Assembly: GCA_026005175.1 (NCBI GenBank)
Contig: BPKO01000007.1
Span: 1 to 64,000, forward strand
Origin: Candidatus Tectimicrobiota bacterium
GTDB lineage: Bacteria; Tectomicrobia; Entotheonellia; Entotheonellales; Entotheonellaceae
Length of the DNA: 64,000 nucleotides
Reading direction: 5' to 3'
How positions within the stretch are numbered: position 1 is the stretch's first letter; every line of letters starts with the position of its first letter. The translations under genes and the position numbers were made by a program. The notes under the pieces are model-generated. The model made no database searches. It saw nothing but the letters and a program-made list of their open reading frames with translations, and was not told where the DNA came from. Shown here in pieces: positions 1-64,000 of this stretch.

Positions 1-1
1 A

Positions 2-667
2 TCCGCCGCCTCCTGCAAGAGCGCCTGGCCCCAGCTCCCCGCAGCCCCCGCGACAGAAAAAAACGGCCCTTCACCAAAATCAAATTATCCTATTCCAGAA
101 TATGTCTTATTCAAAGATAATTCTTACCAGGATAAATGGAGATTTAAAATAGCATGGGAAATCATAGTTTCCGAAGATATCTCGAAAGAATCATTAAATT
201 CTTTGTTGAATGTTTTATATAATAAAGCCAAAGAAAAAATTTCCATGAATGATAAACGTGCAATAGTAATAGACATTAAAGCTTATGTAAGTCCAGAGCA
301 TGCTACTTCTGGAATGGGACAATGGATTGGATGGCTAAATCAAGAAGGTATTGACAATAAACCACGTATCGTTTTTCGCGATGATTATTTTAAATACATA
401 AACAATAAACCAAAGGTAAAATTTGGATTAACAGAAAATGAGAGAATGGAAATATGGAAAGAATTAATAAAAGCTGAAGATAGAGCTACTAAAGAAGCAT
501 TAAATAGATATCCCAACATGAATCCTTTTTCTGAATACAGTAAGCTTGAAAAAAATCTGACCTTAAGATATAAATTAGATCTGGCCAAAAGGAAAAATAT
601 TTCCATTGAACAGCTTGATGAAATTGCCAAAGAAGGTCGCAGGAAAAACTGGCCCTTCCCACGGTGA
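2..667 (+). CDS. Hypothetical protein, 5' end outside window, AT-rich
   Basis: The reading frame ending in TGA at 665-667 stays open upstream to the first base of the window, so the gene starts outside it. An internal TTG at 203 is a poor start by comparison. The first ~55 bases are GC-rich and encode an Ala/Ser/Pro-rich stretch containing AASC, which could be a weak lipobox or secretion-signal tail. From about base 56 the DNA becomes strongly AT-rich and the protein rich in Lys, Asn and Ile. Near the start of the AT-rich part lies YPIPEYVLFKDNSYQDKW, followed by a mixed alpha/beta region and a charged C-terminal helix ending NWPFPR. I recognise no family. Composition unlike every neighbour, next to insertion sequences, points to horizontal gain. 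Confidence 0.6.
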   Translation, partial: SAASCKSAWPQLPAAPATEKNGPSPKSNYPIPEYVLFKDNSYQDKWRFKIAWEIIVSEDISKESLNSLLNVLYNKAKEKISMNDKRAIVIDIKAYVSPEHATSGMGQWIGWLNQEGIDNKPRIVFRDDYFKYINNKPKVKFGLTENERMEIWKELIKAEDRATKEALNRYPNMNPFSEYSKLEKNLTLRYKLDLAKRKNISIEQLDEIAKEGRRKNWPFPR

Positions 668-761
668 AAAACAGTGGCTCTGACTACGTTGAAAATAATC
701 TCCTAGGTGGCCGATACTGGTTCGAGACTTACCCGGTAGCCGAGCTGTTCAATGCGTCGTG

Positions 762-2047
762 TTAAGCGCCCAAGGGTCTGGTGGCGTCGGAGGGTATCAA
801 AATAGTGGGGGGCCCCCAGCTCACGATAAGGTTCACCGCGTAAGAGCATAGCATATGGAAGGCGCTCACCAGAATCGCGTGTGCCACGGCCATGAGGGCG
901 CGCTTTTTCCCGCGCCGGGCGGCGAGGCGTCGATAGAGGGCGGAGAGATAGGTCTGCTTCGTCCGGGCGGCCCCATGGGCGAGCTGCACCAGCCCCGTGC
1001 GCAAAGGGCGATTGCCTTTACGCGTTTTGCCTGACCGCCGTTTCCCTGCACTTTCGTCGTTGCCCGGAGCGACGCCAGCCCAGGCTGCCAGACGTTTCGC
1101 AGAGCCAAAGCGTGCCCTATCGATACCGATTTCCGCTCCCAGCAGTTGCGCTCCCCGCCGATCGACGCCAGGGCTCGTGTCAAGCAACGCCACGGCTTGC
1201 GTAAACGTCAGCGGCGTGCCCTGGGCCGTCGGCACAGGCGCACACCGCCCGGCTGCCTCCGGAGGGGCTGGTGGGGCGGTGTCCGCTGCCGCACGGAGAT
1301 CGGCCAGGCACCGGGCAATCGCCGTGCGCAGCGTGTCGATCTGTTCCTCAAGGAAATCGAGGTGCGCCAACTGGGTCGCCAGCAACAGACGGTGCTGGGG
1401 CCGCACCAGCCCGCTCAAGGGCCCCTGCTCTAGCAGCGGGATTTTGCTCCGGAGCTGTCCACGTGCCCGTGCTGCCCTCGTGGCAGGATCGGCGTGCCCG
1501 GCAATCAAAGCTTCTCCCATGGCGCGACCGGAGACCCCCATGATGTCTGTGACGACCGCGGCCAGCTTGATATTGGCCCGCTCCAGCACCCCTTGCAGGC
1601 GGTTGACCTCACGGCGGCGTTCCTGGATCAGTTTCGTCCGCTAGCGCACCAGATCCCGGAGGTCACGCTGTCCCGCTGGCGGAATGAAGCTGGCCTGCAG
1701 GAGGCCATGGCGGAGGAGTTTTGGCCAACCATCGGGCGTCGGCTTTGTCTGTCTTGCGCCCGGGGACATGCTTGACGTGGTTGGCATTGACCCGTACCAC
1801 CTCAAAGGTGCCTTCCAAGAGGTTATAGAGTGGTTTCCAATACTCGCCGGGGCTTTCAATGGCCACTCACCCCTGCCGCCGCCAGCCAGTCAGCCAGAGC
1901 CAACAAGTCGGGGGTCATCGTGCCAAAGACCTGGACCGCGACCTGCCCATCGGGCTGCTGCCCCGTCGGATCCGGCGTCACCCGACAGGCTGTCACGCTC
2001 CTTTTATGCACATCGATACCCGCACAGTGAGTGAAGATGACATCCAT
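762..2047 (-). pseudogene. IS110-family transposase, disrupted
   Basis: Read on the minus strand from ATG 2047, the product has the IS110 plan. An N-terminal DEDD RuvC-like domain starts with GIDVHK and continues to VAIESPGEYW and the DKADARWLA motif. A coiled region follows, then a C-terminal transposase_20 domain (LLDTSPGVDRRGAQLLGAEIG, then WAGVAPGNDESAGKRRSG). Two lesions break it: a frameshift near 1870 between LAAAGV and VAIES, and an in-frame TAG at 1641-1643 just before RTKLIQERRREVN, where relatives usually have a Tyr codon. IS110 elements lack long terminal inverted repeats and I found none. Sequence error could explain the frameshift but not easily the stop codon. Confidence 0.85.
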
Positions 2048-2374
2048 AGCGCTCCCTCCAAGGTGCAGGCTGGCTGGATACCCGTGACTCATGCGTCTAC
2101 GTTGCGTGCTCTGCTGCCAAGCGGCAGCGTGCGACACTCCCTGGGGGCCCCTGCGAGTATCCGGGTCCCCCTTTTCCTCGGGCGTGCGGCACCAGTCAGA
2201 AAACGACCCCATGGCCAGCCCTGGTAGAGGGATCTTATGCCGTCTGTCTCATGCAGGAAAGTTCCGGGTCATTTTCATGCCTCCTGGTGTCCCTGGGGAC
2301 ATGACCACTTTTCCGCATCGTGATCTCGGGTTGTATTCACGCGGCCTTGCGCCCAAGACGCCATGAAAGTGCTT

Positions 2375-2563
2375 CTAATTCAAGTAGTTCGGATGGACAA
2401 AGCGCCAGTGCTGCGTCACGCTGAACCCCAGCGCCGCCATGGTTACGTGCCGCTTGCAGACCACGCGGGTGGTATAAAACAGGACCACGTAGCCCATGAG
2501 CCGCAGCACCAGATGGCCCCAGTAGGCCGCTTCGCTCTGCACCTGGCAGGCCGCCGTGCTCAA
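2375..2563 (-). other. Short open frame, possible remnant of another element
   Basis: A minus-strand frame of about 62 codons runs out of the left inverted repeat of the IS4-type element. It encodes a Tyr/Trp/Val-rich tail (RLMGYVVLFYTTRVVCKRHV). I recognise no family. It could be the tail of an older transposase interrupted by the IS4-type insertion, or chance. The rest of 2048-2558 shows no other supportable gene or RNA. Confidence 0.2.
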
Positions 2564-2573
2564 AGTTGACAGG
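2559..2573. repeat. IS4-type terminal inverted repeat, left
   Basis: CTCAAAGTTGACAGG, the exact reverse complement of 5019-5033. Confidence 0.8.
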
Positions 2574-2579
2574 TATGGG

Positions 2580-3361
2580 TCATGGGATCACGCGGCCTTG
2601 CTCATCTGAAGGCACTGTCGGGCCATCTGCCGCGGGGCGCACGCCCTGCGCCTGCATCACCTCCCAGGCAAACGCCCGCCCGTGCCAAAGGCGCTCCAGG
2701 GACGATCGGCAGGGATGTCCCGCGCTTGCACCTTGAGCAAGAGCAGATACGCCATAACCGCCACGGCCACCGAGCGCTCGACGCGCTCGGCTTTGCCGCT
2801 CACCTGGTGTTGCCCCAAGCCCACGACGCCCTTCAGTTCTCTGTGCAGCAGCTCTATGGCCCACCGGCGCAGGTATACCCCGACGATCTGGCGCGCCGCC
2901 GGCGTCTTGGGCAGATGGGTCACGAGGATGCGGGTCTGTTTGGGCCCATCGTTGCGCCGCGGCTTGCTCAGCACGATCGTGACGTCTCCCAGATGGCGCA
3001 GCTGCGCGCGCTTGGAAAAGACCCAGAAGGGGCGCCGGCGCCCGGTGGGGAGCGCAGGGCACCCCGATGCGCTGGTACAGCCAGCGCGGCAAATGCCGCA
3101 CCAGGTCCTTGAGGTGCTTGCCATTGGCCAGCTTCCAGGTGCGCGGCAGGGCAAAGACATACCACCAGTCGAGCTTCCGAATGCGTTTCAGGGTGTCCCG
3201 TGCCGCATAGGCGGCATCGGCCCACCACGATGACCTCGCTGGCACCAGGGAGCCGGCGGGCGTAAAATCCCGCAGCATCTGCCGAAACAGGGCGTTTTCT
3301 TTCTGGTGGCCCGGGTCGTCCTTGCGGTGCAAAGCAGGGCAAAATCCACCGCAGCCCGATA
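2580..3361 (-). pseudogene. IS4-type DDE transposase, C-terminal part
   Basis: Conserved transposase segments are spread over several minus-strand frames. HRKDDPGHQKENALFRQML comes first, then a DAAYAARD segment that probably carries the second catalytic Asp, then WWYVFALPRTWKLANGKHL. Further on is YLRRWAIELLHRELK, which fits the IS4 signature Y-x2-R-x3-E-x6-K with its catalytic Glu. Several frameshifts interrupt it. Because housekeeping genes here also show single-base frame breaks, true decay and sequence error cannot be separated. The split by the IS256-family element makes it inactive either way. Confidence 0.75.
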
Positions 3362-3387
3362 GGGTCGTGTCGCTAAAGTTGTGTAGA
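3362..3387. repeat. IS256-family inverted repeat, left
   Basis: Matches the reverse complement of 4560-4585 at 20 of 26 positions. Confidence 0.75.
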
Positions 3388-3412
3388 AAACGAAAGTGAC
3401 AGGAGGCGACGG

Positions 3413-4582
3413 ATGGAGAAGGAGGAGCTGCGGGAGCTAGCGCGGGAAGCGGTGCACGCCCGCATAAGGGAGGGCGTTAAGGCGGTCATCGAGCAGGTGC
3501 TGGAGGAGGAGATGCGGGAGCACCTAGGGGCGGGCCACCGGGAGAGGACGCCCCTCAGGCGGGGCTGGCGCAACGGCCACTACACCAGGGAGCTCATCAC
3601 CCCCGTGGGCAAGCTGGAGCAGCTGCGGGTGCCCAGGGACCGGGAGGGGGAGTTCGTCACCGAGGTCTTCGAGCGCTACAAGCGGATGACGGGGGATGTG
3701 GAGGAGGCGGTGCTGGAGATGTACCTGCAGGGGGTGTCGGTGCGGCGGGTGGCCGAGATAACCCGGGCCCTCTCGCGGGTGAAGGTGGGCAAGGACGCCG
3801 TGAGCCGCATCGCCCGGCGCCTCCAGGAGGAGCTGGCCCTCTGGCGGGGGCGGCGGCTGGAGCGGTCCTACCCCTACCTGTTCCTGGACGCCACCTACCT
3901 GAAGGTGCACTGTGGCGAGCGGGTGCGGGAGGTGGCGCTGCTGGTGGCGGTGGGGGTGGACGAGGAGGGCTACCGGGAGGTGCTGGCGGTGGAGGCGGCA
4001 GGAGGGGAGCGGCGGGAGGCCTACCGGCAGCTGCTGCGGGGGCTCCTGGACAGGGGGCTCAGGGGCGTGCTGCTGGTGGTGAGCGATGACCATGAGGCCA
4101 TCAAGCAAGCGGTGGCCAGCGAGCTGCCGGAGGCGAGATGGCAGCGTTGCCTGGCCCACTTCCAGCGCAACGTGCTGGCCCATGTGCCCATAAGCGAGGC
4201 TGGGGAGGTGGCAGCCGACTTCTGGGCCATCTTCGGGGTACGCCGGGAAGAGACGGCACGGGCCCTGGCCCAGGCCTTCCAGGAGCGCTACGGGCGGCGC
4301 TACCCCAGGGCGGTGGAGACCCTTGTGCGGGGCCTGGACGACGCCCTCACCTACCTGCACTTCCCAGGCCCTCACCACCGCCTCATCAGGACCACCAACC
4401 TGCTGGAGCGGCTCTTCCGAGAGCTGAAGCGGCGCACCCGGGTGGTAGGCGTCTTCCCCAACCAGGAGAGCGCCCTGGACCTGGCCACGGCCGTCCTCCT
4501 GCGCGCCAGCGAGGACTGGGCCCTCAGGAGGTATATGGACATGGCGTCCCTCAAGGCCCTCTACACAGAATTCGCGACTTGA
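3413..4582 (+). CDS. IS256-family (mutator-type) transposase
   Basis: This intact 389-residue DDE transposase moves the surrounding element by cut and paste. The catalytic Asps lie in LFLDATYLKVH (near residue 158) and LVVSDDHEAIK, and the Glu in TTNLLERLFRELKRRTRVV followed by FPN, the family hallmark. A strong ribosome-binding site (AGGAGG) lies 8 bases before ATG 3413, and the stop codon lies inside the right terminal repeat. Codon use is heavily biased to G/C and Arg/Glu-rich, unlike the disrupted IS genes around it, so it looks like a recent arrival. It is the only undamaged transposase in the window. Confidence 0.95.
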   Translation: MEKEELRELAREAVHARIREGVKAVIEQVLEEEMREHLGAGHRERTPLRRGWRNGHYTRELITPVGKLEQLRVPRDREGEFVTEVFERYKRMTGDVEEAVLEMYLQGVSVRRVAEITRALSRVKVGKDAVSRIARRLQEELALWRGRRLERSYPYLFLDATYLKVHCGERVREVALLVAVGVDEEGYREVLAVEAAGGERREAYRQLLRGLLDRGLRGVLLVVSDDHEAIKQAVASELPEARWQRCLAHFQRNVLAHVPISEAGEVAADFWAIFGVRREETARALAQAFQERYGRRYPRAVETLVRGLDDALTYLHFPGPHHRLIRTTNLLERLFRELKRRTRVVGVFPNQESALDLATAVLLRASEDWALRRYMDMASLKALYTEFAT

Positions 4583-4585
4583 CCC
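4560..4585. repeat. IS256-family inverted repeat, right
   Basis: Partner of 3362-3387. It overlaps the end of the transposase gene. Confidence 0.75.
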
Positions 4586-4591
4586 CCGATA

Positions 4592-4960
4592 GACGCCCCA
4601 CTGGGCCATCAAAAACACCACGCGGAAGCCAAAGACGCAGGGATGATGCCGGCTGAGGCGGGTGTGGTAGGCCACGGGATGCTTGTGCCCGCGCTTGCCT
4701 TTGAGGGTGCTGTCACCCACGAGATAAAGCAGGCCGTCTTGGGGCGGGGGCAAGGCCTGCATGGCCTGATGGGCAAACCACCACAGCAAGGCTTTGGTGC
4801 ACCAATAGGCCGCACAGAGCAGGCGACGGTAATGCTGGTAGGCCAGGTGGGCGGGGCCATGGCGGGCGAGGGCTTGTAGGTTGGCCCGCTGGCCGTAGAG
4901 GATATGCAGCACCAGAGCCAGCACAACTGGGATACGCGATCTATCGGCCGTTGGTGATCG
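4592..4960 (-). pseudogene. IS4-type DDE transposase, N-terminal part
   Basis: This is the N-terminal half of the transposase whose C-terminal half lies at 2580-3361. It contains LYLVGDSTLKGKRGHKHP, with the likely first catalytic Asp, and reads up to MAQWGV before the IS256-family boundary. On the far side of that insertion the frame resumes with YRAAVDFALLC. A further frame change near 4920 separates it from an apparent N-terminus (LLGILDHQRPIDRVSQ). Confidence 0.7.
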
Positions 4961-5018
4961 AGTATCCCCAGGAGGGCCCCTGGACTGTAAAGGGATGCTG
5001 TGATTCCCCCTTCCTCAA

Positions 5019-5033
5019 CCTGTCAACTTTGAG
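5019..5033. repeat. IS4-type terminal inverted repeat, right
   Basis: CCTGTCAACTTTGAG, the exact reverse complement of 2559-2573. Confidence 0.8.
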
Positions 5034-5036
5034 TTA

Positions 5037-5117
5037 CTAACTTCTAATAACGACCGTGGCCCCTAAGCCGGGCGCCACGGGCGCCGCCCTTTTCTTGCCT
5101 CTCCTAACTTCTGATAA
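5037..5117. repeat. 14-bp direct repeat pair beside the IS4-type right end
   Basis: CTAACTTCTAATAA at 5037-5050 and CTAACTTCTGATAA at 5104-5117 differ at one base. They lie between the IS4-type right end and the 3' end of pnp, 67 bp apart. A GC-rich hairpin (about 5070-5087) sits between them. No function is clear. Confidence 0.4.
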
Positions 5118-5128
5118 GGATTCTTATG

Positions 5129-7269
5129 TCAACTTCCGGCCTCGCCGGCCGGTACGGCGCCGCGCTCGCGAATCGCCGCCTTGTGGCTGAGCTTGATCCG
5201 CCCGTTGCGGTCGACTTCCAGCACCTTGACCAGCACCTGGTCGCCTTCGCGCAGCACGTCGGTCACTTTGTCGATGCGCTTGTCGGCCAGCTGCGAGATG
5301 TGCAAAAGGCCGTCGGTGCCCGGAAAGATCTCCACAAAGGCCCCAAAGTCCATGATCTTGCGCACCGTGCCGACGTAGATGCGGCCAACTTCCACTTCCT
5401 GCGTCAGCTCCCGCACCATGCGCACCGCTTCTTGCGCCGCCGCCCTCGTCTGCCGAGGCAATCACCACCGTGCCGTCGTCTTCTACGTCGATGGTGACGC
5501 CCGTGGCGTCGATGATGCCACGGATGGTCTTGCCGCCGGGCCCAATGATGTCGCGCACCTTGTCGCGGTGCACTTTCAGGGTCACGATGCGCGGCGCATA
5601 AGCCGACAGCTGCTTGCGTGGCTCTTTGAGAATGCCCTCCATACACTGCAAAATGTAGAGCCGCCCCTGCCGGGCTTGCTCTAGCGCCCGCTCCATCACC
5701 GCCCGCGACACCCCCGTCGTCTTGATGTCCATCTGGATGGCGGTAATGCCCTGCGCGGTGCCGGCTACCTTGAAGTCCATGTCGCCCAGGTGGTCCTCCA
5801 GCCCCAAGATGTCGGAGAGAATCGCCACCTGGGCCCTCTTGCTCAATCAGCCCCATGGCAATGCCCGCCACCGGCGCCTTGATGGGCACCCCGGCGTCCA
5901 TCAGCGCCAGCGAGCTGCCACAGACCGTGGCCATGGAGGAAGAGCCGTTGGATTCGGTAATGTCCGACACCACGCGCAGCGTGTATGGAAAGCGCTCATG
6001 CGGCGGCAGCACCGGGCGCAGCGCGCGCTCGGCCAGCGCCCCATGACCAATCTCGCGTCGCCCTGGCCCCCGCAAAGGCGCCACCCTCGCCTACGCAGTA
6101 AGGCGGAAAGTTATAGTGGAGCATGAAGTTTTTGTAAAACTTCCCTTCCAGGTCGTCGACGAGCTGTTCATCGCTCTTGGTGCCCAGGGTGACCACCACC
6201 AGCGCCTGGGTTTCGCCGCGGGTGAAGAGGGCCGAGCCGTGGGGGCGCGGCAAGAGGGAGACCCGCCCGCTGATGGGGCGAATGTCTGCCGGGCCGCGGC
6301 CGTCGGCGCGGCGGCCTTCCTCGAGGATCTGGCGGCGCATTTCCTGGCGCTCAAACTCGTGGAAGAAGGCCTTGGCGGCTTTGGTGCGCTGCGCTGCCTC
6401 GGCAGCCGGCAGCTCGGCAGGCACCACCGCAGCCAGCACTTCCTGTTCCAGCGCCGCCATGGCGTCCTGGCGGGCCAGCTTTTCAGGGATGCGCAGCACC
6501 TGCGGCAGCCGCTCGCGCACCAAGTCCCAGACTTGCTGGCGCAACGCCGTGTCGACGACCACCGGCGGCAGGACCATTTTGGGCTTGCCGGCCAGCCGCT
6601 GCAGTTCACACTGCAAGTCGATACAGGGCTGCAGCGCCTGCTGGGCCGCTTCCAAAGCCTCAAGCATGAGCGCTTCCGAGACCTCTTGTCCTCCGCCTTC
6701 CACCATGACCAGCGCCGCGCGGGTGCCGGCCACCACCACGTTGAGCTGGCTGCGCTCAAGCTCTTCGTAGGTTGGATTCACCACCAGGCGGGCCATCGAC
6801 ATACCCCATGCGCACCGCGCCGATGGGCCCCAGAAACGGGATGTCAGACACCGTCAGCGCCGCTGAGGCGGCGATCATGGCCACGATATCCGGGTCGTTT
6901 TGCTGATCGGCCGACAGCGCCGTGCAGAGCACCTGGGTGTCTTTGCGATACCCCTCGGCAAAGAGCGGCCGAATGGGCCGGTCGATCAGCCGCGAGGTGA
7001 GCACTTCTTTCTCACCGGGGCGTCCTTCGCGCTTGAAAAAGCCGCCGGGGATTTTGCCGGCGGCGTACGCCCTTTCGCGGTAGTCGACGGTGAGCGGGAA
7101 AGAAATCGATGTCGTCGCGGTCTTCCTTCGAGGCGCCCGTAGCGGCGGCCAAGACCACCGTGTCCCCGTAGCGAACCAGCGCCGCGCCGTTGGCTTGCTT
7201 GGCAATCTCACCCGTTTCAATGGTCAGCGTGCGACCACCGATGACGGTCTGTACGACATGATGACTCAA
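5129..7269 (-). CDS. pnp: Polyribonucleotide nucleotidyltransferase (PNPase), five frame breaks
   Basis: PNPase degrades RNA 3' to 5' by phosphorolysis and works in the degradosome. The product begins [15 protein letters not shown] from a TTG at 7269, preceded by GGAGG. It carries two RNase PH domains, then a KH domain ([13 protein letters not shown]) and an S1 domain ([21 protein letters not shown]). The frame is broken near 7096, 6791, 6085, 5833 and 5444. Each break is repaired by removing one base from a GGG or CCC run, after which the full ~700-residue protein reads through. Such a cluster in a conserved gene is best explained by sequence error. It lies just after rpsO, the common rpsO-pnp order, and is the last gene of the nusA-infB group. 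Confidence 0.9.
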
Positions 7270-7294
7270 GGTCGGTCCTCCACTGTGGTGAGGC

Positions 7295-7567
7295 TCATCG
7301 GCGAATGCCAAGACGGCCGATGAGGTTCTGATAACGCTCGAAGTCCTGCCGTCGCAGGTAATTCAGCAAGCGCCGGCGGCGTCCGACGAGCTTGATCAGG
7401 CGCCCGCGGCGCGAGTGATGGTCCTTGCGGTGGGTCTGCAAGTGGGCGGTTATATAACGAATGCGTTCCGTTAAGAGCGCCACCTGCACTTCTGGCGAGC
7501 CGGTATCGCGCTCGTGGGTGCGGAACGCTTCGATCAGCGAGGTCTTCTGCTCCTTCTCTAACGCCAT
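7295..7567 (-). CDS. rpsO: 30S ribosomal protein S15
   Basis: This 90-residue protein binds the central domain of 16S rRNA early in 30S assembly. It shows the S15 signature: [21 protein letters not shown], then [16 protein letters not shown] and the C-terminal [10 protein letters not shown]. Length is normal. It lies between truB and pnp, 25 bases before the pnp start, in the usual order. In E. coli S15 represses its own mRNA; I cannot see here whether that control exists. Confidence 0.97.
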
Positions 7568-7603
7568 CTTCTCCTCTCCTTATCGGCAGTACCGCGTCTG
7601 CCT

Positions 7604-8501
7604 TCAGGCCTCTAGGTACTGGAGCTTCCAGCGCTCGGGGGCGGTGCGATAGGCGACGGCAACGGTCTCCTGGCACCCCACGCAGAGGCGAAGCCCGGGC
7701 GCCTGGGGAGGCACGCGGGCATGCCGCACCATTGCCTCCAAGTCTCTTCCCTGTCTGGTGCGCAGTACGGCGAGCTGCTGCGGCGTCAGCGTCAACGCGG
7801 GCAGAAAAGCCAGCGCCTGGGACAGCGGCAGACACAGCCGCTCCCGGGCGGCGTGGCGGTGAAGAAAGTCAAGTGGATAGGCGTCGCAAAGCCGGAAAGG
7901 GCCCACACGGCAGCGCTGCAAGTGAACGAGGTGGGCGCCGCACCCCAGAGCCAGCCCGATGTCCTCGCACAGGGTGCGAATATACGTCCCCTTGGAACAC
8001 GTGACACCAAGCGTCAGCCACTCCCCGCGCACATCGAGCAGCTGCAAGCGCTTGATGGTCACTTGCCGCGGTGGCCGCGGCACCGTCTGGCCGCGGCGGG
8101 CCAGGCGGTAAAGGCGCTGGCCGTGGTACTTAACCGCCGAATACATGGGGGGCGTCTGCGCGATCGTCCCTTGGAAGCGGGCCAGCACTGCCTCGAGCTG
8201 CGCCCGCGACAGCGGCGGCACCGGTCGCTGTTCGATCACGCTTCCCGTGGCATCTTGCGTATCCGTGCGCATTCCCAGGCGCATCACCGCCCAGTACGTT
8301 TTGTCGAGCGCTTCAAAGTAGCGGGCATACTTGGTGGCGCGGCCAAGGCAGAGCACCAGCACGCCGCTGGCCCTCCGGGTCCAAGGTTCCCGTATGGCCA
8401 ACCGCCTGCAGCCCGAAGAGCCGCCGCACCTGTGCCACCGCCCCGTGCGACGTGAGGCCTCGGGGCTTATCGACCAAGAGGACACCCCCGCAGGACATCA
8501 C
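7604..8501 (-). CDS. truB: tRNA pseudouridine-55 synthase, one frame break
   Basis: TruB converts U55 of the tRNA T-loop to pseudouridine. The start [19 protein letters not shown] leads to GHTGTLDP, which holds the catalytic Asp. The frame then shifts near 8371 and continues [19 protein letters not shown], with [17 protein letters not shown] and [15 protein letters not shown] further on. Removing one base from the CCC at 8371-8373 restores one ~298-residue protein. Its start overlaps the rbfA stop by four bases, indicating coupled translation. Confidence 0.92.
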
Positions 8502-8857
8502 GACTCCTCGGCCTCGTCGGGGAAAAGGTCGTGCAGAAGGCGTGAGATCCGTACCCCGTAGGCAATCGCCGTGTCGAGCTTAAACGTCAGCTGCGGCACG
8601 TAGCGCAGTTTCAGACGCTTTCCCAGCTGCCCGCGAATAAAGCCGCTGGCGCGGGCAAACGCCGCCATGGTCGCTTGCTGCTCGGCCTCGTCGCCCACGC
8701 GGCTGATGTAGACGGCGGCGTGGCGCAGGTCCGGCGACACCTCGACCCGCGACACCGTGGCCATGCGCAGGCGAGGATCCTTAAGCTGGCGCAGCAGCAA
8801 GTCGGCAATCTCCGCCTGAAGCAATTCGCCAACGCGGACAGGACGGTAGCGGGTCAT
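8498..8857 (-). CDS. rbfA: 30S ribosome-binding factor A
   Basis: RbfA is a KH-fold factor for late 30S maturation and 16S 5'-end processing. The ~119-residue product has the family pattern [26 protein letters not shown] at its start, [18 protein letters not shown] and the C-terminal [21 protein letters not shown] chose ATG 8857 because the family begins directly before this motif. It sits between ylxP and truB, the usual order. Confidence 0.95.
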
Positions 8858-8864
8858 GGCTGGC

Positions 8865-9146
8865 TCACCAAATTTCGATGTGATAGTCAATCAAGTCAAC
8901 GACGTACATCGACTCGATAAAGTTCACCACCTTGCTCAAGATGCCGTTGGCATGGTCGGTGGCCGTGCTGACCACCGCCACCCCCAGGGTGGTTCGCTGC
9001 CACTTGTCTTGATGATCGACTTCCGCAACGGCGACGTTGAACTGGTTGCGCACCCGGGTAATGATGCTCTTGACGACTTGCCGCTTGGCTTTTAACGAGT
9101 GGGGTTCCCGCATGCGCAGTTCGATCGTACACACCCCGACGTGCAT
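8865..9146 (-). CDS. ylxP: YlxP-like DUF503 protein
   Basis: This 93-residue protein belongs to DUF503, a small ferredoxin-fold family encoded between infB and rbfA in many bacteria. Typical features are the start MHVGVCTIELRM, then HSLKAKRQVVKSIITRVRNQFNVAVAEV and the late VVSTATDHANGILSKVVNFIE. A role in ribosome maturation has been proposed from position; the biochemistry is not settled. Spacing to infB (24 bases) and rbfA (7 bases) fits one operon. Confidence 0.92.
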   Translation of the reverse strand: MHVGVCTIELRMREPHSLKAKRQVVKSIITRVRNQFNVAVAEVDHQDKWQRTTLGVAVVSTATDHANGILSKVVNFIESMYVVDLIDYHIEIW

Positions 9147-9170
9147 CGCCGCGCCTATCCTCTGCTGCCA

Positions 9171-11192
<2,022 letters not shown>

Positions 11193-11243
11193 GCACCGCC
11201 CTCCGCCACGAATTAACGCATGGAAAAGTCCGGCCGGCTATAA

Positions 11244-11903
11244 CTATATCGAGCGCCCATGCTGGGCTTCAAGCCCGGCGCCGGCGCACTGCAGGCGCTG
11301 CCACCGGGCATACCACGCCGCAAAGGCCTGCCCAAAACGCGCCTCGGTAAACCCCACTGCCCCGCGCGGCGGCTTGCCCAGGCACCGCCCGAGCTCCTCT
11401 TTGGTAAACAAAGACACACACGGAATGGAAAGGCGCCGGCACCACGCCTCGTATGCTGCCGCCCGCGGGGCGGCCAGGTTCTCCGCCCGCACCACGTAGA
11501 CCACCGTCCCTTGCGCCAAAGCACGCGACAGCGCCCCGTGGCCCGAAACCACCGCCCGCGCCCGCTGCGCCATGCCAAGGCAAGCCTGCAACCGCTCGCG
11601 CAGCAGCGCCTCGACCTGCCGGCAGGCCTCGGCAAAAGGGGACACCCGCACCGGTCGGCGCAGGGCCTTGGTCAGTTTGGCGGCCTGCCAAGCGCGACGC
11701 AAACACCCGGCATCATAGCACACGTAAGCGCCACGGCCAGGGGCGCGTCCCGTGCGATCCACCATCACTTCCCCGGCTGGCGAACACACAAGACGCAGCA
11801 GCTCTTGCGGCGGGCGCTGGGCTCGACATCCCACACAGGTACGTATGGGAAGGTGACGCGGTGGCGCGTTCCTGGCTTCCCCAGCGGCACGCTCGGTGTT
11901 CAT
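11244..11903 (-). CDS. YlxR-type RNA-binding domain fused to an L7Ae-like domain
   Basis: The 219-residue product joins two small proteins that are often separate genes between nusA and infB. Residues ~18-90 are a YlxR (DUF448) domain with IRTCVGCRAQRP, then GRAPGRGAYVC and CLRRAW. Residues ~100-190 resemble ribosomal protein L7Ae (LQACLGMAQRARAVVSGH, then VVYVVRAENLAAP). Both are predicted RNA-binding folds. The nusA stop and infB start lie close on either side. Fusions of this kind occur in some proteobacteria, so it is unusual but probably not new. Confidence 0.85.
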   Translation of the reverse strand: MNTERAAGEARNAPPRHLPIRTCVGCRAQRPPQELLRLVCSPAGEVMVDRTGRAPGRGAYVCYDAGCLRRAWQAAKLTKALRRPVRVSPFAEACRQVEALLRERLQACLGMAQRARAVVSGHGALSRALAQGTVVYVVRAENLAAPRAAAYEAWCRRLSIPCVSLFTKEELGRCLGKPPRGAVGFTEARFGQAFAAWYARWQRLQCAGAGLEAQHGRSI

Positions 11904-11927
11904 GGCGCCTGCGCTCTCGCGTCGCGC

Positions 11928-13163
11928 TTACTCCTCAGCGGCCGGCAGCGAAGGCAGCACGTCCCATGGGGAGGGCGAGCGTGAGGCCTCGGCCGCCGGC
12001 CCAGCCGGCGGCTCGCCTTCCGCCGCCAGCGGCGGCGTATCGGATGGCGGCTCGCTGCTGCGCCGCGGCAGCTGAAACGCCAACTCGGCCTGTCGCAAGG
12101 CCTCAAGGCGCGCCCGCTCGGCTTCAGCGTCGTCTTCGCTCTTGATGTCGATTTTCCAGTGTGTTAGCTTCGCCGCCAGGCGGACGTTCTGCCCGCGCTT
12201 GCCAATGGCCAACGAGAGCTGATCGCGCGGCACGATCACCTGCATGGTTTTTTCGTCCGCATTCATGTAGACGCGCGATACCTTGGCCGGGCTCAAGGCA
12301 TTGCAGACAAACTGCACGGGGTCGCTTGACCACTGGACGATGTCGATTTTCTCCCCGCGCAGCTCTTGCACCACTGCCTGGACGCGAATGCCCCGCACGC
12401 CCACGCAGGCGCCAATGGGATCGACGTCCTTGTCGTGCGACACCACGGCGATTTTCGCCCTCCCGCTCGGGTCCCGCACGGCGGCTTTGATTTCCACAAT
12501 GCCTTCGTAAATCTCCGGCACCTCAAGCTCAAACAGCCGCATGAGGAATCCCGGGTGCATGCGCGACAAAATGACCTGCGGCCCGCTCGTCGACCGCTTG
12601 ACCTCGACGACATAGGCCCGAATGCGGTCTCCGCGCTGAAACGTCTCGCGAAAGGACTGCTCCCGCCGCGGCAAGAGAGCCTCCGCCTTGCCCAAGTCGA
12701 CGATGATGTTGCCTTCCTTTTCCACCCGGGCCACAATGCCGTGGACGAGCTCGCCTTCGCGATCCTTGTACTCGCGGTAGACCATATCGCGTTCGGCTTC
12801 ACGCACTTTCTGAATGATCACTTGTTTTGCCGTCTGCGCCGCAATCCGGCCGAAATCGCCCACGTCGTGCACCACTTCCACCGTGTCGCCCACCGCCACT
12901 CCCGGCTTGAGACGCTGCGCTTCCTCCAGGCCGATTTCCGTGTGCGGATCGCTCAGTGCGTCGTCGGGAACCACGCGCTTGCATGCATACAGCACCAGCG
13001 CTCCTGTTTGCTCGTCAAAGCGGGCCTGAAAGTTCTCCGTCGTGCCAAATCGCTTGCGCGCTGCCGACAATACCGCCGACAGCACCGCATCGACGAGGGC
13101 CTCCTTGGCGAGGTTCTTTTCCCGACTGATTTGCTCAAGTAGCTGGAGTAACTCGTGATTCAC
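11928..13163 (-). CDS. nusA: Transcription termination/antitermination factor NusA
   Basis: NusA binds RNA polymerase and nascent RNA and modulates pausing, termination and antitermination. In order the ~411-residue product has an N-terminal polymerase-binding domain (NHELLQLLEQISREKNLAKE), an S1 domain (GELVHGIVARVEKEGNIIVDLG) and two KH domains (DPIGACVGVRGIRVQAVVQEL, then RDQLSLAIGKRGQNVRLAAKL). A short acidic Pro-rich tail replaces the C-terminal repeats of E. coli NusA. I place the start at GTG 13163 because AGGAGTAAGG lies just upstream. It follows rimP, the classic order. Confidence 0.95.
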   Translation of the reverse strand: MNHELLQLLEQISREKNLAKEALVDAVLSAVLSAARKRFGTTENFQARFDEQTGALVLYACKRVVPDDALSDPHTEIGLEEAQRLKPGVAVGDTVEVVHDVGDFGRIAAQTAKQVIIQKVREAERDMVYREYKDREGELVHGIVARVEKEGNIIVDLGKAEALLPRREQSFRETFQRGDRIRAYVVEVKRSTSGPQVILSRMHPGFLMRLFELEVPEIYEGIVEIKAAVRDPSGRAKIAVVSHDKDVDPIGACVGVRGIRVQAVVQELRGEKIDIVQWSSDPVQFVCNALSPAKVSRVYMNADEKTMQVIVPRDQLSLAIGKRGQNVRLAAKLTHWKIDIKSEDDAEAERARLEALRQAELAFQLPRRSSEPPSDTPPLAAEGEPPAGPAAEASRSPSPWDVLPSLPAAEE

Positions 13164-13210
13164 TGGCCCCTTACTCCTCATTTCACACGGGTGTGCAGCA
13201 AAACCCAGAA

Positions 13211-13679
13211 CTACTTAAACTCGAGCTCGACGACGCCATGGTCGATCTGGGATACGGGAATGGCCAGGGGCTCCTCGGGAGGATCGTGGAGGATCACGTG
13301 GGTGTCGGTCACCGCCGCCACGCGCCCCCGATACGTGGCGGCTGCGGGCTCACGGAGAAACAGCGTCACCAGGCGGTGCTGCTGACGGCGAAAGTCGCGC
13401 ACCGTGCGCAGCGGACGATCGAGCCCAGGAGAGGAGACTTCCAAGATGTACGAAGTCGGCATCAGATCCTCCACGTCGAGGACGCGACCAATCTCGAGGC
13501 TGAGCCGCCGGCAGTCCTCAAGCGATACCCCTCCCTCGATGTCCACAAAAATCCGCAGATGCCAGCGTCCTTTGCGCTGCTGTAGCTGGAGCTCGACGAG
13601 CTCCACCCCTTGCGCCTCCAAAAGCGGCGCCACGACTTCGGTAATGCGTTGCAGTAGGGCCTCGCGATACATCGACATA
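13211..13679 (-). CDS. rimP: Ribosome maturation factor RimP
   Basis: RimP assists 30S maturation. The ~155-residue product begins MSMYREALLQRITEVVAPLLEAQGVELVE and contains IFVDIEGGVSLEDCRRLSLEIG and YILEVSSPGLDRPLRT, both diagnostic. The C-terminal SH3-like domain ends HGVVELEFK. Two ATGs (13679 and 13673) are possible. A strong terminator-like hairpin lies only ~13 bases upstream, leaving no room for a promoter after it; see the terminator entry. Confidence 0.95.
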
Positions 13680-13692
13680 CGCCGCACAACGA

Positions 13693-13721
13693 AAAAAAAA
13701 AGCGGGCACAACGCGCCCACC
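13693..13721 (-). terminator. Intrinsic terminator, possible leader attenuator of rimP-nusA-infB
   Basis: On the minus strand a 6-bp GC-rich stem (13716-13721 with 13703-13708, one G-U pair, 7-base loop) is followed at once by ten T's (13702 down to 13693). It would end transcription coming from rseP. Since rimP starts ~13 bases later, it must instead be read through if rimP-nusA-infB is transcribed from an upstream promoter. A candidate TATTTA -10 lies near 13747. Confidence 0.8.
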
Positions 13722-13812
13722 TTCCCGGGGTCTTTTCTTGTCTCCTAAATATGCCAAAAAATCCCCACCGGCGCAAGGGACCTGCCGGCGTGCCGGGCGC
13801 CCTGCCCGCCCC

Positions 13813-14883
13813 TCAGCGACGAAAGAGCAAATTGACGATGTCGTTGTAAAAGGCAAAGACCATCAACGCGACGAGAATGAGCAGGCCGAGCTGCTGCGCC
13901 AGTTCTCGCTTGCGGCTGCTGAGCGGGCTGCCCTTGATGAGCTCAATGGCAAAAAAGAGAAGATGGCCGCCATCTAGCACCGGAATAGGCAAGAGGTTGA
14001 GAATGGCCAGACTCACACTAATCCCGGCAGTAAAGAAAATCACGTTGCGCCATCCGTGGTGGGCCTGGCGGCCCACTTCCCGTGCAATCCCTAGCGGGCC
14101 GGCCAGGCTCTCCGAAGCAGGAATTTCGCCACTGAGCACTTCGCCCAGCCCCACAATGGTGAGGTACGTAATGCGCCACGTCCACACCACCCCCTGCCCG
14201 AGTGCCGCCAGCGGGTTGGCCCGCTCGACCCGCACCGCAGCCGGACGCAGCTCGACGCCAATCCGCCACTCCCCGGCCAACGGATCCCGCTGCGGCGTCA
14301 CGGAGACGCTTAGCACCTCTCCGCCGCGTCGCACCTGAAAGACCAGCGCCTGTCCCTCGCTGTCCACGATATGGCGCTTTAACTCGCGGATGCGCGTCAC
14401 CGGGTGGCCATTGACGGTGACCACGACGTCTCCCGGTAACAATCCGGCCTCTGCGGCCGCGGACTCGGGCAGTACCTGCCCAATCTGCACCGATTCTTCG
14501 ACCGGAATGCCCACGGTATAAATAAAGGCAATGAGGAAAATCGCAAAGAAGAAATTGAAGAAAGGCCCCGCCGCTACGATGAGGATCCGCTTCCAGAGGG
14601 GCTGGTGCGTGAAAGAGCGTCCCGGCTCCCCCACCTCTTCCTCCGGGCTTTCGCCGTACATCTTGACGTATCCCCCCAGCGGGACCGTCGAGATCCAGTA
14701 CTCGGTCTCGCCCCAGCGCCGGCGCCACAGCGCCGGCCCAAACCCCAAGGAAAAGCGCTCGACACGCACGCCTGCCCATTTGGCCAGCAGGAAGTGGCCA
14801 AGCTCGTGCACGAAAATCAAGGCGCCGAGGACAAGAAGGAACAATAATCCCGTATCCAGAATCCCTGCCGTGGTCACCTGCAA
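13813..14883 (-). CDS. rseP: Site-2 intramembrane zinc metalloprotease (RseP/RasP family)
   Basis: This protease family cuts transmembrane regulators such as anti-sigma factors inside the inner membrane. The 356-residue product has the zinc motif HELGH near residue 27 in the first membrane helix. A single PDZ domain follows (VLPESAAAEAGLLPGDVVVTVNG), then the C-terminal LNLLPIPVLDGGHLLFF, which supplies the third zinc ligand, and more membrane helices. E. coli RseP has two PDZ domains; one is common elsewhere. It follows the lolA-like gene. The dxr-rseP linkage seen in many genomes is absent, since dxr lies at 33983. Confidence 0.93.
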   Translation of the reverse strand: MQVTTAGILDTGLLFLLVLGALIFVHELGHFLLAKWAGVRVERFSLGFGPALWRRRWGETEYWISTVPLGGYVKMYGESPEEEVGEPGRSFTHQPLWKRILIVAAGPFFNFFFAIFLIAFIYTVGIPVEESVQIGQVLPESAAAEAGLLPGDVVVTVNGHPVTRIRELKRHIVDSEGQALVFQVRRGGEVLSVSVTPQRDPLAGEWRIGVELRPAAVRVERANPLAALGQGVVWTWRITYLTIVGLGEVLSGEIPASESLAGPLGIAREVGRQAHHGWRNVIFFTAGISVSLAILNLLPIPVLDGGHLLFFAIELIKGSPLSSRKRELAQQLGLLILVALMVFAFYNDIVNLLFRR

Positions 14884-14934
14884 AACGGGTACCTCCCTGC
14901 GCCAATGGGCGGCTGCCCCAAAACCCCTGCCAGC

Positions 14935-15594
14935 TTACCGTGGCCCCCGGATATCCGCAGGGGTAAGGATTTCCGTATCTGGAGGCAGCGTGAGGGCAAA
15001 CGTCCGGGCGGGCAAGCTCGCATGACGCTGCACGGCTGACAGGCGTATTTCGGTCACATTGCCAATGGGGTCGAGAATCCGCAGCTGCTCGATCAAAGAC
15101 GTCTGGGCGTTCACTGCAATGTGCAACTCCGTAAAACCCGCCTGCGGCATCCGCGGCTCAAGGCGCAACCACTCCCTCCCTGCCTCCTGCGTGGGAAGGG
15201 GAGTGATGACAAACGCCTCCTGCAATTTACCAACCCCGGCCAGAAAAAGCAACGCTACCCCCGTGCGCTCCGATTCCGGCACCGCGCTGCGCAAGACCTG
15301 CTTGCGCCGCGGGGTATAGATCTGCAACGTCTCCCCGTCGTACAGCACCGTCTGGGCTTCCGGAGCCGTGTATTCCCACCGCACGTAGTGCGGCTTGGCA
15401 AGATAGAGGCGGCCCGACGACGTCTGCTGCCGGTTGAGTGCCGAAAGGGTGGTGACTTGGACGAACTCGGCACTCAGCGCCGGGGTTTGCTCGTAAGCCT
15501 GCTGGATTTTGGCCACCAGCGCATCCAGTTCCCCTGCCCAGCTGGCCACCCCTAGCCCTAGAAGGATACCCCAGACCACGAGGTGTCTCGACAC
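14935..15594 (-). CDS. lolA: LolA-like outer-membrane lipoprotein carrier protein
   Basis: LolA-family proteins ferry lipoproteins across the periplasm. The 219-residue product starts with a signal peptide (LVVWGILLGLGVASWAG). The mature part follows the family pattern: SAEFVQVTTLSALNRQQTSSGRLYLAKPHYVRWEYTAPEAQTVLYDG, with LQIYTPRRKQV and a late LRILDPIGNVTEIRLS. It lies between lpxC and rseP, an envelope-biogenesis context. A related LolA-like lipid carrier with other cargo remains possible. Confidence 0.82.
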   Translation of the reverse strand: MSRHLVVWGILLGLGVASWAGELDALVAKIQQAYEQTPALSAEFVQVTTLSALNRQQTSSGRLYLAKPHYVRWEYTAPEAQTVLYDGETLQIYTPRRKQVLRSAVPESERTGVALLFLAGVGKLQEAFVITPLPTQEAGREWLRLEPRMPQAGFTELHIAVNAQTSLIEQLRILDPIGNVTEIRLSAVQRHASLPARTFALTLPPDTEILTPADIRGPR

Positions 15595-15615
15595 TGCCCT
15601 TCCCCTTTCGCGTCT

Positions 15616-16929
15616 TCAAGCCCGCAGCAGAGCCTGGCGCAAGCACCGCACCAGCGCGATGTTCTCCGTGTGCCCGGTCATAGAAGCACGAAGGTGACCG
15701 CGCACCGGCCGGCCGAGCAGGCAGAGATCCCCGAGGAGGTCTAAGATCTTGTGGCGCGCCAGTTCGTCGGGGAACCGCAGCGGCGTCGTGTTGATCACCC
15801 GCCCCCCGTCGAGCAAGATCACGTTGTTGAGGCGCCCCCCGGCCACGAGCCCCAGCGCGTGAAGCCGCTCGACGTCCTGCACCGAGGCAAAGGTGCGCGC
15901 CGGCGCAATCTCGCGCCTGTAGCTGCTGCCATCGCGATGCTCGTACGACACCTCCTGCACCCCAATCGGCGGGGGATACTGCAACCGGTACGTCACCCGC
16001 AGTCCGTCGTACGGTTCGATGACCAGCGACCGGAAGGGGGACTGCCCCACCGTGTAACAGCGATCAACGACCAATTCTTCCACCGTGGCGGGCTGCTCTT
16101 CGATTCCGGCTTCGGCCAGTGCCTGGGCAAAGGCCAGCGCCGAGCCGTCCATGATGGGAACCTCGCTGCTCAGCTTGACCAGCACGTTGGTCACCCCGTA
16201 GGCGCAAAGCGCCGACAGGAGGTGCTCGACGGTCCATGCCGCGACGCCATTCTTGCCCAGGCTGGTGCAAAAGTCGGTGGAGGTGACGAAGTCCACCAGC
16301 GCCGGCATCCTTTCGCCCGTCGCCAGGTCGTGAAACACAATCCCGCTGTTAGGCGGCAGCGGCGCCAGCACCACCCCGGTGCGCAAGCCCGTCTGGAGCC
16401 CCTGGCCGTGCAGCACGACCGGGCGGCGCAGGGTGCGCTGCCGCCGCTTCCCTTGAGGGAGAAGCCCCGCGGGCACCGCCCGCGGCAAGGCCGACAGCGC
16501 AGCCGGGGCGGCAACCGACGCTACCTGCTCCGCAGTGAACCTTCTGGCCTGCGCCTCGCGTTGCTTTGGCTGCTTGAGGTGGCAAATGGCTCGCAGCACG
16601 GACTCAAACGCACAGGGCTTTTCGAGATAATCTGCGGCCCCCAGCTTGAGCGCCCGCACTGCCAGCGGCACGTTGCCGGACTCTGTCGTGACGATGGCCA
16701 CCGCGGCACTGCCCGCGGCACGCAGCGCCGCGAGCAACTCCAAGCCGTCGAGGCCAGGCAGCCAGAGGTCAAGCACCACCACGTCGGGCACGAGGGTGTG
16801 TGCCATGGCCAGTCCCTGCACGCCGTCCGGCGCCCACCACGCCTCGAAGCCCGCGTGGCGTAGCGCTGCAAGCAAGGCGCTAGCCCATGCCGCATCGCTG
16901 TCGACGATCAAAACCGTGTCTTTAGCCAT
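15616..16929 (-). CDS. lpxC: LpxC deacetylase with N-terminal response-regulator receiver domain
   Basis: LpxC removes acetate from UDP-3-O-acyl-GlcNAc, the committed step of lipid A synthesis, using zinc. Residues 1-~115 of this 437-residue protein form a receiver domain: acidic D10 and D12, phosphoacceptor D54 in VVLDLWLPGLDG, T81/T82 in VTTESGN and K104 in YLEKPC. A linker to ~165 leads to LpxC proper. There TVEHLLSAL gives zinc ligand H236, ARHKILDLLGD gives H393 and D397, and SMTGHTENIAL gives H420. All catalytic residues are present. ATG 16929 is the start that includes the whole receiver domain. The classical acidic pair is D-S-D rather than D-D, so phosphorylation is likely but unproven. 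No kinase gene lies nearby; lolA-like and rseP follow. Confidence 0.95.
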   Translation of the reverse strand: MAKDTVLIVDSDAAWASALLAALRHAGFEAWWAPDGVQGLAMAHTLVPDVVVLDLWLPGLDGLELLAALRAAGSAAVAIVTTESGNVPLAVRALKLGAADYLEKPCAFESVLRAICHLKQPKQREAQARRFTAEQVASVAAPAALSALPRAVPAGLLPQGKRRQRTLRRPVVLHGQGLQTGLRTGVVLAPLPPNSGIVFHDLATGERMPALVDFVTSTDFCTSLGKNGVAAWTVEHLLSALCAYGVTNVLVKLSSEVPIMDGSALAFAQALAEAGIEEQPATVEELVVDRCYTVGQSPFRSLVIEPYDGLRVTYRLQYPPPIGVQEVSYEHRDGSSYRREIAPARTFASVQDVERLHALGLVAGGRLNNVILLDGGRVINTTPLRFPDELARHKILDLLGDLCLLGRPVRGHLRASMTGHTENIALVRCLRQALLRA

Positions 16930-17026
16930 ACCCTCGTGATCCAGACGAGCATCCTCCTTTAACCGGCATGCTACCGAAGGCCCGCGTTGCAGACAAGCGC
17001 CGGGCACGCTTCCCGCACCGTGGCCG

Positions 17027-19675
17027 CTACGGCAGTTTCCTGGCCATCGCCTGCAGTTCGGCAAGCTTGTTCAGCGCCGCCAACGGGGAGAGTTCCTCCA
17101 CGGGGAGCTGCTGCAATTCGCGAATCAGCCGGGCTGAGAGGTCGTCAAAGAGCGACAGCTGCTCGGGGCGCTTCTCTGCCGACCGCGCTTCCAGCGCTTG
17201 GCCCACCGGCCGCCGGGCGGTGGCTTCAAACGTGGCCAGGATCTGGCGTGCCCGCTCCAGTACCGCCGCCGGCAGTCCGGCCAGGCGCGCCACGTGCAGG
17301 CCATAGCTGCGATCGGCGCTGCCTTCGAGGATCTTGCGCAGAAACACGATGCTTTCTCCCCACTCGCGCACCGCCGCGTTGTAGTTCCGCACCCGCTCTA
17401 ACGTGGCGGCCAAGGCGGTCAGCTCGTGGTAATGCGTGGCAAACAGGGTGCGGGGGCGCAAATCGCCGTGGTTGTGGAGGTACTCGATGACTGCCCAGGC
17501 AATGCTCATGCCGTCATAGGTGCTCGTGCCACGCCCGATTTCGTCAAGGAGAATCAGGCTACGTGCCGTCATGTTGTGGAGGATGTGGGCCGTCTCGAGC
17601 ATCTCGACCATGAAGGTGCTGCGGCCTTTTGTCAGCACGTCCTGCGCGCCAATCCGGGTAAAAATGCGGTCCACCAGGCCAATGCGCGCCTCCCGGGCCG
17701 GCACAAAGCTGCCGATCTGCGCCAGAAGCACAATGAGAGCCACCTGCCGCATATACGTCGACTTGCCGGCCATGTTCGGGCCGGTCAGGAGCACGATCTG
17801 CTGGCGGTGGCGATCCAGAAAGGTATCGTTAGGAACAAAGCGTTCCTCCTGGTAGACCGCTTCCAACGTGGGGTGGCGGCCATCGACAATGGACAGCACG
17901 TCGCTGTCGTCGAGCTGCGGCCGGCAGTATTGCCGCCTGACCGCCACCTCGGCCAGCGCGGCGACCGCATCGAGCTGGCTGAGAACATGGGCCATGCGCT
18001 GCAGGCGCGGGATGTGGGCGACCAGCTCCTGCCGCAAGGCCTCGTAGAGCTGCTGCTCGAGCTGCAACGCCTCTTCCTCGGCGCGCAGCATCTGTACTTC
18101 GCGGTCCTTGAGCGCCGGAGTGATGAAGCGCTCGGCGTTGACCAGCGTCTGCTTGCGGACGTACTCCGGCGGCACCTGCGCCAGGTGGCTCTTGCGCACC
18201 TCGATGTAGTAGCCAAAGACGCGGTTGAAGCCCACGCGCAGCGAGGGAATCCCGGTGCGCTGGCGCTCTTGCGCTTCGAAGAGGCTCAACCAGTCCTTGC
18301 CAGAAGACCCGGCAGCGCGCAGGGCATCCAGTTCGGCATGGTAGCCGGGGCGAATGACCCCGCCTTCCCGCACCGTGGCAGGCGGATCATCGACCAGCGC
18401 CGCCGCGATGCGCTCGGCCACGTCGGCCAGCGCATCCCACTGGGCTTGCAAGCGTTGGAGGAAAGGACTCTGACACGGCTGCAAGGCAGCGGCGACTGCC
18501 GGCAGCTGGGCAATCGAGTGGCGAAGCGCCAGCGCCTCCCGCGGCCCCAGCGTCCCCAGGGCCAGCCGGCCGACCAAGCGCTCCACATCCGCTACCGCGG
18601 CCAGGGCCTGGCGTACGTGCTGCCGCACGGCGGGCTGCGCCACCAGCTCTGCCACCGCTTCTTGCCGCTCGCGCAGCGGCTCAAGCTGGCACAGCGGCTG
18701 GGACAGCCACTGGCGCAGCAGGCGGCCGCCCATGGCGGTGACGGTGTGATCGATGACGTCAAACAGCGACCCTTTTTGCGTCCCCTGCGCGGTAAACACC
18801 TCCAGATGGCGCTGGCTGGTTTCGTCGAGGATCAGAAAATCGCCGGGGTGATAAAGCCGCAGGCCTGTCAAATGCGCCAGGGCCTGCTGCTGCGTCTCTT
18901 GCACGTAGGCCAGCAAGGCGCCCGCCGCCGCCACCACCAGAGGGTTGTCTTCACAGCCAAAGCCGGCCAGGGTGGTCACGGCAAAGTGGGCCATCAAGCG
19001 GCGGGCGGCCTGCGGGGGCTGGAAGTGTTCGGCGCCCCAGGGCTGAAAGACCACCGCCGCGCCTGGCGGGTCCTGGGTGAGAAAATCCAGCGGCACCGGG
19101 GAGGGCTCCGGCACGAGCACCTCGCGGGGCTGCACGCGGGCAAATTCGCAGCGCAGCGCCTGTTGCCACGTCGCCTCGCTCCAAGCAGTGGCGGCAAAGG
19201 TGCCGGTCGAAAGATCGAGGTAAGCAAACCCCGCTCCCCCCGGCGTCGGGGCGATGCTGGCAAGAAAGTGGTGCGCCTTGGGGATCAGCAGCCCGCCGCT
19301 GGTCACCGTCCCCGGCGTGATCACCCGCACGATGTCACGCGACACCAGCCCTTGCGCCTGCCGCGGGTCCTCGAGCTGCTCACAGATGGCGACTTTGAAT
19401 CCCTGCTGCAAGAGGCGATCGATGTAGCCCTCGGCGCTGTGGACGGGAACCCCACACATGGGAATGGGGTCCTCCTTCTGGCGCGAGGTCAGCACGATGT
19501 CCAGCGCCCGGGCAGCCACCACGGCGTCCTCAAAAAAGAGCTCGTAAAAGTCGCCCAGGCGGAAAAGCAGCAGCGCATCACCAGCCTTCTGCTTCAGGCG
19601 CAGGTACTGCGCCATCACCGGCGTCAGCTGGCGCGGCGGCGAAGCCGCTGCCGTTGCTTCTTTCTGCTCAGCCAC
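17027..19675 (-). CDS. mutS: DNA mismatch repair ATPase MutS
   Basis: MutS recognises mismatches and recruits MutL. The intact 882-residue product has the mismatch-binding Phe-x-Glu motif in LFRLGDFYELFFEDA. Connector, lever and clamp domains follow, then an ABC-type ATPase with TGPNMAGKSTYMRQ (Walker A), a signature region near DVLTKGRSTFMVEM, and ILLDEIGRGTSTYDG (Walker B). Length and order are standard. A GTG start at 19675 overlaps the ybeY stop by eight bases, implying coupling. lpxC follows after ~97 bases. Confidence 0.97.
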   Translation of the reverse strand: MAEQKEATAAASPPRQLTPVMAQYLRLKQKAGDALLLFRLGDFYELFFEDAVVAARALDIVLTSRQKEDPIPMCGVPVHSAEGYIDRLLQQGFKVAICEQLEDPRQAQGLVSRDIVRVITPGTVTSGGLLIPKAHHFLASIAPTPGGAGFAYLDLSTGTFAATAWSEATWQQALRCEFARVQPREVLVPEPSPVPLDFLTQDPPGAAVVFQPWGAEHFQPPQAARRLMAHFAVTTLAGFGCEDNPLVVAAAGALLAYVQETQQQALAHLTGLRLYHPGDFLILDETSQRHLEVFTAQGTQKGSLFDVIDHTVTAMGGRLLRQWLSQPLCQLEPLRERQEAVAELVAQPAVRQHVRQALAAVADVERLVGRLALGTLGPREALALRHSIAQLPAVAAALQPCQSPFLQRLQAQWDALADVAERIAAALVDDPPATVREGGVIRPGYHAELDALRAAGSSGKDWLSLFEAQERQRTGIPSLRVGFNRVFGYYIEVRKSHLAQVPPEYVRKQTLVNAERFITPALKDREVQMLRAEEEALQLEQQLYEALRQELVAHIPRLQRMAHVLSQLDAVAALAEVAVRRQYCRPQLDDSDVLSIVDGRHPTLEAVYQEERFVPNDTFLDRHRQQIVLLTGPNMAGKSTYMRQVALIVLLAQIGSFVPAREARIGLVDRIFTRIGAQDVLTKGRSTFMVEMLETAHILHNMTARSLILLDEIGRGTSTYDGMSIAWAVIEYLHNHGDLRPRTLFATHYHELTALAATLERVRNYNAAVREWGESIVFLRKILEGSADRSYGLHVARLAGLPAAVLERARQILATFEATARRPVGQALEARSAEKRPEQLSLFDDLSARLIRELQQLPVEELSPLAALNKLAELQAMARKLP

Positions 19676-20120
19676 CCCGCGTTCCTCCGTCGGCTAGGAC
19701 ATAGGCCAGGACGGCGCGTTCGCGCCGGCGCATGCGGCGGTGCTCCTGTGGCGAGCGCTCGTGGTCGTAGCCGAGCAAATGCAACAGCCCGTGGATGGCC
19801 AAATACGTGACGTAATCGAGCAAGGACTGGCCGGCCGCCTGGGCTTCCCGTGCGGCCGTGGGCAAAGAGACCACCACGTCGCCGAGGACCCGTGGCCCTG
19901 CGGGGGGCTCTCCCTCTTGCGGAAACGCCAGGACGTTGGTAGGGGCATCACGGTGCCGGTACGCACGGTTGAGCCGCCGCATGGCGCGCTCTCCCACCAG
20001 CACCACGTTCACCTCGCAGTCGGCACACCGGAGGTAATGCAAGGCCCGCTGCAGGCGCCGTTTGAGCGCCGCCGTCGAGATGGCAAGCACGCGCTGGCGA
20101 TTCTGGACACTGAGGGCCAT
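19668..20120 (-). CDS. ybeY: Endoribonuclease YbeY
   Basis: YbeY is a metal-dependent RNase needed for 16S rRNA maturation and ribosome quality control. The 150-residue product shows LNRAYRHRDAPTNVLAFP and the zinc motif H-x3-H-x5-H in HGLLHLLGYDH. It follows phoH by 14 bases, a widely conserved pairing. The HD-family membrane phosphodiesterase often placed between phoH and ybeY is not present. Confidence 0.95.
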   Translation of the reverse strand: MALSVQNRQRVLAISTAALKRRLQRALHYLRCADCEVNVVLVGERAMRRLNRAYRHRDAPTNVLAFPQEGEPPAGPRVLGDVVVSLPTAAREAQAAGQSLLDYVTYLAIHGLLHLLGYDHERSPQEHRRMRRRERAVLAYVLADGGTRGG

Positions 20121-20134
20121 GGCGAGGCATGGCT

Positions 20135-21109
20135 TCAGGGCTCGCGGGAGGCAGCCCGGCGCCGCTGTTCGTAGCGTTCGTAGGCCCTGATGATGTCTTG
20201 CACCAGGGGGTGACGCACCACGTCACGCTCCGAGAAGTAGACAAAAGCGATGCCTTTGATCCCCTGTAAGACGTGCTGGATCTGCACCAGTCCGGACTCC
20301 TTGCCGTTGGGGAGATCAATCTGCGTAATGTCCCCGGTAATGACGGCCTTGGAGTAGAAGCCCAGCCGGGTGAGGAACATCTTCATTTGCTCGGCAGTGG
20401 CGTTTTGCGCCTCGTCCAGGATGACGAACGAGTCGTTGAGGGTTCGCCCCCGCATAAAGGCAAGCGGTGCCACTTCAATGGCCCCGCGCTCGATGAGCCG
20501 CTGGGCTTTTTCAAAGTCAAGCATGTCGTAGAGGGCGTCGTAGAGCGGACGCAAGTAGGGATTGACTTTTTCCAAGAGGTCTCCAGGCAGATACCCCAGC
20601 TTCTCCCCCGCCTCGACCGCCGGTCGCGCCAGGATGATGCGGCTGAACTCCTTGCGGTCCAGCCCAGACACGGCCATGGCCATGGCGAGATACGTCTTTC
20701 CCGTGCCGGCAGGGCCAATGCCGACCACGATGTCGTTGTCGCGAATGGCCTGAATGTAGCGGCGCTGCCCAAGGCTCTTGGGGCTGACGTAGCGCTTTTT
20801 GGAGGGAATTGGAATGCGGTCGGCGAGCAGGGCCGAGGCGTCGATCTCCTCGCCGTCTTCGAGCAAGCGCAGCAAGAAGCCAAAGTCCGTCAGGTCCAGA
20901 TGAATGCCCGCCTCCAGGAGGCCCTTGGCCCCTTGCAGCAGGCGCGCCGCCAACGCCGTGGCCGACTCCTCCCCGCTGATGGTCACCTGCGTCTCGTGCG
21001 TGGTGATGCGGACGCCCAGCTGCGCTTCGATATAGCGCAAGTTGGCGTCGTGGATGCCAAACAAAAGCGGCAAGACCTGGCTGCGCTGAAGCTCTAGCGT
21101 ACGCTCCAT
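20135..21109 (-). CDS. phoH: PhoH-like ATPase
   Basis: PhoH-like proteins are P-loop ATPases thought to act in RNA metabolism, often beside ybeY. The 324-residue product has an N-terminal KH-like part (LRYIEAQLGVRITT), the P-loop GPAGTGKTYLAMAMAV, then RPAVEAGEKLGYLPGDL and the Walker B region FVILDEAQNAT, all typical. It lies between glnD and ybeY in a close minus-strand run. The exact substrate is not known for the family. Confidence 0.93.
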   Translation of the reverse strand: MERTLELQRSQVLPLLFGIHDANLRYIEAQLGVRITTHETQVTISGEESATALAARLLQGAKGLLEAGIHLDLTDFGFLLRLLEDGEEIDASALLADRIPIPSKKRYVSPKSLGQRRYIQAIRDNDIVVGIGPAGTGKTYLAMAMAVSGLDRKEFSRIILARPAVEAGEKLGYLPGDLLEKVNPYLRPLYDALYDMLDFEKAQRLIERGAIEVAPLAFMRGRTLNDSFVILDEAQNATAEQMKMFLTRLGFYSKAVITGDITQIDLPNGKESGLVQIQHVLQGIKGIAFVYFSERDVVRHPLVQDIIRAYERYEQRRRAASREP

Positions 21110-21134
21110 GGGTGTGTTGCTCAGCCCTCCTTTT

Positions 21135-23820
21135 TCAAGTCAACGCGGCAAGCAGGGTTTCCTTGAGGCGCGCCAGCGTCGCCTCGTCGACGATTTTCTT
21201 CCTCGCGGCGTCTGTGACGTAGAACACGTCGATGGCGCGGTTGGCTTCCGTAGAAATTTTGGCCAAGGCCACGTCAAGACCGCTCTCGTACAGCAGCCGG
21301 GTTAGCTTGTAGAGCAGGCCGAGCTGGTCCTGCGCCTGCACTTCAATGACGGTATAGCTGTCCGAACAGGCGTTGTCGATGGTCACCTGAGGGGGCTGCG
21401 CAAAGGCTTGCAGTTTGCGCTCGTACGAGGGCAGCCGGCGCAAGGTCGGCACCTCGGGCCAGGTGCCGGGCGCGGCCAGCGCTGCCACCAGGTCCGCCTG
21501 CACCTGTCGCCAGACGTGGGCGTCGGTCACCGGGGTGCGCGAGAGGGTCTCGACTTGCAACGTATCGATGGCCAGCCCCTCTTCCGAGGTGTAGATCTGG
21601 GCTCCGAGAATGTTGAGGCGGTTTTTGCTCAGCGCCCCGGCAATCATGGCAAACACCCCGCGGCGCTCGCGCAAGCAGAAAGTGACGGTGGTAAAGCCAA
21701 CCGCGGTGTTGTGCTCCACGTCCAGCACCACCGGTGCGGTGAGCTGCGGCTGCGTCAGGCGAATGTGCTTGGCAATGGTCTCGGGCGGCGTCACCACGAG
21801 GTACTTGACGGGCATGGTGGCCAGGAACCGCTCGACGTTTTCCGGAGCGTAGCCTTCACCCAGGCTCTCGAGCACCAGCGGGCGCAGCCGCTGCTGCAGC
21901 TCTGCCCGTGACAGGGTGGTCTCTGCGCCGCGGCGCAGCAAGTAGTCAAGGGTGCGGCGGTAGAGGTCGGCCAGCAGCGACGCCTTCCACACCGTCCACA
22001 CGTCTGGCCCCACCGCCGAGGTGTCGGCGTAGGTCAGGAGATAGAGGTGGTCGAGGGCCGGCACGCTCCCTACCCGCTCGGCAAAATCGGCAATGACTTT
22101 GGGATCGGTGATGTCGCGGCGCTGGGCAAGGTGATTCATCACCAGGTGATTGACCACCAGCTTGTCGACCAGCTGGCGCTGCTCGTCGGAAAGAGCCAGG
22201 CGCGCACACACCGCGGCAGCCAGCTCGCCGCTGCGGTAGACGTGGGAGGCACGTGCGCCGGCCCCACGTCCTTGCCGAGGTCGTGCAGGAGCAAGGCCAG
22301 CTTGAGCAGGGCCTTGTCCGGGAGCTGGCGGTAGAGCTGGGCAAAGGGGCGAAGGTGCGGCTCGCGCGTGGTTTCTAGGTCCTCAAGCACTTCGATGCTG
22401 CGCAGCGAGTGCTCATCGACCGTGTAGCGATGGTACAGATCGTACTGCACCAAGCACGTCAGCGCCGCAAACTCCGGAATGTATGCGCCCAGTACGCCGT
22501 GGCGGTGCATGGCCCGCAAGGTGGCCGCGGCTTGCGGCTGGGAGAGAATCTCCCAAAACACCGCCCGCGCCTGCGGCGAGCGGCGCATGGCTTCAGTAGC
22601 CAGGAGGGACGCATGGGCGCGGATGGCACGCGACAGCTCTGGAGCCAAGGCGGCGCGGTACCGCTGCGCCTTGGCAAAGGCCTGCAGCAGAAGAAGCGGC
22701 TGCTGCGCCAAGTGCTCGGCCACGGGAAGGTGGGCGTAGTGCAGACGCCCGTCGCGAGAAGGACAAAGCCGTCGCCCACCGCTTGCGGGCGGCGGAACCA
22801 CCAGCGCGGGCGGGGGACGTGGGTCACGGCATCCAGGGTGGCAAGGCAGAAGTCGTAAATCACGTTGGCGTGCAGGTAGTACGTCTTGAGAAACTGCTCG
22901 ACGGCCCGCTTTTCCGCCGAAGGCGCAAAGCGCAGCTCCGCTGCCAGCTTTTCCTGCACGTCGACGGCAAGCACGTCGTGCTTGCGCCCGTAGTGGTAGT
23001 GCAGCCCGTTGCGCACGGTAAAGAGAAAGTCGAGCGCCGCTTCCACGGCCTCGGCCTCGGCCGAGGACAGCACGCCGCGGGCCACCAGCTCGGCAAGCGA
23101 GCGCGTCCCATAGGTGGCCATGCTCAGCCAGAGCGCCGTGTGGTAGTCGCGCAGGCCACCGGGGCTCTCTTTGACGTTGGGCTCCATGAGGTTGACGGTG
23201 TTGGCAAACGCCGCATGCCGGCGGCGACACTCCGTCACTTTCTGCCGCACGAAGAGACGCCGGCGCCGGCGCGTGAACCGCCGCCCCCCCACCTCTTCCT
23301 GAAACCACCGAAAGAGCGACTCATCCCCGTCGACCAGCCGCGCTTCCAGCATCGCCGTTTGCGCCGTGACGTCGGTCTCTGCCATGCGCAGCGCATCGCG
23401 CCGCGTCCGCACGCTATGCCCCAGGGTGAAGCCGGCGTCCCACAGCAAGTAGAGCGTCTCCCGGATCACCCTGTCGGGGGGCTGGGGGTGGCAGAGGAAC
23501 ATCAAGTCAATGTCCGAAAACGGGTTGAGCTCTCCGCGCCCATAGCCTCCCAGCGCCAGCACCGCACACGGCGAAGTGTCGGTTGGGTGGCAGGCCAGCG
23601 CATAGCGAAACACGGTGCGCACCACGTCGTCGACCAGCGCGGTCAGGTGGCGAACCACATTGCGTCCGCGGGCGCCCCCGCAGTGTTCCTGGTAAATGCG
23701 CTCCCGCGCTGCGGCAATGAGGCGTTTGAGCCCTTGCAAAAAGACGGGGCGGTCGTAGCGCCGATCCAGAAGGGTGGCAAAGGAGCGGGGAAACGCCGCT
23801 TCGGAGGCCGAAAACGTCAT
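21135..23820 (-). CDS. glnD: Bifunctional PII uridylyltransferase/uridylyl-removing enzyme, two frame breaks
   Basis: GlnD senses glutamine and adds or removes UMP on PII proteins. The N-terminal nucleotidyltransferase shows LGGYGRGELNPFSDIDLMF, followed by a GlnD-specific helical region with PNVKESPGGLRDYHTALWL. The HD domain has LLHDLGKDVG. Two C-terminal ACT domains follow (VTFCLRERRGVFAMIAGALS, then VIEVQAQDQLGLLYKLTRLL). The frame breaks near 22757 and 22262. Both fit one missing base, unlike the other breaks in this window, which fit an extra base. Corrected length is ~895 residues. No PII gene is in view. Confidence 0.92.
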
Positions 23821-23829
23821 GCATGCCCC

Positions 23830-24738
23830 CTATGGGCGCGGGTGATACGTTTCGTAAAGCCGCCGCAAGTGCTGGGTGGCCACGTGCGTGTACACCTGGG
23901 TGGTGGCAAGGTCGGCATGGCCAAGCAAGATCTGTAGGACGCGCAAGTCCGCTCCTCCTTCTAGCAGGTGGGTGGCAAAGGCATGGCGCAGCGTGTGTGG
24001 GCTGGCCGGCTTGCCGACGGCGGCCTGCTGTACGTACTTTTTGACGATTTTCCAGAGCCCTTGCCGACTCAGGGGGCGGGCAGAGCGATTGACAAAGAGG
24101 TAAGGCGTCTGGCGCCCGCGCAGCAACCGCGGCCGGCCACGGCTCAGGTAGGCCTCAAGCCGGACCAGCGCCACTTCCCCAATCGGAACAAGGCGCTCTT
24201 TGCCGCCCTTGCCCCGCACGCTCACGTACCCTGCCGCCGGGTCCACGTCCCCTACGGTCAGGGCGGTGACTTCGCTGGCGCGCAAGCCGGCGGCATAGAG
24301 CAGCTCCAGCAAGGCGGCGTCACGCTTGCCAAGGGCGGTGCGCGGATCGGGCTGCTGCAACACGCGCGCGACTTCTTCAGGGGTGAGCACGATCGGCAAC
24401 CGCTGCCAGGGCCGCGGCGTCTCGAGGTGCGCCGTGGGGTCGGCCGCCAGCACCCCGTGCTGGCAGAGAAAGCGCGCAAACCCTCGGATGGCCACCAGCT
24501 CACGGGCAATACTGCGGGCCGCGCGCCCGGCCTCCCGCCGGGCTTGCAAGTAAGCCACCACTTCCTCGGGGCGCAGCGCTGCCCATGACCCTACACCGCG
24601 GGCCGTTACGAAAGCCGCCAAGCGCCGCACGTCTCCCAGGTAAGCGGCCAGCGTGTGCGGAGCACGGCCGCGCTCGACGGCCAGGTAGCGGGCGAAGGCC
24701 TGCACCCATGCCGCCAAGGCCGGCGGTATCGCTGGCAT
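23830..24738 (-). CDS. xerD: Tyrosine recombinase XerD/XerC type
   Basis: Xer recombinases resolve chromosome dimers at dif during division. The ~302-residue product has an N-terminal SAM-like core-binding domain and a catalytic domain with all active residues: Arg in GLRASEVTAL, Lys in GKGGKERLVPI, H-x2-R in HTLRHAFATHLLEGGADL, His in LLGHADLATTQVYTHV and the Tyr in that last motif. Length and absence of mobile-element context favour a housekeeping Xer. XerC and XerD cannot be told apart from sequence alone. I prefer ATG 24738; an upstream in-frame start at 24768 is also possible. Confidence 0.9.
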   Translation of the reverse strand: MPAIPPALAAWVQAFARYLAVERGRAPHTLAAYLGDVRRLAAFVTARGVGSWAALRPEEVVAYLQARREAGRAARSIARELVAIRGFARFLCQHGVLAADPTAHLETPRPWQRLPIVLTPEEVARVLQQPDPRTALGKRDAALLELLYAAGLRASEVTALTVGDVDPAAGYVSVRGKGGKERLVPIGEVALVRLEAYLSRGRPRLLRGRQTPYLFVNRSARPLSRQGLWKIVKKYVQQAAVGKPASPHTLRHAFATHLLEGGADLRVLQILLGHADLATTQVYTHVATQHLRRLYETYHPRP

Positions 24739-24863
24739 CCCCTTGCTACAGCGACTGCGGCTTACCACCCCGTCTCCTTGCGAGCGCCCCCTCTCCAGCC
24801 CCTACGCCAGGTCACCGGCAAAAGCATACCGTAAAATTCCTGCGCAGGGAAAGGAAAACCGCG

Positions 24864-24893
24864 TTGACACCCGACTTGCCGCTTTGGTATACT
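24864..24893 (+). promoter_or_regulatory. Sigma-70-type promoter of rpsT
   Basis: TTGACA at 24864-24869 and TATACT at 24888-24893 with an 18-base spacer, 35 bases before the rpsT start. Confidence 0.8.
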
Positions 24894-24928
24894 CCAGCGC
24901 GGCCGCCAAGAGAAGGAGAGAGAGGTCG

Positions 24929-25207
24929 ATGGCCAAGAAGCACTTAAGTGTGCGCAAGCGCGAACGCCAAAACGAACGCCGACGCATGCGAAATGCCATG
25001 CTGCGCTCTGCCATGCGCACAGCGGTGAAGAAAGTCAGGCTGGCCGTGGCGCAGGGAGACGTCGAAGCGGCCAAGGCGGCGCTTCCTGAAGCCATCCGCA
25101 TGCTGTGGAAAGCGAAGTCCAAGGGGGTCATTCACCGCAATCACGCCGCCCGCAAGACGTCTCGTCTCACGCGGCAAGTGCGGGCGCTTGCCGCAGCGCG
25201 AGCCTAA
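24929..25207 (+). CDS. rpsT: 30S ribosomal protein S20
   Basis: S20 is a basic primary 16S rRNA-binding protein. The 92-residue product starts MAKKHLSVRKRERQNERRRMRN and has IRMLWKAKSKGVIHRNHAARKTSRL, diagnostic for S20. ATG 24929 is preceded by AGAAGGAGAGAGAGG, a good ribosome-binding site. A strong promoter lies just upstream. It stands alone on the plus strand, and its stop overlaps the stop of holA on the other strand. Confidence 0.97.
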   Translation: MAKKHLSVRKRERQNERRRMRNAMLRSAMRTAVKKVRLAVAQGDVEAAKAALPEAIRMLWKAKSKGVIHRNHAARKTSRLTRQVRALAAARA

Positions 25208-26205
25208 TCCCCAAGACAGCACCGGAAAATCAATCCCTCCAAGATGGCCCTGGCCGGCTGGGCGCTGGTTTTAAAGGCCATGTCGGCTTCAACAGCGGCC
25301 GTATAGAGCCGGCGCAGCCGCGCCGACGAGTAACGGCGGCTCTGCCCGAGGAGCTGCCGGCACACGGCCCGCGGCAGGTTCAGCGTTTTCGCGATTTGCG
25401 TCAAGTCTTGCCGCTGTGCAGCGAGGTGCTTGACGGCCCACAGCAGCCGCACTTGGCGCACGATCATGCTCAAAATCACCAGCGGCGGCTCGCCCTGCCG
25501 CAGCAAGCCATCCACCACCGCCAGCGCCTGCCCGAGGTCACCGGTCCCCAGGGCGTCGGAGAGCGCAAACAACGAGTAAAGGCGGGTTGTCGGGCTGAGG
25601 CGCTGCACGTCTTCGAGGGTAATCGTTGCCCCCTCGCCGGCGTAAGTACAGAGCTTGGCAATCTCCCCGGCGAGCGTGTAGAGGTCGTTTTCGTGCGCCT
25701 GCACCAAAGCTTCTACGGCAGCCGCGGCGATCTGACAGCCGTGTTGCCGGACCTGGCGCCTGATCCACGCCTGGAGGCGCGGCCCCTCCAGGCGGTGACA
25801 GGCCACCACGGCCGCCTGCTGCCAGAAGCGGGGTAGCGTTTTTTCTACCTGATTCCCGGTGGCGGTGGCAATGAGCACCGTGCTGGCGACGGGCTGCGCG
25901 GCATACTGCTCGAGCAGCGCCACCTCGGCATGGCGCAGGCGGTGCACGTGGTGCACCACCACGACGCGGCGCGGCGCCAGCATGGGCAAGGTCTGCGCCA
26001 CACCCAGGGCCTCGGCCAACGCCTCTTCTCCAGCGTCGAAGACGTGGTAGTTGAGGTCGCGCAAGGCCGGTGCCAGCGCGCGGTCCACAAGCAAGGCGAG
26101 GTAAGTGCGCACGAGGTAAACCTCCTCCCCCCACAGCAGGTAAAGCGCCTCCAGCTCGCCCTTATCGAGCCGGGAGAGGAACTCCGCTTCCGCCAGCAGC
26201 GGCAT
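25204..26205 (-). CDS. holA: DNA polymerase III delta subunit
   Basis: The delta subunit opens the beta sliding clamp within the clamp loader. The 333-residue product has the family start LYLLWGEEVYLVRTYLALL, VVVVHHVHRL, a central HENDLYTLAGEIAKL and the C-terminal collar with QVRLLWAVKHLAAQRQDLTQIAKTLNLP. No frame breaks. It starts 9 bases after lptE, the usual lptE-holA order, and converges on rpsT. Confidence 0.93.
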   Translation of the reverse strand: MPLLAEAEFLSRLDKGELEALYLLWGEEVYLVRTYLALLVDRALAPALRDLNYHVFDAGEEALAEALGVAQTLPMLAPRRVVVVHHVHRLRHAEVALLEQYAAQPVASTVLIATATGNQVEKTLPRFWQQAAVVACHRLEGPRLQAWIRRQVRQHGCQIAAAAVEALVQAHENDLYTLAGEIAKLCTYAGEGATITLEDVQRLSPTTRLYSLFALSDALGTGDLGQALAVVDGLLRQGEPPLVILSMIVRQVRLLWAVKHLAAQRQDLTQIAKTLNLPRAVCRQLLGQSRRYSSARLRRLYTAAVEADMAFKTSAQPARAILEGLIFRCCLGD

Positions 26206-26214
26206 CGCCGTCTC

Positions 26215-26745
26215 CTAAAGCAGGGCAGCCACCAGCAGCGCCACGCACCGCTCGGCAAATTGCTGCGCCAGGCGCCACAGGGCTGCTTCTTTGGCCACCG
26301 TGTTGGCCCGCACGTCGCCCGTGGAGGATACCAGCCATACTGTCCACACGCTGAGCTCTTGCTCAAGAAGCGGCACAGCGGCGGAGGGCTCTGCAAGGCG
26401 CACCGCCACCACCGCTTCGAGCCGATACTGCAGCACCGTGTCGGCAGCGGTAAACGACACCGGCACGGCGCGAAAGCGGCGCACGACGCCGGTAACCCGC
26501 CAGGCCGCAGCCTCTTCGGCAGCCAGGCGAAACGGCGGGTGGCGCACCAGCGCTTGTCGCAGCGCCGCCGTCATGTAGGTCTCCAGGCCCGGCTCCCGGG
26601 TGCGGTTGGCAAAGGGCGCCACAGCCAAGACGGCCGGCGCGGCCGCTCCGCCATGCCCCACCATGCGGTAGCCGCACCCCCCTACGGCAAGCCCAACCAG
26701 CCAGCAGAGAAAGAAGGCGCCCGCGTACCGGGGCCGCACGGCCAT
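26215..26745 (-). CDS. lptE: LPS-assembly lipoprotein LptE-like
   Basis: LptE is the outer-membrane lipoprotein that plugs LptD and inserts lipopolysaccharide. The 176-residue product has a lipoprotein signal ending AVGGC, followed by GYRMVGHGG and IAVAPFANRTREPGLE-like residues typical of the family. I chose ATG 26745 because it places the lipobox near residue 23. Sequence conservation is low in this family. The position next to holA supports the call. Confidence 0.82.
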   Translation of the reverse strand: MAVRPRYAGAFFLCWLVGLAVGGCGYRMVGHGGAAAPAVLAVAPFANRTREPGLETYMTAALRQALVRHPPFRLAAEEAAAWRVTGVVRRFRAVPVSFTAADTVLQYRLEAVVAVRLAEPSAAVPLLEQELSVWTVWLVSSTGDVRANTVAKEAALWRLAQQFAERCVALLVAALL

Positions 26746-26789
26746 CGCCTTTCGCTCCTCGGGACCTCCCCAAGCGCCACACAAAGCAG

Positions 26790-26818
26790 TTGCCCACCAC
26801 GCCCAGACGCAGTATAGT
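26790..26818 (+). promoter_or_regulatory. Likely promoter of tRNA-Arg
   Basis: TTGCCC at 26790-26795 and TATAGT at 26813-26818 with a 17-base spacer, 13 bases before the tRNA. Confidence 0.55.
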
Positions 26819-26831
26819 ATACAAGTACGGT

Positions 26832-26906
26832 GCCCCCGTAGCTCAGCCCGGATAGAGCAACGGCCTCCGGAGCCGTGGGTCGGACGTTCAAATCGTCTCG
26901 GGGGTA
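26832..26906 (+). tRNA. tRNA-Arg (anticodon CCG)
   Basis: A complete cloverleaf can be drawn. The acceptor stem is GCCCCCG with CGGGGGT, and a D-arm begins GCTC. The anticodon stem is ACGGC/GCCGT with loop CTCCGGA, so the anticodon is CCG and reads CGG. The T-arm is GGACG-TTCAAAT-CGTCT and the discriminator base is A26906. The 3' CCA is not encoded and must be added after transcription. Confidence 0.95.
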
Positions 26907-26971
26907 CCTCCCTTCCCACACCGCCTGGCTCTCTCCCCGGTGGTTAAGCGCCCCTGGGCAAGGAAACGACG

Positions 26972-27835
26972 ATGGCTTCGCCAGGACGCCGCTTACGAGA
27001 GCTCATTGCTGCCCCGGAGATTCTGGTGCTGCCCGGGGCGTGGGACGGCCTTTCGGCTCGCCTGATCGAACTGGCCGGCTTCCAGGGGGTGTACGCCACC
27101 GGCGGCGGCATTGCCCGCAGCACCGGCGTGCCCGACGTCGGCCTGATCACCATGAGCGAGCAAGTGGCGCGCGTCAAGATGATCTGCGAGGCAGTAAGCG
27201 TGCCGGTGCTGGCCGATGCCGATACGGGCTACGGCAACGCCCTCAACCTCATGCGCACGGTGCGCGAGATGGAGGCAGCAGGAGCCGCCGGGGTGCACAT
27301 CGAGGACCAAGTGACCCCGAAGCGCTGCGGCCACTACGAGGGCAAGGCGGTGATCGGGCGGCGCGAGTTCGTGAAAAAAATCGAGGCGGCGTGTGCCGCC
27401 CGCGCCAGCGACGACTTCGTGATTGTGGCCCGCACCGACGCCCGCGCCGTCCTGGGCCTGGAAGAAGCCATTGCCCGCTGCAAGGCCTGCCGCGCCGCCG
27501 GCGCCGACGTGCTCTTTGTGGAAGCCCCGCAGAGCCGGGAAGAGGTGGAACGCATTGCCGCTTCCTTAGACGCCCCGCTGCTCATCAACATGGTCACCCG
27601 CTGGGGCAAAACGCCGTACCTGTCGCCGGCCGAGCTGCAGCGCCTAGGCTACGCGGTGGTCCTTTTTGCTTCTGAGGTGCAGCGCGCCGCCATTTACGGC
27701 ATGCAGCGCCTCCTTCAGGCCTTGCGTGCTCAGCAGCCGCTTGACACCTTTGCCGAAATGGTGACTTTCCAGGAGCGGGAAGCCCTCGTCAACACCGCGC
27801 ACTACCTGCAGCTTGCCGCCCAGTACGTGCAGTGA
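26972..27835 (+). CDS. Isocitrate lyase/PEP mutase superfamily protein
   Basis: The 287-residue product is a TIM-barrel enzyme of the isocitrate lyase/phosphoenolpyruvate mutase superfamily. It shows PGAWDGLSARLIELAGFQGVYATGGG, the metal-binding LADADTGYGNALN, HIEDQVTPKRCGH and VARTDARAV. The Cys in KRCGH is the catalytic loop residue of the lyase branch (methylisocitrate lyase, dimethylmalate lyase) and argues against a phosphonomutase. The substrate cannot be fixed. It lies between tRNA-Arg and aroA, three bases from aroA, so it may be co-expressed. No prp or glyoxylate genes are nearby. Confidence 0.85.
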   Translation: MASPGRRLRELIAAPEILVLPGAWDGLSARLIELAGFQGVYATGGGIARSTGVPDVGLITMSEQVARVKMICEAVSVPVLADADTGYGNALNLMRTVREMEAAGAAGVHIEDQVTPKRCGHYEGKAVIGRREFVKKIEAACAARASDDFVIVARTDARAVLGLEEAIARCKACRAAGADVLFVEAPQSREEVERIAASLDAPLLINMVTRWGKTPYLSPAELQRLGYAVVLFASEVQRAAIYGMQRLLQALRAQQPLDTFAEMVTFQEREALVNTAHYLQLAAQYVQ

Positions 27836-27838
27836 CCC

Positions 27839-29132
27839 ATGGAACGGCTCGAAGTCTTGCCGGCACGGCGGCTTGCCCCCCAGCATGCCGTCCCCGGCTC
27901 GAAGAGCTACACCAACCGCGCCCTCACCTTGGCCGCCCTGGCACGCGGCACGACGACCCTTTACGGGGCGCTGGACAGCGACGACACGCGCGTGGCGCAA
28001 GCCGCCCTGCGGCGGCTGGGCGTGCGGATCGAAAGCCATGACACCACACTGCGCGTTTACGGGTGCGAGGGGCGCTTTTTGCCTCCGCCAGGGCCGCTGG
28101 ATCTGGGCAACTCGGGCACGGCGATGCGCTTTTTCACCGCCATGCTGACCCTGGCCGGCTTTCCCTGCATCCTGACGGGCAACGCGCGCATGCAGCAGCG
28201 CCCGATTGCCGACTTGCTCGACGCCCTGAATCAGCTGGGGGCCGAGGTCACGAGCGTCAAGGGCACCGGCTGCCCGCCAGTGCGCATTGGCGCCCGCCGC
28301 CTGCGCGGCGGCACGGCCACCCTGTCGGGGGCGGTGAGCAGCCAGTTCCTTTCTGCCTTGCTGATGGTGGCGCCTTACGCCGAGCAGGACGTGATCCTGC
28401 ACGTGCGCGACACCCTGGTTTCTCAGCCCTACGTGGACATGACCCTGGCCATTATGGCCCACTTTGGTGTCGAGGCGACCCACGAGGCCTACCGGCGCTT
28501 TGTCGTGCGCGGGCGGCAGTGCTATACGGGCAGGGACTACGCCATCGAAGGCGATGCCTCGGCGGCGACGTACTTCTGGGGGCTGGCGGCCCTGCTGGGG
28601 CAGTCGCTGTGGGTGACCAACGTCCCCCTTACGTCGCGCCAGGCCGACGTGCGCTTCTTGCAGGTGCTCGAGCGCATGGGCTGTACGGTGGTGGCCAGGC
28701 AGCAGGGGGTCGAAGTGAGGGGGCCGGCGGTGCTGCGGCCGCTGGGGCGACATCGACCTCAATGCCTTGCCCGATGCAGCGATGACCGTGGCGGTGCTGG
28801 CGGCTTTCTGCCCGGGCGAGACCTGCCTCCGCAACGTGGCCAACCTGCGGGTGAAAGAAAGCGACCGGCTACACGCCCTGGCCACCGAGCTGCGCAAGCT
28901 CGGCGCCAAGGTGGAGGAGCTGCCCGACGGGCTGCGCATCGCGGGGGACCCGACAGCGCTCCACGGGGCAGAAATTGCCACGTACGACGACCACCGCCTG
29001 GCCATGTGCTTTGGCATGGCCGGGGCCCGCCTGGCGGGGATTCGCATCCAGAACCCGGCCTGTGTGGCCAAGACGTACCCGCGCTTCTGGGACGACCTGC
29101 AGCGCGTTGGGGTGGGCATCCAGAAGGCATGA
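27839..29132 (+). CDS. aroA: EPSP synthase, one frame break
   Basis: AroA joins shikimate-3-phosphate and PEP in the shikimate pathway. The product shows the substrate-binding start PGSKSYTNRALTLAALA, LDLGNSGTAMRFF, RMQQRPIADLLDALNQLGA, SSQFLSALLM and the C-terminal LRVKESDRLHALATELRKLGA with YDDHRLAMCFG. The frame breaks at the GGGG at 28744-28747 just before DIDLNALPDA; removing one G restores ~431 residues. LGNSGTAMR is typical of class I enzymes. The stop overlaps the aroK start as ATGA. Confidence 0.93.
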
Positions 29133-29671
29133 ACGTCGTTCTTACCGGCATGCGCGGTACGGGCAAAAGCAGCATCGGCCGCCGGCTGGCCGCCTTGCTC
29201 GGCTACGCCTTTGTCGACACCGACACCCTTATCGAGGCGCAGGCGGGGTGTCGCATTGCCGAGCTGGTGGCCCGCCACGGCTGGGAGCACTTCCGCGCCC
29301 TGGAGCGCCAGGTGGTGGCAGAGGTGGCCGGCGGCGACCGCCAGACCATTGCCACCGGAGGCGGGACGCTGATGGACAGCACCAACGCTGCCCTCCTCAA
29401 GCGCAACGGCGTCGTCGTGCTGCTGGTGGCCGACCTGGAGGTGCTGCGGCGCCGCGTGGCGCGCGGGCGCAACCGGCCTTCGCTCACCGGGCAAGCAGCG
29501 CCGGCCGAGGAGCTGGCGCAAGTCTGGGAAGCCCGGCGCGCGCAATACTACGCGGTGGCCGATGCGGTGTACGACGTCTCGGCGGAAAGCCGCCACTGCG
29601 GGGCCGACGTGCGCCGCAAGGCACGGGAAATTTATGCCCTGTTGCGGCGACTGCCAGGGTTTGAGGCGTAA
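29129..29671 (+). CDS. aroK: Shikimate kinase
   Basis: AroK phosphorylates shikimate with ATP, one step before AroA. The 180-residue product has the P-loop GMRGTGKSSIGRRLA, the shikimate-binding DTDTLIEAQ, ATGGGTLMD and the lid region RNRPSL. The start overlaps the aroA stop by four bases, so the two shikimate genes are translationally coupled. Confidence 0.95.
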   Translation: MNVVLTGMRGTGKSSIGRRLAALLGYAFVDTDTLIEAQAGCRIAELVARHGWEHFRALERQVVAEVAGGDRQTIATGGGTLMDSTNAALLKRNGVVVLLVADLEVLRRRVARGRNRPSLTGQAAPAEELAQVWEARRAQYYAVADAVYDVSAESRHCGADVRRKAREIYALLRRLPGFEA

Positions 29672-29680
29672 GGAGGAAAG

Positions 29681-29866
29681 GTGGAAGCACTCCATACCCT
29701 TTTTGCCGTGTGCAAGTTTCTTTTTGGCCTGGGAGCGCTGGGTATGCTGCTGGCCATCGGCGCCGGGCTGCTCTGGTTCGCGCTGCGGGCCCTGATCTTG
29801 CCGCTGCTGCGCGCCCAGCCGGCGCCTCGCTTCGGGCTGCTGCGCAAGCTCTTCCTGGAGCCGTAA
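29681..29866 (+). CDS. Small single-span membrane protein
   Basis: A 61-residue frame opens at GTG 29681, with AGGAGG seven bases upstream, nine bases after aroK. Residues ~10-45 are strongly hydrophobic (LFGLGALGMLLAIGAGLLWFAL), followed by a basic tail (PRFGLLRKLFLEP). The ribosome-binding site and position argue it is expressed with aroK. I recognise no family. Confidence 0.6.
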   Translation: MEALHTLFAVCKFLFGLGALGMLLAIGAGLLWFALRALILPLLRAQPAPRFGLLRKLFLEP

Positions 29867-29869
29867 GCA

Positions 29870-31049
29870 TTATTCGTCTTGCCCCAGGCGGGTCGGCGCC
29901 GCCTGGGGAAACGCCGCCGCGCTCTCTTCAAGGCGCCACCGCCGCCATGTGACTAAAAGAACGCGAATGACAGCAGCAGCAGGGGTAGCCAGAAACACCC
30001 CGGCGGTGCCGGCCAGTTCGGCGCCGCAGAGGACGGCGACGATGATCACCGCCGGGTGCAGGTGGATGTGCTGCCCCATGACGCGGGGCACCACCACGTA
30101 GTCCTGCACCAGGCGCAGGAAAATGAGGGCCAGGGCCACCCACAGGGCCAGCAGCGGGTCGCGCACCACGGTCACCAGGCAGATGAGCGTCCCGGCCAAA
30201 AGCGGGCCAAAGACCGGGATGAACTCCAGCACCGCCGCGATCACCCCCAGCAAGAAACTGTACGGGATGCGCAAAAACGTGAGCAGCCCCACGATCCACA
30301 GGCCCATGATGACGCAGAGGGCAAGCTGGGTGCGGATAAAGGTGGCCAGCACCTCCTCGATGGCGCCAAGCAGCTCGCCCACCCGCTGGCGGCGGCGCGG
30401 CTCGGGGAAAAAAGGTCAGGAGCCCTTCCCACAGCCGCTCCCCGTCTTTGAGCAAGAAAAAGGCCAGCAAGGGCGGCAGCAGCAGCCACCAAGCATAAGA
30501 GAGCGCCGTGGTCAGCTCGCCCACCACCGTCTGCAAGAGGTTAAGAAGCGCCTGCGTGCCCCGGCTCAGCCCCGTGTCCACAAACGACTGCCAGGCCGTC
30601 GGCAGGTGGTAGCGGTGGTACAGGGCGGCCAGCTGCGCCGCTTTTTCCTGGATGAAAGCCATGTAAGCGGGGACACTCTCCAGGAAGCTTCTCCCCTCTT
30701 TCAGGGCAATGGGCAGCACGACGAGCACCAAGGCGGTGATGACCGCCAGCCCCACGAGATAGACGAGGCAGATGACCAAAAGACGCGGCAGGCGCGGCAC
30801 CGGCCAGCTGAAGCGGCCCGTCTGGACCCGCCCGCGGCTAAAGGCGTCGACGATGGGCTCAAGCAGGTAGCTAAGCAGCAGCGAAACCAGCAACAAGAGC
30901 AAAATGGTGCGCAGGGCGTACAACCCCCACACCAGCCCCCCGATGAGCAGGCCGGTAAGCAAGATCTTGACCGTCAGGCGCACGTAGTGGCCGTTTGCGT
31001 GCCGGCCCGCGGGCGCCGTCTCGCCGTGGAGGTCTTCTTCCATCGCCAT
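29870..31049 (-). CDS. AI-2E/PerM-family membrane transporter, one frame break
   Basis: This multi-span inner-membrane protein of the AI-2E transporter family (PF01594) begins with a cytoplasmic tail and a helix (VKILLTGLLIGGLVWGLYAL). Further helices include LLLLLVSLLLSYLLEPIVDAF and a C-terminal LGVIAAVLEFIPVFGPLLAGT, a family hallmark. The frame shifts in the six-base A run at 30408-30413; removing one base joins LLTFFP to EPRRRQRVGELL and gives ~392 residues. Family members have been linked to Na+/H+ exchange or signal export. Substrate unknown. Confidence 0.85.
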
Positions 31050-31085
31050 CTCTCAGAACGCCACGCCTCACCCGACTGCCTAAGG

Positions 31086-31115
31086 ATTATAGGACAGGCG
31101 TTGCAGGGGGTTCAA
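31086..31115 (-). promoter_or_regulatory. Sigma-70-type promoter before the AI-2E-family gene
   Basis: On the minus strand TTGAAC (31110-31115) and TATAAT (31086-31091) have an 18-base spacer, 36 bases before the gene start and just after the pilD stop. Confidence 0.6.
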
Positions 31116-31125
31116 TTGGCACGTC

Positions 31126-31881
31126 TTAAGGGGAGAGCCGAAAATACCAGGCCAGAAGCCGCTCGCCCCAGAAGAGGGCCACCAGGGCGCCCAGGCTGAG
31201 GAACGGCCCAAAGGGAATGGGCTCTTTTCGCTTCTTCTTCCCGAGCAGGATCAAGGCGATGCCCACCACCGCCCCACTCAGGGCACCCAAGAAGACGGTC
31301 ACCAGCACCGCCCGCCAGCCCAGGAAGGCGCCGACCATCGCCAGCAGCTTGATGTCCCCGCCTCCCATGCCGCCGCGGCTGAGCAGGGCAACGAGCAGCA
31401 GCAGCCCGCCGCCAAGGCCGGCGCCCAGGAAGGCGTTGCCCAGCCCCACCGGGGTGAGCCAGGCGCTGGCCAGCAGACCGGCTCCGATGCCGGGGAGGGT
31501 GATGGCATCGGGCACGATCTGATAGTCAAGGTCGATAAACGACACGATGAGCAGCGCCGTCACCAGGGCCGCCGCTACGGCGGCTTGGGGTGAAAAAGCC
31601 CACTGCCAGAAGAGCCCGGCGTAGAGCAGGCCACAGAGGCCCTCTACGAGCGGGTAGCGCCACGAAATGCGCGCCTGGCAAGCCGCACAGCGGCCGCCAA
31701 GCAGCAAAAAGCTCAGCAGGGGGACGTTGTGCCAGGGGGGGATGCGGACCAGACAGAAAGGGCAAGACGACCCCGGGGCGATGAGCGACTGGCGGCGCGG
31801 CAGGCGGTAAATACACACGTTGGCAAAACTGCCCACCACCGCGCCAAGGACAAAGGCCCCCACCAGCCCGAGCGAATACAC
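31126..31881 (-). CDS. pilD: Type IV prepilin peptidase/N-methyltransferase
   Basis: PilD cuts prepilins after the conserved Gly and methylates the new N-terminus. The 251-residue membrane protein has the cytoplasmic zinc-binding pairs CPFC and CAAC. It also has the catalytic Asp motifs FIDLDYQIVPD and GMGGGDIKLLAMVGAFLGW, in a multi-helix fold. It sits directly after a pilin-like gene, its likely substrate. No pilus assembly ATPase is in the window. Confidence 0.95.
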   Translation of the reverse strand: MYSLGLVGAFVLGAVVGSFANVCIYRLPRRQSLIAPGSSCPFCLVRIPPWHNVPLLSFLLLGGRCAACQARISWRYPLVEGLCGLLYAGLFWQWAFSPQAAVAAALVTALLIVSFIDLDYQIVPDAITLPGIGAGLLASAWLTPVGLGNAFLGAGLGGGLLLLVALLSRGGMGGGDIKLLAMVGAFLGWRAVLVTVFLGALSGAVVGIALILLGKKKRKEPIPFGPFLSLGALVALFWGERLLAWYFRLSP

Positions 31882-32044
31882 AGGCGCTTCCTTTCAGACT
31901 CCCAGAGTCCTTTCTTCTGCCCGGCTGCGACGCCAAGCCTTGCCCGGCCAGCGGCCTTCACCCGCGGGGCCGCGGCGTTACACGACGCCGGCGGCAAGCG
32001 CGCGTGACAGCATCCGGCCACACCCGCGCCCACCCAATACAGTA

Positions 32045-32074
32045 CGGGGCGGCACACAGCCGTGTGCCGCCCCG
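32045..32074 (-). terminator. Strong 13-bp hairpin between the pilin gene and pilD
   Basis: A perfect 13-bp GC-rich stem (32045-32057 with 32062-32074) and a four-base loop lie 26 bases after the pilin stop. There is no T run, so it could be a factor-assisted terminator or an mRNA-stabilising structure that keeps pilin output above pilD. Confidence 0.55.
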
Positions 32075-32099
32075 CAGGCCTGGGAAGTCTAGGGGTTCA

Positions 32100-32615
32100 C
32101 TATCCGCCTTGGCCTTGGCCTTCGCCTTCGCCTCCGCCTCCGCCGCCGCCTTGCTGCGGCGCTACCTTGGTGATCCCTTCCGGCGTCACCGTCAGCTGCC
32201 ATCCCGCGACACTATCGGGAACCCCCACCACATTCAGGGTCAAGGTGTAGGTATCGTCGATGTTGTCGCCGTCACTATCCCGGCGATCGTAAGGATTGTC
32301 CGGAAGACTGATCTGCTTGTCAATATCGTCGCCCAAGTTGCCTCCGTTGTTGTTCACGATGGCTTTCAGTTGGTCCAGGTTAGTTATTTGATCATCTGCT
32401 GGGTACATGTTGTCGGCACTGTCGGCGGCGTAGGAGGCCAGCGCGGCGCGGATGCTTTCGGCAGTGGCCACCGCTGCCGCCACGCGGCTCTTGTTGCGGT
32501 AGCTGATGAAGTTAGGCACGGCGATGGCCGCCAGCACGCCGATGATGGCTACCACGATCATCAACTCGATGAGCGTGAAGCCTTGGTCGCGTCTCTGCAA
32601 TAGCTTGAGGAGCAT
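32100..32615 (-). CDS. Type IV pilin/pseudopilin-like protein with Gly-rich tail
   Basis: The 171-residue product has a class III signal: leader to Gly12 and then FTLIELMIVVAIIGVLAAIA, with Glu at +5 of the mature form. It is therefore a substrate for the adjacent prepilin peptidase. The globular part has a D-rich loop DSDGDNIDD (residues 113-121) resembling calcium-binding loops of major pseudopilins. The last ~18 residues are low complexity (Gln, Gly, Glu). ATG 32615 is preceded by GGGAGG. It could be a type IV pilin, a type II secretion pseudopilin or a DNA-uptake pseudopilin; no other pilus genes are visible to decide. Confidence 0.88.
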   Translation of the reverse strand: MLLKLLQRRDQGFTLIELMIVVAIIGVLAAIAVPNFISYRNKSRVAAAVATAESIRAALASYAADSADNMYPADDQITNLDQLKAIVNNNGGNLGDDIDKQISLPDNPYDRRDSDGDNIDDTYTLTLNVVGVPDSVAGWQLTVTPEGITKVAPQQGGGGGGGEGEGQGQGG

Positions 32616-32930
32616 GGATGCACCTCCCTCAGGTTTGGGTTCAACAAGCGCCACTGGGCACGCGGAGTTCTGGGCCAGCGCTAGCCCTCCCTACCCGGAC
32701 GGCAAACGTCAATCCTACCGCCGAGCTGGTTCGGGCGAAGTCCCGTGACCAGGCAGGGAGACCAGAAGCGGCGCGCTCGCTTCTGGCAAAGCCGTTGCCC
32801 GCCCTGGCGCAACCGGCCCAGCACGCAGGGACCGCCGCCACCCCAAGAAGACGGGCACGGTCCTCTCCGGGCATCCCTCTTATCGGCAAGGCTTCACCCT
32901 CACTTTAGTTGTCCGCGCCGCTCCGCGTTC
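32616..32930. other. Non-coding region upstream of the pilin gene
   Basis: This 315-base gap holds the pilin ribosome-binding site and a perfect 9-bp hairpin (32762-32770 with 32778-32786). No convincing gene or canonical promoter is seen. It is the longest gap between genes outside the mobile-element region and could hold a leader RNA. Confidence 0.4.
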
Positions 32931-33548
32931 TCACCCAGCAGCGCTTCGCGGTCCGGCTGCCGCCGCAGGCGGCAACGCCACTGTGTGCACCACCGTGTAC
33001 CGTGCCCCCTGGGGATGCAGGTGGCTCTGGAAAAGATGCAGCGCCTCCACCGGAAAGGCGCCAAACTTGCGCTCCCGGAAGGCCTGCACCGCGGCCAGCC
33101 AGCGCGCGCGGTCGGTGACACGCTGGATGCGGGCAAGCGTCAGGTGCGGCCGAAACGGCCGCGTCTCGGCGGCAAACCCGAGGGCCACCAGCTCTGCTTC
33201 CAGGCGCCGCAGCAGCGCCAGCAGGCGCTGCTGCGGGTCTTCGAGTCCCACCCACAGCACCCGCGGCGCCGCGGCGCTGGGAAAGCAGCCCAGGGCGCGC
33301 GCGCAGAGGGTAAAAGGCGCCTGCCCGGCCGCGGCCCGCTGCATGGCCTGCATGACCGCAGGGAGCTGCGCCTTGGCCACGTTGCCCAGGAACTTCAGCG
33401 TCAAGTGCACGTTCTCCGGCGCCACCCAGCGCCACCCCGAGGCCTGCCAGGCAAACGCCGCGCGCACTTCCTCCAGCGCCTGCTGCAAGGCCGGCGGCGG
33501 CGTGACGGCAATAAAGGCCCGCAGCGTTTCTGCCACCTCACCCTCCAA
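32931..33548 (-). CDS. thpR: RNA 2',3'-cyclic phosphodiesterase (2'-5' RNA ligase family)
   Basis: The 205-residue product has the two H-x-T-x motifs of the 2H phosphoesterase fold, HLTLKFLGNV and HLTLARIQRV, plus the family start LRAFIAVTPP. ThpR opens 2',3'-cyclic phosphates in RNA and has weak RNA ligase activity in vitro. Its start overlaps the end of pgpA by 11 bases. In many genomes it lies beside cinA and recA, neither of which is seen here. Confidence 0.92.
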   Translation of the reverse strand: MEGEVAETLRAFIAVTPPPALQQALEEVRAAFAWQASGWRWVAPENVHLTLKFLGNVAKAQLPAVMQAMQRAAAGQAPFTLCARALGCFPSAAAPRVLWVGLEDPQQRLLALLRRLEAELVALGFAAETRPFRPHLTLARIQRVTDRARWLAAVQAFRERKFGAFPVEALHLFQSHLHPQGARYTVVHTVALPPAAAAGPRSAAG

Positions 33549-34017
33549 CCAGCCACAGCAAGACGCGGGTGCCCAGCTGGGCCAGACCGGCGGCGCAGAG
33601 GTCGTCGAGCATCACCCCCCAGCCCCCTTGAAGCCGCTCCAGCCAGGGCAGCGGCTTCAAGATGTCAAAAAGGCGAAACAAAACGAAGGCTGCCGCAAGC
33701 GACACGGCACTTGGCGGCAGGGCGCTCAGCGCTGCCAGCATGCCCACCACCTCGTCGATGACGATGGGCGAGGCGTCCTTGCGGCCCAGCAGGCGCTCGG
33801 CTTCGCCGGCACACCACACCCCCACGGCAAGCAGCGCCGCCACCACCAGCCCGTAGAAGGGAAGCGGCAGCGCCGCCAGGGGCACAAAGAGCCCCAACCC
33901 GAGCAGCGACCCCCAGGTGCCCGGCGCCAGGGGCAGGAAGCCCACGTAGGCGCCGGTGGCCAGGAAGCGCACCAGGCCGGCTCTAGCTGGCGCGCTCTTT
34001 GACGAGGGCCAGCGCAT
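33538..34017 (-). CDS. pgpA: Phosphatidylglycerophosphatase A
   Basis: PgpA dephosphorylates phosphatidylglycerol phosphate in the inner membrane. The 159-residue product has the family motifs GFLPLAPGTWGSLLGL, then IVIDEVVGMLAAL, FRLFDILKPLPWLERLQGGWGVMLDD, with several membrane helices. The start at 34017 overlaps the dxr end by 35 bases; a GTG near 33972 is an alternative. Next to dxr, cdsA and uppS it belongs to a lipid and isoprenoid group. Confidence 0.9.
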   Translation of the reverse strand: MRWPSSKSAPARAGLVRFLATGAYVGFLPLAPGTWGSLLGLGLFVPLAALPLPFYGLVVAALLAVGVWCAGEAERLLGRKDASPIVIDEVVGMLAALSALPPSAVSLAAAFVLFRLFDILKPLPWLERLQGGWGVMLDDLCAAGLAQLGTRVLLWLVGG

Positions 34018-35153
34018 ACTGGCGTGCCCACTGGTCGGCCTGCAGGGCCACCGCCACGCTGTCGACGGCCACCGGCGTGTGCGCCCGCATGGTGGCCTCG
34101 ATCACCGCCGGGATGTCGAGGAAGCCGAGCTTCTCCTCCAAAAACGCCTGCACCGCCACCTCGTTGGCGGCGTTGAGCACGGCGGGCATGGTGGCCCCGA
34201 TGCGCGCCGCCTCGTAGGCAAAGCGCAGGCACGGGAAGCGCTCCAGATCGGGAGGGTAAAAGGTCAGCGTCTGCACGTCGAAAAGGTTCAGCGACGGCAG
34301 CGCATTGGGCAGGCGCTCGGGATAGGCCAGGGCATACGAGATGGGAATGCGCATGTCGGGAATGCCAAGCTGGGCGAGCACCGAGCCGTCGCAAAACTCG
34401 ACCATCGAGTGCACGATGCTCTGCGGGTGCACCACCACCTGAATGTCTTCCACCGGCACGCCAAACAAGTAGTGCGCCTCGATGACCTCCAGCCCCTTGT
34501 TCATCATGGTGGCAGAATCGATGGTGATTTTTTTGCCCATTTTCCAGTTGGGGTGCTGCAGGGCCTCGGCGACTTTGACGTGCCGCATGGCTTCCAGGGG
34601 CCAGTCGCGGAAGGGGCCCTCCCGAGGCGGTAAGGAGAAGGCGGCGCACCGCGGCGCGGGAGTGGCCGTGCAGGGCCTGGAAAATGGCATTGTGCTCGCT
34701 GTCAACGGGAATGATTCTGCCCCACCCTGGCCGCTCGGGCCGCACCACCAGGTCGCCAGCCATCACCAGCGTCTCTTTGTTGGCCAGGGCCACGTCGATT
34801 CCCGCTTCCACGGCGCGCAGGGTGGGCAAAAGCCCGATCGCTCCCACCACCGCCGCCACCACGAGGTCCACCCCCGCACAGGTGGCGGCACGGCAAAGGC
34901 CTTCGAGGCCGGCGTCAACGGCCACCTCCAGGCCGCGCAGCCGCCGCTGCAGCAAGGCGGCTTTTTCCTCGTCGTACAGGACGGCCAGGCGAGGGCGGAA
35001 GTGGCGCACCTGCTGCTCGAGGAGGTCGACGTTGGAGTGTGCCGCCAGCGCCACCACCGTGAAGCGGTCGGCGTGGGCGGCGACGACGTCCAGGGTGTTG
35101 ACGCCGATCGAACCGGTAGAGCCGAGGATGGCGAGACCTTTTCTGGCACCCAT
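33983..35153 (-). CDS. dxr: 1-deoxy-D-xylulose 5-phosphate reductoisomerase, one frame break
   Basis: Dxr makes methylerythritol phosphate in the MEP isoprenoid pathway. The start MGARKGLAILGSTGSIGVNTLDV is the NADPH-binding motif. VALANKETLVMAGDL and IPVDSEHNAIFQAL carry catalytic and metal residues, followed by WKMGKKITIDSATMMNKGLEVIEAHYLF. The frame breaks in the GGGGCCC region near 34613-34622; removing one base restores ~389 residues. It feeds UppS two genes downstream via isoprenoid precursors. Confidence 0.95.
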
Positions 35154-35188
35154 ACCCTCTCCTCCCCTGGCTACGCCCCCTGCTCGCT

Positions 35189-36065
35189 TTAGGGCGCTCC
35201 CCCGGACAGCAGCATCAGGGTGTAGTACATGGCAGGGGCGGCCAGCAGCATGCTGTCGAGGCGGTCGAGGAGGCCGCCGTGGCCGGGAATGAGCTGGCCG
35301 GAGTCTTTGACCCCGGCAAACCGCTTGAGCATCGACTCCCCAAGGTCACCAAGCTGCGCCGCACAGGCCAGGACGCCGCCCAGCACCAGGCGCTGGGCAA
35401 CGGAAAGCGAGGGCACCAGCACCTCACTTCCCAGAAGCGCCGCGGCGACGCTTCCTCCCCACACACCCGGCGGCACCTTCCCATGTCTTGCCCGGGCTGA
35501 CGGCCGGGGCCAGTTTGTGTCGCCCCAGGGCTTTGCCCACGTACATGGCCACCGAGTCCCCCGTCCAGACCACGGCGCATAGCAAAAACAGCAGCCACGG
35601 GCCCTCCGCCTCGCGGCGCAGCAGCACCAGGTGGCTCGCCCCCCAGGCGACAAACCAGACGGCAAAGAGGCTGTAAAGCAGCGCCGGGAAGGCCGCCTCC
35701 TTGCGGCCCCGCGCCCCGCGCGCCACCAGGAGCGCGGTAGCGCCCGTCAAAGCAGCGGGAAGCCAGCGCGCGCCGCCCAAAAAAGCCACCAGCACGAGGC
35801 CCACTCCCGCCGCGTACCCCGTGCCCGCATAGGCCGGAAGCCGCGCCTCTTGGAGCAGCGCGAAGTATTCCTTCAGGCTCAAAACCACCAGCACCAGCAC
35901 CAGCCCTGCCACCGCGGCCGCCGGGGCGAAGTAGAGAAACGCCAGCAACGGCGGCAAGAGCACCAGCGCACTCAGGAGCCGCTGGCACTGCTCTGGTAGC
36001 CGACGGCAGGCCGGCGCCACAGCGGGCAGCTCAGCGCGGCCGGTGCGGCGGTTTTTCTGGTCCAT
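35189..36065 (-). CDS. cdsA: Phosphatidate cytidylyltransferase, one frame break
   Basis: CdsA makes CDP-diacylglycerol from phosphatidate and CTP in the membrane. Multiple helices precede VVWTGDSVAMYVGKALGRHKLAP and SPGKTWEG, and the C-terminal signature reads LKRFAGVKDSGQLIPGHGGLLDRLDS. The CCCC at 35457-35460 carries one base too many, joining VG to GSVAAALLG after correction; length ~291 residues. ATG 36065 overlaps the uppS end. It shares the usual uppS-cdsA-dxr order. Confidence 0.93.
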
Positions 36066-36837
36066 CGGCCCGTCTCGCGGCGTGTGACGCGAGTTGCTCT
36101 TTGGTGAGCCCAAAACGACGTTCGCGCTTCTGGTAGTCAAGGAGCGCCAGCAGCAGGTGGTCGCTGCGAAAATCGGGCCACAGCACGGGCGTGAAGTAGA
36201 GCTCGGCGTAAGCCAGCTGCCAGAGAAGAAAGTTGCTGAGGCGCTGCTCGCCGCTGGTGCGGATGAGGAAATCGACGTCCGGCAAGCCCGCAGTGTCCAG
36301 GTGGGCGGCAAAGAGCGCCTCGTCGATGTCCTCGGCGCGCAGGCGTCCCTGCTGCACCTCTTCTGCCAGGCGGCGCGTTGCCCGCACGATCTCGGCGTGC
36401 GCCCCGTAGCCCAGGGCAAGGGTAAAAATCATGCCGTCGCACCCCGCGGTGCGGCGCTTGGCTTCGGCAATCAGGCGCTGGGCGGCCGGCGGCAGCACGC
36501 TGAGGTCCCCGATGGTGTTGAAGCGGATGTTCTCCTGGTACATGCGCTCGATTTCTTTGCGCAGGTAGTACTGCAGGATGCGCATCAGCACCCGCACTTC
36601 GGTGCGCGGGCGCTCGAGGTTTTCGGTAGAGAGGGCAAACAGGGTCAGCGCCGGAATGCCCAGGCGCCGGCACGTCGAGACGATTTCGTCCACCGATTGC
36701 ACCCCGGCTCGGTGGCCGGCGTTGCGGGGCAAATTCCGCTGCTGTGCCCAGCGGCCATTGCCGTCCATGACGATGGCCAGATGCCTGGGGAGCTTCTCCT
36801 TGTTGAGCTGGCTGAGCAGCGCTGGATCCACCCTCAC
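36031..36837 (-). CDS. uppS: Undecaprenyl diphosphate synthase
   Basis: UppS extends farnesyl diphosphate to C55, the carrier lipid for peptidoglycan and LPS. The 268-residue product has PRHLAIVMDGNGRWAQQR with the catalytic Asp, GHRAGVQSVDEIV, LFALSTENLERP and the C-terminal DFLIRTSGEQRLSNFLLWQLAYAELYF. All are family hallmarks. It follows frr and overlaps cdsA by 35 bases, the common frr-uppS-cdsA order. Confidence 0.96.
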   Translation of the reverse strand: MRVDPALLSQLNKEKLPRHLAIVMDGNGRWAQQRNLPRNAGHRAGVQSVDEIVSTCRRLGIPALTLFALSTENLERPRTEVRVLMRILQYYLRKEIERMYQENIRFNTIGDLSVLPPAAQRLIAEAKRRTAGCDGMIFTLALGYGAHAEIVRATRRLAEEVQQGRLRAEDIDEALFAAHLDTAGLPDVDFLIRTSGEQRLSNFLLWQLAYAELYFTPVLWPDFRSDHLLLALLDYQKRERRFGLTKEQLASHAARRADGPEKPPHRPR

Positions 36838-36934
36838 CTTTCCTTCTTGCCTGGGAAACGACGAGTGGCCCGGCAGGCGGGAAGCGGCCTTTCTTTTTGT
36901 TATCGGCAGCGGGCGGCCCCGGCTTAACCGCTGC

Positions 36935-38866
<1,932 letters not shown>

Positions 38867-38888
38867 GGCCTCTATCCTCTCACAGGCT

Positions 38889-39744
38889 TTAGGCTTCGTC
38901 GTCCTCGTCTTCCAGGGGCAGCACGTCTTCCTCGTCTTCTTCCAAAGAGGCCACCGCCGTTGCGGAGGGGGCCTCGGCCGCCGCGGCCGCTTCGGCCTCC
39001 AGCGTGCCGGCCACCCCTTCCGCCGCTGGCAGCGCAACCGCCGTCCCGAGCAGCGCCTCGCGCTCCTGCAACCCGGCCAGGGCGGCATCGGCAATTCTGG
39101 AGGTAATCAGACCGATGGCGCGAATCGAATCGTCATTGCACGGAATGGGGTAGTCCACTTCTTCGGGATCGCAGTTGGTGTCCACCATGGCCACCAGGGG
39201 AATGCCCAGCTTGCGCGCCTCGCTCACCGCAATGCGCTCTTTCTTGCAATCGATGACAAACAGGGCATCGGGGAGCGCCTCCATGTCTTTGATGCCCCCA
39301 AGGAGTTTCTCCAGCTTGGCCATCTTCTTTTGCAGCCTGAGGGCTTCTTTTTTCGGCAGGCTCTCCAAGACCCCGGCCTCGCGCATTTGCTCGTACTCTC
39401 TGAGGCGGTTCAGGCTGCGCCGGATGGTATCAAAGTTGGTCAGCGTGCCGCCAAGCCAGCGCTGGTTGACGTAGAACTGCTGCGCCCCGCCGGGCCTCGG
39501 CGGCCACGATCTCTTGTGCCTGCTTCTTGGTGCCGACAAACAGCAGCTTGCCGCCGCGCGCCGTGGTGTCGCGCACAAAGGCGTAGGCCTCGCGAAACTT
39601 AAGCAGCGTCTGCTGGAGGTCGATGATGTAAATACCGTTGCGCGACCCGAAAATGTAGCGCTTCATTTTCGGGTTCCAACGGTTGGTCTGGTGGCCAAAA
39701 TGGGCCCCCGCTTCCAGTAGCTGGCGCAACGTGAGAACTGCCAA
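38889..39744 (-). CDS. rpsB: 30S ribosomal protein S2, one frame break
   Basis: S2 sits at the head-body junction of the 30S subunit. The start [19 protein letters not shown] is read from TTG 39744, with GAGGGGAGAG upstream. [37 protein letters not shown] and the [15 protein letters not shown] motif follow. The frame breaks at the CCCC at 39485-39488; removing one base joins AEARR to AQQFYVN. The tail after ~residue 230 is rich in Ala, Glu and Asp. Corrected length ~284 residues. Confidence 0.95.
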
Positions 39745-39775
39745 AACGCTCTCCCCTCTGTGCAGGCGTTTCCTG

Positions 39776-40171
39776 CTAACGCTTCGAGTACTGGAACCGC
39801 TTGCGGGCTTTCTTCTGCCCGTACTTCTTGCGCTCTTTGACCCGCGGGTCGCGGGTGAGCAACCCGGCCTGTTTGAGCACCGGCCGCAGCGAGGCGTCCA
39901 CTTCGAGCAGGGCGCGGGCAATGCCGTGGCGCAGCGCTCCCGCCTGCCCCGAGATGCCGCCGCCGCGCACCGTGGCCAGCACGTCGTACTGGCCAAGCAG
40001 GTTGGCCAGGCGCAGCGGCTCCTGGATCAGCGCCCGGTGCGTCTCCAGCGGAAAGTAGTCGGCAAAGGCACGCCCGTTGACTTTGATGTCGCCCGTGCCG
40101 GGCCGCAGCCACACGCGCGCGGTGGCCGTCTTGCGCTTTCCCGTCTGGTAGTACTGTGCGACTTCTGCCAT
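39776..40171 (-). CDS. rpsI: 30S ribosomal protein S9
   Basis: S9 contacts the P-site tRNA through its C-terminal tail. The 131-residue product shows [51 protein letters not shown] and the basic ending [17 protein letters not shown], all characteristic. It follows rplM by 15 bases, the universal rplM-rpsI pair. Confidence 0.98.
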
Positions 40172-40186
40172 CCTTCCTTCCGCTCC

Positions 40187-40618
40187 TTAGGGCAAGACAA
40201 GGGGCTCGGGACGCTGGGCCGCGTGCGGGTGCGTGCTGCCAGCGTACACTTTGAGCTTGCGCAGCATGGCGCGTCCGAGCTTGGTCTTGGGCAGCATCCC
40301 GCGTACCGCCAGGGTGATCAGGCGCTCCGGGTGGCGCTGCCGCAGCGCCTGCGCCGACACCTCCCGCAGCCCTCCGGGGTAACCGGTATGCCAGCGGTAG
40401 TGCTTTTGCTGCCACTTCTCGCCGGTAAGGGCAACTTTTTCGGCGTTGATGACAATAACGTAATCCCCGGTGTCCACGTGGGGCGTATAGATGGGCTTGT
40501 GCTTGCCCCGCAGGATCTTCGCCACTTCACTGGCCAGGCGGCCGAGCACTTTGTTCTCGGCGTCGACGAGATACCACTTGCGCGTGACGTCTTCCTTGCG
40601 AACGGAAACCGTTGGCAT
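40187..40618 (-). CDS. rplM: 50S ribosomal protein L13
   Basis: L13 is an early assembly protein of the 50S subunit. The 143-residue product has [59 protein letters not shown] and [22 protein letters not shown], all typical. A good promoter lies upstream (40653-40681), so this is probably the first gene of the rplM-rpsI-rpsB-tsf-pyrH-frr group. Confidence 0.98.
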
Positions 40619-40652
40619 GATACACGATCCCCTTGAAGTTCCAAACGGTGAA

Positions 40653-40681
40653 AGGATAAGAAGCCCCTAGGCGTTTGTCAA
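40653..40681 (-). promoter_or_regulatory. Sigma-70-type promoter of rplM-rpsI
   Basis: On the minus strand TTGACA (40676-40681) and TATCCT (40653-40658) with a 17-base spacer, 34 bases before the rplM start. Confidence 0.75.
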
Positions 40682-40695
40682 GCCCGTGCTCCTGG

Positions 40696-41079
40696 CTAGT
40701 AAAAGAAGCGCGGCGGGGGTGAAAACGCCGCCGGAATATGGGTAATCTCGGGCGCGCGACCGGGCAAAAGCCAAATGGCCACCACGTCGAAGCGCACCGC
40801 AACGCGCGGCAACCGCTGCTGCTGGAGGTAGGTGACCGCCGCCTGCACCAGGCGCGCCTGCTTGCGGCGGTCGACCATCGCCTGGGGCGCATCGAAGGCG
40901 GTCTGGGCTTTGCTCTTCACCTCGACGAAGACCAGGGTGTCGCCATCCCAGGCGACGATATCAACTTCCCCACCGCGGCAGCGAAAGTTGCGCGCCGCCA
41001 CCCGGTAGCCGCTGCGCTCAAGATACGCCACGGCCAGATCTTCACCGCGCTGCCCGTGCCGCTGCCGCTCTGTGCTCAT
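40696..41079 (-). CDS. yraN: UPF0102 (YraN) nuclease-fold protein
   Basis: The 127-residue product belongs to UPF0102, a family with an endonuclease-like fold (E, D, E-x-K pattern). RQRHGQRGEDLAVAYLERSGYRVAARNFRCRGGEVDIVAWDGDTLVFVEVKSK shows all of it. A cellular role is not established. The start overlaps the rnhB stop by four bases; rnhB-yraN pairing is common. Confidence 0.93.
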   Translation of the reverse strand: MSTERQRHGQRGEDLAVAYLERSGYRVAARNFRCRGGEVDIVAWDGDTLVFVEVKSKAQTAFDAPQAMVDRRKQARLVQAAVTYLQQQRLPRVAVRFDVVAIWLLPGRAPEITHIPAAFSPPPRFFY

Positions 41080-41672
41080 CGTCCCTCCGCCACCACGCCG
41101 CGAAAAGAGCGCCGGTGGATGGCACAGGCGCCAAAGCGCCGCAAGCGGCGGTAGTGCTCGGCGGTGGCATACCCCTTGTGCCGCTCAAAGCCGTAAGCAG
41201 GATAGTGGCACGCATAGGCCGCCATCAGGCGGTCGCGCACCACTTTGGCCACCACCGAAGCGGCGGCAATGGAAGCACAGCAGGCATCGCCCCGCACCAC
41301 GGGGCGCTGCGCCACCGAAAGCGGCAGGGGCACGGGGCCGTCAATGAGCAAGAAGTCCGGCGGCCAAGCCAGCTGCCGCACCGCCGCCTGCATCGCCGCC
41401 TGCACGGCCCAGGCAATCCCGTGCCGATCAATGGCCGCAGCCGTCACGATGCCTACCCCGTACGTCAGGGCTTGCCGGAGGATGACGCCGTACAGCGCTT
41501 GCCGCTGCCTAGGAGACAGCTGTTTGGAGTCCCGCAAGCCGGGAATGCGGCTGCCGGCAGGCAGCATCACCGCTGCCGCCACCAGCGGGCCGGCCAGGGG
41601 CCCGCGGCCGGCTTCGTCAACCCCGGCGATGTAGCGATAGCCGGCGCAGCGCGCTTCCGCTTCCAGCGGCAA
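41076..41672 (-). CDS. rnhB: Ribonuclease HII
   Basis: RNase HII removes ribonucleotides from DNA and RNA primers. The 198-residue product has the catalytic D-E-D-D set in AGVDEAGRGPLAGP, LLIDGPVPLPL and GDACCASIAAASVVAKVVRDRLM, and the characteristic YGFERHKGYAT near the end. It lies between rplS and yraN in the usual order. Confidence 0.97.
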   Translation of the reverse strand: MPLEAEARCAGYRYIAGVDEAGRGPLAGPLVAAAVMLPAGSRIPGLRDSKQLSPRQRQALYGVILRQALTYGVGIVTAAAIDRHGIAWAVQAAMQAAVRQLAWPPDFLLIDGPVPLPLSVAQRPVVRGDACCASIAAASVVAKVVRDRLMAAYACHYPAYGFERHKGYATAEHYRRLRRFGACAIHRRSFRGVVAEGR

Positions 41673-41728
41673 AAAAGCTCTCCGGCCGCGCTGCGGCGGC
41701 TACCCCGCACCCCCGGGGCCTCCGGCGG

Positions 41729-42079
41729 TTACGGCACAAAGCGCTTCTCTTTGATGCGGGCCGCCTTGCCGCGCAAGTTGCGCAAGTAGTACAGCTTGGC
41801 ACGCCGCACGCGGCCCCGGCGAACGACCTCGATGGCCTCGATGCTGGGGGCATGCAGCGGAAAGATGCGCTCGACGCCGATGCCGTAGGACACCTTGCGC
41901 ACGGTCACCGTCTGCCGCAAGCCACCACCCCGCAGGGCAATGACCACCCCCTCAAAGGGCTGGACGCGCTCGCGGTTGCCTTCGACGATGCGCACGTGCA
42001 CGCGCACCGTATCCCCGGGCCGTAGCTCGGGAAGGTCGGTCTTCATCTGCGCTTTTTCGATCTGCTCGATCGCCTGCAT
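41729..42079 (-). CDS. rplS: 50S ribosomal protein L19
   Basis: L19 lies at the 30S-50S interface. The 116-residue product shows [81 protein letters not shown], unmistakable for L19. In many bacteria it directly follows trmD; here a SPOUT methyltransferase gene lies between them. Confidence 0.98.
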
Positions 42080-42102
42080 CCACCCCTCTCCTTGTGTCCC
42101 GC

Positions 42103-42672
42103 TCAGCAGCCGAGCAGCCGGTCCAGCAGGATGCCGGCGGCCACCCGCACCGGCAGATGGTTAAAGGCCGTCGGCCCGTAAATCGGCATTAAGACGTAGT
42201 CGCAGCGGGCGATCAGCTCCTCGGCCAGCCCCCACCCCGTACCCAGGAGCAACAAAAACGGCGCTTCCTCACTCCACAGCAGCTGGCGCAGCGCCCGGTA
42301 GGAAATTCCGCGGGCAAAGCGGCGGGCATCGGTGGCCACGCGGCGCGGCGGCATGCCACACTGCTGGGCAATTTCTCCTTCGGCCACCGCAAGATCGGCC
42401 ACCACCCGCACGTGCCGCAATGCCTCAGCCCGCGTAGGATTATACGCCGCGCCGTGCCCTTGCGTCCAGTGGGCGATGATGTGGTTGGCCAGCTCCTGGT
42501 GGCGCCGCAGCGGGGTGACGATGTAGCAGCAGCGGACCCCATACGTGGCGGCCACGCGCCCCAAGTCGTGCACGTTGATCGTGGTGAGCGAAGAGGCCAC
42601 CACCTGGCGTTCTTTGTTGTAAACGGGAAAGTGCACCAGGGCAAGAAAGAGCGGGGGCACCTCACGAGGCAT
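42103..42672 (-). CDS. SPOUT-type RNA methyltransferase between trmD and rplS
   Basis: The 189-residue product resembles the SAM-dependent SPOUT methyltransferase family found between trmD and rplS in Aquificota and Deltaproteobacteria-like genomes. [37 protein letters not shown] opens the fold, and [49 protein letters not shown] is the knot with its cofactor pocket. The RNA target is unknown. It overlaps the trmD end by 11 bases. Confidence 0.85.
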
Positions 42673-43408
42673 GCGGTTCTGCCTTTTCTGCCAGCAGCTC
42701 CTGCAAGATGGCCTGGTCCTGTGGCGTCAGCTGGGCACGGGACAACAAGTCGGGACGGCGCGCCAGGGTGGTGGCCAAAGCCTGGCGTCGCCGCCAGCGG
42801 GCAATGGCGGCATGGTTTCCCGACAGAAGCACTTCGGGGACGCGCAGGCCGGCAAACTCTGCCGGCCGCGTGTACTGCGGCCCTTGCAGCAGCCCGTGAA
42901 AAAGGGAGTCGTCTTCGACCGAGTGGCGGTCCCCCACCACCCCCGGCACCAGGCGGGCCACGGCGTCGATGACCACCAGGGCCGGCAGCTCGCCGCCGGT
43001 TAGCACGTAGTCCCCAATGGACAACTCCAAGTCAACGTAGTGCTCCACCCGCGCGTCAACGCCGCCGTAGTGGCCACACACCAGCAGCAGCCGCGCCTTG
43101 CCGGCCAGCGCTTTGACCCGCTCCTGGGTGAGCAGCACCCCCTGGGGGCTCAGCAGGATGACAAACGCCGGGCCAAAGCGGGCCTGGATGTCTGCGATGC
43201 CGCGCACGATGGGCTCGGGTTTCATGATCATCCCCGGGCCGCCCCCGTAGGGATAGTCGTCGGTGACGCGGTGGCGGCCGATGGCATAGTCGCGCAGGTG
43301 ATGGAGGTGAATGCGCAACAGACCACGGGCCTGCGCCCGCTGTAGCAGGCTCACCTGCAAGGGGGACGCAAACATCTCAGGGAAAAGGGTGAGCACGTGA
43401 ATGTCCAT
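42662..43408 (-). CDS. trmD: tRNA (guanine-N1-)-methyltransferase
   Basis: TrmD methylates G37 next to the anticodon and prevents frameshifting. The 248-residue product has MDIHVLTLFPEMF, DYPYGGGPGMIMKPEP, the knot motif LLVCGHYGGVDARV and LSIGDYVLTGGELPALVVIDAVARLVPG. In the knot most TrmDs have Y-E-G; here residue 115 is Gly instead of Glu (codon GGC), an uncommon change. It lies between rimM and the SPOUT gene. Confidence 0.95.
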   Translation of the reverse strand: MDIHVLTLFPEMFASPLQVSLLQRAQARGLLRIHLHHLRDYAIGRHRVTDDYPYGGGPGMIMKPEPIVRGIADIQARFGPAFVILLSPQGVLLTQERVKALAGKARLLLVCGHYGGVDARVEHYVDLELSIGDYVLTGGELPALVVIDAVARLVPGVVGDRHSVEDDSLFHGLLQGPQYTRPAEFAGLRVPEVLLSGNHAAIARWRRRQALATTLARRPDLLSRAQLTPQDQAILQELLAEKAEPHAS

Positions 43409-43414
43409 AACGCC

Positions 43415-43948
43415 TTAAGTGAGGTCTTCCTCACGCACGGCCAAGTGCATCTCGCCGCGGGCCAGATCGACGCGGCGCACCACCTGCTTGAGCGCCGGCA
43501 CCAGCACTTCCCGCCTGCCGCGGCGCACCACGTAGACGTCGTTGCTGCCCGTGGCGATGATCTCGACGACTTTTCCCATGTATTTCCCGCCCGGCGCGTA
43601 AACCGCGAGCCCTTCGATCTCGAACCAGTAGTATTCTCCCTCGGCCAGCGGCGGAAACCAGGCACGCGGCACCAGGACCTCGTAGTTGCGGAAGCCTTCG
43701 GCCTGGGTGCGGTCCTCGCAGGCCTCCAGGCGGATCAGCGCCCGCCGGCCAAACCGCCGCCAGCCGGCCACCCGCCGCCCCTGGGGCGGTTCTTCGCCAC
43801 GCCGCAGGACCACGGTGCGCTCGCGCAACTCGGGCACCAGGGCGAGGTCCGCCACGTAAGGCAAGAACACCAACTCGCCGCGCAAGCCGTGGGGTTTGGT
43901 GAGGCGCCCGATGGCGATCAGCGTCTCTGGCGCCTTGCGGTGAGGCAT
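43415..43948 (-). CDS. rimM: 16S rRNA processing protein RimM
   Basis: RimM binds S19 and helps mature the 30S head. The 177-residue product begins AIGRLTKPHGLRGELVFLPY, has ALIRLEACEDRTQAEGFRNYEVLVPR and the PRC-barrel part YYWFEIEGLAVYAPGGKYMGKVVEIIATGSNDVYVVR, ending in VLVPALKQVVRRVDLARGEM. It lies six bases after rpsP; the small KH-domain gene often found between them is absent. Confidence 0.95.
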   Translation of the reverse strand: MPHRKAPETLIAIGRLTKPHGLRGELVFLPYVADLALVPELRERTVVLRRGEEPPQGRRVAGWRRFGRRALIRLEACEDRTQAEGFRNYEVLVPRAWFPPLAEGEYYWFEIEGLAVYAPGGKYMGKVVEIIATGSNDVYVVRRGRREVLVPALKQVVRRVDLARGEMHLAVREEDLT

Positions 43949-43954
43949 CGCTGG

Positions 43955-44206
43955 CTACTGGTCCTGCAGGACACCAGCACGGGCAAAGAGCCGCTTGACC
44001 GGTTCAGAGGGCTGGGCACCCCGTGCCAGCCAGAGGCGCACCTTGTCCACGTCGAGCCGGATGGCCGGCGGATCCGGCAAGGGATCGTACGTACCCAGGG
44101 TATCGACGAAGCGCCCGTCGCGCGGGGCGCGGGCGTCTGCCACCACCACGCGGTAAAAGGGCCGCTTTTTGGCCCCCATGCGTCGTAAGCGAATCCGTAC
44201 CGCCAT
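43955..44206 (-). CDS. rpsP: 30S ribosomal protein S16
   Basis: S16 is an early 30S assembly protein. The 83-residue product starts [44 protein letters not shown], diagnostic of S16, and ends [12 protein letters not shown] use ATG 44206, where the family always begins. It follows ffh by 23 bases in the standard ffh-rpsP-rimM-trmD order. Confidence 0.98.
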
Positions 44207-44229
44207 CGCTGCTTTCCTCCTCGTGGACG

Positions 44230-45564
44230 CTAAAAGGGACGAGGGAAAGGGAACCTCCCCCACTTGCCTTTGCCAGGTTTCTGGGTCAGGAGCGCTTTCA
44301 TCATTTTTTGTGCCTGCGCAAACTGCTTGAGCAGACGGTTGACGTCTTCGACGCTGGTGCCGCTACCGCGGGCGATACGCCGCCGGCGGCTGCCGTTGAT
44401 GATGGCCGGATGGCGGCGCTCCTCGGGGGTCATCGAGTTGATGATCGCCTCGATGCGCTTGAACTCCGCCTCGCTCACCGCGGGCAGCTTGGCCCCTTTC
44501 ATCCCGGGAAGCAGGCTCAGCAGGTTTTCCAGGGGGCCCATCTGCTTGAGCTGCTGCAGCTGGGCCTGAAAGTCCTCCAGGGTGAAGCTGGCTTGGCGCA
44601 CTTTTTGCGCCAAGGCGGCAGCCGCCTCGCGGTCCACCGCCTGCTCGGCTTTTTCGATGAGCGTCAGCACGTCCCCCATGCCGAGAAGGCGCGAGGCCAT
44701 GCGCTCGGGGTAAAACGGCTCCAGCGCCTCGAGCTTCTCCCCCACCCCCACAAACAGGATGGGCTTGCCGACCACGGCGGCGATGGACAAGGCCGCCCCG
44801 CCGCGCGCATCGCCGTCGAGCTTGGTTAAAATGACGCCGTCAAGCCCCACGGCTTCCTCAAACGCCGTGGCCACTTTGACCGCTTCCTGGCCGGTCATGG
44901 CATCGACGACCAGCAGCGTATACTGAGGGGACACGGCCGCTTTGATCTCCTGCAGCTCCTGCATGAGCACGGCGTCGATTTGGAGGCGGCCGGCGGTGTC
45001 GATGACGACGACGTCACAGCCCTGCTCGCCGGCACGGTGCAAGGCCTGACGGCAGATGTCGACGGCCTTCTGGGGGCCCTCGCCGCCGACCACCGGCACC
45101 TTGAGGCTGGCGCCCAGCACCCGCAGCTGTTCGGTGGCCGCCGGCCGGTAGATATCGGCAGCGACGAGCAGCGGGCGATGTCCCATGCCCTGCACCAGCT
45201 TGGCCAGCTTGGCCGCGGTGGTGGTTTTGCCCGAGCCGTGCAGCCCGGCCAGCAAGACGACGGTGGGCGGCTTGGGCGCCAGGGTAAACGGCCGATGGGT
45301 GCCGCCCATCAGCGCTGTCAGCTCGTCGCGGACGATTTTGACGACCTGCTGTCCGGGGGTGAGGCTGCGCATGACCTCTTGCCCCACGGCTTTTTGGCGC
45401 ACGCGCTCGACGAAGTCCCGCACCACCTGGAAATTGACGTCGGCTTCCAGGAGGGCCAGGCGGATCTCGCGCATGGCCTCTTTGATGTCGGCTTCGCTCA
45501 GCTTGCCGCGCCCGCGCAGGCGCGCAAAGATCTGGTCCAGTTTGGCCGTCAGCGCCTCAAACAC
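44230..45564 (-). CDS. ffh: Signal recognition particle protein Ffh
   Basis: Ffh binds signal peptides and SRP RNA and delivers ribosomes to FtsY. The intact 444-residue product has an N domain ([20 protein letters not shown]), a G domain with [24 protein letters not shown] and [14 protein letters not shown], and a C-terminal M domain with the RNA-binding [24 protein letters not shown]. The M domain is Met-poor and ends in a basic tail. It heads the ffh-rpsP-rimM-trmD-rplS run. Confidence 0.97.
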
Positions 45565-45611
45565 TGCCGCTCCTTCCCTGCGATGGGGAACTGCCGCGCT
45601 CTCAAGCAGAG

Positions 45612-45617
45612 ATTATA
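45612..45617 (-). promoter_or_regulatory. Possible -10 element of ffh
   Basis: A perfect TATAAT on the minus strand ~48 bases before the ffh start. No clear -35 is visible. Confidence 0.35.
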
Positions 45618-45647
45618 CTCGACCTTTGCCCTGTGGGCACCCCGGGC

Positions 45648-46292
45648 TTAGCCGCGCAAGGCCCGAATGGCCTGGGCGTAATCGGGCTGGGCGAACACCG
45701 CGGTGCCGGCCACCAAGATATCCGCGCCGGCCTCTCGCAGCTGGGGGGCATTGGTGGCATTAACGCCGCCGTCGACGGCGATGGCCACGGAGAGGCCGCG
45801 CGCCGCGATTTCCTGCTTCAAGGCGCGGATCTTGGCCAGTGTCGACGGGATGAAGCGCTGGCCGCCAAAGCCAGGGTTGACCGACATCACCAGCACCAGG
45901 TCGAGCTCGGGCAGGATCTCCTGCAGGAGCCAGATGGGGGTGGCCGGGTTGAGCGCCACGCCAGCACGCACGCCGGCGGCTTTGATCGCCTGCACGGTGC
46001 GGTGCAGGTGGCGGCAGGCCTCCACATGGACCGTCAGCCCGGCGCTGCCGGCCTCGACAAAGGCGGGCAGCAGCCGCTCGGGCTCTTCCAGCATCAAATG
46101 GACGTCGAGCGGCAGGCGCGTCACCGCCGCCAGGGCCTTGACCACCGGCGGCCCAATAGTCAAATTGGGCACAAAGTGGCCGTCCATCACGTCGACGTGC
46201 AGCAAGTCGGCGCCGGCCGCTTCGACGCGCGCCACTTCCTCGGCCAGGCGGGCAAAATCGGCAGCCAAAATAGACGGAGCGATCTGAACCAC
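45648..46292 (-). CDS. rpe: Ribulose-phosphate 3-epimerase
   Basis: Rpe interconverts ribulose-5-P and xylulose-5-P in the pentose phosphate pathway. The ~214-residue TIM barrel has IAPSILAADFARLAEEV, LLHVDVMDGHFVPNLTIGPPVV, LDVHLMLEEPE, VLVMSVNPGFGGQRFI and VAIAVDGGVNATNAP, with metal ligands and catalytic Asps in place. I start it at GTG 46292 (VVQIAPSIL), just after the rsmB stop. rsmB-rpe adjacency is widespread. Confidence 0.96.
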   Translation of the reverse strand: MVQIAPSILAADFARLAEEVARVEAAGADLLHVDVMDGHFVPNLTIGPPVVKALAAVTRLPLDVHLMLEEPERLLPAFVEAGSAGLTVHVEACRHLHRTVQAIKAAGVRAGVALNPATPIWLLQEILPELDLVLVMSVNPGFGGQRFIPSTLAKIRALKQEIAARGLSVAIAVDGGVNATNAPQLREAGADILVAGTAVFAQPDYAQAIRALRG

Positions 46293-46297
46293 GGCCT

Positions 46298-47662
46298 TTA
46301 CCCTTGCCTGCCAAAACAGGCCACAAAGACCCCTTCCGTCCCGCACACCTCCGGGGTGAGGTCGAGCACCCCTTCGCGAAGGGCAGGGCGGACGGCGGGC
46401 GGGAGCGCTGCCGTCGCCAGAGGCTGCAGGTGCAACTCGGGATGCGCCGCTAGGAAACGCGACACCACCGCCCACGTTTCTTCCGGCTCATTGGAACAGA
46501 CGCTATAAATCAGCAGGCCGGCCGGGGCCAGGAGCGGCACCTGCGCGTGCAGCAGCTCGAGCTGCAGCGCCGACAAGGCAGCGAGGTCGGCCGGCGTCCT
46601 GCGCCACTTGATATCCGGATGCCGCCGCACCACCCCCAGCCCCGAACAGGGGGCATCGACCAAGATGCGGTCGAAAAGCGCGCCGGGCGCCAGCGGCGGC
46701 CGCCGGGCATCGGCAACACAGAGGGCCACCCGTCGGAGGCGCAAGCGCTCGACGTTGTGCTGCACGAGCCGCAAGCGCCCCCACTGCGGATCGCAGGCCA
46801 GAATCCACCCCGTGTCTTCCATCAGCTGCGCCAGATGCGTTGTCTTGCCGCCAGGGGCTGCGCAGGCGTCGAGCACGCGCTGGCCTGGGCGGACTTGGCA
46901 GGCGTGCGCCACCAGCATCGCCCCCTCGTCCTGCACCTGGAAAAGGCCTTCGCGGTAACTGGGCAAGGTATCGAGGCGGTCGGTGCCACGCACCACGAGA
47001 CCTTCGGGGAGCAAGGCCGAAGGGGCGACCTGGCGCAGCCCTTCCTGGCACAGGCGCTGCGCCAGCGCCTGGGGGGAAGTGCGCAGGGTGTTGACACGCA
47101 GCGTCACCCCTTCTACCCGGTTGTTGGCTTCGCACAGGGCCCGCGTCCGCTCCCAGCCGTAGCGCTCCAGCCAGCGGGCCACCAGCCACGTGGGATAAGA
47201 ATAGACCACGGCCAAGTGGGCCACGGGCTGAGTGGCGGCATCGGGAAACGCCCAGCTGGCATGCTGCCGGAGCAAGGCGCGCAGCACGCCGTTGACCAGC
47301 TGCGCCGTGCCGCGGTGGCCGTAGCGGCGGGCCAGAGCCACCGTTTCGTGCACTGCCGCCCACGCCGGCACGCGCAGCCACAGGCACTGGTAGACGCCCA
47401 GCCGCAGGGCGTTGCGGATCCAGGGGGTAAGTTCGCATAAAGGATAGCGGCAGACCTGGGACAGCAACCAGTCGAGGCGCTCGCGCCAGCGCACGACCCC
47501 GTAGACGCACTCGGTGACAAAGGCACGGTCGCGCCGCGACAGGCGGCTGTGGCGCAGTCGCTGCCGCAAGGCCACGTCGGCGTAAGCGCCTTCGACCTCG
47601 ATGGCGTAGAGGATCTCGAGTGCCAGCTGCCGCGGCGACGCCCGCTCAACCACCCTCGCCAA
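46298..47662 (-). CDS. rsmB: 16S rRNA m5C967 methyltransferase RsmB
   Basis: RsmB methylates C967 of 16S rRNA. The ~454-residue product has an N-terminal NusB-like domain (RQLALEILYAIEVEGAYADVALR), a linker, and an NSUN-type methyltransferase domain with VLDACAAPGGKTTHLAQLM (cofactor site), VDAPCSGLGVVRRHPDIKWR and LLIYSVCSNEPEE. The PC and CS cysteines of catalysis are present. The TTG start at 47662 overlaps the fmt end; a GTG nine bases later is possible. fmt-rsmB is a classic pair. Confidence 0.94.
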   Translation of the reverse strand: MARVVERASPRQLALEILYAIEVEGAYADVALRQRLRHSRLSRRDRAFVTECVYGVVRWRERLDWLLSQVCRYPLCELTPWIRNALRLGVYQCLWLRVPAWAAVHETVALARRYGHRGTAQLVNGVLRALLRQHASWAFPDAATQPVAHLAVVYSYPTWLVARWLERYGWERTRALCEANNRVEGVTLRVNTLRTSPQALAQRLCQEGLRQVAPSALLPEGLVVRGTDRLDTLPSYREGLFQVQDEGAMLVAHACQVRPGQRVLDACAAPGGKTTHLAQLMEDTGWILACDPQWGRLRLVQHNVERLRLRRVALCVADARRPPLAPGALFDRILVDAPCSGLGVVRRHPDIKWRRTPADLAALSALQLELLHAQVPLLAPAGLLIYSVCSNEPEETWAVVSRFLAAHPELHLQPLATAALPPAVRPALREGVLDLTPEVCGTEGVFVACFGRQG

Positions 47663-48590
47663 AGCGATCCCCCTCCTGCACGCGATACCCTTGGGCGAAT
47701 TCGCGCCCCGTCATGCGGCGGCGGTTGGCCGGCTGCACTTCGCGCAGCCAGAGCGCGTCCGCGCCGCACGCCACGCGCACCCCTTCTGCCGTCACCGCCG
47801 TCACCGTTCCTGGCGCGGCGCCGCTGTCGCCGGCTGCAACGGCGGTGCGCCACAGTTTGACCATGTGCCCGCGGAACGTCGTGGTCGCCCCCGGCCAGGG
47901 CACCAGGCCGCGCACGAGGTTGTGAATGGCGGTGGCTGGCTGCTGCCAGTCCACTTGCCCCAAGGCACGACTCAGCTTGGGCGCCCAGGACGCCCCCTCG
48001 GCAGGCTGCGGGCGCGGCGTCACTTCTCCTTTTTCGAGGGCCGTCAGGACGTGGACCAAGCCGTGGGCCCCGGCTTCGGCCAAGCGCGCCCCCAGGGTGA
48101 GGGCGTCGTCTTCGGGCAAAATGGGACAGGGCTCGCTCCAGAGAATGGGCCCGGTATCGACCTGCTCGTCCATCTGCATGATCGTGTACCCGGTCACCGT
48201 CTCGCCGCGGATCAGCGCCCAGTTGATAGGCGCCGGGCCGCGATAGCGGGGCAGCAGTGAGGCGTGCACGTTGAGGCACCCGTAGGGCGGCAGGCGCAGC
48301 AGCGAAGGGGGCAAAATGTGGCCGTAAGCCACCACCACAATGGCCTCGGGACGCCACGCCGCGATGGCCGCTACATTCTCCGGCGTGCGCAAGGTGGGCG
48401 GTTGCAGGACCGGCAGCCGGTGCTCCAGGGCCAGCACCTTGACCGGCGGGGGGGCGGGGTGCTGGCCGCGGCCGCGCGGGCGGTCGGGCTGTGTCACCAC
48501 GGCAAGCACTTGATGGGAAGAGACAAGGAGATGCGAGAGAGTGGGACAGGCAAACGCCGCGGTTCCCATAAACAGCACCCGCATGCCCAC
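47646..48590 (-). CDS. fmt: Methionyl-tRNA formyltransferase
   Basis: Fmt formylates initiator Met-tRNA. The 314-residue product has MRVLFMGTAAFACPTLSHL, the folate-site and catalytic region IVVVAYGHILPPSLL, NVHASLLPRYRGPAPINWALIRGETVTGYTIMQMDEQVDTGPIL and a C-terminal OB-like domain. It lies between def and rsmB, the universal def-fmt pair that removes and adds the formyl group. Confidence 0.96.
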   Translation of the reverse strand: MGMRVLFMGTAAFACPTLSHLLVSSHQVLAVVTQPDRPRGRGQHPAPPPVKVLALEHRLPVLQPPTLRTPENVAAIAAWRPEAIVVVAYGHILPPSLLRLPPYGCLNVHASLLPRYRGPAPINWALIRGETVTGYTIMQMDEQVDTGPILWSEPCPILPEDDALTLGARLAEAGAHGLVHVLTALEKGEVTPRPQPAEGASWAPKLSRALGQVDWQQPATAIHNLVRGLVPWPGATTTFRGHMVKLWRTAVAAGDSGAAPGTVTAVTAEGVRVACGADALWLREVQPANRRRMTGREFAQGYRVQEGDRFGEGG

Positions 48591-48601
48591 CTCCCCCAGG
48601 C

Positions 48602-49117
48602 CTAGCGCCGCTCTTGCTGGCGCTTGAGACGGCGAAACCGCCGCTTGATCAAGTCGCGGCCCATCAGGCCCATACGATCGAAAAAGAGCCGGCCGTGCAG
48701 ATGGTCCACTTCGTGCTGAAAAGCCCGGGCCAGCAGCCCTTCGGCTTCCACTTCCACCACTTCCCCGGCCCGGTTGCTGCCCCGCAAGGTCACCCTGGCC
48801 GCCCGCGGCGTTGGTCCATACACGCCCGGCACGCTCAGGCAGCCTTCCTCCTCCCGCACCCGCCCCGTCGCCGAGACGATCTGCGGGTTGATGAATACCA
48901 TCAAGGCGTTGGGATCTTTTCCCCCCGAGACGTCAACCACGAACACCTGCAAGGGAACCCCCACCTGCGGAGCGGCCAGCCCGATCCCCGGCGCCGCGTA
49001 CATGGTCTCGATCATATCGTCGATGAGCCGCTGCAGCTCGGCGTCCAGCGCCGTAACGGGGTCTGCCTTGCGGCGCAAGACGGCTTCTGGATACTCGCGA
49101 ATGGGCAAGACCGCCAT
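48602..49117 (-). CDS. def: Peptide deformylase
   Basis: Def removes the formyl group from new proteins. The 171-residue product has the three family motifs: GIGLAAPQVG, EEGCLSVPG (metal Cys) and AFQHEVDHLHGRLF (two His ligands and catalytic Glu). A basic C-terminal tail (KRRFRRLKRQQERR) could touch the ribosome. A plausible promoter lies upstream at 49148-49177. Confidence 0.96.
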   Translation of the reverse strand: MAVLPIREYPEAVLRRKADPVTALDAELQRLIDDMIETMYAAPGIGLAAPQVGVPLQVFVVDVSGGKDPNALMVFINPQIVSATGRVREEEGCLSVPGVYGPTPRAARVTLRGSNRAGEVVEVEAEGLLARAFQHEVDHLHGRLFFDRMGLMGRDLIKRRFRRLKRQQERR

Positions 49118-49147
49118 GCTCGTTCCTCATCGCCCAGGAATCGCTAA

Positions 49148-49177
49148 TGTATACCGCATTCGCGGCGGCTGCCGCAA
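49148..49177 (-). promoter_or_regulatory. Likely promoter of def-fmt-rsmB-rpe
   Basis: On the minus strand TTGCGG (49172-49177) and TATACA (49148-49153) with an 18-base spacer, 31 bases before the def start. Confidence 0.5.
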
Positions 49178-49211
49178 CGCGCCCTGCCGGCAGGCAGCCG
49201 TGGCTCCCGGA

Positions 49212-51662
49212 TCAAAGAAACGACTGGGGATCGACGTCGAGGCTCAGGCGCACGCCCCGCAGCGGCTGGTGGTCCTCGCCTACCCGCTGCAGGGCGGCGG
49301 CCAGAAAGCGGTGCAGCATGCGGCTGGTGGCGGCTTTGACCAGCATGTGCCAGCGGTACCGCCGCTGGAGCCTGCCAATGGGCGCTTCCGCCGGCCCCAG
49401 CAGGTGGAGGCCCGGGAAGCGCCGGGCCAGCGCTTGCCACACGCCGCCTAGCCACTGGCTGGCTTCTTCTACCCGCTTGGCGTCAAGCCCGTCGAGCACC
49501 ACCCTGGCGAGCCGCACAAAGGGGGGATAGCCCATCGTCTGGCGGTTGGCCGCTTCCTGCGCAAAGAAGCCGGCAAAATCGTGGTGCTGGGCGTAGCGGA
49601 TGCTGTAGTGCTCCGGGCGGTAAGTCTGAATAAACACCTCACCCGGGGCCGCTCCCCGCCCGGCACGCCCGGCCACTTGCGTGAGGAGCTGGAAGAGGCG
49701 CTCGGCGGCGCGAAAATCGGGCAGCGCCAGGGTGGCATCGGCCGCCACCACCCCGACGAGGGTGATGCGCGGGTAGTCGTGCCCCTTGGCAATCATCTGG
49801 GTTCCCACCAAAATGTCGACTTCGCCGCGCGCCAGCGCCTGCAAGATCTGCTGTGGCGCCGCTTTGCCCCGGGTGGTGTCACGGTCCATGCGCCGCAGCC
49901 GGGCCGTCGGGAACATGGCGCGCAGGGCCTCTTCCACCTGCTGCGTCCCCAGGCCGTGTGGCTGCAGCCGCGTCCCCTCACACCCACGGCACCGCTGCGG
50001 GGCGGGCTGCTGCCAGTCGCAGTAGTGGCACTTGAGGCGGCGATCGGCACGGTGATAGGTCAGCGAGACGCTACAGCGCACGCACTGGGGCACCAGGCCG
50101 CAGTCGCGGCACTGCAAATACGCGGCGAAGCCGCGGCGATTGACCAAAATCAGGCACTGCTCTTGCCGCTGCAAGCAGGCGGCAATCGCTTCGGCAAGCG
50201 GCGGGGTGATGACCCGCTCGGGTGCCGCGGCATAGGCGCGCTGGTCAACAAGGGTCACGTGCGGCAGGGGCTTGGCGTCGATGCGCTGCGGCAGCTCAAG
50301 CAGCAGGTACTTGCCGCGGCGGGCGTTGTGGTAGGTTTCCAAGGCAGGGGTGGCGCTGCCCAGCACCACCACCGCCCCACTTTGGCGGGCCCGCACAATG
50401 GCCACGTCGCGCGCGTGGTAGCGCGGCATTTCTTCTTGCTTATACGCGGTGTCGTGCTCCTCGTCGACCACGATCAACCCCAGGTGGCGCAGCGGGGCAA
50501 AGACGGCAGAACGTGCGCCCACGGCAACCCGTGCCTCGCCTTGTGCCAGGCGGCGCCACTCGTCGAAGCGCTCGCTGGTCGAGAGGCCGCTGTGCAGCAC
50601 GGCGATGGCTGGTGCAAAGCGCGCCGCGAGTCGCCGCACCAGCTGGTCGGTCAGGGAGATCTCCGGCACGAGGACGAGCGCCGTTTTGCCGCGTGCCAGT
50701 ACCGCAGCGATGGCCCGCAGGTAGACTTCGGTTTTGCCGCTACCTGTAACGCCATGGAGCAGCACGGGGATGCTGTCAGAAGCGGCCAGTTTGGCCTCAA
50801 TGTGTGCCAGGGCGGCTTGCTGCGCCGCCGTGAGTTGCAGGTCTGCGGCGGCCAAGGCAGGGCTCTCGGGGACCACGCGGCGCCACTGCTCGCTTTCGAC
50901 CACCTGCACCACGCCGCGCTGGACCAGGCGGCGTACCGCCGCCGCGGCGCCGGGAACCTGCGCGCGCAGCGTGGCCAGCTCCCATTCTGGCTGCTTGAGG
51001 AGACACGCCAGCACCGCCGCCTGCGCCGGGGCGCGCTGCTGGAGGGTGTGCTGCAAGGCGCGGGCCTCCGCGACCGAAAGCTGCAGGCGGACCTTGGACA
51101 CCAGGCGCGGGCGGGCGGGCGGGGCCAGGCGCCGGTATGTCTGCACGATCAGCCCTTGTTCCTCGAGGCGGCGTAAGAGCCCCGCGATGCGGGCGGGTCC
51201 AACGCGGCGTCCTAGCTCCTGCCGGCTCAGGGCTCCCTCGCGGCGCAAGCAGGAAAGCACTTGCGCCGCGTCCGGCGCAAGGCCGGCGGCCTCGCCGGAG
51301 TCCGGCGAGGCCAGCGCGTACACGGGCTGGGTGCGCACCCGGAACGCTCTGGGGACGGCCGCTTTCAGCACCTGTCCCCAGGGACACAGGTAGTACTCGG
51401 CCACCCAGCGCGTCAGCGCCAGCAGCTCCGGCGTCAGCAAGGGCGCCTCGTCGAGAATCTCGGCCAGCTCTTTCACCTCGGCCGCGGCACTCGCCGACGC
51501 CAGGCCGACCACGTACCCCAGAACGTGACGCCGTCCTACCGGAACCAGGACGCGCTGGCCAAGACGGCACACCGCACGCAAGGGAGGCGGAATGCGGTAA
51601 TCGAGCGGGGTAGGAATCGGGAGCTCAACGGCAACCTGAGCGATGGCGGGGAGCGCCCCCAT
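49212..51662 (-). CDS. priA: Primosomal replication helicase PriA
   Basis: PriA restarts stalled replication forks and loads the replicative helicase. The ~816-residue product has the 3'-end-binding N-terminal domain (VAVELPIPTPLDYRIPPPL). The helicase core shows LLHGVTGSGKTEVYLRAI and VVDEEHDTAYKQEEMPRYHARDVA. Zinc-finger Cys pairs lie in CRDCGLVPQCVRC and CHYCDWQQPAPQRCRGCEG, followed by VGTQMIAKGHDYP and VAGRAGRG. I prefer ATG 51662 (MGALPAIAQ); TTG 51725 or ATG 51704 would add ~14-21 residues without family support. Confidence 0.95.
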   Translation of the reverse strand: MGALPAIAQVAVELPIPTPLDYRIPPPLRAVCRLGQRVLVPVGRRHVLGYVVGLASASAAAEVKELAEILDEAPLLTPELLALTRWVAEYYLCPWGQVLKAAVPRAFRVRTQPVYALASPDSGEAAGLAPDAAQVLSCLRREGALSRQELGRRVGPARIAGLLRRLEEQGLIVQTYRRLAPPARPRLVSKVRLQLSVAEARALQHTLQQRAPAQAAVLACLLKQPEWELATLRAQVPGAAAAVRRLVQRGVVQVVESEQWRRVVPESPALAAADLQLTAAQQAALAHIEAKLAASDSIPVLLHGVTGSGKTEVYLRAIAAVLARGKTALVLVPEISLTDQLVRRLAARFAPAIAVLHSGLSTSERFDEWRRLAQGEARVAVGARSAVFAPLRHLGLIVVDEEHDTAYKQEEMPRYHARDVAIVRARQSGAVVVLGSATPALETYHNARRGKYLLLELPQRIDAKPLPHVTLVDQRAYAAAPERVITPPLAEAIAACLQRQEQCLILVNRRGFAAYLQCRDCGLVPQCVRCSVSLTYHRADRRLKCHYCDWQQPAPQRCRGCEGTRLQPHGLGTQQVEEALRAMFPTARLRRMDRDTTRGKAAPQQILQALARGEVDILVGTQMIAKGHDYPRITLVGVVAADATLALPDFRAAERLFQLLTQVAGRAGRGAAPGEVFIQTYRPEHYSIRYAQHHDFAGFFAQEAANRQTMGYPPFVRLARVVLDGLDAKRVEEASQWLGGVWQALARRFPGLHLLGPAEAPIGRLQRRYRWHMLVKAATSRMLHRFLAAALQRVGEDHQPLRGVRLSLDVDPQSFL

Positions 51663-51743
51663 GGCAGGTGGTCCAAAGTCAGCGACGGCAGGCGGCAGCG
51701 CCATCCCCCCACTCTTCGCTTTCAACGGCGCGGCCGGCGGGCA

Positions 51744-52118
51744 TTAGAAGCGCTCTGCCTCTGGGCCTCCCGCAGCGCTGCGGCTCTCGAGCTCTTCCTG
51801 GCACGAGCGGCAAAAGCGCGTCCAAGGCACCGCCTCGAGGCGCTTGAGTTCGATCGGGTCTTCGCAGTGGGCGCAGATTCCGTAATCGTCGCTGTCGATG
51901 CGCTGAAGGGCGTCCTCGATGGCCCGCAACTCGTCGAGATCGCGGCTCTTGAGCATAAAAGAAATCTCGCGATCCCCGGCGCTGGTGGCAATGTCGAGCG
52001 AATCACCGCGGGCAAGCTCCTGGCTGGCCGGTGTGGGCTGCTCGCTGGCGAGCTTGTCGAGGATCTCGCGACGCCGCTTTTCTAGATTTTCTCGGATCTT
52101 GCGGAATTCTTCTCGCAT
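51744..52118 (-). CDS. DksA/TraR-family zinc-finger protein
   Basis: DksA-like proteins enter the secondary channel of RNA polymerase and, with ppGpp, adjust transcription. The 124-residue product has an N-terminal coiled coil (FRKIRENLEKRRREILDKLAS) and a C-terminal four-Cys zinc finger (YGICAHCEDPIELKRLEAVPWTRFCRSCQEELE). At the coiled-coil tip is DREISFMLKSRDLDELR; the classical D-x-x-D-x-A of DksA is not clear, so activity may differ. It has its own good promoter. Confidence 0.9.
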   Translation of the reverse strand: MREEFRKIRENLEKRRREILDKLASEQPTPASQELARGDSLDIATSAGDREISFMLKSRDLDELRAIEDALQRIDSDDYGICAHCEDPIELKRLEAVPWTRFCRSCQEELESRSAAGGPEAERF

Positions 52119-52354
52119 GCTCCCCCACCCCTCTCGCTCTTGATGTGGCCTGTGGGTCTCGCGCGCCAGCCGCCGCTCTCTGCTTCACCCGCCCTCCTCT
52201 GCGCCGCGGCACACCCCACAGGGCCATCAAATATAGCGGTAATGTTCCCCTTATGTCAACGACGCCAAACGCGGTTGGCTTCTGCCTTTTGCCATTTTCG
52301 TCACACCTGACCCTGCCAGGGGTTGCCGGGGGGGCGGCGCTGGCCCCTCGGGAT
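52119..52354. other. Leader and gap between the dksA-like gene and mtnA
   Basis: Apart from the promoter at 52230-52259 and a ~110-base leader for the dksA-like gene, I see no gene in this gap. Confidence 0.5.
52230..52259 (-). promoter_or_regulatory. Sigma-70-type promoter of the dksA-like gene
   Basis: On the minus strand TTGACA (52254-52259) and TATATT (52230-52235) with an 18-base spacer. The predicted leader is ~105 bases. Confidence 0.75.
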
Positions 52355-53407
52355 TCAGGAAGACGCTGCTGCCCGCTGCAGCGCAGCGAGCGTTTCGGCA
52401 GTGGGCGGCATAGCGATCCCTGCTTCGGTGATCAGCGCGCGGATGTAGTGCGCCGGCGTGACGTCAAACGCGGGATTTTCCACTTCCACCTCGGGGGGAG
52501 CAATGTAGCGATCTCCCACTTTGCGCACCTCGTCGGCTGCTCTGTACTCAATGGGAATCTGAGCGCCGCTAGCAGTATTTGCATCAATCGTAGAAAGAGG
52601 CGCGGCGACGTAAAAAGGCACGCGGTGCGCCTGGGCCAGCACGGCCAGGCTATACGTACCGATTTTGTTGGCCACATCCCCGTTGGCGGCGATGCGGTCG
52701 GCCCCCACCAGCACCAAGTCTACCCTGCCCTGCGCCATCAAGGAGCCGGCCATGCTGTCGGTAATCAAGGTGACCGGAATGCCCTCGCGCTGGAGTTCCC
52801 ACGCCGTCAGGCGGGCGCCTTGCAGCACGGGGCGGGTTTCGCCCGCCAGCACGTGCACCTGGCGGCCGCCGTAGTGCGCCGCCCGGATGATGCCCAGCGC
52901 CGTCCCGATGCCGGCCGTGGCCAGCGCCCCGGTATTGCAGTGGGTGAGAATGGTGCTGCGCGGGGGAATCAGGGACAACCCGTGCTCGCCGATGCGGCGG
53001 CAGATCTCGCGGTCTTCTTCGAGAAGGCGGCGTGCCTCGGCCATGAGCAGGCGCTGGAGCTCGGGCAGCGGAGCCCCCTGGTGGCGCTCGACACAGGCCC
53101 GCATGCGCGCGATGGCCCAGAAGAGGTTAACGGCGGTCGGGCGGGTTTGCGCCAGCGTCTCGCAGATAGCGGCAAAGGCAGCGGGGAAGTCGTCTTCGGG
53201 CCGCAGCTGCCTGACGCCCAAGGCGATGCCGGCGGCAGCCGCCACGCCGATGGCCGGAGCGCCGCGCACGACCAGGCTGCGGATGGCTTCGGCCACCTCG
53301 TGATGGCTATAGCAGTCGACGTAGGTTTCCTCAAGCGGCAGCCGGCGCTGGTCGAGAAGGCGCAGACGGTCGGGATAAAGCTCGAGGGCACAAACGGCGG
53401 GCCTCAT
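52355..53407 (-). CDS. mtnA: S-methyl-5-thioribose-1-phosphate isomerase
   Basis: MtnA isomerises methylthioribose-1-phosphate in methionine salvage. The 350-residue product has VVRGAPAIGVAAAAGIALG, the catalytic Cys in ILTHCNTGALAT, VLAGETRPVLQGARLTAWEL and the catalytic Asp in VLVGADRIAANGDVANKIGTYSLA. The pattern fits MtnA better than eIF2B-like relatives. ATG 53407 is the start directly before conserved sequence. No other salvage genes are near; in some bacteria MtnA serves other deoxyribose-phosphate salvage. Confidence 0.94.
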   Translation of the reverse strand: MRPAVCALELYPDRLRLLDQRRLPLEETYVDCYSHHEVAEAIRSLVVRGAPAIGVAAAAGIALGVRQLRPEDDFPAAFAAICETLAQTRPTAVNLFWAIARMRACVERHQGAPLPELQRLLMAEARRLLEEDREICRRIGEHGLSLIPPRSTILTHCNTGALATAGIGTALGIIRAAHYGGRQVHVLAGETRPVLQGARLTAWELQREGIPVTLITDSMAGSLMAQGRVDLVLVGADRIAANGDVANKIGTYSLAVLAQAHRVPFYVAAPLSTIDANTASGAQIPIEYRAADEVRKVGDRYIAPPEVEVENPAFDVTPAHYIRALITEAGIAMPPTAETLAALQRAAASS

Positions 53408-53507
53408 GCCTGACCCTCCGCAAGCGTGCAGCCCTCCCCTGCCCTGCACCTGCTGGCACAGGCCGCGGGCCGGTCCTGAAGGCATTGTGGCACCTGTGGA
53501 AGCCTCC

Positions 53508-54326
53508 TCAGTGGTCTGACAAACGCCCCAGGGCTGCCGAGCGCTCGGTGGCCAGGCGCACGGCGTCCATGAGCAGGCCGCGCAGCCCGCCGCGCTCCAG
53601 GGCGTGCAGGCCGGCAATGGTGGTTCCTGCCGGGGAAGCCACCATGTCTTTCAGCTCTCCGGGGTGCTTTCCCGTCTCGAGCACCAGCTTCGCGGCGCCC
53701 AACACCGTTTGTGCGGCCAGCACCACCGCCATCTGGCGTGGCAACCCCACCAGCACGCCGCCATCGGCCAGGGCTTCGATGACGGCAAAGACAAACGCCG
53801 GGCCGCTGCCGCTGAGGCCGGTCACCGCGTCCATCAGCTCGTCGCCGACGACCACGGCACGACCCACCGCGCTAAACACCCGCTCTACCAGCGCCACGTC
53901 CTCGGCGGTGGCCGCCTTGCCGGGGGCAATGCCCGCGGCGCCTGCCAGGACGAGCGCCGGCGTGTTGGGCATGACGCGCACCAGGCGCACTTCCTCGCCC
54001 AGCGCCGCCTGCAGGGTGCGCAGCGGCACGCCGGCGGCAATCGAGATCACCAGGTGCTGGCGCGTCACCACCGGGGCAATGGTGGCCAGCACTTCCGGCA
54101 GGTGCTGGGGCTTCACCGCCAGGATGATGACGTCGTGCTCGCGGACGGCCTGGCAGTTGTCCGCGGTGGTGTGGATGCCGTAGGTCTTTTCCAGGTAGTG
54201 CCGGCGCTCCGGGAGGATGTCGGTTGCCGTGATGCGCGCCGGCGGGACGGCCAGGCCCTGCATCAGGCCTTTGATGAGGGCTTCCGCCATGTTGCCGCCG
54301 CCGATAAATGCGAACCGGGAGTCCAT
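53508..54326 (-). CDS. proC: Pyrroline-5-carboxylate reductase
   Basis: ProC makes proline from pyrroline-5-carboxylate with NAD(P)H. The ~272-residue product has the Rossmann motif FAFIGGGNMAEALIKG, DVIILAVKPQ, VRVMPNTPALV and the C-terminal DAVTGLSGSGPAFVFAVIEAL and MVASPAGTTIAGLHALE. I chose ATG 54326 because GGGGAG lies just upstream and the family starts here; an ATG at 54341 is possible. It follows yggS in the usual yggS-proC order. Confidence 0.96.
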   Translation of the reverse strand: MDSRFAFIGGGNMAEALIKGLMQGLAVPPARITATDILPERRHYLEKTYGIHTTADNCQAVREHDVIILAVKPQHLPEVLATIAPVVTRQHLVISIAAGVPLRTLQAALGEEVRLVRVMPNTPALVLAGAAGIAPGKAATAEDVALVERVFSAVGRAVVVGDELMDAVTGLSGSGPAFVFAVIEALADGGVLVGLPRQMAVVLAAQTVLGAAKLVLETGKHPGELKDMVASPAGTTIAGLHALERGGLRGLLMDAVRLATERSAALGRLSDH

Positions 54327-54344
54327 GACGCTGCTCCCCAAGGC

Positions 54345-55061
54345 CTACCCCCCCGGGCGGGGACCAAAAATGGCGGTGCCGATGCGCACCAGGGTGGCCC
54401 CTTCCTCGATGGCCACTTCAAAGTCTGCCGTCATGCCCATGGACAGCTCGGCCAGCTCCAGCTCGCCGCCGCTTTGCCGCTGCAGCTGGTCGCGCAGCTC
54501 GCGCAAAGCGCGGAAAAAGGGCCTGGCCTCCTCGGCGGTAGGCGTTGGCGGCGGAATGGTCATCAGGCCGCGCACCTGCACGTGGGTCAGGCCCGCCAGC
54601 CGCTCGAGCGCAGCGGGCAAGTCGTGCGGCCGAAAGCCGCTCTTGGTGGCCTCGCCCGCCAGGTTCACCTCCAGCAGCACGGGCATGGTGCGCCCCAGCC
54701 GCGCCGCCCGGCGGTTGAGCTCCTCCGCAAGCAATACGCTGTCCACAGAGTGAATCATATCGAACAAGTCAAAAACGTAACGAACCTTGTTGCGCTGCAG
54801 CGTTCCGATGAGGTGCCATTCGACGGTGGTGCGGCCCAGCTGGCCGATCTTGCGGCGTGCTTCTTGGACGTAGTTTTCTCCCACGATGCGCACCCCAGCC
54901 GCTACGGCAGCCCGAATGCGGGCCACTTCTACCGTCTTGCTCGCCGCCACCAGCCGCACCGAAGCCGGATCCCGCCCCGCCCGCTGCGCCGCTTGCCGGA
55001 TGCGCTCCTGCACCCGCGCCACGTTGGCAGCAATGGACAACACGCGTTCCGAAGCGTGCAC
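54345..55061 (-). CDS. yggS: PLP homeostasis protein YggS/PROSC
   Basis: YggS binds pyridoxal phosphate without catalysing a known reaction and helps buffer it. The 238-residue TIM-barrel product has LVAASKTVEVARIRAAVAAG with the PLP Lys, GENYVQEARRK, WHLIGTLQRNKVR, LLEVNLAGEATKSGF and LSMGMTADFEVAIEEGATLVRIGTAIFG. It has its own promoter upstream, separating it from pgeF. Confidence 0.95.
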   Translation of the reverse strand: MHASERVLSIAANVARVQERIRQAAQRAGRDPASVRLVAASKTVEVARIRAAVAAGVRIVGENYVQEARRKIGQLGRTTVEWHLIGTLQRNKVRYVFDLFDMIHSVDSVLLAEELNRRAARLGRTMPVLLEVNLAGEATKSGFRPHDLPAALERLAGLTHVQVRGLMTIPPPTPTAEEARPFFRALRELRDQLQRQSGGELELAELSMGMTADFEVAIEEGATLVRIGTAIFGPRPGG

Positions 55062-55087
55062 GCCTTTCCTCCCTCCTGCGGCCCTGC

Positions 55088-55115
55088 ATTATACCGCACC
55101 GAGGCCGTCTGGCAA
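55088..55115 (-). promoter_or_regulatory. Sigma-70-type promoter of yggS-proC
   Basis: On the minus strand TTGCCA (55110-55115) and TATAAT (55088-55093) with a 16-base spacer, followed by AGGAGGGAGG before yggS. It lies just after the pgeF stop. Confidence 0.7.
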
Positions 55116-55120
55116 ATGCC

Positions 55121-55909
55121 CTAAGCCAAGCGGAGAACGGCAAGGGCCATGCCACGGCCCGCCGCCCGGCCCTCGGCCCGGTAAGAGAAAAAATACCGCT
55201 GGTTGCACACCGTACACAGCCTCAAGGCCTGGATGTGACCAGCCGGCACGCCGCCCTGCCGCAGCTGCAGGGTGTTGGCCGCCACGAGGTCCATGGCCCA
55301 CTGGCCATCCCGGCAGCGGCAAAAAAACTGGCGCCACGCCTCGCCCTGGCGGCGGAACGGCGCCACCGCTCGTTCATCCAAAACGTAGCAGCAAGGCCCA
55401 ATGGCCGGACCCAGCAGCGCAAAGACCTGAGCTGGGGCAAGCCCAAAGCGGCGCTGCAGCGTCGCCAGCGCAGACAACACCACGCCTTTCTCCGTTCCTT
55501 TGCGCCCGGCGTGCACCACCGCCACCACGGCCGGGGCAAGGCTGTAGAGCACCACGGGCAGGCAGTCCGCCACCAGCACGCCGAGCACCACGCCGGGCAA
55601 TGCCGTCACCAGGGCATCGGCCGGCGTCGCGGCCACCCCGCGGCGCAACGCGCGCTCGTCCACCACGCACACGCGCTTGCCGTGAACCTGCCGCACCGTC
55701 ACCAGCGGCGCCTCGGCCAGTCCCAGGGCGCGCAGGACCCGGGCGCGGTTGGCCAGCACTTCGTCGCGCCTTCCCTGCGCCAAGCCGAGATTGAGCGGTC
55801 CTCCCGCCTGTCCTGCCCAGCGCGTGGTAAAGGCACACCGCACCGGAAGCGCCGCTTCGAGCAAGGGCTCCAACCACAGCACGCCGTCCGTGGCCCGCCA
55901 GCCAAACAC
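55121..55909 (-). CDS. pgeF: PgeF/YfiH-type purine nucleoside phosphorylase or peptidoglycan-editing protein
   Basis: This family is encoded after ftsZ or ftsA in many genomes. Members have purine nucleoside phosphorylase, deaminase or laccase-like activity, and E. coli YfiH acts in peptidoglycan editing. The ~262-residue product has APLVTVRQVHGKRV, GVLVADCLPVVLY, VVHAGRKGTEKGVV and LLGPAIGPCCYVLD, covering the metal His and Cys ligands. The usual HAGW motif reads HAGR here. I prefer GTG 55909, with AGGGCAAGGGAA upstream, 11 bases after the ftsA stop. Confidence 0.9.
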   Translation of the reverse strand: MFGWRATDGVLWLEPLLEAALPVRCAFTTRWAGQAGGPLNLGLAQGRRDEVLANRARVLRALGLAEAPLVTVRQVHGKRVCVVDERALRRGVAATPADALVTALPGVVLGVLVADCLPVVLYSLAPAVVAVVHAGRKGTEKGVVLSALATLQRRFGLAPAQVFALLGPAIGPCCYVLDERAVAPFRRQGEAWRQFFCRCRDGQWAMDLVAANTLQLRQGGVPAGHIQALRLCTVCNQRYFFSYRAEGRAAGRGMALAVLRLA

Positions 55910-55920
55910 TTCCCTTGCCC

Positions 55921-57156
55921 TCAGGCCAGCAACTCGCTGAACCACTCGCGCATGCGGTAATAGACGCGGGCAAAGAGGTGATCCCCGGTGAACTTGTAGG
56001 CTTTGCCGTCGCGGCGTTCTTTGAGGCCGTAGCGGAGCAAGCCAATGGCCGTGGCGTACCTCGGCGTCTTGACCATCTCCACCAGGCCGCCGATCCCTAC
56101 CGGCACGCCCCGTCGCACCGGGACGCGCAGCACCTCTTCGGTCAGCTCGACGATGCCGGGCAGCAACGCCGTCCCGCCGGTCAACACCACCCCGGCCGGC
56201 AGCGCCTCACAGCCGTGGTGGCGGAGTTCCTGCTGGACCATCTGCAAGATCTCCTCCACCCGGGGGGCGATGATCTCACAGAGGTCGCGTCGCTTCACCA
56301 AGAGGGGTGCCCGCTCCCCCACCCGCCGCACCTCGACGGTCTCGTTGGCCCGCAGCAAAGAAGGGTGGGCGCAGCCAAAGGCCTGCTTGACGCGCTCCGC
56401 TTCCTGGACTGGGACACCCAAGCCAAAGGCCAGGTCGTTGGTAATGTGGTTGCCGCCCACGGCCAGCACCGCCGTGTGCTTCACGCCGCCGGCAGCAAAG
56501 ACCGCAAGGTCTGTCGTCCCGCCCCCCACGTCGACCACCGCCACTCCCAACTCGCGCTCTTCGGCAGCCAGCGTGGCTTCTCCCGAGGCCAGCTGGGCCA
56601 GCACGATGTCGTCGACGTCCAAGCCCGCTTTGTGCACGCACTTGACGATGTTGTGGGCCGAGGCCACCGCCGCGGTAACCAGATGGACCCGCACTTCCAG
56701 CCGCTTGCCCGCCATGCCCAGGGGTTCGGTAATGCCACCCTGGTCGTCGACGAGGAATTCTTGGGGCAGCACGTGAATCACTTCCCGATCCATGGGCAGG
56801 GCCACGGCGCGCGCCGCGTCGATCACCTGCTCCACGTCGCGCCAGGTAATCTCGCGGTTTTTCACCGCAATGATGCCCCGGCTGTTGATGCTGGCAATGT
56901 GGCCTCCGGCAATCCCCACGTACACCGACCCCACGTCAAGGCCCGCCATGAGCTGCGCTTCTTCCACGGCGTGGCGAATCGAGTCGACGGTGCTGTCGAT
57001 GTTGACCACCACCCCCTTCTTGAGCCCCCGCGAGGGGTGCGTTCCCACCCCGATGACGTCCAGGGTGCCGTCGGCCTGCATCTCCCCGATGACGGCACAG
57101 ATCTTGGTGGTGCCAAGGTCGAGCCCGGCCACGACCTGCCGTGTCTTGCGTCCCAT
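55921..57156 (-). CDS. ftsA: Cell division protein FtsA
   Basis: FtsA is the actin-like protein that tethers FtsZ to the membrane and recruits later divisome proteins. The 411-residue product has phosphate-1 VVAGLDLGTTKICAVIGE, the 1C domain (MDREVIHVLPQEFLVDD), phosphate-2 VAVVDVGGGTTDLAVF, and VVLTGGTALLPGIVELTEEVL. It ends in an amphipathic helix (ARVYYRMREWFSELLA) fit for membrane binding. ATG 57156 has GGGGAGGG upstream. The gene that usually follows, ftsZ, is absent; pgeF comes next. Confidence 0.96.
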   Translation of the reverse strand: MGRKTRQVVAGLDLGTTKICAVIGEMQADGTLDVIGVGTHPSRGLKKGVVVNIDSTVDSIRHAVEEAQLMAGLDVGSVYVGIAGGHIASINSRGIIAVKNREITWRDVEQVIDAARAVALPMDREVIHVLPQEFLVDDQGGITEPLGMAGKRLEVRVHLVTAAVASAHNIVKCVHKAGLDVDDIVLAQLASGEATLAAEERELGVAVVDVGGGTTDLAVFAAGGVKHTAVLAVGGNHITNDLAFGLGVPVQEAERVKQAFGCAHPSLLRANETVEVRRVGERAPLLVKRRDLCEIIAPRVEEILQMVQQELRHHGCEALPAGVVLTGGTALLPGIVELTEEVLRVPVRRGVPVGIGGLVEMVKTPRYATAIGLLRYGLKERRDGKAYKFTGDHLFARVYYRMREWFSELLA

Positions 57157-57175
57157 GGGTTGCCCTCCCCGTGCT

Positions 57176-57985
57176 TTAATGATATGGCACGACGACGATT
57201 TTCTTGCGATACGACAAATCGACAAGCCGCACCGCCAGCTGCCGCCGGTGGATGTACTCGAGCACCAGGGGCAGTCGTCGCAGCTGCTGCGCCACGGTGT
57301 CAGGTTCTACCCGCAGCTCAAAGGCGTAGGGAGCCACTTGCCAGCGCACCGTCCCCGCCGGCTCAAAGCGCATGCCGACCACCTGGAGTTGCGCCGCCAC
57401 GGGCGAGGTGCGGTACGCCTGCAAAAGCGCCAAAGCGCGCTGGACCTGGGAATCCTGCACCGCCATTCCCGGCAGCAGAACCCGATTTCCTTCTAGGGCC
57501 AAGCGGGGCAAAGACCCGTCGCGCTGCGGCTCAAACGCCCGCACCACCACCCCTTCTTCGTCGAGGACGACGTGCTGTGAGCCGGCCACCAGATGGAGGG
57601 CGGGACGCCGTTCCACCAGGGTGACCTGCAGCGTGTCGGGGAAGCGGCGGCGCAAGGTCACCGCCTTGATGGCCGGATGGTGCTCCAGCCGCCGGCCCAT
57701 GCGCACCAGATCGAGCTGAAAGAGCGTCGCCCCGGGCGGAATGGCCAGCAGGTAAAGGACCTGTTGCCGCGTCAGCGTCGTGTTGCCCTGAATCTCTACC
57801 GTGCGCAGGCGAAAGTAAGCTGCCTTGCTCACCGCCTCGTAGAGCCGCATCCCACCCCACCCCCCCAGAGCGAGCACCGCCAGCGCCAGGACGCCCTTGC
57901 CCACCCACCGCCAGCGCCGACCAGGCTGCGGGTGGGCCTTGTCCCGCGGGCGCCGGTGCCGCTGGCGCTTCTTTACTCCGAACAT
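57176..57985 (-). CDS. ftsQ: Cell division protein FtsQ
   Basis: FtsQ (DivIB) links early and late divisome proteins in the periplasm. The 269-residue product has a basic cytoplasmic tail, one membrane helix (GKGVLALAVLALGGWGGM), a POTRA domain (FRLRTVEIQGNTTLTRQQVLYLLAI) and the FtsQ beta domain (IKAVTLRRRFPDTLQVTLVERRPALHL). The start at 57985 overlaps the murB stop by 13 bases, leaving no room for the ddl gene common here. Confidence 0.92.
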   Translation of the reverse strand: MFGVKKRQRHRRPRDKAHPQPGRRWRWVGKGVLALAVLALGGWGGMRLYEAVSKAAYFRLRTVEIQGNTTLTRQQVLYLLAIPPGATLFQLDLVRMGRRLEHHPAIKAVTLRRRFPDTLQVTLVERRPALHLVAGSQHVVLDEEGVVVRAFEPQRDGSLPRLALEGNRVLLPGMAVQDSQVQRALALLQAYRTSPVAAQLQVVGMRFEPAGTVRWQVAPYAFELRVEPDTVAQQLRRLPLVLEYIHRRQLAVRLVDLSYRKKIVVVPYH

Positions 57986-58914
57986 GCCGGCTCCCCGACG
58001 ATGCGGACTTCGAGCTCGAGCAGGACGCCAAAGGCTTGCCAGACCCGCTGGCGTATCAGGGCAATGAGCGCCTCCACGTCCGCCGCCCGCGCCCCCCCGA
58101 CATTGACGATGAAGTTGGCGTGCCGTGGCGAGACCATGGCGCCACCGATGCGCGTGCCTTTCAGGCCGGCCGCCTCGATGAGCCGTCCCGCTGCAACGCC
58201 CGGCGGGTTTTTGAACACCGAACCGGCGTTGGGCAGCCACAGGGGCTGCGTTCGCTGCCGCTGCCGGTAAGCCTGGCGCATGACGGCTTCGATGGCAGCG
58301 CGCTCGCCACGGTGCAGGCGCAGCCTGGCGGCCAACAGGATGGCCTGGCTCGGGTACGAAGAAGTCCGGTAGCCCAGGCCGAGCGCCGCGACGGGCAGCT
58401 CACTCACGCGGCCATCGGCCAGCAGCAGGCGCGCCGCCACCAGCACCTGGCCTAGCTCGCCCAGCGACGTTCCGGCGTTCATGACCATTGCCCCGCCCAC
58501 CGTGCCGGGGATGCCGTAGGCAAACTCCAAGCCGCTCCAGCCCTGCTGCCCTAACTGAAGCGCCAGGCGCGACAGCGGATAGCCGGCACCCACCTCGACG
58601 AGGGCGGTGGTGTCTTCGGCCATCAGCCGGTACCGGCGGAAGGCCCCGCGCAGCAGCACCACGATGCCGCGAATGCCCCCGTCGCGCACCAGCAGGTTCG
58701 AGCCCCCGCCGAGCACAAAGAGCGGCAACCCGTGCCGGCGTGCCACCGCCTGCAGGCGGCATAGGGCCGCCAGGTTCTCGACGGCCACCAGCGCCTCGGC
58801 CGGACCGCCAATGCGCCACGAGGTGTAGCGGGCCAGAGGCACACCAAAAGCCTTGTCCCCGGGCACTTCGCGCAGCAGGGCGGGAAGATCGACCCGTGCC
58901 GCCTGCGGGCTCAT
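57973..58914 (-). CDS. murB: UDP-N-acetylenolpyruvoylglucosamine reductase
   Basis: MurB makes UDP-MurNAc with FAD and NADPH. The 313-residue product has the FAD-binding LGGGSNLLVRDGGIRGIVV, YGIPGTVGGAMVMNAG, the type II motif GYRTSSY and NAGSVFKNPPGVAAGRLIEAAGLKG with the catalytic Ser. IGGAMVSPRHANFIVNVG follows. ATG 58914 overlaps the murC stop as ATGA, so the two are coupled. It precedes ftsQ. Confidence 0.96.
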   Translation of the reverse strand: MSPQAARVDLPALLREVPGDKAFGVPLARYTSWRIGGPAEALVAVENLAALCRLQAVARRHGLPLFVLGGGSNLLVRDGGIRGIVVLLRGAFRRYRLMAEDTTALVEVGAGYPLSRLALQLGQQGWSGLEFAYGIPGTVGGAMVMNAGTSLGELGQVLVAARLLLADGRVSELPVAALGLGYRTSSYPSQAILLAARLRLHRGERAAIEAVMRQAYRQRQRTQPLWLPNAGSVFKNPPGVAAGRLIEAAGLKGTRIGGAMVSPRHANFIVNVGGARAADVEALIALIRQRVWQAFGVLLELEVRIVGEPACSE

Positions 58915-60294
58915 GGCTCCGCCTTCCCCGTGAGGTGGGTCACAAACGCGCGGCTTACTTTCCACACGTCACCGGCCCCCAAGGTAAGCACCACGTCGTT
59001 TTCCCGCACGCAGCGGCGCAAGAAAGCCACCGCGGCATCGTGGTCAGGCAGGTAGTACACCTCGCGCTGGCCGTGGCGTTTGATGCCCTCGACGAGCAGC
59101 GCCGTCGTCACCCCCGGCAGCGGCGGCTCGGCCGCCGGATAGATGTCGAGCAGCACCAGCACGTCTGCCTCGTAAAAGGCGGTAAAAAACTCGTGCTGCA
59201 AGAGCTGCGTGCGCGTATAGCGATGGGGCTGAAAGACGACCACCAGGCGCGCCTCCGGCCACACCGACTTTGCCGCCCGCAAGGTCTGCCGGATCTCCTC
59301 CGGGTGGTGCCCGTAGTCGTCCACCACCGTCACCCCCCCGGCGGTGCCGAGGATCTCGAACCGCCGGTGAATGCCGCTGAACTCCTCCAGAGCTTTGGCA
59401 ATAGTGGCCAGGGGCAGCTCCAGCTCGCGACCCACGGCAATGGCAGCCAAGGCATTGGAGACGTTGTGGACGCCCGGCAGGTTAAGGGAGAAGTGCCCCA
59501 GGCGCTGCCCTCTATAAAAGACGTCGAAGTACGAGCGGGTACCGACAAAACGCAAGTCACGGGCCACGTAGTCGGCCTGGCTGGTTAGCCCGTAGGTGAT
59601 ATACCGCCGGTGGATCTGCGGCAGCAGACTCTGGATATTCGGCTGGTCAAGGCACACGACGCTGCAGCCGTAAAAGGGCACTTTGTTGATAAACTGCACG
59701 AAGGCCTGTTTGATGGCCTCAAGCGAACGGTAGAAGTCCAGGTGTTCGGCATCGACGGTGGTCACCACGCCGATGGTGGGCGACAGCAGCAGAAAAGACC
59801 CGTCGCTTTCGTCGGCTTCAGCTACGAGATAGGCGCCCTGTCCCAGCCGCGCGTTGCTTCCCAGGCTTTTGAGCCGCCCGCCGATGACCACGGTGGGATC
59901 GAGTCCGCCGTAAGCCAAGGCGGTGGCGATCAGCGAGGTGGTGGTCGTTTTGCCGTGGGTGCCGGCGACGGCGACGCCGTACTTCATGCGCATGAGCTCG
60001 GCCAGCATTTCGGCCCGCGGAATCACCGGAATGTGTTGCTCGCGCGCCGCCACGATCTCCACGTTGTCGGGCCCTTACGGCCGCTGAGACCACCACCACA
60101 TCGGCGCCGCGCACGTGGGCGGCGGCGTGCCCCTGGTACACCACGGCTCCCAGCTGCTCGAGACGACGGGTGACTTCGGACTGGACGAGATCCGAGCCGC
60201 TGACCGTGTAGCCTAAAGTCAGCAGGACTTCGGCGATCCCGCTCATGCCAATGCCGCCAATGCCGACAAAATGCACGTGCTTGGTTTTGCGCAT
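58911..60294 (-). CDS. murC: UDP-N-acetylmuramate--L-alanine ligase, one frame break
   Basis: MurC adds L-Ala to UDP-MurNAc. The start [25 protein letters not shown] is typical. [22 protein letters not shown] is the ATP loop, and [26 protein letters not shown] and [16 protein letters not shown] follow. The frame breaks in GGGCCC near 60069-60074; removing one base yields [19 protein letters not shown], which matches the family. Corrected length ~460 residues. It lies between murG and murB. Confidence 0.95.
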
Positions 60295-60305
60295 CGCCTT
60301 TCCCT

Positions 60306-61388
60306 TTACTGGCCTATCACCCGCAGGCAGGCGTTGACAATCGCTGCCGCCGCTTCCGGCCGCCCCAAGCGCCGGCTGTTGGCTGCTTGCTCTAGCAGGC
60401 GAGCCGGCTGCGCGAGCACGGCAGCAAGCGCTGCGGCAAGCCGCGCTCCAGAGAGTTCCCCATCCGGAATGACCTCGGCAGCACCGTGTTGCTGCAGGGC
60501 GGCGGCGTTGCGCCACTGGTGGTCATCTGCCGCGTGCGGGTAAGGCACCACAATGGCCGGCCGGCCACAGACGGTCAGCTCTGCCAGGGTACTGGCACCA
60601 CCGCGGCACACCACGAGATGAGCCCAGCGGTAACACGCTGCCATGTCGTGGAGAAACGCCGCCACCTGCGCCTCGAAGCCCCTCTGGGCGTAGGCGGCGC
60701 GGACGCGGGCCACCTCGGCAGGGCCCGTCTGGTGCACGAAGGCCAGCTGCTGCCGGTAGGCTTCCAGCAGCGGCAGCGCCTCGATCACGGCTTGGTTGAT
60801 GCGATGCGCTCCCTGGCTGCCGCCGCACACGAGCACGTGCAAGCGGCACGTCAGGGGAGGCAGCGCGGCCGTGGCCAGGGCGCGGATCTCGGGCCGCACC
60901 GGGGTCCCCGTGCACAACACCGGCGCCCGGGCAAGGAAGGCCTCGGTGTCGGCAAAGGACGTGCATATGAGCTGCGCATAGCGGGCCAGCCAGCGCACCG
61001 TCAGCCCAGGCACGAGGTTCTGCTCGAGCAACACGCGCGGGATGCGCCGTAGCGCCGCTGCCAAGACCACCGGGGCCATCACGTAGCCGCCGGCGCCAAG
61101 GACCAGCTGCGGCTGCAGCCGGCGCAATAGCCTCAAAGCCTGCAGCACCCCTCGTCCGAGAACCCCCAGGGCCCATAGCTGGGCCCCCCGCGGGCGTCCC
61201 TGCAGGGGCTCGACCCGCACCGCATGCACGGCAAACCCCTCGCGCCGCACCAAATCGAGCTCCCAGCCGCCGCGGCGCCCCACAAACACGATTTCGGCAT
61301 CCGCCACGCGCGCCTGGAATTCCCTGGCCACGGCAATGCCGGGGTACACGTGTCCGCCGGTGCCCCCGGCGGCGATCACCAGCCGCAA
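60306..61388 (-). CDS. murG: Lipid II synthase MurG
   Basis: MurG transfers GlcNAc to lipid I at the inner face of the membrane. The ~360-residue product has [75 protein letters not shown] and [13 protein letters not shown], the donor-binding motif. I prefer TTG 61388, which gives M-RLVIAAGG and has AGGAGG eight bases upstream; GTG 61397 would sit directly on that site. It follows ftsW. Confidence 0.95.
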
Positions 61389-61401
61389 GCGCGCCACCTC
61401 C

Positions 61402-62496
61402 TCAAGTCTCCTGGGCCACGCTGAGCATGGTGCCAATGGCCAGCAGCGTCGTCACCAGGTTCGAGCCGCCAAGGCTCAGCAGGGGCAAAGGCAAGCCCTT
61501 CGTCGGCAAAAGGCCGGTCACCACCCCCAGGTTGGTGCTGATTTGCACCGCCAGGGACAAAAACACCCCCAGCCCCAATAGCGTACCAAACGGCTCTTGA
61601 CACCGCAGGGCAAGACGCAGAATGCGCCACAGCAAAAGTCCATAGAGCAGCAAAAGAGTTATTGTCCCAATAAACCCCAGCTCTTCTCCAACCACCGCAA
61701 AAATAAAGTCGGTGTGCGCTTCAGGCAGGTAGAAGAGCTTCTGCTGGCTCCGTCCCAGCCCAACGCCCAGCAGACCACCCTGCCCAAGCGCCAGCGCCGC
61801 CTGCACGGCCTGATAGCCGCTGCCCTGCGGATCGGCCCAGGGATCAACGAAGGCGAGCAGCCGCTGCAAGCGAAAAGGCACGTAGAGCAGGGCCCAGAAC
61901 AGGACCGGTAAGGCGGCCGCGGCGGTATAGCCAAGGAAGCGCCAAGGCATGCCGGCCACGAGCAGGTGCAGGCTTACCGTGACGGCCAACACCACGGCCG
62001 TCCCCAGGTCCGGCTGACAGACGATCAGCAGCGCGCACAGAGCGACCCCCAGCAAGTGAAACAGATACCAGCCCTCAGGCACCCGCCCCGCGCGTTCGTA
62101 CTGGACGGCCAGGGTACTGGCCACCCACACGAGGAGGCTATATTTGGCAAACTCCGCCGGCTGCACCAGAAGGGGCCCCAGCGCCAGCCAGCGTCTGGCT
62201 CCCCCTACCGCCTTGCCCAGGCCGGGGACGAGGACGAGGGCCAGGGCCACCAGGGTGAAAAGCAGGGCCGGGGCTGCCAGGCGACGCTGCACGCGGTAAG
62301 GAAGGGTCCACGCGGCCCACATGGCACCTAGTCCCACCAGCGCCCACTGCAGCTGCCGTTTGACAAAGTAGAGGGAATCGCCGTAGCGCTCCTGGGCGAG
62401 CACCGCACTGGCGCTGTAGAGCATCACCAGCCCCACGGTGAGCAGCAGCAAGGTGAGCGTGAGGAGCACGAGGTCTGTGCGGCGCCAGGCCGTCAT
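61402..62496 (-). CDS. ftsW: Peptidoglycan glycosyltransferase FtsW
   Basis: FtsW is the SEDS-family polymerase of septal peptidoglycan. The 364-residue, ~10-helix product has VGLVMLYSASAVLAQERYGDSLYFVKRQLQWALVG, GGARRWLALGPLLVQPAEFAKYSLLVWVA, CQPDLGTAVVLAVTVSLHLLVAG, GSGYQAVQAALALGQGGLLGVGLGRSQQKLFYLPEAHTDFIFAVVGEELG and LLSLGGSNLVTTLLAIG. These include the catalytic Asp region. It starts five bases after the mraY stop, where murD normally intervenes. Confidence 0.95.
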   Translation of the reverse strand: MTAWRRTDLVLLTLTLLLLTVGLVMLYSASAVLAQERYGDSLYFVKRQLQWALVGLGAMWAAWTLPYRVQRRLAAPALLFTLVALALVLVPGLGKAVGGARRWLALGPLLVQPAEFAKYSLLVWVASTLAVQYERAGRVPEGWYLFHLLGVALCALLIVCQPDLGTAVVLAVTVSLHLLVAGMPWRFLGYTAAAALPVLFWALLYVPFRLQRLLAFVDPWADPQGSGYQAVQAALALGQGGLLGVGLGRSQQKLFYLPEAHTDFIFAVVGEELGFIGTITLLLLYGLLLWRILRLALRCQEPFGTLLGLGVFLSLAVQISTNLGVVTGLLPTKGLPLPLLSLGGSNLVTTLLAIGTMLSVAQET

Positions 62497-62501
62497 CGTC
62501 C

Positions 62502-63588
62502 TCACCGCAGTTTTAACGTGCTCAGGCTCAGGAGCGCCAAAATAATGGCGATGATCCAGAAGCGAACAATCACCTTGGGCTCTTCCCACCCCTGTTCTTC
62601 GAAATGGTGGTGGAGGGGTGCCATGCGAAAGACGCGTCTGCCGGTGAGCTTAAAGGAGACGACCTGCACGATGACCGACAGCGTCTCGATGACAAACAAG
62701 CCCCCGATGAGGAGCAGCAACAGCTCATGCTTGACGAGGACGGCTACCGTACCCAGCGCACCGCCCAAGGCCAAGGCGCCCACATCGCCCATGAAAATCT
62801 GCGCCGGATAGGCGTTGAACCAGAGGAACCCTAGGCTTGCCCCCACCAGGGGCCCCGCAGAAAACGGCGAGCTCTCCTGCCCCAGGCACATAGGGAATGT
62901 TCAAGTAGGCGGCAAAGCGAGCATGGCCGGCCACGTAGGCAATGCCTGCATACGCAAAAGCCGCGACGCTAAGCGGTCCAGTGGCCAGCCCGTCTAGTCC
63001 GTCGGTCAGATTCACGGCGTTGCTGGTGCCTACAATCACACAGATACTGAAGGGGAAGTAAAACCATCCCAGGTCGGGCATGACCTCTTTGAAAAACGGC
63101 ACGGCCAGCCGCGTGACCTGCCAGCTCGGGTCGGCCAGGAGGTAGAGCAGCCCAGAGACCACAGCAGCAACGAGCACCTGGAGAGGAAACTTGTGCTTGG
63201 CGCGCAGCCCCGCCTCGCTACGCCGCGAAATCTTGCGGTAGTCGTCCCAGAAGCCAATGGCGCCAAAGGCCAGCGTGGCCCCCAGCGCGAGCCACACCTG
63301 AACCACCGTGAGGTCAACCCACAGCAGGGTCGACAAGCACAGGGCGCCCAGGATGAGCACCCCTCCCATGGTCGGGGTTCCTGCTTTGACGTAGTGCGAC
63401 TTGGGGCCATCGCGGCGAATGATCTGACCGATTTGCCACTTTTGCAGCCACCGGATCACGTAGGGCCCCAGGAGCAAGCTCACCAGCAAGGCGGTCAGCG
63501 CCGCGTAGGCGGTACGAAAGGTGATGTACCGAAAGACGTTGAACGCCGAAAAGGTTTGGTGGAGCGGGAAAAGAAGGTGATACAGCAT
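62502..63588 (-). CDS. mraY: Phospho-MurNAc-pentapeptide transferase MraY, one frame break
   Basis: MraY makes lipid I from UDP-MurNAc-pentapeptide and undecaprenyl phosphate. The ~360-residue, ten-helix product has [71 protein letters not shown] and [28 protein letters not shown], covering the catalytic Asps and His cluster. The frame breaks in GGGGCCCC at 62849-62856; one base fewer joins FCGA to LVGASLGF. Start ATG 63588 overlaps the murF stop. Confidence 0.95.
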
Positions 63589-64000
63589 CAGTGCCCCTTT
63601 CCCTGGGCACCCAGCCCTTGCACCACGCGTTCCATGGCCATCCCCCGTGAGCCTTTGACCAAGACGACATCCCCCGCCTCGAGGAGCCGCCGCAGCACGG
63701 CCAGTGCCGCCTCGTGGTCCTCCACGCATACGATTCGGGGCCGCGGCATGCCGGCGGCTGCCGCCCCCTCGGCCATATGGCGCGCCAGCGGCCCGACCGT
63801 AATCAAGTAGGCCAGTCCGCTGCGGGCGGCCACCGCGCCAATTTCCGCGTGCAGGGCCGGTGCCGCTTCCCCCAGCTCGAGCATATCCCCCAGCACCGCC
63901 AGGCGCCGGCCTGCGCCTTCTAGCCGTTGCACGAAGGCCAACGCCGCCTGCATCGACTGCGGATTGGCGTTGTAGGTGTCATCCACCACCACCACCTCGC
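63588..64000 (-). CDS. murF: UDP-MurNAc-tripeptide--D-Ala-D-Ala ligase, C-terminal part
   Basis: MurF adds D-Ala-D-Ala to complete the pentapeptide. The visible C-terminal part has VVVVDDTYNANPQSMQAAL, LAVLGDMLELGE, and GDVVLVKGSRGMAMERVV, typical of MurF. The gene continues past the end of the window. Its TGA overlaps the mraY ATG. D-Ala-D-Ala would come from a ddl elsewhere, since none is in this cluster. Confidence 0.93.
   Translation of the reverse strand, partial: EVVVVDDTYNANPQSMQAALAFVQRLEGAGRRLAVLGDMLELGEAAPALHAEIGAVAARSGLAYLITVGPLARHMAEGAAAAGMPRPRIVCVEDHEAALAVLRRLLEAGDVVLVKGSRGMAMERVVQGLGAQGKGH

Follow-up and report, generated by a model that had tools for sequence, protein, structure and literature searches.

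How is the committed step of lipid A making governed in a bacterium whose LpxC, the enzyme of that step, lies on the same polypeptide as a response-regulator receiver domain? The question is raised by a gene at 15616..16929 on the reverse strand of the window, by which we mean the whole 64,000-nucleotide stretch of Candidatus Tectimicrobiota DNA analysed here. The gene encodes 437 amino acids without an internal stop. Pfam and NCBIfam searches divide its product into an NtrX-type receiver domain with D-L-W read from the phospho-Asp (residues 1–119; 16573..16929), a linker (residues 120–159; 16453..16572) and an LpxC deacetylase domain (residues 160–437; 15619..16452) with a 17-residue tail past the catalytic His, all on the (-) strand. 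The Response_reg match spans residues 6–115 (E 1.6e-21, far over the cut-off) and the LpxC match, PF03331, residues 164–430 (E 4e-78), covering positions 1–266 of the 268 in the model at 263.1 bits against a cut-off of 27. The NCBIfam lpxC equivalog TIGR00325 scores 221.8 bits against a cut-off of 187.25. A preliminary description, made from the letters of the sequence, had proposed a receiver fused to a complete LpxC with no DNA-binding output domain, and this is what Pfam finds: Response_reg and LpxC, with no AAA+ or HTH domain. The linker had been put at some 50 residues and proves to be about 40; in relatives, AAA+ and HTH domains occupy its place. The two-domain structure for which that description called has been modelled with AlphaFold from an 18-row alignment, giving two confidently folded domains (mean pLDDT 84, pTM 0.80) and a stretch of linker, residues 122–153, with pLDDT under 50 that is predicted to be disordered. 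The N-terminus matches receiver structures with Z up to 23, and residues 160–437 match LpxC crystal structures with Z up to 37.6, the value for Aquifex LpxC, whose fold is the same.

The LpxC half shares with UDP-3-O-acyl-N-acetylglucosamine deacetylases (PF03331/TIGR00325) the whole domain, the zinc ligands and the catalytic Glu and His. The catalytic base E235 and the zinc ligand H236 are encoded at 16222..16227 (-), and the HKILD motif, which supplies the zinc ligands H393 and D397, at 15739..15753 (-). The three ligands thus stand at the residues proposed for them, accompanied by E235 and H420, and all five positions are invariant in 63 of 63 fused proteins. A search of the window genome returned one LpxC match, the fusion itself, and a second, unfused LpxC was found neither there nor in the family genomes nor in the 13 further fusion genomes searched. 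Since LpxD is also present in the window genome, the fusion is most likely the working enzyme of the lipid A pathway, with predicted deacetylase activity. What distinguishes the fused proteins from ordinary LpxC is the addition of an N-terminal receiver or of a whole regulator. They differ from E. coli LpxC at the other end too. The C-terminal FtsH degron region of E. coli comprises 40 residues, whereas the tail past the catalytic His measures 14–22 residues in the seven fused proteins checked. This leaves little room for a degron of the E. coli type, so that another form of control is to be expected.

The simplest objection is that a base error or a chimaeric contig has joined two separate genes. 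Frameshifts in the infB and glnD genes of the window, a possible sign that the assembly contains indel errors, lend this some colour. The fusion recurs, however, in 62 other proteins from independent assemblies and several phyla with conserved boundaries. It is carried by all three same-family relatives and by members of distant phyla, which excludes a base error in the window as its source and makes an artefact of either kind next to inconceivable. In total, the receiver has been confirmed in 63 fused proteins, 22 from a first set and 41 from survey loci; the remaining five survey loci fetched are cut by contig ends. Among the best named matches listed from the genome scan, 13 in number, all 13 are fusions and the fused LpxC is the sole LpxC of each genome; they come from Nitrospinota, Desulfomonile, other Thermodesulfobacteriota, Acidobacteriota and other lineages. 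The survey found LpxC in 40 of 45 genomes in the phylum of G012, in 65 of 77 in that of G009, a genome whose protein clusters with Nitrospinaceae, and in all four in the phylum of G046. Judged from sequence, the fusion extends through the whole of at least two phyla, one of them Nitrospinota by sequence match, and present in further lineages. The earlier suggestion that such fusions occur in a few other lineages was therefore right as to their existence and too cautious as to their number. A 70-row LpxC tree gathers the 22 fused proteins of the first set into a single clade (100/100), apart from all 48 unfused ones, and on this tree the LpxC of the fused proteins is of single origin. Two genomes of the G009 phylum, G126 and G147 (99% and 96% complete), yielded no LpxC match, their relatives being nearly all fused. 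In one Nitrospinota fusion (L054, 1058–3943) the open frame reaches about 295 residues upstream of the receiver.

What is the origin of the receiver? Long forms make up twelve of the first 22 fusions; in their frames of 676–962 residues the receiver is followed by a Sigma54_activat AAA+ domain, an AAA_lid and, in certain cases, an HTH of the Fis type, with LpxC at the end. The HTH is retained in some of them (L037, L039, L047) and lost in L052–L057. The short forms, the window protein included, have neither AAA+ nor HTH. Three loci with an ordinary LpxC (L073, L080, L103) show the corresponding parts as separate genes, lpxC coming first and then genes for an NtrY-like kinase and a regulator that is intact; two of the three have DUF4390 in between. 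These three regulators keep GAFTGA or GSFTGA and FLDE, whilst GAFTGA is found in none of the 12 fused AAA+ domains and their Walker B acid pair is mostly lost. The long forms look like the older members of the clade, each apparently a complete NtrX/NtrC-type regulator with a degenerate AAA+ domain joined to LpxC. Pairwise scores place every one of the 63 fused receivers nearer to the lpxC-linked regulators than to the five other regulators compared. A tree of receiver and AAA+ domains, built on few shared columns, does not resolve the fused receivers and the lpxC-linked regulators as one clade, so that the case for orthology of the receiver is built on pairwise similarity, together with the D-x-W signature and gene neighbourhood.

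Regulators of this type have been linked to lpxC before. In Rhodobacter sphaeroides NtrYX lowers the lpxC transcript, which rises 8.8-fold without NtrYX, though the region upstream of lpxC showed no binding site for NtrX (PMC7240162). Transcription of lpxC is likewise lowered by NtrYX in Caulobacter (PMC12444477). In Desulfovibrio vulgaris lpxC is the only target of the DVU2934 regulator, and in Syntrophobacter fumaroxidans lpxC lies directly upstream of an operon with an orthologous DVU2934-type regulator (PMC3333781). Given this published regulation of lpxC, the simplest reading is an apparent fusion of an NtrX/NtrC-type regulator to its own target. The long forms share with the NtrYX and DVU2934 systems the order of receiver, AAA+ and HTH, the kinase with NtrY_N, HAMP, PAS and HisKA domains, the DUF4390 neighbours and the published link to lpxC. 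They depart from them in the fusion to LpxC and in the absence of GAFTGA from all 12, as do the short forms, the window protein among them, in the deletion of AAA+ and HTH. One could imagine that the fusion is a bifunctional trigger enzyme, at once LpxC and a DNA-binding repressor that senses the demand for lipid A: NtrX acts as a transcription factor elsewhere (PMC7240162), and some long forms do carry the Fis-type HTH. This seems very improbable for a clade in which GAFTGA is gone from all 12 fused AAA+ domains, the HTH has been lost in L052–L057, and neither the window protein nor any other short form contains an AAA+ or HTH domain. By its domains the window protein is not a sigma-54 regulator, and its long relatives are, to judge from their motifs, decayed ones.

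If the old output has decayed, the kinase has been kept in most of the clade. An NtrY-like kinase (NtrY_N, HAMP, PAS, HisKA and HATPase domains) is encoded immediately upstream of the fusion at seven loci: L037, L038, L039, L047, L049, L050 and L051. A profile built from six of these adjacent kinases found an orthologous kinase elsewhere in eight further fusion genomes. No response regulator was found beside these eight orphan kinases on the stretch read, except at L202, where there is one weak regulator match several kilobases away. The fusion-adjacent kinases, the orphans of fusion genomes and the kinases beside unfused lpxC together make up one clade (100/100), in all members of which the phospho-histidine box AHE[IV]KNPL is kept. 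A separate regulator with the D-x-W receiver, a feature common to the fused and the lpxC-linked proteins, was not found among the best-scoring 30 loci fetched from fusion genomes. Taken with the orphan kinases, this suggests that the kinase persists where the fused LpxC is its likely partner. One further frame of 1346 codons, at 8896–12933 of L204 (G061), ends in a kinase that groups with the NtrY-like orthologues on a very long branch; this may be the partner of the L048 fusion in diverged form. Upstream of the NtrY-like kinase, next to fused or unfused lpxC, there is usually a DUF4390 gene, whose product may be a sensor accessory; such genes lie at 14336–15037 in L038, 1472–2056 in L049, 707–1426 in L051, 4799–5395 in L073, 6013–6702 in L103, 6759–7517 in L197, 9429–10121 in L198 and 13584–14273 in L199.

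The receivers themselves are conserved for phosphorylation. The phospho-acceptor D54 (16768..16770, (-) in the window) and the W two residues after it, which completes the D-x-W signature, are present in 63 of 63 fused receivers. The switch residue T82 (16684..16686, (-)) is S or T in all 63, and K104 (16618..16620, (-)) is K in 62 and R in one. All three lie where the preliminary description had placed them. That the phosphorylation residues are held in 62 or 63 of the 63 receivers, despite the decay of the transcriptional output, is difficult to account for if LpxC is not the output. Conservation in nearly all of the 63 supports the view that, in the clade, phosphorylation controls LpxC directly. 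On this reading, the regulator of an NtrY-like membrane kinase would have been joined to lpxC on one occasion; in the majority of descendants the kinase would most likely phosphorylate the receiver and so directly change the output of the attached enzyme, through its amount, placement or activity, whilst the sigma-54 AAA+ and DNA-binding domains would have decayed and then been deleted in several branches. The tether of the short forms, 26–52 residues long, is predicted to be disordered in the window protein, which makes dimerisation, recruitment to the membrane kinase or turnover a likelier route of control than rigid allostery, and the disordered linker of the model offers no structural route from receiver to active site. 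From these patterns we infer phosphotransfer, an effect on LpxC and the sign of that effect.

Does the same hold for the window itself? Its gene order is phoH, ybeY, mutS, fusion, lolA, rseP, as in L032–L034. In L038 (G052) and L051 the order is mutS, DUF4390, kinase, fusion, lolA, rseP, and in the Nitrospinota-type loci L197–L199 it is phoH, ybeY, mutS, DUF4390, kinase. The syntenic anchor mutS (17027..19675, (-)) has homologous neighbours in all of these loci. On the other side of the fusion lie a gene for what we take to be the outer-membrane lipoprotein carrier LolA (14935..15594, (-)), on the same side in relatives, and one presumably for a site-2 protease of the RseP type (13813..14883, (-)), in an order kept in relatives. 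Only 97 bp (16930..17026, (-)) separate the mutS stop from the fusion start, at the place where DUF4390 and the NtrY-like kinase sit in L038 and L051. A profile search found no NtrY-like orthologue in the four genomes of the window family (G000–G003). An NtrY-like kinase elsewhere in the window genome was considered and rejected, as PF19312 has no match there and the best-profile kinases of G000 and G001 fall outside the orthologue clade in the kinase tree. The window genome is 77% complete and could lack the kinase by chance; G002 and G003 are single-contig genomes at 92–93%. The comparison of gene orders suggests that the window family lost kinase and DUF4390 by deletion from the interval that separates mutS and the fusion; its fusions have no AAA+ or HTH domain either.

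The receiver of the window species has changed as well. The preliminary description had read its acidic pocket as D-S-D, and rightly: at D10-S11 (16897..16902, (-)) serine takes the second acid position, where the remaining 62 fused receivers all have D. By fold, by its PF00072 match and by its key residues the window protein belongs to the response regulator superfamily, with a two-acid Mg2+ pocket that is broken here and intact in those 62, the three sister species of the family among them. Within the family, S at 11 and E at 83 are peculiar to the window protein; its sisters have D and G there. Codon 11 is AGC, two bases from an Asp codon, so that a single base error would be insufficient to explain D11S. 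On a fixed topology the window branch measures 1.31 for the receiver and 0.40 for LpxC, a ratio of 3.25 compared with 1.26 across the whole tree, and the receiver branch is the longest of all. The window species thus seems to have a relaxing, fast-evolving switch in which one acid of the Mg2+ pocket has been replaced.

Two other accounts of this receiver have to be weighed. It might belong to an ordinary phosphorylation-controlled fusion that answers to a different histidine kinase, D11S serving only to tune it. The window genome does contain many other histidine kinases (35 matches), D54, T82 and K104 are in place, and with the full pocket kept in three sisters another kinase or acetyl phosphate could phosphorylate D54 in the family. 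The loss of the orthologous kinase, the replacement of an acid that is otherwise universal in the fused receivers and the length of the receiver branch render this a doubtful possibility for the window protein. The same loss of kinase, eroded pocket and accelerated divergence might instead mark the receiver as a relic, LpxC being simply active and its N-terminal domain without a regulatory role in the window species. That is unlikely for a domain with so strong a Response_reg match and a well-folded prediction, which keeps E103 and P105 besides D54, T82 and K104 and stays in frame in all four family members. Because the orthologous kinase is missing, a pocket acid is lost and the receiver evolves fast, a kinase-released LpxC is favoured for the window species, with a receiver that probably folds and would still affect LpxC, independently of phosphorylation or weakly phosphorylated. 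The two proposals of the preliminary description thus part company. A histidine kinase acting on LpxC, with the enzyme as its own output, fits the clade, where receiver chemistry and kinase are kept and the DNA-binding output is degenerate, and is weakened for the window genome; the phosphorylation-independent switch offered beside it is the better guess there. We consider it probable that the cell's LpxC rides on a response regulator that is kinase-controlled in the clade and kinase-released, with a relaxing receiver, in the window species. We also lean, with less assurance, towards the wider proposition of a widespread class of LpxC under direct two-component phosphorylation, born by fusion of a regulator to its target, from which the window family later became kinase-free.

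Receivers that control an attached enzyme or effector are a known kind, represented by CheB, RssB-like PP2C, GGDEF, EAL and HD-GYP proteins. LpxC as such an output appears undescribed in the openly available papers searched, and in a 2025 review of lipid A regulation the words 'receiver' and 'fusion' do not occur. The LpxC–FabZ protein of the Bacteroidota type, seen in L040, is likewise a two-domain LpxC, but there LpxC is followed at its C-terminus by a lipid enzyme, whilst here a signalling domain precedes it. If the kinase acts on the fusion, outer-membrane synthesis could come under a membrane sensor at the level of the enzyme itself, and the clade points to a gene-encoded answer to how LpxC output is set, a sensor kinase acting on the enzyme. 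The loci would also form a rare readable series from a transcriptional circuit to direct enzyme control, running from separate genes through the full fusion, the decayed AAA+ and the receiver alone to a receiver without its kinase.

A minor observation concerns two other genes of the window. Both infB (9641–11192, (-)) and glnD (21135–23820, (-)) are split by frameshifts, and both are single open frames in the sister genomes L033 and L034; the frameshifts are either assembly indel errors or the mark of pseudogenes.
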